The notes beneath the pieces were generated by a model that worked only from the letters and a program-made list of their open reading frames with translations, did not search any database and was not told the origin of the DNA. Of a stretch of 37,587 bases of DNA, positions 1-37,587 are shown piece after piece. Origin of the DNA: Bacillota bacterium (GTDB taxonomy: Bacteria > Chloroflexota > Dormibacteria > Dormibacterales > Dormibacteraceae); NCBI GenBank assembly GCA_021323605.1, contig JAJPKS010000078.1:1-37587 (forward strand), in the 5' to 3' direction. Within the stretch, counting starts at the first letter, position 1, and every line of letters begins with the position of its first letter. A program made the translations under genes and the position numbers.

Positions 1-188
1 GCCTCCAGCTCGTCGACCAGCGGTCCCAGCCTGGGGTCGATGGCCACCGCCTCGGCCCGCCGCTCGGCCAGGAAGCGGCGCAGCGCCAGCTCGATGCTGG
101 CCTCGAGGTCGCCGGTGGAGATGGTGGGTGTCGTGATCGCTGTGGCCCTCGTGATGGCAGAACCCCTCCGGAAGTGTGTTACGACCAC
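1..188 (-). CDS. Polyprenyl (geranylgeranyl) diphosphate synthase family protein, N-terminal fragment truncated at window edge
   Basis: Minus-strand reading ...ITTPTISTGDLEASIELALRRFLAERRAEAVAIDPRLGPLVDELE resembles the N-terminus of trans-polyprenyl synthetases. The only canonical in-frame start I found is GTG at 186-188; the start is uncertain. Confidence 0.45.
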   Translation of the reverse strand, partial: MVVTHFRRGSAITRATAITTPTISTGDLEASIELALRRFLAERRAEAVAIDPRLGPLVDELE

Positions 189-447
189 GTGCAACGCCGC
201 AGGACCGGGATCGGGTTCGCCTGAATCCAACCGTACCGAGGCGGCGGCCTCCGGGTCGACCGGCGCCGCTCGCGGGCCGGAGCGGGATCCCCGGCCGGAC
301 CTGGCCGCCCCCGACCCCGGTCCCGGCGTCGTCGCCGGGGAGGCCCGCCGGACGGGATTCCCGCCCACCGCAACTGGGCTCGGGTCCCGGTCTCCGCCTC
401 AGAGGACGGTGGCGGCCGGACCACTCCCCGGCTAGTCTGGCCGCGAC

Positions 448-1665
448 GTGCGGCACCTGGCGGTCGACTCCCTGTTCCTGCTGACGGGGATGCCCGCGGC
501 GCTCTGCTCCCTGTGGCTCCTCGTCCTCGCCGCCGCCAGCGGGTGGCATCGGCCGGCGCCGCCGCCGGCCGAGCCGCGACGCCGCCTGCTGGTGCTCGTC
601 CCGGCCCACGACGAGGAGGAGATGATCGGGTCCTGCGTGACCTCTCTGATGGCGCAGGACTACCCACCCGACCTGCGGCGGGTCGTGGTCGTGGCCGACA
701 ACTGCACGGACGGGACGGCGGCGGCCGCGGCCGGGGCCGGCGCCGAGGTGTGGGTTCGCGACCAGCCCGGGCTCAGGGGCAAGGGACCGGCGCTGCGCTG
801 GGCCTTCGATCGTCTGCCCGACCTGGACCCCGCGCCCGACGCGGTCGTCGTCGTGGACGCCGACTCGGTCGCGGATCGGGCCTTCCTGCGGGAGCTGGAG
901 GCGGTCTTCAGCCGGGGTCACCCGGTGGTGCAGGCCGACGACGTCCTGGCCGAGCGGCCGGGCGATCGGCGTGCCCTGCTCGAGGCCGCGGCGCTCCTCC
1001 TCCGCAACCGGGTCCGGCTCTCCGGCCGGGCGGCGCTCGGGCTCCCTGCCCTGCTCTGCGGGAACGGCATGCTGATCGCTCGCTCGGTCCTGGCGCGACA
1101 TCCCTGGACCGCCTACTCGATCGCCGAGGACGCGGAGTACTCGCTGATCCTGCTCGCGGCGGGGGTGCCGATCGGCTTCGCGAGGAGGGCGACGGTCCTC
1201 GCCCAACCGACGCCCGGGGTTCGCGGGATGTACACCCAGAGCCTGCGCTGGGACGGCGGTCGGCTCCAGCTGGCGCGGCGCTGGACCCTGCGCCTGATCC
1301 GCCTGGCCCTGGTGGGCCGTGACCCGTTGCTCCTGGCCACCGCCTGCGAACTGGCGATGCCGCCGCTCAGCGCGCTCGCCACCGCAAGCCTGACCGGGAG
1401 CGGGGTCGCGATCGCGCTGGTCGCGGCCGGGCTGATCCCTCCCTGGGCGGCCGCTTCCTGGGCAGGGGCCCTGCTGATCCTGCCCCTCTACCTGGTGGTC
1501 GGGCTCCGGAGCGGCGGCGCCCCGTTGCGGGTTGCCGTCGCCTTCCTCCTGGCGCCCTGGTTCCTGGCCCGCAAGCTGCGCGTGTACTGGCACCTCCTGA
1601 GCGGCCGGGCGGGAGGACACTGGATTCGCACCCAGCGGCCCTCCGAGGCCGGCCTGGAGCGGTAG
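448..1665 (+). CDS. Glycosyltransferase family 2, membrane-associated
   Basis: GTG start. Motifs LVPAHDEEEMIGSCVTSL, VVVADNCTDGT, VVDADS, AEDAEYS and QSLRWDGGR, with C-terminal hydrophobic segments. Confidence 0.9.
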   Translation: MRHLAVDSLFLLTGMPAALCSLWLLVLAAASGWHRPAPPPAEPRRRLLVLVPAHDEEEMIGSCVTSLMAQDYPPDLRRVVVVADNCTDGTAAAAAGAGAEVWVRDQPGLRGKGPALRWAFDRLPDLDPAPDAVVVVDADSVADRAFLRELEAVFSRGHPVVQADDVLAERPGDRRALLEAAALLLRNRVRLSGRAALGLPALLCGNGMLIARSVLARHPWTAYSIAEDAEYSLILLAAGVPIGFARRATVLAQPTPGVRGMYTQSLRWDGGRLQLARRWTLRLIRLALVGRDPLLLATACELAMPPLSALATASLTGSGVAIALVAAGLIPPWAAASWAGALLILPLYLVVGLRSGGAPLRVAVAFLLAPWFLARKLRVYWHLLSGRAGGHWIRTQRPSEAGLER

Positions 1666-1726
1666 GGGGAGGTTCGCGGCGCCGCGGCTCGAGGAGTCGG
1701 CGGGGCGACCGCCACGAGGCGTCTTC

Positions 1727-2350
1727 TTACTCGAACCTCGGGAACGGATCGGCCAGCACGTAGGACGGATCGCTCAGGCCGCGGGTGCCGATCGGTCTGG
1801 CCGGCACGCCGGCCACCACCGCCAGCGGCGGCACGTCCCGGGTGACCACGGCGCCCGCGGCCACGATCGCCCCGCGCCCGATGGTGACGCCGGGCAGGAC
1901 GATGGCCCGGAGGCCGATCCACACGTGGTCCTCGATCACGACCGGGAGGCTCTGCACGGCGAAGTCAGGGTCGGCGCTTCGATGCTGGGTGGTGATGATC
2001 GCCACCTCCGGCGAGATGCTGACGTTGTTCCCGATCTTCAGCGGGCCACGGGCATCCAGTAAACAGCAGCGGTTGATCCGGGTGTGCTCCCCGATGATCA
2101 GATGGTGGTCCCTCCGAAGCCGCCCCGGGGCGAAGAACCAGATGTAGCAGTTGAGGTGGATGCCCGAGCCTCTGCCCATCTGCACCCCGAGCAGCTCTCG
2201 GTACCAGAGATGGCGGATCGAGAACGACGGAACGTGGTTGATGACGTGGTTGGTGAGGTAGTTGACCAGGCGGATGGCGGTCAGCTTGAGACCTCGTTCT
2301 CGGGTCGGGGTCGCCGCCCCGCCGGCCGCCAGCGATCGGGTTACGGGCAT
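1727..2350 (-). CDS. Left-handed beta-helix (hexapeptide repeat) acyltransferase, WcaF/NodL type
   Basis: Hexapeptide-like repeats ([18 protein letters not shown]...[51 protein letters not shown]). Start taken at MPVTRS, inside the longer listed ORF. Confidence 0.85.
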
Positions 2351-2459
2351 CCCTTGCTCCCCGATCCCCGAGGGCGGTGAGGCGCCGGGTCCGGGCCGGG
2401 CATTCCGCGCGTCCCCGCGAGCACGCGCCGGGGCCGGAGGCCGCAACCACCCGCTCCGC

Positions 2460-3731
2460 TCACGGAGTCCCCGAGGAGACCGAATCCGGAGCCGTCTCCG
2501 CCGCCGGACGTGGCTCGATCCTGGCCACTCCACTCGGGGTCCGGCCGCCGGCACGCAGCAATCCACGCACCACCTGCAGATAGGATTCGCGCTGGATGGG
2601 CCAGCGGTAGGCCTCGTTCACCCTGGCCGCGTGCTCGACCAGCTGCTCGCACCGCTGCGGACAGTCGTGCAGCCTCCGGATGGCCCTGGCCAGGTCGTCG
2701 AGGTCGGAGGCATCGAACATCTCGAAGCAGTCGTCATCGAAGTAAGCCTCGACCGCCGCCGTCCGCGACACGAGCTGCGGGCGCCTCATAGTGATGAAAT
2801 CGAACATCTTGTTGCAGTGGGTGAGGTCACGGAAGACGTCTCGCTTCATCGCCACCACGCCCACGTCCGCATCGGCGATCCCGGCCAGCATCTGCTCGAT
2901 CGGCACGAATCCCTCGCTGAACCATACCCGATCGTTCAACCCCAGTTCGTCGACCAGCTCTCGCAGCCGGGCCCGGAAGGAGCCGTCGCCGAAGATTCGG
3001 AGCCGGAGTTCCGGGATCTGGTCGCGAAGGACGGCCATGGCACGGATCACCGTGTCGTGGCCGTAGCGCTCCTCGATGGTGCCGTGGCAGACGAGATCGA
3101 AGCGTCCCGGCTGGCGGGGCCGGGGCGGGAAGCGGGAGGGGTCGAAGACCTCCTCGTTGGCGGCGTTCAGGATCACGGTGACCTTGGCGGCGGGCGCGCC
3201 CCTCTCGATGAACACCGCCCGCATCTGCTCGGTGCAGGTCAGGACCCGGTCGGCGAAGTGGATCGCCATCTGCTCCAGCCAGCCGATCACGCGGACGAAG
3301 GGATGGTCCATGTCCACACCGAACCGGCTGGCGAAGAACTCGGGCATTGGCTCCTGGAGGTCGAGGACGACCGGCGTCCCGGTCAGCCTGGGCAGCAGGG
3401 CCGCGAACACCAGGGTGTCCGGGAGAGAGTGCACTTCCACCAGCTGATAGGGACGGCGAAGATGCAGCCAGGAGGCGAGCAGCAGGGCCCGGAGCATGAA
3501 GAGGCCGTACTGAGCGATGTGACCGAGCTTGCTCAGGCCGTGTCCCGTCCTTCCCGGGATCCCGAGGCGGCGGATGACGATCCCCGGAAGCTCCTCTCGG
3601 GGAAGGTCTCCGGGCGTCCGCTCGCAGATGACATCGACCTCGTGGCCGTCCGAGACCAGGGCGTCGAGGGCCCGCTTGACGCGAGGGTCGTAAGGGACGT
3701 GACCCTGCCGGATGAGGAGGACTCGCGCCAC
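2460..3731 (-). CDS. Glycosyltransferase group 1 / GT4
   Basis: [25 protein letters not shown]...[21 protein letters not shown]...[41 protein letters not shown] start chosen at 3731 by homology to typical GT4 N-termini. Confidence 0.88.
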
Positions 3732-4032
3732 CTTCGTCCCTCCTTCAATCGTGCTGGGCGGGCGTGGCCAGGGAAAACCATCCGATGGTCGACATCGCTC
3801 CCTCCAACCTCCCCTCGAACCACGGGTTCGAAGGGTGCCGGGACGCACCGCGATCTCCCTCCTGACTGTTTCGCGGCCGTTCCCCGGCGTATCTCGCAGC
3901 GTATCTAGCTACGAACTGGTGACACTGCGGAATGGGGTATTCGCTCTAGGCGCAGGACAGGGATTTCGATCCCCCTAGGCAGGATGTCCCCACCGGCCGG
4001 GACCGAGGTCTCTCTCTCCTCCGACCGTTTCC

Positions 4033-5694
4033 ATGGTCATCCCCAACCTGGAGCCGCACAATTCGGAGTCCGATGAGGAGTCAGGTCACGCTGTGAACGG
4101 CCCGCTGCGCCGGCATCATTTCGGGATGCTGGCGGCTTTCCTCGTCGTCCTGCTCGTTCTGGCCACGATCTGGCTCCTGGCACAGGGAGGTCGGGGAAGC
4201 GGGGAGGAGAGATCCGGAGACCTCCGGGCCTCGGTCGACATCGATGCCGCCGTGCCCATCGGCAGCTGGCAGACACGTCTCGGGACGCAGTTCGTGTATC
4301 CGGGCAACCTGGCCGCTCCCGGCGCTCGGTCGGCCTGGCGCCTGCTCGCTCCCAGCCTGGTCCGCATCAACGCCACCACGGACGGTTGCTGTTGGGCCGG
4401 GGGGCCGCCGCCCGCGATTCCGGAGGGCCTCCAGCGGAACTCCTGGGACTTCTCGTCCCTGGACGACATGATCCACGACGCGAAGGGCGTCGGTGCGCAG
4501 GTCGATCTCGACATTGCCTACGCCCCCGACTGGATGTGGGATTGCAGTCGGCGGCCGGGGTCCATCAGGGATCCTTCGTTCCAGGTCTACGCGCACTACA
4601 TGGCCCAGCTCGTGAGCTACTACAACCGCGGGATCATGACGGCCGACGACGGCCACGTCTACGTCAACCCGGAGGGCACCCGGGATCGCATCGCCTACTG
4701 GGAGATCTGGAACGAACCCGACGCCGTCGGCCTCGGCTGTCCCCAGGGGTCGGCACCGCTCTCGCCCAAGCAGTACCGCACCATGTGGGACGCCGTGGTG
4801 CCCGCCATGATCGCGGTGGACCCCTCCATCGAAGTGCTCGGTCCGGCCACCTCGAACGCGATCACCGGTGCGTCGCCGGACTACGTGCCGGCGCTGGTCA
4901 CCGGGGAGACGCGGCCTCCCGACATCGTGAGCTTCCACGGTTACGGCGGATGGGACAACGCACAGTCCGATGCCTTCCTCTTCGAGGGCGATCCATCCCG
5001 TTCCTACGGCTCGTGCTGCGGGCTGCGCGGCATCGATGCCGGACTGAAACAGGTGATCGGATGGACTCGAGGCATGCCGACCTGGATCACGGAGATCAAC
5101 GTGAACGCCGCCCACTCCAACGATCCAGCTCGGCGGCCGTGGACGGCCTTCGGCGCGGCATGGTTCAGCGCTGCCTTCCTCACCCTGGGCTCGACCGCCG
5201 CCTCCACCCACACCCCTCTGGGGCTCTTTCAGTACCAGTTCGACCACCCCGACGATGGGCAATTCAACCTCGTCGACCGGAACTCGGGGGCGAAGTTGCT
5301 CCCCTTCTGGACACAGTACTATCTGGACCATTACTTTCCGCCGGGGAGCGCGCTCGTCTCGAGCCACTCCTCCCGGGCCGGCATCGCTGTGCTGGCCCTG
5401 AGGCCGCCGGGATCCAGCGACGTCGACGTGCTGGTGGTCGACCGTCAGGTGGACCGCGTCGGCACGGTGGGGGGGGACGGCGTGCCCGCCGACGTGACGG
5501 TGCGTCTCCACGGGGTTCCGGGCGATGGGACGGCAAGCCTGTGGGAGCTCGACCGGAACACCCCGCTCGCCAGAGGTCCGGCAGCGACGAAGCCGCCCGT
5601 GGTCCGGTCGGGGCAGGCCGCCGACGACCTCGCCGTTCACGTCCGGCTGCCGGGCTACGGCGTGGCCGTGCTGCGGTACGCTCCCTCGACCTGA
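4033..5694 (+). CDS. Membrane-anchored glycoside hydrolase, GH39-like (PslG-type) clan A
   Basis: N-terminal TM anchor (MLAAFLVVLLVLATIWLLA). Putative acid/base region YWEIWNEPD and nucleophile region WITEINVNAAHS, in an exopolysaccharide locus. Confidence 0.78.
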   Translation: MVIPNLEPHNSESDEESGHAVNGPLRRHHFGMLAAFLVVLLVLATIWLLAQGGRGSGEERSGDLRASVDIDAAVPIGSWQTRLGTQFVYPGNLAAPGARSAWRLLAPSLVRINATTDGCCWAGGPPPAIPEGLQRNSWDFSSLDDMIHDAKGVGAQVDLDIAYAPDWMWDCSRRPGSIRDPSFQVYAHYMAQLVSYYNRGIMTADDGHVYVNPEGTRDRIAYWEIWNEPDAVGLGCPQGSAPLSPKQYRTMWDAVVPAMIAVDPSIEVLGPATSNAITGASPDYVPALVTGETRPPDIVSFHGYGGWDNAQSDAFLFEGDPSRSYGSCCGLRGIDAGLKQVIGWTRGMPTWITEINVNAAHSNDPARRPWTAFGAAWFSAAFLTLGSTAASTHTPLGLFQYQFDHPDDGQFNLVDRNSGAKLLPFWTQYYLDHYFPPGSALVSSHSSRAGIAVLALRPPGSSDVDVLVVDRQVDRVGTVGGDGVPADVTVRLHGVPGDGTASLWELDRNTPLARGPAATKPPVVRSGQAADDLAVHVRLPGYGVAVLRYAPST

Positions 5695-5787
5695 GGCGGC
5701 GGCGTGGCGGGGAGGGTTCCGTCCGGAGCACCGGCCTTCGGCGGCGGCAAGCGGGACGCGTTCACCTGGCTCGGCTCACCGACCCGG

Positions 5788-5821
5788 GCCACCTGTCCCA
5801 CCGGGCGCCGGGACAGGTGGC
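5788..5821. other. Perfect 12-bp inverted repeat between GH39 and flippase genes
   Basis: GCCACCTGTCCC-accgggcgcc-GGGACAGGTGGC. Confidence 0.6.
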
Positions 5822-5980
5822 GATCCGGCTGGGCCGTCCTCGCCCTGCCGTCTGCCGGTGACCATGGGCGGCGTCCGGCCGCGTCCCCTACAGTGGCCCG
5901 GGAGGAGTAGCACGAGAGCACCGGCACCCGGCCCGGAGCTGACCATCGGGACCCGGAGGAGGGCGGCGGCGCCGGTCGGT

Positions 5981-7459
5981 ATGAGCGTGGCGCCGGCCTC
6001 ACCGCGCCGGCTGGTGCGCAATCTGAGCTTCCTGGGAGGTGGCCAGTTGGTCACCTGGATGCTCACTCTCGTCTGGACGCTGGTCGTCCCGCGGCTGATC
6101 GGGCCCGCGGCGATGGGGTTGATCGTGATGGCGACCGCCGCTGGCGGGATCCTCACCGGGCTGGCCGGCATGGGCAGCAAACCGATGATGGTCAAGGAGG
6201 TCGCCGCCAACCCTCGCCAGGCGCCGCGCCTGCTGGGGACCGCGCTGGTGGTCCGGTCGGCACTGATCATCCCCTGCGCCGGGCTGGTGGCCGGGTACGT
6301 GCACGTCGCCGGTTTCACCGGGGCCAGGGCGACCGCGCTCTACCTGGCGGTCGGGCTGGCCGCCTTCAGCCTCCTGGCGGAGGTGATCCAGGCCGGGCTC
6401 CAGGGCATCGAGCGGATGGGCTTCATCGCCGCCAACGACGTGATCAACAAAGGGCTGCAGACCATCCTCACCATCCCCATGGCCGTGCTCGGGTTCGCTG
6501 CTACCTGGCTGATCGGCCTCCAGGTCGCGGTCGCGGGCCTGGTGACCGGGCTCAACCTGGTCTGGGGTCGACGGTTCCGAATCGAGTGGCGCGTGGACCT
6601 CGACGATCTGGGCGCGTTCCTCATCCACAGCCTCACCTACTGGGCCTATGCCTTCTTCTTCACCTTCTACCTGTGGCTCGACTCCACGCTCCTCTCGCTG
6701 ATGGCTCCGGCGCAGGTGGTGGGCTGGTACGGGGTGGCCACCCGCTTCTTCCAGACCCTGATGTTCCTCCCCGTCATCATCTCCACCGCCTGGTTGCCCA
6801 GACTCGCCGCCGCCTATCAGCGTGATCCGCGGACCCTGGAGGCGACGGCGCGAATCCCCATCGTGCTGGCCATCGTGCTGGGCCTGCCCGTCGCGGCCGG
6901 CGTCGTCCTGGTCTCGCGCCCGCTCGTCCTGTTGCTCTACGGACCGGCCTACGCCCCCTCCGTCCCGGCGCTCCGGTTCCTGGCCGTCACCTGCGTGCCC
7001 ATGTACCTCAACATCGTCCTCAACCAGGTCCTCACCGCGAGCAACCGGCAGCGGGCCTGGACCCGGGTCATGCTGGTGGCCAGCGCCTGCAACCTGGCCA
7101 TGAACCTGGTTCTGATCCGTTTCTTCCAGGCACGAGAGGGCAACGGGGCGGTGGGGGCGGCGTTGAGCATGCTGGGGACCGAGCTGGTGATCGTGGTCGT
7201 GGGCATCTGGCTGTTGCGCGAACACTTCCGCGCCGGCGTGTGGTGGCGCTTCGCGCGGGCCCTCCTGGCCACCGTCGTTATGGCAGTGGCCGCCCGGGCC
7301 GCCGGGAGCCGGTTCGGCCTGTGGCCGGAGGTGGTGGTCGGGATGGCCAGCTTCGCCGTCCTGGCCGTCATCCTCCGCCTGGTCTCGAGCGCCGAGTTGT
7401 CCGAGCTGCTGGGCGGCCAACCGCTGCCCTGGATCGGACGGCGACGCGGGCCACGCTGA
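5981..7459 (+). CDS. Polysaccharide biosynthesis flippase (Wzx/MATE-like, MOP superfamily)
   Basis: MSVAPASPRRLVRNLSFLGGGQLVTWMLTLVWTLVVPRLIGPAAMGLIVMATA... with about 12-14 hydrophobic segments. ATG at 5981, inside the longer listed ORF. Confidence 0.85.
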   Translation: MSVAPASPRRLVRNLSFLGGGQLVTWMLTLVWTLVVPRLIGPAAMGLIVMATAAGGILTGLAGMGSKPMMVKEVAANPRQAPRLLGTALVVRSALIIPCAGLVAGYVHVAGFTGARATALYLAVGLAAFSLLAEVIQAGLQGIERMGFIAANDVINKGLQTILTIPMAVLGFAATWLIGLQVAVAGLVTGLNLVWGRRFRIEWRVDLDDLGAFLIHSLTYWAYAFFFTFYLWLDSTLLSLMAPAQVVGWYGVATRFFQTLMFLPVIISTAWLPRLAAAYQRDPRTLEATARIPIVLAIVLGLPVAAGVVLVSRPLVLLLYGPAYAPSVPALRFLAVTCVPMYLNIVLNQVLTASNRQRAWTRVMLVASACNLAMNLVLIRFFQAREGNGAVGAALSMLGTELVIVVVGIWLLREHFRAGVWWRFARALLATVVMAVAARAAGSRFGLWPEVVVGMASFAVLAVILRLVSSAELSELLGGQPLPWIGRRRGPR

Positions 7460-7460
7460 C

Positions 7461-8699
7461 ATGCCGGTGCGCATCCTGGTGCTCACCGCCGCCCTTCCCT
7501 TCCCCCCGGTCTGGGGGGCCGCGATCCGCAACTACCAGTTCCTGCGCCACCTCGCCTCCCGCCACCGGGTCTGGTTGCTGACCTACGTCCGCCCCGGGGA
7601 CGCGGCGGGCATCGCCGGCCTCGAGGCGGCAGGGGTCACGGTGCGGGCGGTGGCCGATCCCGGAACCGGCAAACGCATGGCCCAGCTCCGCTCGCTGTTC
7701 TCCACACGCTCCTACCTCGGCGGCTGGCTCCACCATGCCGCCATGCAGCACGAGATCGACCGTCTGCTGGCGGAGGAGGACATCGATGTCGTGCTCGTGG
7801 AGGGCAGCCATCTGGCCCGCTTCCGGTTCGGCGGCCGGATTCCCGTCGTCCTGGACGAGCACAACGTGGAATACGAGGTGCTCGAGCGCACGTTCCGGAG
7901 CGAACGTTCGCCCCTGCGCAGGGGGTTCGCCTGGCTCGAGTACGTCAAGTTCCGCCGGGAGGAACGGGCGGCCTGGAGGGCGGCTTCCTGGATCGTGGTC
8001 ACCTCGGAGCGGGAGCGGGACCTGATCCGCCGTGCCGGATGTGTCACCCCCTCGACCTCGGTGCCCAACGGGGTGGACCTCGAGTACCTGGCTCCGTGCC
8101 CGGGCTCCGAGCCCGACCGCCTGCTCTTCACCGGCCGGATCAGCTACCGTCCGAACACCGACGCCGTCCTCCACTTCGTCCGTCGCGTCCTGCCCCTGAT
8201 CCGGCGCCGGCGCCCGGAGGCGAGCCTCACCGTGGTCGGGGCGGGAGCCCCGGTGGAGGTGCGACGGCTGGCGGGACCCCGCGTCGAGCTGACCGGGGCG
8301 GTGGCCGACGTCCGTCCCTACTGGCGCCGCTCGGCGGTCGTGGTGGCGCCGATCCGCTTCGGCGGCGGGACCCGCCTCAAGATCGTCGAGGCGATGGCGA
8401 TGGGCCGGCCGGTGGTGTCGACCTCGCTCGGGTGCGAGGGCCTCGAGGTGACCCCGGGCGAGCACCTCCTGGTGGCGGATTCACCGCCGGACTTCGCCGA
8501 CGCGGTGGTGAGGCTGCTCGAGGACGCCGAGCTGCGGGAGGAGCTTGGCCGTCGGGGACGGCAGCTGGTCGAGGCGCGCTACGACTGGCGGCGGCTATCG
8601 GCCGGGCTGGAGCGGGTCATCGTCCGGGCCGCGCTCGGCCGCCCTGCCACGGGCGAGAGGTCGACTGCTGACCCCCGGGTCGGCCGCTCGGGGCCGTAG
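7461..8699 (+). CDS. Glycosyltransferase group 1 / GT4
   Basis: MPVRILVLTAALPFPPVWGAAIRNYQFLRHLA...FTGRISYRPNTDAVLHFVRRVLP...VVVAPIRFGGGTRLKIVEAMAMGRPVVSTSLGCEGLEV. Confidence 0.92.
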   Translation: MPVRILVLTAALPFPPVWGAAIRNYQFLRHLASRHRVWLLTYVRPGDAAGIAGLEAAGVTVRAVADPGTGKRMAQLRSLFSTRSYLGGWLHHAAMQHEIDRLLAEEDIDVVLVEGSHLARFRFGGRIPVVLDEHNVEYEVLERTFRSERSPLRRGFAWLEYVKFRREERAAWRAASWIVVTSERERDLIRRAGCVTPSTSVPNGVDLEYLAPCPGSEPDRLLFTGRISYRPNTDAVLHFVRRVLPLIRRRRPEASLTVVGAGAPVEVRRLAGPRVELTGAVADVRPYWRRSAVVVAPIRFGGGTRLKIVEAMAMGRPVVSTSLGCEGLEVTPGEHLLVADSPPDFADAVVRLLEDAELREELGRRGRQLVEARYDWRRLSAGLERVIVRAALGRPATGERSTADPRVGRSGP

Positions 8700-10243
8700 C
8701 CATGCGGCCGGCCGGGGCCGGCGAGGGCGCGGGCAGGAGCGGGCGGCGACCGCTCGGCCTCCTCCCCCGCCGCTGCCTGGCGGGCGAGTTCGAGCGCGCC
8801 GAAGAGGGCTCCCATCAGGACCGCGACCCTGAACCAGAAGAAGCCGAGGTCGAGAGCCCCCTGGATCAGATAGGCGGCGATGGCGCACGCCACCAGGAGG
8901 CCGTACAGGACCAGGCCCGGGTGACGTGCCCGGATCAGGCGGCAGGCGCCGACCACGGCGAACCCGATCACCGACCAGAAGACGAGCGCCCCCACGATCC
9001 CCAGGCGCATCCAGACGTAGAGGACGTCGTTGTGCGGGATGTAGTGAATGAAGGGGTCGATCCGGCTCAGGTCGACGATGGGGATCCGGTAGTCGATGGG
9101 CACCCCGTAGCCGCGCCCGATGAGCGGAGACATCCTGATGTTGAGTTCCAGGTTGGCGTTCTCGATGACCCGATAGAGATCGGACGAGGCGTCGCGGGGA
9201 TCAGGCGCGAACAACGACCTCACCGCGGACGCCGGCTCGGCCAGGAGCCCGGTCTGGTTCCAGTACAGCCGGAGGTAGAGTCCGCCGGCAACGGCCATGA
9301 CCACCAGGGCGGCGGTCAGCCGTGGGCGCAGCCGGGGCAGGCGCACCCAGACCAGGACGAGCATCAGGAGCCCGCAGATCCCGAGCTGGAGCCAGGCCGT
9401 GCGCCGGTTGTTGGCCAGGGCGACGATCAGGACCAGGGGAAGGAGCGCGGTGGCGAGACTCCGCAACCGCCCCCGCTGGCCGAAGATCCAGAGCGATCCC
9501 ACCAGGATCACGTAGAGGACGAAGAAGAGCGAGTCCTCGTGGGTCAGCAGCGAGTCCGGGCGCTGGCCGTGGATGAGCATCACCGTGACCACCAGCCAGA
9601 TGCCCTCGATGGCCCGGAGGCCGACGGCGATCACGAACGTCCAGAGCAGCATGGTCAGCGTCGAGAGTTCGGCCGGGAGCTGAACCACGAAGAGGTAGCT
9701 GAGGAAGAGGTAGACCGTGGGCCGGATCTCCCAGATGGCCATCCGGTAGTCGCCGCCGACGGCGAGGCCGTGGACGGTGCCCAGGAGCACGAACGCCAGC
9801 AGGGCGAGGAGGCCGCTCGAGAGGGCGGTCCGCGGCCAGCGAGCGCGGCGTTCGCCGGCTCGGATGAGGATCACGACCCCGAGCATCCCGAGGAGGATCT
9901 CGAAGGGATTGACGTAGACGTTCGACAGCCCGATGGCCGTGTTGAGGCTGGTGAAGAGCCGGAGCTGCTGGGTGAGATCGCCTCCCGGCGCGCCGATCGG
10001 GTCCTGCTCGACCGCCAGGGCGAGGAAGATGAGGCAGAGCACCGCGCTGCGAGGTCGACGCCAGGCCAGGACCGGGAAGAGCAGGGCGAAGATGCCGGCC
10101 AGTACCAGCGGCTTACCGAGGACGGCGATGGCGCCCGCCAGCAGGCCGGCCGCTACCGACGCCACCAGGGTGGCGACGACCACCAGCCGTTCGCGCCGCC
10201 GCCGGTCTCGCTCCAGGACGGCGACCGAGGAGAGGAAGTCCAC
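8579..10243 (-). CDS. O-antigen ligase / polymerase (Wzy/WaaL-like) integral membrane protein
   Basis: Many TM segments, the LALANNRRTAWLQLGICGLLML motif and a large periplasmic loop (MSPLIGRGYGVPIDYRIPIVDLSRIDPFIHYIPHNDVLYVWMRLGI) typical of O-antigen ligase family proteins. Confidence 0.85.
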   Translation of the reverse strand: MDFLSSVAVLERDRRRRERLVVVATLVASVAAGLLAGAIAVLGKPLVLAGIFALLFPVLAWRRPRSAVLCLIFLALAVEQDPIGAPGGDLTQQLRLFTSLNTAIGLSNVYVNPFEILLGMLGVVILIRAGERRARWPRTALSSGLLALLAFVLLGTVHGLAVGGDYRMAIWEIRPTVYLFLSYLFVVQLPAELSTLTMLLWTFVIAVGLRAIEGIWLVVTVMLIHGQRPDSLLTHEDSLFFVLYVILVGSLWIFGQRGRLRSLATALLPLVLIVALANNRRTAWLQLGICGLLMLVLVWVRLPRLRPRLTAALVVMAVAGGLYLRLYWNQTGLLAEPASAVRSLFAPDPRDASSDLYRVIENANLELNIRMSPLIGRGYGVPIDYRIPIVDLSRIDPFIHYIPHNDVLYVWMRLGIVGALVFWSVIGFAVVGACRLIRARHPGLVLYGLLVACAIAAYLIQGALDLGFFWFRVAVLMGALFGALELARQAAAGEEAERSPPAPARALAGPGRPHGYGPERPTRGSAVDLSPVAGRPSAARTMTRSSPADSRRQS

Positions 10244-10246
10244 CGG

Positions 10247-10390
10247 CTAGGCCCTCGCGATCTGGAGGTACCAGAGGGCCAGGGCGATGGCCGTGATCAC
10301 GAGCACCACCGCCACGGTCGTTCCGGGCCTCATCGAACGGCGGAGGCCGACGGCGATGAACGCCGACACCATGAGGCCCACCCATTCCAT
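10247..10390 (-). CDS. Small 47-aa predicted membrane protein in EPS operon
   Basis: Not in the supplied track because it is short. Hand translation: MEWVGLMVSAFIAVGLRRSMRPGTTVAVVLVITAIALALWYLQIARA*. Two hydrophobic segments; lies between the Wzz-like and ligase-like genes with short spacers. Confidence 0.6.
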   Translation of the reverse strand: MEWVGLMVSAFIAVGLRRSMRPGTTVAVVLVITAIALALWYLQIARA

Positions 10391-10401
10391 GGTCCCGCCG
10401 C

Positions 10402-11478
10402 TCAGGTCGTGTGCGGGGCGCCCGGCGGGAGGGCGGCGGTGGCCTGCTCGTCCCGGCGCGGCGGGGGTGCGTCCAGCAGCGGCAGCGAGCCGAGCACCCG
10501 GAGCCCCAGGCTGCGCTCGACCTCGGCCGGGCTACCGAAGGTCCGATCGGAGTAGACCAGGGCCACCAGGGCCAGGAGCGAGAGCAGGAGCCCGATGAGC
10601 AGGCCGACGCCCGCGCCCATGGCGACCATCCTGAGCCGGCTCAGCGGTCGATCGGGAAGGGTGGGCGGATCGATGACGCGGAATTGAGAGCTGGTGCCGG
10701 CCGAGAGCTGATTGAGGTTGGACTGCGCCTCGTCGCGCTTCTGGATCAACTGCGCGTACTGCTGATGCGCCTGGCTGGCGATCTGTTGCAGGCCCGCCAG
10801 GGTGGGATCGGGTGGGGGGTTGGCGACCCTCAGCTCGGGATGTCGGGCGAGGTAGCTGGCCACCGCCGCATCGGCCTGGTTGACCTGGGTCAGCTCGTCG
10901 GCCGCCTGGCTCTGATACATGCTGAGCTGCTGCGCGGCTTGGGTGCGCTGGGCGGTGAGGACCTGGATGGCGAACTCGTTGAGCAGTGCCTGCAGGGTCG
11001 AGAGGGCGAGCCGCGGGTCCGAGTACTCGAAGGTGACGTTGACGATCTCGGGACCGGCTGCGGTGACCCTGACGTCTTTCTGGAGGAGCGCCTCGATGGT
11101 CTGGTTCAGCGTCTGCCGGTTCGGGGCCGAATTCGAGCCCAGGAGGCGACCGACCACCGTGCTCAGTGGGTTTGCAGCCGGCATGTGTCCGTGGATCACG
11201 TAGTCCTCGAGCCCGCTGCGATGGGCGACCGCCACACAGAACGACTGCGTGTTGAGCAGCTCCTGGAAGGTGTTGGCGCCGACCTGGGCCGGCGAGGAAT
11301 AGGCCGCGGAGGGGTCGGTGACGCCGGCGATCGAGTTGGACTGGAACCAGACCGAGGCCGATGCCTCGTAGGTGCGAGGCTGCGCCAGCACGAAGCCCAG
11401 GCTGATCGCGAAGACGGCCAGCACCGGTGCCGTCAGCGCCACCGGATGACGGAAGAACGCCTCCAGGTATCGCTCCAT
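10402..11478 (-). CDS. Chain-length determinant (Wzz-domain) polysaccharide co-polymerase
   Basis: MERYLEAFFRHPVALTAPVLAVFAISLGFVLAQPRTYEASASVWF..., a coiled-coil middle region, PPTLPDRPLSRLRMVAMGAGVGLLIGLLLSLLALVAL near the C-terminus; no kinase domain. Confidence 0.88.
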   Translation of the reverse strand: MERYLEAFFRHPVALTAPVLAVFAISLGFVLAQPRTYEASASVWFQSNSIAGVTDPSAAYSSPAQVGANTFQELLNTQSFCVAVAHRSGLEDYVIHGHMPAANPLSTVVGRLLGSNSAPNRQTLNQTIEALLQKDVRVTAAGPEIVNVTFEYSDPRLALSTLQALLNEFAIQVLTAQRTQAAQQLSMYQSQAADELTQVNQADAAVASYLARHPELRVANPPPDPTLAGLQQIASQAHQQYAQLIQKRDEAQSNLNQLSAGTSSQFRVIDPPTLPDRPLSRLRMVAMGAGVGLLIGLLLSLLALVALVYSDRTFGSPAEVERSLGLRVLGSLPLLDAPPPRRDEQATAALPPGAPHTT

Positions 11479-11487
11479 GGTGAGCCC

Positions 11488-12273
11488 TCAGTGGATGAAG
11501 AAACGCCGGAGCCAGGACGGAAGGCTGGAACGGGTCCCGTTCAGCAGCACGACCGGCTCGGCAGGGAGACACGCCACCGCCTCTCGCACCTTCCCGACCG
11601 GGGTCACCCGGGCCCGGACCACCAGCAGCGGATCGCCGAACGACTCCGCCAGGAGGGCGGCCGAGGGCGAGTGGAGGAGCGCCGGCAGGTCCCCGATGAC
11701 GACCTCGAAGAGCCCCTGGAGCTCCGCCAGGAGGTTCGACGAGGCCAGCTGGGAGGCCAGCCTGGGACCGGGGTCCTGGATCCGGCCGGCGGGCAGCACC
11801 GAGAGCCCCTCCCCGACCATCCGGAGCGCGGCGTCGACGGGTACCAGTCCGGCCAGGAGCTCGGCCAGCCCCGGGCCGGGCGGCAGCCCGAACCGGCCGG
11901 CGAGGCTGGGGGCGTCGATGTCGGCGTCGATCAGGAGGGTGGGGCGCCGGTACTCGCGCGCTTGCACGTAGGCCATGGCGATGGCGACGGTGCTGCGTCC
12001 CTCGCCGCGGAGCGCGCTGGTCACGCCGATGCGCGTGAGCCTGGAGCCACCCAGCCTGGGCATCAGGAGGCTACAGGCGCGGATCATCGGTTCGTCCACG
12101 ACCGGTCTGGGGAGATCGGGGTCGGTGCCCCGCACGACCGTCACCGTCGGAGAGGACGCGGCGGACGCCGTGGCCACGGGATCGGGCTCTACCTCGACGA
12201 CATCCCTCCCAACGCTTCCCACAGTCTCCGAGTCTATGGACGGGAAGGGGCCGGCGAGATGGGCGAATCCCAC
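11488..12273 (-). CDS. CpsD/CapB-like P-loop ATPase (BY-kinase-like, probably non-canonical)
   Basis: SALRGEGRSTVAIAMAYVQAREYRRPTLLIDADIDAPSLAGRFGLPPGPGLAELLAG, directly upstream of the Wzz-like gene. Exact start uncertain. Confidence 0.78.
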   Translation of the reverse strand: MGFAHLAGPFPSIDSETVGSVGRDVVEVEPDPVATASAASSPTVTVVRGTDPDLPRPVVDEPMIRACSLLMPRLGGSRLTRIGVTSALRGEGRSTVAIAMAYVQAREYRRPTLLIDADIDAPSLAGRFGLPPGPGLAELLAGLVPVDAALRMVGEGLSVLPAGRIQDPGPRLASQLASSNLLAELQGLFEVVIGDLPALLHSPSAALLAESFGDPLLVVRARVTPVGKVREAVACLPAEPVVLLNGTRSSLPSWLRRFFIH

Positions 12274-12438
12274 GCCGGGCGGGAATTCGTCCCGGGCGGC
12301 CCGTGACTCGTGTCCTCGGTCACGGCCGGCGGCCGTCGGACCCCGGCTGGAGGTGCACCCGCTCCGGCGGCCGGGCCGGCGCGCGAGCCCGGCCCGGGCC
12401 GCCTTCGAGGTCGGTACCGGGGTGGACCGGCGCCGCCG

Positions 12439-13251
12439 TCATCCCCGCACGCCCTCGCCGCGACCCCTCCCGCCCCCGGCCTCGGCGGGGCGACCCCCGG
12501 GCGCGCCGCGCCGACGCGGCCGCCCGGAGTGGTCCCAGTGCAGGCCGCATTCCTTGACCTGGTCTCGCTCCCACCACCAGCGTCCGGCCCGGGGGTCCTC
12601 CCCGGGCTGCACCGGCCGCGTGCAGGGGGCGCAGCCGATGGACGGGTAGCCGCGGTCGTGGAGGGGGTGATAGGGCACCTGGTGCCGGCGGACGTAGTCC
12701 CAGACCTGGTCCGACGTCCAGGCCGCGAGCGGGGCCAGCTTGGCGATCCCGCCATGGCCCTCGTCCAGGGCCACCACCGGGGTCGCCGCCCGGGTCGGCG
12801 ACTGGTCCCGCCGCAGGCCGGTCACCCAGGCGTCGCAGCCGCGCAGCGCCCGGGCCAGGGGCCGGCTCTTGCGGACCTCGCAGCACCGGAGCCGGAGCTC
12901 GGGCGAACGGTAGAAGAGGTTGACGCCGTGGCGACCGACCATCTCCGCCACCTCCCCCGGGTCCGGCGCCACCACCCTGACCCGCACCGGGTAGCGCCGC
13001 TGGAAGGCGTCGATGACCTCGTGCGTCTCAGGGGGGAGCCGGCCGGTGTCAAGGGTGATCACCTCGACCTGGTCCCGGAGCCGGCAGGCCATGTCGATGA
13101 GCACCGAGGACTCGACCTGGAAGCTGGCTACGATCGCCACCCGCGGGAACCGCGCGTAGGCGCGGGCCAGGATCTCCTCGGGTTCGGCCCCGGCCAGCTC
13201 GGCCCGGAGGCGTTCGATCTCGGTCCGGTCGAGGCCCGGCGGGGTGGCCAT
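12439..13251 (-). CDS. cysH: Assimilatory APS reductase ([4Fe-4S] type; thioredoxin-dependent adenylylsulfate reductase)
   Basis: FPRVAIVASFQVESSVLIDMA, LDTGRLPPETHEVIDAF, RCCEVRKSRPL, WVTGLRRDQSPTRA, GCAPCTRPV and KECGLH. The CC plus CxxC cysteines indicate the Fe-S APS-reductase class. Confidence 0.9.
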   Translation of the reverse strand: MATPPGLDRTEIERLRAELAGAEPEEILARAYARFPRVAIVASFQVESSVLIDMACRLRDQVEVITLDTGRLPPETHEVIDAFQRRYPVRVRVVAPDPGEVAEMVGRHGVNLFYRSPELRLRCCEVRKSRPLARALRGCDAWVTGLRRDQSPTRAATPVVALDEGHGGIAKLAPLAAWTSDQVWDYVRRHQVPYHPLHDRGYPSIGCAPCTRPVQPGEDPRAGRWWWERDQVKECGLHWDHSGRPRRRGAPGGRPAEAGGGRGRGEGVRG

Positions 13252-13253
13252 GG

Positions 13254-14987
13254 CTACGCCCCCCTGCCGCTCGGGACGGCGGCGAAGCGATCGGAGAGGG
13301 CCTCCACGCCGACCCGGTGGCACCAGTCCCCGAAGCGCTCCCCCGGCCGTCGTTCGTCGCGGAAGGCGGCGAGCACGGGGCGCAGCCGGTGCGGGATCTC
13401 GTCCAGGGGCACGTTGCGGGCGAAGAGGCGGTTCAGGCGCGTGCCCTCGAAGTCGCCGCCCAGGAAGACGTCGTACTTTCCCAGCGTCGTGCCCACGAAG
13501 CCGACGTCCCCCAGATAGGGACGAGCGCAGCCGTTGGGGCAGCCGGTCATCCGGTAGCTGATCCGTTCGCGCTCCAGCCCCAGCTCGGCCACCATGGCCT
13601 CGATCCGCCGGATCAAGCCCGGCAGCGCTCGCTCGGACTCGGCCACGGCCAGCCCGCAGGTGGGGAGGGCAGGGCAGGCCATGGCGTGCCGGAGGGTGTT
13701 GGAGAGCTCCTCGCTGAGCGGCACGCCGTGGGCGCGGAGGGTGCGCTCAACCTCCTGGCGTGCCCCCGGCTCCAGCCCGGCCAGGATCACGTTCTGCTGG
13801 GGGGTGAGGTAGAGCGTCGGCCGGAGTTCATCGACCAGCCGGCGCAGGGCGGTGCGCAGCCGGCGTTCCGCGACGTCGGCGATGCGGCCGTTCTCGACGT
13901 AGAGGCCGTAGAAGCAACCGCCGTCGCCCTGCTCGTGCCATCCCAGGTGGTCGTTCATCGCCATCCGGCGCACGGGCCGGAACTCCTCCAGGCGGAAGCC
14001 GGCCCGATCCTCCACCTGGTGCCGGAACCAGTCGACGCCCCGTTCGTGCAGGAGGTACTTGAGCCGGGCGTGGCGACGGTCGGAGCGGTTGCCGAAGTCG
14101 CGCTGGGTCGTGACCACGGCCCGGCACACCTCCACCGCCCGCTCGGGGGGCACGAAGCCCAGGGGCACGGCCACGGCGGGAAAGGTGTCGGGCTTGTTGG
14201 CCGTGCGTCCGAGGCTCCCTCCCACCAGCACGTCGAGGCCGGCCAGCCCGCCCTCGGGCGAGCGCAGGGCGATCAGGGCCAGGTCGTTGGCGTAGACGTC
14301 GACGCAGTTGTCTTCCTCCAGGGCGATGCCGGTCTTGAACTTCCGGGGCAGGTACCGGTCGCCGTAGAGGGGTTCGGTCTCCCGCCCCGAGGCGACCAGC
14401 CGGTCGTCGATCCAGATCTCGTGATAGGCGCGAGTGGCCGGGGTGAGCGCGCCCACCAGCTGCCGGAGCAGGGCTCCCACCTCCTCCCGGAGCCGGTCCC
14501 CGAGCGGGGCGGGACAGCACATGATGTTCCGCTCCTGGTCGCCGCATCCGCCCAGCGTGGTCATCAGGGCCTGGTTGATGGCCCGGATCGCCGTCCGGAG
14601 GTCACGCTTCAGGACCCCGTGCAGCTGGAAGTCCTGACGGGTGGTGACGCGGATGGTCCCGTTGCCCCAGCGCTCCGCGATCTCGTCGTGGGCCAGGTAG
14701 CCCTCGGGGCTCACCCGTCCGCCGGGGATGCGGGTGCGGACCATCATCACGTAGTGCTTGCCGCCGCCGCTGGCCCGGGCCGCCCGGCGCCGGTCGCGGT
14801 CGTCCTGCTGGTAGACGCCGTGGAACTTCAACACCTGGACCGCCTCCTCGGTGAAGGCGGGGGTGTCCTGCTCCAGCTCCTCGCGGAGGGTGCCCCGCAG
14901 GTGGTTGCTGGCGGCCTTGATGTGCTCGATGCGGGAGAGGCCCGCTCCGGTGCCGTTGCAGCCGCAGGTGGTGCACACGTGGCCCAC
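13254..14987 (-). CDS. Sulfite reductase, siroheme/[4Fe-4S] hemoprotein
   Basis: HIKAASNHLRGTL, KFHGVYQQDDRDRR, GYLAHDEIAERWGNGTIRVTTRQDFQLHGV, MACPALPTCGLAVAE and MTGCPNGCARPYLGDVGFVG. Alternative GTG start at 14976-14978 gives MCTTCGC.... Confidence 0.93.
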   Translation of the reverse strand: MGHVCTTCGCNGTGAGLSRIEHIKAASNHLRGTLREELEQDTPAFTEEAVQVLKFHGVYQQDDRDRRRAARASGGGKHYVMMVRTRIPGGRVSPEGYLAHDEIAERWGNGTIRVTTRQDFQLHGVLKRDLRTAIRAINQALMTTLGGCGDQERNIMCCPAPLGDRLREEVGALLRQLVGALTPATRAYHEIWIDDRLVASGRETEPLYGDRYLPRKFKTGIALEEDNCVDVYANDLALIALRSPEGGLAGLDVLVGGSLGRTANKPDTFPAVAVPLGFVPPERAVEVCRAVVTTQRDFGNRSDRRHARLKYLLHERGVDWFRHQVEDRAGFRLEEFRPVRRMAMNDHLGWHEQGDGGCFYGLYVENGRIADVAERRLRTALRRLVDELRPTLYLTPQQNVILAGLEPGARQEVERTLRAHGVPLSEELSNTLRHAMACPALPTCGLAVAESERALPGLIRRIEAMVAELGLERERISYRMTGCPNGCARPYLGDVGFVGTTLGKYDVFLGGDFEGTRLNRLFARNVPLDEIPHRLRPVLAAFRDERRPGERFGDWCHRVGVEALSDRFAAVPSGRGA

Positions 14988-14990
14988 CTC

Positions 14991-15173
14991 ACCTCCGCCC
15001 CGGGATGCCCCCGGGGGCGATCGTCGATGGGGAAACTGCCGGGCGGTGGGCGCCGGCCCTCACCGGTCCGAGGGCGGGCGTCCAGGCGAAGGGAAACAAG
15101 GTGATGATCTGCACCAGCGCACTCCTTTGCTGACCGATCTGACGTGGCGAGGTCGGCTGAGGGACGCGGAGGT
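14991..15173 (-). promoter_or_regulatory. Candidate translational attenuator: anti-SD (15166-15173, ACCTCCGC) paired with SD (14991-14998, GCGGAGGT)
   Basis: Exact 8-nt complementarity. The anti-SD starts 5 nt after the uORF stop codon. Confidence 0.5.
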
Positions 15174-15178
15174 CCCGG

Positions 15179-15268
15179 TCAGCTACACGCGCAGCTGGCG
15201 CAGCGCACGTAGTCCACCTCTCGACGGCGGGTCAAGAGCCAGCCCTCGGCGATGCGGACGGCGTGCAC
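15179..15268 (-). CDS. Candidate cysteine-rich leader peptide (uORF) of the sulfite reductase operon
   Basis: GTG-initiated 29 codons by hand: (M)HAVRIAEGWLLTRRREVDYVRCASCACS*. TACACT (-10-like) lies 7 nt upstream, so the mRNA may be leaderless. Positioned upstream of sulfite reductase with no intervening gene. Confidence 0.68.
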   Translation of the reverse strand: MHAVRIAEGWLLTRRREVDYVRCASCACS

Positions 15269-15275
15269 GCATCCC

Positions 15276-15281
15276 AGTGTA
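15276..15281 (-). promoter_or_regulatory. Predicted -10 box TACACT for leaderless uORF/sulfur operon transcript
   Basis: TANNNT with 7 nt to the GTG of the uORF. No convincing -35. Confidence 0.5.
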
Positions 15282-15321
15282 CGGTCTGCATGGGCGTCGG
15301 AGGACCGTCGCCAGGCCGGTC

Positions 15322-16467
15322 TCAGAAGGCCAGGTCCAGGGCTCGCCACTGGACGGTGAGCAGCGCCGCCAGCTCGCGAACGCGGTACCGCCAGCTCTCC
15401 GGAGCCTGCTCCCAGGCGAACTCCCCCGACATCAACCGGCCACTGGCCTCGAGGTCCTCCGGCACCACCAGCATGGCCTGGACCCCGGGCACGTGGGCGG
15501 CGAAGCGGTCCAGGTCCAGTTCGCTGCCGTGCCCCGGCATCCGGTTGACGACCAGGATGGTGGGCCGGCCGGTGTGACCCAGGGTGGCGAAGGCCTCGGC
15601 CACCACGCTGGCCGTCGAGGGCTCCGCGTCGCTGACCAGGAGGACCTGGTCGCAGGCACCGAGGGCGGCGCGGGCGGCGCGCTCGTGCAGCCCGGTCCCG
15701 CAGTCCAGGAGGATCACCCCCACCAGGTCCTGGAGCCGGCGGATGACCCGGGCGTAGACCGTCTGGTCGAGCCGGGCCATGCGCTCCGGGTCGATCGGCG
15801 TGGGGGCCACCATCAACCCGTGCACGGCACGGCCCAGGGCGGCATCGAGCCGGGGGACCGTCAGCCGGGGATCCTCGAGCAGCGCCAGCAGATCGTCGAC
15901 GAACACATGGTGCGCCGGCACGAGCGCGCGGCCGAGCGAGCCGTAGTCGGGATTGCAGTCCACGGCGACGATCCGGTCCCGGCGGAGCATGGCGAGCAGG
16001 GTTCCCAGGAGGGCGGTCACCGTGGTCTTGCCCACGCCGCCCTTGGGGGAGACCACCGCCACCGTGGCGCAGCGCTGGAGCCGGGGCTCGACGATGGCTT
16101 CCTCCAGGCGCCGCAGGTAGTCACTGGCCTGCCAGGCGCGGCGGGCCCGCTCCACCGCCCCCGGTCGGCGCCGGTGGGCCAGGGCGGTGAGGCCGAGCGG
16201 TGCTCCCTCCGTGTCCGACACCGCCCCTCCGACGCTCCGGCCGAGCACGGGATCGGGCGGGGCGCCGCGCCGGCGCCCGAGGACGGCGGCGCCCAGGGCC
16301 TCCCCGACCCGCTCTCCCCAGCTCAGGCGCCGGGGCAGGAGCGCGTGGGTACGCGCCGAGGGAGGCAGGGGAGGACCGAGCGCGTTCCCCTCCCGCTCGT
16401 CGCTGGGCGTCCCCGCCGCCGGCTCGGTGAGCTCGGCGGGACCTGCCCCCGGATCCGTCCTTCCCAC
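15322..16467 (-). CDS. MinD/ParA-superfamily ATPase with N-terminal extension (CpaE/TadZ or ESX-associated-like)
   Basis: Deviant Walker A VAVVSPKGGVGKTTVTALLGTLL, AVDCNPDYGSLGRAL, VILLDCGTGLHERAARAALGACDQVLLV. Start uncertain. Confidence 0.82.
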   Translation of the reverse strand: MGRTDPGAGPAELTEPAAGTPSDEREGNALGPPLPPSARTHALLPRRLSWGERVGEALGAAVLGRRRGAPPDPVLGRSVGGAVSDTEGAPLGLTALAHRRRPGAVERARRAWQASDYLRRLEEAIVEPRLQRCATVAVVSPKGGVGKTTVTALLGTLLAMLRRDRIVAVDCNPDYGSLGRALVPAHHVFVDDLLALLEDPRLTVPRLDAALGRAVHGLMVAPTPIDPERMARLDQTVYARVIRRLQDLVGVILLDCGTGLHERAARAALGACDQVLLVSDAEPSTASVVAEAFATLGHTGRPTILVVNRMPGHGSELDLDRFAAHVPGVQAMLVVPEDLEASGRLMSGEFAWEQAPESWRYRVRELAALLTVQWRALDLAF

Positions 16468-16621
16468 CCCGCGTCATCCTAGTCCACCGGCCCCCGGCTC
16501 GGGGAGGTCCGCCGGGCGCGGGTGCGGCCGGCCCGTGTCCGGCCCCCGCCGATGGCATCATCGACGGAGAGGACGGTCGGACCGGGCGACCGGCCCGGCG
16601 AGTACGGGAGGGTATGTCCAG

Positions 16622-18121
16622 GTGGAACTCGGAGCGAGCGACGAGCGGTCGGGTCGGGGGACGGGCCGGCGCGGCCCGAACCGGGGGGAGGGGGACGAGC
16701 TGAGGCGGCGCCTGGCGGCCGTGGTCGGGGCGGAGCACGTGATCGACGGCGGTGACGCGGAGGAGTTCACCCACGACGCCTCGTTCATGGAGCACGACCT
16801 CCTGTTCGTGGTCCGTCCCGCCGATACCGAGGAGGTCGCCGAGGTGGTGCGGACCTGCGCCGGGACCGGCACCCCGGTCGTGGCCCGAGGTTCCGGCACC
16901 AGCCTGGTGGGGGGGCCGGTCCCGCTCGCGGGAGGGGTGGTCCTGTCCCTGGACCGCCTGACCCACCTCGAGATCGACGTGCCCGACACGGTGGCGGTGG
17001 CGGGAGCCGGGGTGATCACGGCCCGGATCGACGAGGAGGCCGGCCGCCACGGCCTGATGTACCCGCCCGATCCGGCCAGCGTCGAGCTGTGCACGATCGG
17101 GGGCAACGTGGCCTGTAACTCGGGGGGCCTGCGCTGCGTCAAGTACGGCGTGACCGCCGACTACGTGATGGGGCTGACCGTGGTGCTGGCCGACGGCCGG
17201 GTGCTGCGGCTCGGCGGCCGGCTCCGGAAGCGATCTTCCGGGTACCGTCTCCTGCACCTGTTCGTGGGCTCGGAGGGCACGCTCGGGATCGTGACCGAGG
17301 TGGTGGTCAAGCTCGTGCCCCTGCCACGTCACCGGGCCACCGCCATGGTGACCTTCCGAACCGTGGAGGACGCGGCCGCGGCCGTGGCCCGGGTCATGGC
17401 CGCCGGCCACCTGCCCGCCGCCCTCGAGCTCATGGACCGTGCCACCCTGCGTCTGGTCCGGGACCGCCTGCCGGCCGGCTTCGATCCCGAGGTCGAGGCG
17501 GCGCTGATCCTGGAGCAGGACGGCAACGAACCGGGGCCGGTCCTCGACGAGCTGATGCGGATGGTCGAGATCCTGGGCGGGGTGGACGACCGCATCGCCC
17601 AGTCCAGTCTCGAGCGCGATCGGCTGTGGGACGCGCGCCGGAACTTCGGCAAGGTCCTCATGGCCAGCCGCCACCACCACTTCGCCGAGGACGTGGCCGT
17701 GCCCATCGGGGCGATCCCGGAGATGGTTCGCCGGGTGCGCCGCCTCGAGGAGGAGACGGGGCTCGAGATCTGCATCCTCGGCCACGCCGGCGACGGAAAC
17801 CTCCACCCCACGATCCTGTTCCGCGACGACCAGCGCCATCTGGTCAGCCGGGCCGCGGCTCGCATCTTCCGAGACGCCATCGCGCTCGGGGGCAGCATCT
17901 CGGCCGAGCACGGGCTGGGCGTGCTCAAGCGCGACTACGCCGAGGCGGAGCACGGCGCCCTGGCCGTGGGCCTGATGCGTCAGCTGAAGGCGCTCATGGA
18001 CCCGCAGGGCATCCTCAACCCGCACAAGGTGCTGCCCGAGCAGCCCGCCGACGACGACTTCCTGAACCGGATCCCGGGCTGGTCGAGGCCGGGGCCGCGG
18101 CGGATGGAGGCCGGAGTCTAG
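16622..18121 (+). CDS. glcD: FAD-binding oxidoreductase, glycolate oxidase subunit GlcD-like / D-lactate dehydrogenase family
   Basis: VARGSGTSLVGGPVPLAGGVVLSLDRL, YPPDPASVELCTIGGNVACNSGGLRCVKYGVTADYVMGL, LFVGSEGTLGIVTEVVVKL, GHAGDGNLHPTILF, EHGLGVLKRDY. GTG start chosen at 16622 after a GGGAGG-like RBS. Confidence 0.9.
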   Translation: MELGASDERSGRGTGRRGPNRGEGDELRRRLAAVVGAEHVIDGGDAEEFTHDASFMEHDLLFVVRPADTEEVAEVVRTCAGTGTPVVARGSGTSLVGGPVPLAGGVVLSLDRLTHLEIDVPDTVAVAGAGVITARIDEEAGRHGLMYPPDPASVELCTIGGNVACNSGGLRCVKYGVTADYVMGLTVVLADGRVLRLGGRLRKRSSGYRLLHLFVGSEGTLGIVTEVVVKLVPLPRHRATAMVTFRTVEDAAAAVARVMAAGHLPAALELMDRATLRLVRDRLPAGFDPEVEAALILEQDGNEPGPVLDELMRMVEILGGVDDRIAQSSLERDRLWDARRNFGKVLMASRHHHFAEDVAVPIGAIPEMVRRVRRLEEETGLEICILGHAGDGNLHPTILFRDDQRHLVSRAAARIFRDAIALGGSISAEHGLGVLKRDYAEAEHGALAVGLMRQLKALMDPQGILNPHKVLPEQPADDDFLNRIPGWSRPGPRRMEAGV

Positions 18122-18139
18122 CCCTCGGGGCGCGGCCGG

Positions 18140-18168
18140 GGGGCCGGCCGGCGGAGATGGCCGGCCCC
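18140..18168. other. Perfect 10-bp GC-rich inverted repeat between glcD-like and GT2 genes
   Basis: GGGGCCGGCC-ggcggagat-GGCCGGCCCC; no T-tract. Confidence 0.45.
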
Positions 18169-18195
18169 GGTCGCTGCTCTAGGATTAGGCCGCCC

Positions 18196-20433
18196 GTGAT
18201 CGCGGAGCTCCTGGCCTTCTTCGCCCTCCTCTCGCTGACCACGACGGCCCTCGTCGTCTTCATCCCGGGCGCCGTGCGGGCGCGGGCCTGGCTGGGCGTT
18301 CCCCTGGGGGCGCTGGCCGCGGCCGGCTCGGGCGGGGGCGTGGTGCTGGTCTCGGGCGATCGGGCGGCGGCGCAGTCGATGGCGGTGCTGGCCCTGGTCC
18401 TGGCCCTGGGGGCGCGGCTCTGGCTGCGGCGCTGGAGCTACCTCGCCGCGCTGATGATGGTCGGGATCGTGCTGGCGGGTCTGGCCTACCTGGTGTACTC
18501 GATGCTCCAGGCCGCCGCCGACCCCCTGGGGCCGGTGGTCTGGTGGGGCTCGGCCCTGCTCCTGGTGCTCGAGGTGGTCGCGCTCGGGCTCACCGTCTCC
18601 TACGCCTTTGAGGTGCTCGACGTCCTGAGCCGGCGGCTGGTGCCGGCACCCCGCTTCGACGACCGCTACCGGCCGATGGTGGCCATCCAGGTGCCGACCT
18701 ACAACGAGCCGGTCGAGGTGGTCATCCGCACCCTGGTCTCGCTCTCCAGGCTCGATTACCCGAACGTGATGGTGCAGGTGGTGGACAACAACACCCGGGA
18801 CCCCGAGGTGTGGCAGCCGCTCCAGCGCCTGTGCGCCCGCCTGGGGCCGAAGTTCCACTTCATGCACCTGGAGCCCTGGCCGGGCTACAAGGCCGGGGCG
18901 CTCAACGAGGCGACCCGGCGCCTGCCCCCCGAGGTCGAGCTGATCGGCATCGTCGACGCCGACTACGTGGTCCGACCCGATTGGCTGCGGGACACCGTGG
19001 GCTATTTCGTCGAGCCCGAGGTCGCCTTCGTCCAGACCCCGCAGCACTACCGGGACTGGGAGGACGATTCCTACCTGCGCGGGCTCTTCTACAGCTACCG
19101 CTACTTCTTCGACGTCACCATGCCGGCCCGGGCCAATCGGAACGCGATCATCTTCGCCGGCACCATGGGCCTGATCCGGCGCTCGGTGCTCGACCGGATC
19201 GGAGGCTGGAGCACCGAGACCGTGACCGAGGACGCGGAGGCGAGCCTGCGCATGCTGGGGGCCGGCTACCGGGGCGTGTACGTCCCCGTGCCCTACGGTG
19301 AGGGGTTGATGCCGCTCAGCTTCGACGGGCTGAAGAAGCAGCGATTCCGCTGGGCGCTGGGCGGCATCCAGATCCTGCGCATGCACTGGCGCGAGCTACT
19401 GCCCTTCGGGTCCCATCGCCTTCGCCTGACGCTGGGGCAGCGCGTCCACTACCTGCTGGGCAGCGTGCAGTGGTTCGGCGACCTGCTCACGGTCATCTTC
19501 ACGCTGCTGCTCCTGCTGACGGCGGCGGCGACGGTCCTGCACCACCGCCTTCCGGTGCGGGAGATCGTGGGACCCCTCGCCCTGGTTCCCTTCCTCTTCC
19601 TGGTTTCCGGGGTGGGCCGTGCGCTCTGGGCCATCCGGACCACCGCGGGCTGCACCTGGGGCGACGCGGTGCGCTGCATGCGCTGCTGGTTCGCCTTGAG
19701 CTGGGTTGTGACCCTGGCCTGCCTGCGCGGCCTGGTCCGGCGGCAGGCCGCCTTCCTGCGCACGCCGAAGCGCAAGGAGGGGCGATCGGTCTGGCAGGCG
19801 ATCAACTCGTCCCGGGCCGAGTCGCTGCTGGCGGCGCTCTCGGTGGTGGCGGCGATCGCGATGCCGGTCAGCGCCCCCTCCCTGGGCACGATCGTGATCG
19901 CGCTCCTGCTCCTGTGGCTGGCCGTCTTCTACGCCAGCGCCCCCTGGGCCAGCTTCGCCGCCGAGGGGATCAAGCTCACCCCCCTGCGGCGTGCGTTCCT
20001 GCGCTCGGCCCAGACCACCGGGGATCGGCCGGGCTTCAGCCTGGGGTCGGCGGCGTGGCTCGGCCTGCCGGGCGCGATCGTGGCCGCGGTCGCGGCCGCA
20101 CTGGTGCTGGCCACCCCGCCCGCGCCCCGAAACGTCCCGCCGCCGCCCGACCTCCCCCGGGTCCAGCAGCTGGAACCGCCCCGCCTCCCCGGGGCGACTC
20201 CCCCGCCGACGTCCGCGCCGAGCCCCTCCGCCTCCCCGTCGCCGTCTCCCTCGATCACCCCCTCGCCCACTCCCACGACGGCGCCCTCGCCCGCCCCCAC
20301 GGTCTCGGCCCTCCCTTCGCCCTCACCCTCGTCCTCGGCCCGGCCCTCGCCCTTCCCCGCTGCCTCTCCGGTGGCCCGGCCCGGAGCGACGGCCTCCCCG
20401 CTTCGGCGCGCGGAGGCTTCGCGTCCTGCTTGA
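18196..20433 (+). CDS. Processive-type glycosyltransferase family 2 (cellulose-synthase-like), multi-TM, with Pro/Ser-rich C-terminal tail
   Basis: VAIQVPTYNEPVEVVIRTLVSL, IVDADYVVRPDWL, TVTEDAEASLRM, KKQRFRWALGG (QxxRW), multiple TM segments, C-terminal PSPSASPSPSPSITPSPTPTTAPSPAP. GTG start at 18196. Confidence 0.9.
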   Translation: MIAELLAFFALLSLTTTALVVFIPGAVRARAWLGVPLGALAAAGSGGGVVLVSGDRAAAQSMAVLALVLALGARLWLRRWSYLAALMMVGIVLAGLAYLVYSMLQAAADPLGPVVWWGSALLLVLEVVALGLTVSYAFEVLDVLSRRLVPAPRFDDRYRPMVAIQVPTYNEPVEVVIRTLVSLSRLDYPNVMVQVVDNNTRDPEVWQPLQRLCARLGPKFHFMHLEPWPGYKAGALNEATRRLPPEVELIGIVDADYVVRPDWLRDTVGYFVEPEVAFVQTPQHYRDWEDDSYLRGLFYSYRYFFDVTMPARANRNAIIFAGTMGLIRRSVLDRIGGWSTETVTEDAEASLRMLGAGYRGVYVPVPYGEGLMPLSFDGLKKQRFRWALGGIQILRMHWRELLPFGSHRLRLTLGQRVHYLLGSVQWFGDLLTVIFTLLLLLTAAATVLHHRLPVREIVGPLALVPFLFLVSGVGRALWAIRTTAGCTWGDAVRCMRCWFALSWVVTLACLRGLVRRQAAFLRTPKRKEGRSVWQAINSSRAESLLAALSVVAAIAMPVSAPSLGTIVIALLLLWLAVFYASAPWASFAAEGIKLTPLRRAFLRSAQTTGDRPGFSLGSAAWLGLPGAIVAAVAAALVLATPPAPRNVPPPPDLPRVQQLEPPRLPGATPPPTSAPSPSASPSPSPSITPSPTPTTAPSPAPTVSALPSPSPSSSARPSPFPAASPVARPGATASPLRRAEASRPA

Positions 20434-20503
20434 CGCCTGCATCCCCGGGCCAATCTAATAAGCTCTCGCGTTCCGCTGATCACTGCGCACGGAGGAGGAT
20501 GCG

Positions 20504-22822
20504 ATGACCTCGATGGTGGGGGCGGCGGTGATTCGGAAGGAGGACCCCAACCTTCTCACCGGTCGGGGCACCTACGTCGACAACCTGCGGCTCCCGGGCA
20601 TGCTGCACATGGCCTTCGTGCGTAGCGCCGAGGCGCACGCGAGGATTCGCGGTATCGAGGTCGGCGCCGCCGCCGCCCTCCCCCGGGTGCACGGGGTCTT
20701 CACCGCCCGCGACCTCCCCGAGCTGCCGCCCATACCGACCGTCGTGCCCGGCCTGGAGCGGCCGTCGCTGGCCCGGGACCGGGTCCGGTTCGTGGGCGAG
20801 CCGGTGGCGGTGGTGGTGGCCGAGGACCGCTACGTCGCCGCCGACGCCGTGGCCAGGGTGACGGTCGACTACGAGCCCCTGCCCCCGGTGCCGGACTTGG
20901 AGACGGCGCTGGCGGAAGGAGCGCCCCTGCTCTTCCCGGAGCATGGATCGAATGTGTACGCCGAGATCCCACCGGCCGGCGACGCCGAGGCCGCGCTGGC
21001 CGCGGCCCCCCGGCGGGCCCGTCTGCGCCTGGTCAACCAGCGCTGCGCACCCGCCCCCATGGAGCCGTTCGGGGTGGTGGCCGACTGGGGCCCGAAGACC
21101 CTGACCGTCTGGGCCAGCTGCCAGTCGGCGCACTTCGTGCGCGGCCAGCTCAGCAAGCTGCTGGCGGTGCCGTATGGCGGCATCCGCGTGATCGCGCCGG
21201 ACGTCGGCGGCGGCTTCGGGGCCAAGCAGAGCTGGTACCCGGAGTACGTGGTCGCCGCCGTCCTCTCCCGCCGCCTGGGCCGGCCCATCAAGGCGACCGA
21301 GACCCGGAGCGAGAACCTGGTCGCCATGACCCACGGGCGGGCCCAGGTGCAGGAGGTCGAGGTCGGCTTCGACGACTCGGGACGGATCCTGGCCCTGCGG
21401 GTGATGGTCACACAGGACGCCGGCGCCTACCCCGGCGACGCCGTGGGGCTGCCCATGTTGACCATGATCATGAGCGCCGGCTGCTACCGCATCCCCACCG
21501 TGGTGACGGGCTGCCGGGCGGTGGGGACCACCACCACCCCGGTCGGCGCCTACCGCGGCGCCGGCCGGCCCGAGGCGGCCTACCTGATCGAGCGCGTGAT
21601 CGACCTGGTCAGCGACGAGACCGGCGTGGACCCGATCGAGGTGCGACGCCGCAACTTCCTGCCCGCCGACGCCTTTCCCCACACCACCCACCTGGGGTTC
21701 GTGTACGACTCGGGCGACTACGGCAAGGCCCTGCGCCGGTTGCTGGAGATGATCGACTACGAGGGCCTCCGGCGCGAGCAGGCGGCCCGACGCGAGGACC
21801 CGACCCGGCCCTTGATGGGGATCGGCTTCTCCACCTTCGTCGAGATGGGGGGCGTGGGGCCCTCGGCCATGATGGAGGGGCTGGGCATGCTGGGCGGCTG
21901 GGAGTCGGCCCGGGCGCGCGTCAACCCGGACGGCACCGTGACCCTGGCCGTGGGCACCTCGCCCCACGGCCAGGGCCACGAGACCGCCTTCGCCCAGATC
22001 GCGGCCGACGCGCTCTCGCTGCCCCTGGATCGGATCGAGGTCGTCCACGGGGACACCGAGGTGGTGCAGGAGGGCATCGGCACCTTCGGCTCGCGCTCGA
22101 TCGCGGTGGGGGGCGAGGCGGTGCGGCGGGCCAGCCTGCGCGCTCGGGAGAAGGCGACCCGGGTGGCCGCCCACCTGCTGGAGGCGGCGCCCGAGGACGT
22201 CGAGCTGGAGGACGGCCGCTTCTTCGTGCGCGGCTCCCCGGATCGCGGTATCGGCTGGGAGGAGGTGGCGAACAAGGCCTACCGACCCACCCAGCTCGGT
22301 GACCTGGAGCCGGGCATCGAGGTGGCGGCCTTCTACGAGCCCGGCCTCACCACCTGCCCCTCGGGGGCGCACTGTTGCGTGGTGGGGGTGGACCGGGAGA
22401 CCGGCCGGGTGACGATCGAGCGCTACGTCGGCGTGGACGACTGCGGGACGGTGATCAACCCGTTGACCGCCCGGGGGCAGGTCATGGGCGGGGTGGCCCA
22501 GGGCATCGCCCAGGCCCTGTACGAGGAGGTGAGCTACGGCGAGAGCGGACAGCCGCTGACCTCCACCCTGGCCGAGTACCTGGTGCCGAGCGCGGCCGAG
22601 ATGCCCCGGTTCGAGCTCGAGCACGTGGAGACGCCCACGCCGGCCAACTCGCTCGGGGCCAAGGGCCTGGGCGAGTCGGGCGCCACGGCCGCGCCTCAGG
22701 CGGTCGTCAACGCCGTGATCGACGCGCTCTCGCACCTCGGTGTGCGAGAGCTCCAGATGCCGCTCACGCCGGAGCGGGTCTGGCGGGCCATCCAGGCGGC
22801 GGCGAACGGAGGTGTGGCGTGA
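20504..22822 (+). CDS. Molybdenum hydroxylase large subunit, CoxL-like form II (xanthine dehydrogenase family Moco-binding subunit)
   Basis: [35 protein letters not shown], active-site loop [67 protein letters not shown] before the ATG. Confidence 0.95.
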
Positions 22823-23295
22823 GGATCGAGTTGACCGTCAACGGACGACACGAGGCGGCGGAGGTCGAACCTCGGCTCCTCCTGGTACACCTTCTGCGAG
22901 AGCGCCTCGGCCTCACCGGCACCAACGTCGGCTGCGACTCCACCTCCTGCGGCGCCTGCACGGTGCTGCTGGACGGCCAGTCGGTGAAGTCGTGCACGGT
23001 CCTGGCCGTCCAGGCCGACGGCGCCGAGGTGACCACGATCGAGGGGCTGTCCGGGGCCGGAGGCGGGCTGCACCCGCTCCAGGCCGCCTTCCAGCGTCAC
23101 CACGCCCTCCAGTGCGGCTACTGCACGCCGGGGATGGTGATGGCGGCCGTGTCGTTGCTGGCCGAGCATCCCCACCCAACCGAGGAGGAGGTACGCCGCG
23201 GCCTGGAGGGGAACCTCTGCCGCTGCACGGGCTATCAGGGCATCGTCGACGCCATCCTCGAGGTGGCCCGGACGACGGGGGGCGCCGAGCGATGA
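22819..23295 (+). CDS. Molybdenum hydroxylase small subunit, CoxS-like, two [2Fe-2S] clusters
   Basis: GTGA overlap with the preceding gene. [41 protein letters not shown] and [16 protein letters not shown]. Confidence 0.95.
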
Positions 23296-24116
23296 TCCCC
23301 GCTCCCTTCGAGTACGCCCGGCCTCGAACCGTGGAGGAGGCGGTGTCCCTCCTGGTCCATCACGGCGAGGGGGCGAAGCTGCTGGCCGGAGGCCACTCCC
23401 TCCTGCCGCTGATGAAGTTGCGGGTGGCCGCCCCGTCCCTCCTGGTCGACATCGGGCGGCTGGTGGACCTGCGCTACGTCCGCGACGCGGGCGACCACGT
23501 CGCCGTCGGTGCCCTGGTCCGCCACCACGACCTGGAGACCTCGCCCCTGCTGGAGCGCGAGGCGCCCTTGCTCCGGTACGCGGCCGGCTTCGTCGGTGAT
23601 CCCCAGGTCCGGCATCGGGGCACCATCGGGGGCAGCCTGGCCCACGCCGATCCGGCGGCCGACCTGCCGGGCGTGGTCGTGGCCCTGGAGGCGACCATGG
23701 TCGTCTACGGCCCCCGTGGCGAGCGGCTGATCCCGGCCCGGGACTTCTTCCGCTCGACCTTCGAGTCGGCGCTGGCCCCGGACGAAGTGCTGGTCGAGGT
23801 CCGGGTGCCGAAGGTGGGCGGCAGGCGCTGGGCCTTCCAGAAGTTCAACCGGCGGTCGATCGACTGGGCGATCGTGGGCGTGGCCGCGGTCGAGGCCGAC
23901 GGGGGGGCCAGCGTCGCCCTGGTCAACATGGGGCCGATCCCCCTCCGAGCCCTGGAGACCGAGGCCGCGCTGCGGCGAGGGGCGAGCCAGGCCGAGGCGG
24001 CGGCCCTGGCCGACCGCGGCACCGAGCCGTCGAGCGACCTGAACGCCAGCGCGGAGTACCGGCGCCACCTGGCCCGGGTGCTGGTCCGTCGGGCCCTCGA
24101 ACAAGTGCGGAGGTAG
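23292..24116 (+). CDS. Molybdenum hydroxylase medium subunit, CoxM-like FAD-binding
   Basis: ATGA overlap with coxS-like gene. [31 protein letters not shown] and [20 protein letters not shown]. Confidence 0.95.
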
Positions 24117-24226
24117 GAGGATCGGCGCGCTCGCCGGCCCCCGGCGGCGAACGGGCGCCGGCGAAGGAAGGACGGAACCAGCCCCGGGGATCAAAAACAG
24201 GACCAAAAAGAGATAAGGAGCACGTC

Positions 24227-24445
24227 GTGGTCGGTTTCGAGCAGGACATCAGGCCGCTGTTTCGCGAGTTCGATCGGACCGAGATGGAGTTCGCGTTCGA
24301 CCTCTGGAGCTACGAGGACGTCAAAGAGCACGCCGACTCCATCCTGGAACGGCTGGAGGCGGGGGACATGCCCTGCGACCTGCCCTGGTCCGAGGAGCAG
24401 ATCGAGCGCTTCCGCCAGTGGATGGCGGAGGGGATGCAGCCCTAG
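24227..24445 (+). CDS. Small conserved 72-aa protein of unknown function
   Basis: GTG start, RBS AAGGAG with 6-nt spacing. MVGFEQDIRPLFREFDRTEMEFAFDLWSYEDVKEHADSILERLEAGDMPCDLPWSEEQIERFRQWMAEGMQP; resembles small proteins I recall from actinobacterial genomes. Confidence 0.75.
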   Translation: MVGFEQDIRPLFREFDRTEMEFAFDLWSYEDVKEHADSILERLEAGDMPCDLPWSEEQIERFRQWMAEGMQP

Positions 24446-24466
24446 CCGCGGACCGCGCGGCTAGGG
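24440..24466. terminator. Perfect 11-bp inverted repeat at convergent gene ends (candidate bidirectional terminator without U-tract)
   Basis: CCCTAGCCGCG-gaccg-CGCGGCTAGGG. The left arm includes the stop codon of the 72-aa gene. Confidence 0.45.
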
Positions 24467-24560
24467 CGAGCCCCTTCGCGCCGAGGCCATCGGGCCGCCG
24501 GCGCGGGTCGCCTCCACGGCCGGGATGCCGGCTCGAGCCCGGGGCTCGGAAGGCGCGCCC

Positions 24561-24911
24561 TCAGTGGTCCCAGCTCAGCGTGTACTCGTAATCGGCCGTC
24601 CCCCCGGCGTTGATGCGCAGCACGTGGGTACCCGCGGGCCGGCCTGCGACCACGTCCTGGAGGAACAGATACCGAATCGCCGAGCTCGGCGTCACCCAGA
24701 AGAACAGCGGCCCCGTCTCCACCAGGACCATGCTCGCCGGGGGCGCAAACGCGGCCAGCGCGAAGTGCCGGCCGTCCAGCACGAAGGTCACGGCGGCGCC
24801 GCTGAGGTCCTGGGGTTGTCCCGGCGGCTCGATCACTTCGTGGCCCGCCGCGCAGCTCGAGAGGAGGAACGTGGCCGCGATCCCGGCCGCGAGGCGAGCT
24901 CTTGGGCTCAC
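24561..24911 (-). CDS. Small secreted lipoprotein of unknown function
   Basis: MSPRARLAAGIAATFLLSSCAAG with lipobox LLSSC. A TACGAT box ends 6 nt upstream of the GTG. Confidence 0.65.
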   Translation of the reverse strand: MSPRARLAAGIAATFLLSSCAAGHEVIEPPGQPQDLSGAAVTFVLDGRHFALAAFAPPASMVLVETGPLFFWVTPSSAIRYLFLQDVVAGRPAGTHVLRINAGGTADYEYTLSWDH

Positions 24912-24951
24912 GCTTCGATCGTAGCAAGCGTCGGCCGCCGTCAGGCGATCG

Positions 24952-25746
24952 TCAACTCGGCGCGGCCTGGCTCCGTCGCGCGCTCTGCACCAGTCCCGTC
25001 AGCGTCTCCAGGTCGATGGCCTGCTGGGCGTCCGACCAGGCCGTGGTCGGCTCCGGGTGGGCCTCCACCAGGAGCCCGTCGGCGCCCACCGCCAGCGCCG
25101 CCCGGCCCAGCGCCGGCACCCACCTGCGGTTGCCGGCCGCGTGGCTGGGGTCGACGATGACCGGCAGGTCGGTGAGGTCTCTCACCACCACCACCGCGCT
25201 GAGATCGAGCGTGTTACGCGTCCGGGGCTCGAAGGTGCGGATGCCCCGCTCGCACAGCACCACCTCGTCGTTGCCGCGACGACGCAGGTACTCGGAGGCG
25301 CCGATCCACTCGTCGATGGTGGCCCCGAAGCCACGCTTCAAGATCACCGGGCGATGGAGCTCGCCCAGCGCCTCCAGCAGCCGAAAGTTCTGCATGTTGC
25401 GGGCCCCGACCTGGTAGCCGTCCACGTGGTCGGCGAGTGCCTCGGCCTCCTCGGGGCAGAGCACCTCGGAGATCAGAGGGAGGCCGGTGTGCCGTCTCGC
25501 CTCCGCGAGCAGGGGCAGGGCCTCCATCCCCATGCCCTGGAAGCTCTCGGGCCGGGTTCGGGGCTTGTAGACGCAGGCCCGCAGCGCGTCCACGCCCGTC
25601 CGGGCCAGGGCCCGGGCCTGCTCGACGTATCCGGGCTCCACCGCGCAGGGGCCGGCGATGACCACCGGCCGCCCGGCCCCGATGGTGAGACTTCCGATCC
25701 GCACCCTGCGGCGCCGCGCGGCCTCGACCTTCTCCAGCTCCAGCAA
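24952..25746 (-). CDS. 3-deoxy-7-phosphoheptulonate synthase (DAHP synthase, type I-beta)
   Basis: VVIAGPCAVEPGYVEQARALARTGVDALRACVYKPRTRPESFQGMG, ISEVLCPEEAEALADHVDGYQVGARNMQNF, VILKRGFGATIDEW, CERGIRTFE, VIVDPSHAAGNR. TTG start uncertain. Confidence 0.93.
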   Translation of the reverse strand: MLELEKVEAARRRRVRIGSLTIGAGRPVVIAGPCAVEPGYVEQARALARTGVDALRACVYKPRTRPESFQGMGMEALPLLAEARRHTGLPLISEVLCPEEAEALADHVDGYQVGARNMQNFRLLEALGELHRPVILKRGFGATIDEWIGASEYLRRRGNDEVVLCERGIRTFEPRTRNTLDLSAVVVVRDLTDLPVIVDPSHAAGNRRWVPALGRAALAVGADGLLVEAHPEPTTAWSDAQQAIDLETLTGLVQSARRSQAAPS

Positions 25747-26313
25747 CGACCTCGTCTCCTTGTCCTCGATCTGAACCTCCGCCCCCGGCGGCTCCTGGGC
25801 CGGCGGGCGGAGCGGAGACGAGGGGGCGCTACGTCGTCCGGCTCCGGCCTCCCGCCGGCCCGGTAAACGCGAACTCGAAGTAGCGCCAGATCCGCGATCC
25901 GCCGATCACGTCGCTGCGGAGCTTACCACCGGCGCGACCGCGGCCGCCAGCACGAGCGTGAGACCGAGCCCGCCGGAGGTGGTGGCGCGGCCCCCTCGAG
26001 GTAGAGACCTCGACCATCGCGTCTGGCCGCACCTCCAGGGCTGGCCGCGCCTTCGGAGACGACGAGAACCCCATTGTCAGGTGAGAGGGCGGCGCTGCGT
26101 TGAGGATCTGCCGGCCGCTCAACCGGAGAATGGCCTCCCAGCCGAGGGCGCGCTGAAGTCCCCCATCGTCGGCTCCCCGGCGCGGGCATCCGAGCGGTTC
26201 ATCGCTTCCGCGGTGGCCAATCCGGTGCTGAGTCCGTTCGGGGACGACTGGCGCCGCCGGCGCGAGCACGTCGGGGCGAGGCCCACCCCGGGCTGTGCGG
26301 CACTTGAAGAGCC

Positions 26314-26319
26314 TACAAT
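26314..26319 (+). promoter_or_regulatory. Predicted -10 box TACAAT for vapBC
   Basis: TACAAT, 6 nt, ATG; suggests a leaderless transcript. Confidence 0.5.
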
Positions 26320-26325
26320 GACCAC

Positions 26326-26607
26326 ATGAGGAGCCTGACCATCGGGATTCGCGAGGCGAAGGCGCAGCTGAGCCGCCTCGTCAGCGAGGCCGAGCGGGGA
26401 ACGGAGTGGATCATCACCGATCGCGGCCGTCCGGTCGCCAAGCTCGTGCCCCTCGGCGAACCGACGGCGCCTCTCGAGCACCGGCTGGCCAGGCTGGAGG
26501 AGTGGGGCTGGATCGAGCCTCGAGCTCCTCGGCCGCGCTCCGTTCCTCCTCCCATCAGGATTCGGGCCGATGCCCAGAGGGCGCTCCAGGAAGACCGCGG
26601 CGCCTGA
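26326..26607 (+). CDS. vapB: Type II antitoxin, Phd/YefM family
   Basis: TIGIREAKAQLSRLVSEAERGTEWIITDRGRPVAKLVPL. Overlaps the downstream PIN gene by 38 nt. Confidence 0.88.
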   Translation: MRSLTIGIREAKAQLSRLVSEAERGTEWIITDRGRPVAKLVPLGEPTAPLEHRLARLEEWGWIEPRAPRPRSVPPPIRIRADAQRALQEDRGA

Positions 26608-27031
26608 GGCAGCCGGCAGCGTCGTCTACTGGGATGCGTCCGCCGTTCTCTCCGTGCTCATCCAGGACGCCCACAGCCAGCGGGCCATCCGGGCGGCACG
26701 GCGGTCGGGGGTGCATTTGCTCTCCACGCTCGGGTATGCCGAGGTCATGGCCGTGATCGCACGGCTGGAGCGCGACCGAGAATTGCCCACGGCACTGGCG
26801 GAATCCGCGCGAGATCTCGTCAGAGTCGGCCCCTGGCGGCGGCTCGCGCTCCAGCCCGACTGGAAGTGCATCGATGAGCTCGCGAGGCAGTGGCCGCTTC
26901 GCGGGGCCGACCTGTGGCACCTGGCCACGGCGTCGACGCTCAGGCGTGAACTCCCTGAGCTACAGCTGATCACTTTCGATTCGCGTCTGGCCGCTGCCTC
27001 CCAGGACCTGGGCCTCGCCTTCGGAGACTGA
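26570..27031 (+). CDS. vapC: Type II toxin, PIN-domain ribonuclease
   Basis: VVYWDASAVLSVLIQDA, GYAEVMAVIARL, LRGADLWHLATAS and LITFDSRLAAASQDLGL carry the acidic residues expected of a PIN domain. Confidence 0.88.
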   Translation: MPRGRSRKTAAPEAAGSVVYWDASAVLSVLIQDAHSQRAIRAARRSGVHLLSTLGYAEVMAVIARLERDRELPTALAESARDLVRVGPWRRLALQPDWKCIDELARQWPLRGADLWHLATASTLRRELPELQLITFDSRLAAASQDLGLAFGD

Positions 27032-27167
27032 CGCTCCGGGTCCGTCGCCGACACCTCGGGTATCCGGCAGGGCGTCCTCGCGGCTCCTCGTCGGTGAGGG
27101 CGGAGGGCCAGGCCGACCGGGAGCCCCGACCTGGGTGGATCGGGGTTCGGGCGCCCTCGACGTGGGG

Positions 27168-28673
27168 TCAGCGCTCGATGTCGGCGGTGGCCGGCCGGAG
27201 GTACAGGACGCCGGCCCGGCCCAGGTCGCGGCGTACGGGGAAGTGACGTCCGAGCCAGGCCCGAAAGCCGGGCAGGCGGTCGAGCCGTCCGGTGGCCAGG
27301 AGCACGGCGTGGACGTGGTCGCGCTGGATGATGGCCTCGACCCGGCCGGCGGTGAGGTCTCCGGACAGGACCCGGACCTCGGAGGTGTCGACCAGCTGGG
27401 GCGGGGTGTTCCGGCCGGCGAGGGCGGCGGCGAACTGGTCGTCGGTGACCACCGGCTGGTCGGGTGTGGTCGCCGACCGGAGCGCCGCCACCGCCGCCGC
27501 CCGCGTTGCCGGCGGCTGCTGCAGCGACCGGACGTAGAGGAACGAGCCGGTCCAGGCGACCACCGCGACCAGGGCCAGGCCGCCGGCGGCGAGGCGACGA
27601 GCCGGGATCGTCTCCAGGGTCGGCGCCAGCCCGCCCGCCAGCAGGGCCAGGGGCGCGGTCAGCACCACCACGTGGTGCGGCCAGAGCGGCCGGTGCAGGG
27701 CGAGGAGCAGCGCCGCCGCCGCTGCCCAGGAGGCGCCGGCGGCGGCCAGCAGCGGTGCGCGCCGGGCCGAGCCGGCGAGCCCGGCCAGGCCGAGTGCCAG
27801 CAGGGGGAGTTCCCGGAGCACGTCGGCGGGGGTGAGGCCTCCGACGGTCAGGGCCTGGGCGCCGAGGTGGAGGCCCACCGCCTGCTGCCAGAGCGGTTCC
27901 CAGGCCCCGGCGTAAGGGGCCAGGACCGCGGCCGTCGTCAGCAGCCCGCCGGCCGTGGCCGTGCCCAGGTCGCGGAGTGAGTGACGTGGCGGGTCCCACG
28001 TCGGGCGGCGGCCGCCCGCCGGCGCGGCGAGCATCACCACCACCGCGGGCAGGGCGGCCACGGCCAGCAGCTTGGTGAGCACGGCCAGGGCGAGCAGGGC
28101 GCCGGCGAGCAGGGCCAGCGACGCCGGCGGAGGGACCCATCGCCCGGCCTCGGGCCTCTCCCCGGCCCAGAGGAGACGGGGGCGGTTGCGGGCGGCGCGG
28201 GACAGGGCGGCCGCCGCCAGCGCGGCCAGGGCCAGGTCGACGCTCGGGCCATCGGCCTGGAGGGTCACCGACTGACGGAAGAACAGCGGATCGGCGGCCA
28301 GCACCGCCATGGCCAGCAGGCCGGCGCGCCGGCTGACGAGCAGCGTCGCGGTCGGATAGACTGCCACGAGCCCGACCGCGGCCAGGGCGAGAACGGCCGC
28401 ACGCTCCGCGGTCAGCGCATCCCCGGCCAGCAGGTGGACCGGGGCCAGGAGCTCGAGGAAGGCCGGAGGCTGCGAACTGTAGATGGAGGTGAACAGGGGA
28501 TGCCCGGCGGCCAGCGCTCGCAGCGACTGCCAGTACACCCCCTCGTCGTAGTCGACCTGACCGCCGGCGAGCAGGGGCGCGCGCAGGGCCAGCCCGATCC
28601 CCAGGATGGCGAGCACGGCCACGGCTGTGGCGCCGGCCGAGGGCCGATCCGCCCGGCGCGCCTCCGCCCGCAT
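27168..28673 (-). CDS. Integral membrane glycosyltransferase, GT39/ArnT-PMT-like
   Basis: LALRAPLLAGGQVDYDEGVYWQSLRALAAGHPLFTSIYSSQPPAFLELLAPVHLLAG, an acidic motif in the first loop and many TM segments. Confidence 0.82.
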   Translation of the reverse strand: MRAEARRADRPSAGATAVAVLAILGIGLALRAPLLAGGQVDYDEGVYWQSLRALAAGHPLFTSIYSSQPPAFLELLAPVHLLAGDALTAERAAVLALAAVGLVAVYPTATLLVSRRAGLLAMAVLAADPLFFRQSVTLQADGPSVDLALAALAAAALSRAARNRPRLLWAGERPEAGRWVPPPASLALLAGALLALAVLTKLLAVAALPAVVVMLAAPAGGRRPTWDPPRHSLRDLGTATAGGLLTTAAVLAPYAGAWEPLWQQAVGLHLGAQALTVGGLTPADVLRELPLLALGLAGLAGSARRAPLLAAAGASWAAAAALLLALHRPLWPHHVVVLTAPLALLAGGLAPTLETIPARRLAAGGLALVAVVAWTGSFLYVRSLQQPPATRAAAVAALRSATTPDQPVVTDDQFAAALAGRNTPPQLVDTSEVRVLSGDLTAGRVEAIIQRDHVHAVLLATGRLDRLPGFRAWLGRHFPVRRDLGRAGVLYLRPATADIER

Positions 28674-28709
28674 GGCCGATCACGGTATCAGAGGTCGGCG
28701 GGCGGGTCG

Positions 28710-30089
28710 GTGCGCCGCTGGACGCTGCTGCTCCTCTCCCTGATCGTGGTCGTCGCCTGCGGCGGGGGACGAACGCAGGGCGCCCCCTCCGCCGCCCCGC
28801 CCCGGGCCTGCGCCGCGCCCGCCGGCGCGCTCGGCCCCTCCGTCGACGACTGGACCACGTATCACCGCTCGGGCGATCGGGACGGCGTGGACGTGGGCTC
28901 GCCGTCCGCCGGGGCGCTCTCGCGACGCTGGCAGGTCGCGCTGGACGGCGCCGTCTTCGCCCAGCCCCTCGTCTACCGGGGTCTGGTGGTGACGGCCACC
29001 GAGCACAACACCGTGTACGCGCTGGATGCGGCCAGCGGGTGTCTGGCCTGGAAGAGGAGCCTCGGCCCCTCGTTCGACGCGAGCCACCTGAACTGCGGCA
29101 ACATCCCCGAGCTCGGCGTCACCTCCACTCCGGTGATCGACCCCTCGAACGGGACGCTGTTCGTGGTCTCGTATCAGCCGCCGGGGCGTTTCCAGATGGT
29201 GGCCCTGAACGCGGCCGACGGCGCCGTCCGCTGGCGCTACCCGATCGACCTGCCCGGGAGCGATCCCCTCTACCAGCTCAACCGTCCGGCCCTGGCCCTG
29301 GACGCCGGCCGCGTCTACGCTTCGTTCGGGGGCCGGGCGGGCGACTGCGGCAACTACCACGGGTGGGTGGTGGGGGTGCCGGAGAGCGGGTCGGGCCCGC
29401 AGGTCTTGTTCCAGGCCTCGCCTCAGCGCGGGGGCGCCATCTGGGCCCCCAGCGGGCCGATCGTCCTCCCCGACGGTGACCTGCTGACCGCCACCAGCAA
29501 CACCGACGAACGGCACACGTTCGATGGCAGCGACGCCGTGGTGCGGCTCTCCCCCTCGTTGCAGCGGCTGGACCTCTTCGCGCCCTCGAACTGGGTCCAG
29601 CTGAACGACATGGACCTGGACCTGGGGAGCGTGAACCCCACCCCGGTGGAGGGCGACCGGGTGTTCCAGGTGGGCAAGGAGGGGATCGGATACCTGCTCG
29701 ACCTGAAGCACCTGGGCGGCGTCGGCGGCCAGCTGTTCAGCGCCCCGCTGGGCGGGTGCTACGCCATCGGCGCCACCGCCTACCTGGCGCCCTACGTCTA
29801 CGTCCCCTGCGATCACGGGGTGAAGGCGGTGGAGATCCAGGGCTCGCGCTTCCGGGTGGCCTGGCAGGGGCCGGACTTCCGTGCCGGCTCGCCGGTCGTG
29901 GCCGGGGGCCTCGTGTGGGACATCGACTTCGAGGGTGGCGAGCTGTGGGCCCTGAACGCCAGGACCGGCGCCGTCGAGCACGAGGTCCGGATCGGCACCG
30001 CCGAGCACTTCGTCGCGCCCAGCGCCAGCGCGGGGCGGCTCTACCTGCCCGTGGGCACCCGGCTGATGGCGTTCTCCTTCGCCCCCTGA
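28710..30089 (+). CDS. PQQ-binding-like beta-propeller repeat lipoprotein
   Basis: Signal RRWTLLLLSLIVVVACGGG (lipobox-like). Repeats such as VVTATEHNTVYALDAASGCLAWKRSLG, RFQMVALNAADGAVRWRYPID and GELWALNARTGAVEHEVRIG. GTG start at 28710. Confidence 0.85.
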   Translation: MRRWTLLLLSLIVVVACGGGRTQGAPSAAPPRACAAPAGALGPSVDDWTTYHRSGDRDGVDVGSPSAGALSRRWQVALDGAVFAQPLVYRGLVVTATEHNTVYALDAASGCLAWKRSLGPSFDASHLNCGNIPELGVTSTPVIDPSNGTLFVVSYQPPGRFQMVALNAADGAVRWRYPIDLPGSDPLYQLNRPALALDAGRVYASFGGRAGDCGNYHGWVVGVPESGSGPQVLFQASPQRGGAIWAPSGPIVLPDGDLLTATSNTDERHTFDGSDAVVRLSPSLQRLDLFAPSNWVQLNDMDLDLGSVNPTPVEGDRVFQVGKEGIGYLLDLKHLGGVGGQLFSAPLGGCYAIGATAYLAPYVYVPCDHGVKAVEIQGSRFRVAWQGPDFRAGSPVVAGGLVWDIDFEGGELWALNARTGAVEHEVRIGTAEHFVAPSASAGRLYLPVGTRLMAFSFAP

Positions 30090-30135
30090 GCCACGTTCGG
30101 AGGTCGGAGGCAGCCGCTCCCCGGCGGGCGCCGGC

Positions 30136-31386
30136 TCAGAGGACGGATCCGACCAGGCGCCGCGGCTCCGGCTCGGCCGCGGGCACCGACCGCAGCAGGC
30201 CGACCGTGCTCGCCACCAGGAGGGCGTTGCGGGCCGCGATCAGGGCCAGGAAGGGCTCGGGATAGGCGGGGGCCCCGGTCCCGTGCAGCGACGACAGCTC
30301 GTAGCCGAAGGGGAAGACGGCCGTGGTCAGCGCGCAGACCCCCAGCCACCGCCGGCGGTGGCCGCGTTCGAGGAAGGCGACGAGGGGAAGCGCCCAGATC
30401 AGGTACTGGGGGCTCAGCACCCGGCTCGTGCAGATGACGACGAGCAGGGAGAGGACCAGGGCGGGGCCGAAGCCGATTCGTCCCCGGGCTTGCCGCCAGT
30501 AGGTCGAAAGGCAGCCGGCGGCCAGGGCCAGCAGGGAGAGGGCGCTCAGGGGGCCGGCGAGGGTGCCCACCAGGTTGTAAGAGTGGAAGGAGTGGTCGGG
30601 CCGCACGGAGAAGCCGATCAGCCCGCTGAGCCACAGGAGGCTGGCGGGCACGGACTCGACCTGGAGGGGTCGTGCCCGCTCGTAGAGGATGGGGTCGAGC
30701 CAGCTTCCCGGGGCCAGCAACCAGGCGACGGCGAAGCCGGCGGCGACCGCGCCGGCGTAGAGCGCCACTCCCCCCACCAGCGCCCGTGGAGGCCGTGATC
30801 GGATGGGACCGCCCAGGCACCGCCGGTGCTCGATCACGACCACGGGCAGGAGGAACAGCGGGTACAGCTTCAGCAGGGTGCCGGCCGCGAGCAGGGTGTA
30901 GGCGAGCACGAAGCGACGGTCCCTGACCGCCCACCAGGCCCCGGCCACCACCGCGGCGGGGACCAGGTCGAACCGGCCCAGCACGGTGCCGAAGCCGCCG
31001 AGCGCGAGGTAGACGCCGCAGGTCTCGGCGACGCGCGGCGCCTCCCGGCGCGCGACCGCCAGCAGGCCGACGATCAGGAGCAACAGCATCCACAGCCCGT
31101 AGACGGTGACGTCGTCGGGGAGCGGGGGGAGCAGGGTCAGGCTGAAGGGGAGGAGGGAGAGGATGGGGTACTCGGCCGGGAGCGAGTGGAAGGCATGGGG
31201 GCCCAGCCAGAACGCGCGCGCGTAGCGACGGTAGAGGTCGACGTCGCCGTGGCCCCAGGGGGAGTGCAGGTAGAAAACCAGCGAGCCCAGCAGGGTCGCC
31301 ACCACCACGGCGAGGACGGTCCAGGTCCGCCCGGGGAGGGAGAATGGCTTCGCGGTCATTGGCGGATGATGCCCGTTCATGGTCAC
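30136..31386 (-). CDS. Integral membrane polyprenol-phosphate-mannosyltransferase-like protein (GT87/DUF2029)
   Basis: DVDLYRRYARAFWLGPHAFHSLPAEYPILSLLPF, GRFDLVPAAVVAGAWWAV, KLYPLFLLPVVVIEHRR, LSPQYLIWALPLVAFL. Confidence 0.85.
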   Translation of the reverse strand: MTMNGHHPPMTAKPFSLPGRTWTVLAVVVATLLGSLVFYLHSPWGHGDVDLYRRYARAFWLGPHAFHSLPAEYPILSLLPFSLTLLPPLPDDVTVYGLWMLLLLIVGLLAVARREAPRVAETCGVYLALGGFGTVLGRFDLVPAAVVAGAWWAVRDRRFVLAYTLLAAGTLLKLYPLFLLPVVVIEHRRCLGGPIRSRPPRALVGGVALYAGAVAAGFAVAWLLAPGSWLDPILYERARPLQVESVPASLLWLSGLIGFSVRPDHSFHSYNLVGTLAGPLSALSLLALAAGCLSTYWRQARGRIGFGPALVLSLLVVICTSRVLSPQYLIWALPLVAFLERGHRRRWLGVCALTTAVFPFGYELSSLHGTGAPAYPEPFLALIAARNALLVASTVGLLRSVPAAEPEPRRLVGSVL

Positions 31387-31539
31387 GACGCACCTGACGG
31401 GGAACTGAAACGTCCCAGGGGCGGGGGGCCGGCCGGACCCCGAATGTCCTCGTTCGCGGCCCCGCGAGGTGTCCCGGGGACGCGGACGGACCCGGCGATC
31501 GGCTTCCGGGGGCCCGGCCGTCCCGGCGCCCTCGGCGGC

Positions 31540-32271
<732 letters not shown>

Positions 32272-32303
32272 GGTCACTCCTCGTTCCGACCCGACGCCGG
32301 TCA

Positions 32304-33056
32304 CTACCCCAGCTCCACCACCTGGCCGGAGTCGAGGAACAGGATGTCCTCGGCCACGTTGACGACACGGTCGCCGAGCCGTTCCAGGTCGTGGGCGACG
32401 TCGATCAGGGTCACGGCGCGGAGCGCGCCCTCCGGATCCCCGGTTCCGGCCAGCTCCGCGACCAGGGCGTCGAAGACCCGACGGTGGAGGCGGTCGATCT
32501 CGTCGTCCCTGGCCGCCACCTCTCGGGCGCGGGCGGCGTCCTCTTCGATCAGCGCGTCCAGGATGTCGCGAACCTGCTGGCTGGCAAGCTCGCCCATCAG
32601 CCCGAACTCGGGCCGGAGCGGTCCCTGCTGGAGCCCGGCCAGGGTGGAGGTCTGGCGGGCGATGTGGACCAGGTAGTCGCCCATCCGCTCCAGCTCGATG
32701 GCGACGTACTCCATCGCCATCAACGAGCGCAGGGCCCGGGCCTCCGGCCGCCGGGTGGCGACGACGGACACCACCTGCTCGCGGATCTCCCGGAACAGCT
32801 CGTTGAGCACCGGGTCGTTCATTCGCACGCGGTCGGCGCCCTGGCGATCGAAGGTGCGTAGGGCGGCCAGGGCGTCGTCGATCTGGGACTCGACCAGCCC
32901 CGCCAGCCTCAGGACCGATTCGCGCAGCCGGTGCAGGTCGCGATCGAGGGCGTCATCGAGCACCTGGACGGGCCGCTGGGATGCCGGGCCGGCGATTCCT
33001 CCGGTTGCCACCGAACCCGACGATAGACCACCTGGGTTAACCGGCGACGAAGGCAT
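32304..33056 (-). CDS. phoU: Phosphate uptake/signalling regulator PhoU
   Basis: LRESVLRLAGLVESQIDDALAALRTFD, MEYVAIELERMGDYLVHIARQ, VTLIDVAHDLERLGDRVVNVAEDILFLDSGQVVELG. Confidence 0.93.
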   Translation of the reverse strand: MPSSPVNPGGLSSGSVATGGIAGPASQRPVQVLDDALDRDLHRLRESVLRLAGLVESQIDDALAALRTFDRQGADRVRMNDPVLNELFREIREQVVSVVATRRPEARALRSLMAMEYVAIELERMGDYLVHIARQTSTLAGLQQGPLRPEFGLMGELASQQVRDILDALIEEDAARAREVAARDDEIDRLHRRVFDALVAELAGTGDPEGALRAVTLIDVAHDLERLGDRVVNVAEDILFLDSGQVVELG

Positions 33057-33058
33057 GG

Positions 33059-34129
33059 TTAAGCCGGGTCCTCCGTCGGCGGCGCGCAGGGGACGGCCAG
33101 GCCGAAGATCTGGCCACCGTCCCGGGCGGCCTCGGTCCAGACACGACCGCCCTGGGCGAGGACGAGGTGCTTGGTGATGGCGAGGCCGAGGCCAGATCCG
33201 GAGCCGCCGCGGGACCGGGCCGGGTCCACCTTGTAGAAGCGCTCGAAGACCCGCGGCCAGTGCTCGGGTGAGATCCCGGGTCCGTGGTCGCGCACCGTGA
33301 TCCGGAGTTCGCCGGCCTCCGCCCTGGCCCGCACCTCGATCGGGGAGCCCGGGGGAGAGAACTTGGCCGCGTTGTCCAGCAGGTTGTCCAGCGCCTGGGC
33401 CAGCTTGCTGCGGTCGGCGGCCGCTTCCAGCCCCTTCGGGATGTCCAGCTCCAGGGGGCGGTCGAGCCGGAGCCGCGCCGTGGCCTCGTCGACCAGCTCC
33501 CGGACGTCGAAGCGGGTGCGCGCGACCGCCATGCGGCCGGCCTCGATCTCCGCCAGCTGGCGCAGGTTGGCGACGATGTTGGCGAGGTGGTCGGTCTCCT
33601 TCAGGGCGCGGGCGGCGAAGCGCTTGCGGTCCCCGCTGGGCGGGTCGTCGAGGAGGCTCTCTGCGGTCAGGCGCAGGGAGGTGAGCGGCGTGCGCAGCTC
33701 GTGGGAGAGGTTGGCCACGAACTCCTGCCGGACCGTCTCCAGCCGGCGCAGCTCGGTGACGTCGGTCAGGAACATGAGCGTGTCGCCCGGGCTGGGACCG
33801 GGGACCAGCTTGACCTGCACGCTGCGCTGGCAGTGGGTCAGCCGGAGCTCGGCCTCGGGTTGACCGGCGCGGAGCGCTTCCGCCAGCCGGCCCTCGCGGG
33901 TGGCCTCGAGCAGGCCCAAGGGCAACTGCTCCGGCTCCAGGCGGAAGAACCGGCGCGCGGCCTGGTTGGCGGCGATCACCCGGCGATCGCGGTCGAGCAG
34001 CAGGGCGACGATCGGCGCCTCCTCCAGGACGTCCTCGAAGGGCCGGGGAGGGTCGGGAGGCTGGATCCCCTCCTCCCAGAGCCGGCGGCGCCACCGATCC
34101 CAGATCACGGCCGCGAGTATAGGAGGCAT
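33059..34129 (-). CDS. PAS-domain sensor histidine kinase (PhoR/SenX3-like), no evident TM segment
   Basis: ALLLDRDRRVIAANQAARRFF (PAS), FVANLSHELRTPLTSLRLTAESLLDD (H box), LDNLLDNAAKFSPPG (N box), GSGSGLGLAITKHLV (G box). Start placed at MPPIL; could be longer. Confidence 0.9.
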   Translation of the reverse strand: MPPILAAVIWDRWRRRLWEEGIQPPDPPRPFEDVLEEAPIVALLLDRDRRVIAANQAARRFFRLEPEQLPLGLLEATREGRLAEALRAGQPEAELRLTHCQRSVQVKLVPGPSPGDTLMFLTDVTELRRLETVRQEFVANLSHELRTPLTSLRLTAESLLDDPPSGDRKRFAARALKETDHLANIVANLRQLAEIEAGRMAVARTRFDVRELVDEATARLRLDRPLELDIPKGLEAAADRSKLAQALDNLLDNAAKFSPPGSPIEVRARAEAGELRITVRDHGPGISPEHWPRVFERFYKVDPARSRGGSGSGLGLAITKHLVLAQGGRVWTEAARDGGQIFGLAVPCAPPTEDPA

Positions 34130-34321
34130 CGGCGCGCTCCGCCTCGGGTCCGGTGTGATCGAGCCGGCGGAGGTCGACGCCGCCGCGCCGCTCGAGCCGC
34201 CGGCGGCCCCCGCCGTGGTCCCGGCGCCCCCTCCTCCGCCCGTTGCCGGCCGGGCCGGGGTGGGCCGTGCGGTGCGGAGCGTCCTCACCTCTCCGACCGC
34301 GCCGGCCGGCGCCGCGCGTTA

Positions 34322-34336
34322 CTGACCGTTGGTCAG
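34322..34336. promoter_or_regulatory. TetR-family-like operator palindrome
   Basis: CTGACC-gtt-GGTCAG perfect inverted repeat, upstream of a TAGGCT -10-like box at 34358-34363. Confidence 0.45.
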
Positions 34337-34369
34337 CAGCCGGGGACGGGTTTGCGGTAGGCTTCCTGA

Positions 34370-34485
34370 GCGGAGGGTCCGAGCTCCTTCCGGAGTGACT
34401 CCGGGAGAGCCGTTGTCGCTGATCGAGACCACCACCTCTTTCTCTCCCGTCCTGCCGGGGCGTCATCTGGCGCCCCGGCCTTTTT
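34370..34485 (+). ncRNA. Candidate structured leader RNA or small RNA upstream of uppP
   Basis: Hairpin CCGGAG-tga-CTCCGG (34390-34404); alternative pairing CGGGAGAG (34402-34409) with CTCTCCCG (34442-34449); ends in an intrinsic terminator. Transcription start inferred only. Confidence 0.4.
34454..34485 (+). terminator. Intrinsic terminator
   Basis: GCCGGGGCG-tcatctgg-CGCCCCGGC-c-TTTTT: 9-bp perfect GC stem followed by a T-tract. Confidence 0.8.
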
Positions 34486-34571
34486 CATCCCCGCCCCCTT
34501 CCGCTCCTCTCGCCTCCCCGGACCCGTGACGGGCGCGCCGGCGGGTTCGTTTCTGCTTTCCTATCGGGGAC

Positions 34572-35435
34572 GTGAACACCTGGCAGGCGCTCTTCATCGG
34601 TGTGCTCCAGGGTGCGACCGAACTCTTCCCGGTGTCCTCCCTCGGCCACGCCGTGCTCGTCCCCGGGCTGCTGCGCTGGGGCTACCGGCAGTCGGACCCG
34701 GCCTTCGTGCCCTTCCTCACCCTGCTCCACCTCGGGACGGCGGGAGCGCTGCTGCTCCTCTACCGGCGGGAGTGGGTCACGATCGTCTCCGCCTTCGTCC
34801 GCGGCTTCCTGCGCGGGCGTTTCGAGGGCGCCGACGAGCGGCTGGCGCTCATGCTGGTGCTGGCCACCGTCCCGGGCGGGCTCGTGGGCTTCGTGCTCGA
34901 GAAGGCGCTCAAGGGGCTGTTCGCCAGCCCGCGGGTGGCGGCCGGCGCGCTGATCGTCAACGGGGTGATCCTGCTCGGAGCCGAGTGGCTTCGCCGGCGG
35001 TCGGAGCGCGGAGAGGTGGGCCGTGCGGAGCAGGAGGCCGAGTTCAAGCCCATGTCGGAGATCACCGCCGGGGCGGCGCTGGTGGTGGGCGTGGCCCAGG
35101 CCATGGCCCTGATCCCCGGCATCTCGCGCTCGGGGGTGACCATGGCCGGGGGCCTGGTGGCGGGGCTCCGCCACCGGGACGCGGCCGAGTTCAGCTTCCT
35201 GATGGCCACCCCCATCATCGGGGCGGCGGGACTGCTGGAGGTCCCGAAGCTCTTCCAGGACCGTTCGCCGTCGGCGCCCGGGCTGCCCGTGGATCTCGCC
35301 GCGGCCGTCCTGGCGGGGGTCGCCGCCTACCTCAGCGCCCGGTTCCTGGTCCGGTACTTCCGCTCCGGCCGGCTCGACCCCTACGGCTGGTACTGCGCGG
35401 CGCTGGGCGCCTTTGCCCTCGGCTTCCTGCGCTGA
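34572..35435 (+). CDS. uppP: Undecaprenyl-diphosphatase
   Basis: MNTWQALFIGVLQGATELFPVSSLGHAVLVPGLL and ALIPGISRSGVTMAGGL signature motifs; multi-TM. Confidence 0.95.
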   Translation: MNTWQALFIGVLQGATELFPVSSLGHAVLVPGLLRWGYRQSDPAFVPFLTLLHLGTAGALLLLYRREWVTIVSAFVRGFLRGRFEGADERLALMLVLATVPGGLVGFVLEKALKGLFASPRVAAGALIVNGVILLGAEWLRRRSERGEVGRAEQEAEFKPMSEITAGAALVVGVAQAMALIPGISRSGVTMAGGLVAGLRHRDAAEFSFLMATPIIGAAGLLEVPKLFQDRSPSAPGLPVDLAAAVLAGVAAYLSARFLVRYFRSGRLDPYGWYCAALGAFALGFLR

Positions 35436-35653
35436 GGGGAGATCGGCGGCGTCCCCGGGCCGGGCGCCGGCCGGACCGGCCAGGCCCCGGGTCCACGACC
35501 ACGGCCCCTCGGTCGTGAGCGGCATGGGACGAGGTCCGTCCCCGGCTGGGGCGGGAGGCGTGGTTGCGCCACCGCCCCGTGGACGCCGTCTTCAGCCCGG
35601 GCGACCCCGGGGGCGGGTCGCACACCGGCGCGACCCGCCCCCCGCGAGCGGGT

Positions 35654-36085
35654 TCACCCCCCGGGCGCCGGGCCGAGACCGAGCTGCTCGAGCATCAGCA
35701 GCCGGTCGAACATCAGGTTGAAGGAGACGTGCTTGCCATCGTGGAAGCGGAGCACCTGGATGTAGTCCAGCGTGACCGGGCGGCCGGTGGGTGGGACGTC
35801 GCCCGTCGGGCCGTGGAGGACGCCCTCGTGCGTCCCGGTGAACGTGCCCTCCTCGACGGCGACGTCGTCGTCGATGTGGAGGCCGTGGACCTCGACGTGC
35901 GCGTCGGGGAAAGCGCCGATCCAGTTGCCGTAGAACTCGAGGCAGGCCGCCTTTCCCTGGCCGCCCATCCCGCCCGGCGCCCGGAAGACGACATCGTCCG
36001 CGAGCACCTCGGCGAACCCGGCCATGTCGTGGGCGTTGAAGGTCTGCGTCCCCTTCTCGAAGGCCTCGCGTGTGGTCATCGCCAT
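35654..36085 (-). CDS. SnoaL-like polyketide cyclase / NTF2-fold ester cyclase family
   Basis: TREAFEKGTQTFNAHDMAGFAEVLADDVVFRAPGG...FYGNWIGAFPDAHVEVHGLHIDDDVAVEEGTFTGTHEGVLHGP...PTGRPVTLDYIQVLRFHDGKHVSFNLMFDRLLMLEQLGL. Confidence 0.85.
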   Translation of the reverse strand: MAMTTREAFEKGTQTFNAHDMAGFAEVLADDVVFRAPGGMGGQGKAACLEFYGNWIGAFPDAHVEVHGLHIDDDVAVEEGTFTGTHEGVLHGPTGDVPPTGRPVTLDYIQVLRFHDGKHVSFNLMFDRLLMLEQLGLGPAPGG

Positions 36086-37587
36086 CAGGATCCTCCTTCG
36101 GTGGACGAGGTGATGGGCCCATCGTCTCGCGGGTGACGGGGCGTTCGCGACCGGGTGGCCACCCTGGTCTTTTCTCCTTCCAGGAGGCGCGGCAGCTCGC
36201 CGCGATCGTCGATCCCGAGCTTGGCGTACGCGTGCGCGAGGTGGCCTTCGACGGTCTTGAGCGTCACGTAGAGCTCGTGGGCGATCTCGCGATTGGATCG
36301 TCCCTCGGCCGCCAGCCGTACCACACGGAGCTCGCTGGGGGTGAGCGACTCCAGGCCGGTGCGCCACTCGCGGCGTGGACGGGCGCCGGTCGCCCTGAGC
36401 TCGTCGCGCACCCGGGCGGCCAGTGGTCGGGCGCCGCAGCGGGCGGCGAGGTCGAGCGCCCGGGCGAGGGGGTCTCGGGCCGCGGCCCGCTTGCCGGATC
36501 GACGCAGGGCCGCCCCCAGCTCGGCCAGGGAGCGGGCGCGCTCGAGCAGCGCCGGCGAGCCGTGGAGCACGGCCACGGATTCGGCCAGCAGTGAAAGCCC
36601 CTCCTCGCCCTGGCGCGCCAGCCCGGCGACCCGCAGTGCGACCCCGAGCGCGCGCGGCGCCCCGAACGCCCGCACGTCGGCCAGCTCCGCGTCCGCCAGC
36701 TGACGCGCGCGCTGGTGTCGGCCGAGGCGGAGGAGCGCGAGCGCAGCGCCTGAGCGCGCGTGCACGTAACCCGTCTCGCGGATCTCCATGCCCCAGACAT
36801 CGGCGCCAAAGAGCCCGAGGCAGGTCTCGAAATCGGCGAGCGCGTCGGCGGCACGACCCTGGGCCAGCCGGAGACGTCCGCGGGAGGCAGGGATGAGCAC
36901 CGTGCCCACGCCCGCGGGCCAGCCCTCCTGCGGAAGCAGGTCGAGCAGTGCCTGAGCCTGGTCGAGGTCGCCGGCCTCGACGGCGACCTCGGCCAGGACG
37001 GTCGCCGCGAAGGCGAGCCCCGGCGCGAAGTCGCCTTCTCGGAGGACGCGCAGCGCCACGCGCGCTGCCGTGTCGGCCTCGGGGAGTGCGCCCAGCCGCA
37101 GCTCGAGCAGGCCCAGGGTGCTGTAGGTGGCCACCAGGCCACGCGCCGAGCCCGATCGGTGAACCTCGGCCCGCATCGGTCCGAGCGCCCCCGCGACTGC
37201 GTCGAAGCGCTCGGTCGCGACCAGCACCCACAGTAGGGCTGCGTGCGTGTCCCAGTTCTCCACCCGGGGGCCGGTCCTCGCCAGCGCCTCCTCGAGCGGG
37301 GCCGCGATCTCGTCCGCCGGCCGGCCGGTCAGGAAGGCCGTCATCCCCTGCGCGACCGCGAGCGCCTCGCCGGGGACCTCGAGCCGACGTGAGGCGAGGC
37401 GGGCGAGCACGGGCGCGACCCTCGACGCGCGGCGGGCGTCGTGGAGTCCCGAGACGACCAGCTCGCCCTCGAGTCGAGCCGCGAGCGCCTCCTCGGCCTC
37501 ACCGAGCTCCGCGAGCGCCCGTTCGATGACGTCCACCGCGTCCACCCACCGAAACAGGGCCGCGTAGGCCTCGGCGACCTCGAGCGC
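36085..37587 (-). CDS. LuxR-family transcriptional regulator with TPR-like region (LAL-type), N-terminus beyond window
   Basis: C-terminal HTH LTPSELRVVRLAAEGRSNREIAHELYVTLKTVEGHLAHAYAKLGIDDRGEL, preceded by helical TPR-like repeats. The track places a start at 37545, but the gene probably continues past the window end. Confidence 0.82.
   Translation of the reverse strand, partial: ALEVAEAYAALFRWVDAVDVIERALAELGEAEEALAARLEGELVVSGLHDARRASRVAPVLARLASRRLEVPGEALAVAQGMTAFLTGRPADEIAAPLEEALARTGPRVENWDTHAALLWVLVATERFDAVAGALGPMRAEVHRSGSARGLVATYSTLGLLELRLGALPEADTAARVALRVLREGDFAPGLAFAATVLAEVAVEAGDLDQAQALLDLLPQEGWPAGVGTVLIPASRGRLRLAQGRAADALADFETCLGLFGADVWGMEIRETGYVHARSGAALALLRLGRHQRARQLADAELADVRAFGAPRALGVALRVAGLARQGEEGLSLLAESVAVLHGSPALLERARSLAELGAALRRSGKRAAARDPLARALDLAARCGARPLAARVRDELRATGARPRREWRTGLESLTPSELRVVRLAAEGRSNREIAHELYVTLKTVEGHLAHAYAKLGIDDRGELPRLLEGEKTRVATRSRTPRHPRDDGPITSSTEGGS

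Follow-up and report, generated by a model that had tools for sequence, protein, structure and literature searches.

A candidate cysteine-responsive leader peptide upstream of the sulfite reductase operon in a Dormibacterota genome and related leaders before other sulfur-associated genes

Here we describe a 29-codon upstream open reading frame (uORF) that lies directly ahead of the genes for sulfite reductase (sir) and APS/PAPS reductase (cysH) in a 37,587-nt stretch of DNA (the window), and which probably attenuates translation of the sir–cysH operon in response to cysteine. An initial annotation of this DNA had proposed an element of that class, and the proposal is well supported by the conservation of the uORF, the recurrence of related leaders before sulfur genes, a −10-like box and the predicted RNA structure. 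The window comes from a Dormibacterota MAG rather than from an actinobacterium, and its nearest named sir homologues belong to Candidatus Dormibacterota/‘Chloroflexi’ soil MAGs; the finding would carry a form of control described in Actinobacteria, by cysteine-responsive leader peptides, into an uncultured lineage. The features of the locus, all on the minus strand, are as follows.

15276–15281, minus strand: −10-like box TACACT, 7 nt before the GTG of the uORF
15179–15268, minus strand: uORF encoding the 29-aa leader peptide (M)HAVRIAEGWLLTRRREVDYVRCASCACS, followed by TGA (start GTG 15268–15266, stop TGA 15181–15179), recognized from the sequence and the family profile
15203–15235, minus strand: conserved LTRRRxVDYxR core, uORF codons 12–22, with synonymous drift while the amino acids are held
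15185–15202, minus strand: Cys tract TGC GCC AGC TGC GCG TGT, codons 23–28, with Cys at codons 23, 26 and 28
15122–15128, minus strand: Shine-Dalgarno sequence (SD) AAAGGAG of a second short ORF (ORF2), placed where relatives have the conserved SD of their first gene
14989–15114, minus strand: ORF2, 41 codons, GTG start at 15114, product VQIITLFPFAWTPALGPVRAGAHRPAVSPSTIAPGGIPGRR, with its TGA just 5' of the sir start
14991–14998, minus strand: GCGGAGGT, the SD region of sir
13254–14987, minus strand: sir, assimilatory sulfite reductase (NF010029, E = 2.7e-219)
12439–13323, minus strand: cysH, APS/PAPS reductase, ORF as listed

The uORF is real, and both its GTG-initiated frame and the TACACT box exactly 7 nt ahead of it are found as the initial annotation had described them. 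That annotation also counted three Cys codons among the last six; three do lie near the stop, but within the last seven codons, with two in the last six. A TANNNT box stands 6–12 nt before an in-frame ATG or GTG in 44 of 51 leaders, compared with a mean of 3.7 and a maximum of 8 when the upstream block is shuffled. A box at such consistent spacing fits a leaderless or nearly leaderless mRNA, and the earlier leaderless reading may hold in this leaderless-like form. The spacing is 7 nt in the window, where transcription would be expected to start at the uORF start codon or a few nucleotides away, and 9–11 nt in most relatives, a distance equally compatible with a 5' UTR of 0–4 nt. An SD ahead of the uORF is present in few leaders, and no match to a sigma-70 −35 element was found upstream of the window uORF. 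A co-directional gene ends upstream of the uORF at 15322, and on any transcript reading through from that gene the uORF would be non-leaderless. By eye, a SigR/SigH-promoter-like GGAAT-N18-GTT is present about 30 nt 5' of the uORF in five relatives (L011, L016, L020, L021, L024), with none seen in the window.

A search of 42 genomes from the GTDB family, the window's own among them, found sir homologues in 25, and all 25 loci carry the uORF upstream of the gene. Its commonest form has the consensus LTRRRxIDYxRCASCFCS; three loci (G040, G041, G019) carry the variant LTRRRVIDFxxKTxCSCx and another (G026) carries LTRRRALDFGRLTRCACR. Across the 11-codon core of the 21 main-type sir leaders, window included, there are 764 synonymous and 304 non-synonymous pairwise differences, counts that are not independent and serve as description. 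Since random mutation in the core would give a ratio of 31:68, the codon comparison indicates that the leader peptide is under selection at the amino-acid level. The seven-codon Cys tract (CASCxCS) has zero synonymous differences in the same 21 leaders, changing only at the x position. The initial annotation had suggested looking for a uORF in homologous loci with conserved Cys codons amid synonymous drift; the uORF is present at all 25 loci of the family, and the drift is found in the core, with none in the Cys tract. In four Dormibacterota MAGs (L036, L039, L042, L044), variant uORFs of the type LTRR[FL]WLD[WF]G... with fewer Cys codons stand upstream of sir, and these may be a different or degenerate sensor.

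The likeness to actinobacterial leader peptides to which the initial annotation had pointed is borne out by the best NCBIfam matches of the window peptide, NF042933 (leader_Ms5788A; 21 bits, E = 2e-4, against a cut-off of 45) and NF042934 (cis_reg_atten, putative leader peptide; 16.4 bits, E = 0.005, against a cut-off of 27). By these curated thresholds the uORF is a member of neither family. The two models match 18 of 20 and 16 of 20 family peptides, respectively, at E ≤ 10 (best 1e-5 and 1.2e-5), and share with the window peptide the pattern L-T-x-R-R-x-V/I-D-x-x-R...C. The most interesting point here is that simple Cys-codon sensing does not account for the amino-acid-level conservation of the LTRRRxIDYxR core. 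One refinement, which overlaps with the attenuator model, is that the nascent LTRRRxIDYxR segment joins in the pause in the manner of an arrest peptide, with the Cys codons as one input among others. The core is held at the amino-acid level, which codon sensing does not need, it would occupy the upper exit tunnel while the Cys codons are being read, and a similar core recurs in the two actinobacterial models; shared ancestry, or some other function of this segment, could explain the core as well, and we consider such participation rather unlikely. The conservation itself makes participation of the nascent peptide directly testable.

Related leaders are not confined to sir. A search of the window's own genome with a family profile built from 22 peptides, the window peptide among them, found four places, each before a sulfur-associated gene: sir (E = 3.4e-14, for the window uORF, whose peptide is part of the profile alignment), tauE–cysC (E = 7.6e-10), a beta-carbonic anhydrase (E = 2.5e-5) and the siroheme synthase gene cysG (E = 1e-4). 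Class-wide, 44 of 110 genomes have a match at E ≤ 0.05, and those inspected mostly precede sir, carbonic anhydrase, cysE or a rhodanese-type sulfurtransferase; weak matches without a sulfur-gene neighbour (e.g. G256 C30) were left out. Leaders before carbonic anhydrase occur in more than 10 other Dormibacterota genomes and those before cysE in G193, G257 and probably G248, while the rhodanese assignment depends on a 70-residue piece scoring 21.6 bits, just below the Pfam cut-off of 22.2. Beyond the class, the profile gave weak (E > 6e-4) and unconvincing matches in the rest of the phylum, and a sample of 26 sir-bearing genomes of the phylum yielded no further clear Cys-rich uORF outside Dormibacterota. 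Related leaders on several sulfur genes would form a cysteine regulon read by ribosomes in Dormibacterota, placing six kinds of sulfur-associated genes in one likely regulon. We also put forward, tentatively and as something we would not yet bet on, the fuller proposal of a Dormibacterota-wide regulon of this kind in which the Cys codons double as an anti-Shine-Dalgarno, the LTRRRxIDYxR nascent segment aids pausing, and the peptide family shared with Actinobacteria acts as a combined nascent-chain and codon sensor.

How such a leader might act on the genes behind it admits more than one answer. A leader peptide could govern an intrinsic or Rho-dependent terminator rather than access to the ribosome-binding site (RBS), and a T run does follow a hairpin in some relatives (e.g. 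L022, CCACGCCCGGCGTGGTTTTTT), while Rho has been suggested for the cys leaders of Mycobacterium (PMC1262725). Most relatives lack the T run, however, and no terminator formed of a hairpin and T run was found between 15400 and 14960 in the window, such that control by transcription attenuation appears improbable here. The alternative is control of translation, for which the predicted fold of the window leader supplies the following elements.

15187–15203, minus strand: 5' strand of stem P0, the Cys-codon tract (15203–15187), paired with 15124–15109
15109–15124, minus strand: 3' strand of P0, running from the last part of the ORF2 SD through the spacer to the GTG start (pair probabilities >0.3)
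15177–15183, minus strand: 5' strand of stem P1, GCTGACC, which contains the uORF stop codon
15129–15135, minus strand: 3' strand of P1, GGTCAGC, directly 5' of the ORF2 SD
15161–15176, minus strand: hairpin P2, GGGAC-CTCCGC-GTCCC, whose loop contains most of ACCTCCGC

In the model that we favour, the mRNA would begin at or very near the uORF. With Cys-tRNA in good supply, ribosomes would clear the uORF and leave its Cys-codon tract free to fold (P0) onto the first downstream ORF at its SD and start codon; there, stacked on the stop-codon stem P1, the tract would block initiation. Under cysteine shortage, a ribosome held up at Cys codon 23, 26 or 28 would cover the tract, P0 could not form and the RBS would open; in the window, the translation of ORF2 thus made possible would feed the sir RBS beside the ORF2 stop codon. 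The Cys codons would then be sensor and anti-SD at once. The same logic, a pause in a leader ORF that opens a downstream RBS, operates in the ermC and ermB leaders, where the signal is an antibiotic; here it would be charged Cys-tRNA. For Mycobacterium smegmatis, too, relief of RBS sequestration by a stalled ribosome has reportedly been proposed, at several loci per genome.

Several computed properties of the leaders bear on this model. In the predicted window fold P0 stacks on P1 and the ORF2 GTG has an unpaired probability of about 0; the 97-nt element has a z-score of −2.77, with 1 of 200 shuffles equally stable. When ribosome footprints were forced on the full 299-nt window leader, the freed strands re-paired elsewhere and the ORF2 GTG stayed closed, after which truncated leaders were used to model the cost of opening the RBS. 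Over 43 leaders this cost falls from 8.8 kcal/mol with the tract to 5.8–6.1 once a modelled ribosome removes it, whereas removing an equal stretch further upstream leaves it at 8.5 to 8.8. When the final 27 nt of the uORF are shuffled, the mean drops from 8.8 to 6.9 kcal/mol (43 leaders, Wilcoxon p = 1.3e-5) and the window value from 10.9 to 4.6 (0 of 30 shuffles as strong); removal of the tract in the window lowers the cost from 10.9 to 7.4–8.3 kcal/mol, yet leaves the ORF2 GTG largely paired in the model. As the leaders are related, neither these 43-leader comparisons nor the permutation tests that follow are fully independent. Each leader's own partner outperforms those of other leaders both for the pairing of the Cys region with the SD (permutation p = 0.015), as in TGCTCCTG/CAGGAGCA of L004, L005 and L160 or TGCCTC/GAGGCA of the carbonic anhydrase leaders, and for the P1 strands (permutation p = 0.00015, 20 groups). 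Other comparisons gave no signal: the complementarity of Cys region and SD is not significant against a synonymous-codon null (mean p = 0.47), so that codon choice alone carries none; a MAFFT/RNAalifold alignment of 20 sir leaders, weakly informative with its misaligned loops, held no pair changed on both sides; and the tract had no effect on RBS opening in the rhodanese leaders and several carbonic anhydrase leaders. By these models the Cys-codon tract has the best support as the strand that would sequester the RBS of the first downstream ORF, at its SD and start codon.

The first RBS after the window uORF is that of ORF2, a frame absent from the initial annotation, and not that of sir. Behind the corresponding RBS, relatives have sir itself, a tauE permease gene (L009, L014, L025) or, in L006, a 19-codon ORF whose first codons resemble the tauE of relatives; by its position and by analogy with this last ORF, ORF2, which has no Pfam match, may be a tauE remnant. 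Because the ORF2 stop region overlaps the sir RBS, ORF2 is probably translationally coupled to sir. The sir frame itself could start at GTG 14987 or, by comparison with the MC..CGC starts of G018, L006 and L009, at GTG 14978, and cysH likely starts at ATG 13251, just past the sir stop. Read from 14978, the window Sir has an N-terminal C-x-x-C-G-C motif that is also present in some relatives (L006, L009, L117; the forms seen are CTTCGC, CKACGC, CKVCGC and CTSCGC) and absent in others, a possible metal or thiol site. In L117 (G018, of the same genus), the sir frame is apparently broken, with a 137-residue fragment followed in another frame by siroheme-synthase-like sequence, which reflects either a pseudogene or an assembly error.

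The position of ORF2 also bears on the wiring drawn in the initial annotation, in which ACCTCCGC, 5 nt past the uORF stop, acts as an anti-SD that sequesters the SD of sir until a stalled ribosome releases it. The exact 8-nt complementarity to GCGGAGGT is there as described (15173–15166 against 14998–14991), and most of ACCTCCGC lies largely unpaired in the P2 loop, from which it could conceivably reach the sir SD in a loop contact. Against this, about 13% of shuffled leaders would be expected to hold such a match, CCTCC soon after the stop occurs in few other leaders, the pairing has a probability of 0.0 in the ensemble (a calculation that covers nested pairs, not pseudoknots), and the target is the second RBS, behind ORF2. 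On chance level, rarity in relatives and nested probability we reject this pairing as the main wiring; such a role for ACCTCCGC seems very improbable, and a chance match to a second, downstream SD is a plausible account of it. We give hardly any credence to the idea that the uORF merely codes for a small protein, such as a Cys-containing metal-binding peptide, with no regulatory role: the conservation of the core at the amino-acid level suits it, but the uORF lies directly 5' of sulfur-associated genes in the inspected loci, its end is tied to RNA structure and it resembles leader-peptide families.

The attenuator reading gains from comparison with known systems, in that the uORF is short, has several Cys codons close to its stop and immediately precedes a sulfur operon. 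For M. smegmatis, cysteine attenuation by leaderless Cys-codon ORFs has been reported (Canestrari et al., 2020, Mol Microbiol; summarised in PMC9031893). The mycobacterial leaders share with ours a leaderless-like short ORF with Cys codons at its end, before sulfur or cysteine operons; they differ in that ours, known from computation, are found in Dormibacterota and have spaced (CxxCxC) rather than contiguous Cys codons, with the extra short ORF2 between leader and sir in the window. Seliverstov et al. (2005, PMC1262725) predicted cys leader peptides in Mycobacterium, Propionibacterium and Bifidobacterium; these too are short ORFs that precede cys operons, have their Cys codons close to the stop and lack an obvious terminator, but they are from Actinobacteria only and have runs of Cys, and no conserved hairpin was found for them. 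Rfam gave no matches above the gathering score in the window, and sequence and literature searches, the latter of partial coverage, found no earlier report outside Actinobacteria. Thus the kind of mechanism is already known, from Ms5788A-type leaders and mycobacterial cysteine attenuators, while its occurrence in Dormibacterota and the set of several genes there appear to be new.

Elsewhere in Chloroflexota, other Cys-rich uORFs stand before sir. In Caldilineaceae and a LacPavin MAG there are unrelated uORFs of about 50 codons whose 3' ends are true polycysteine runs (e.g. ...PISCFCCTSCCTSCCC and ...SLCSCTCFCCTSFTCCTCCC) and whose stops lie 221 nt (L061), 330 nt (L088) and 256 nt (L065) from sir; the start of some is SD-like. 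Further Chloroflexota sir loci that were sampled showed none. At another locus (L087), a short uORF, MSTPVCCMCCLTHTRGLDRMCA, about 253 nt before sir has a GC hairpin with a T run behind it (AGCCCCGGCTAGCTAGCCGGGGCTTTTTA), an arrangement that, from its sequence, looks like a classical Cys transcription attenuator.
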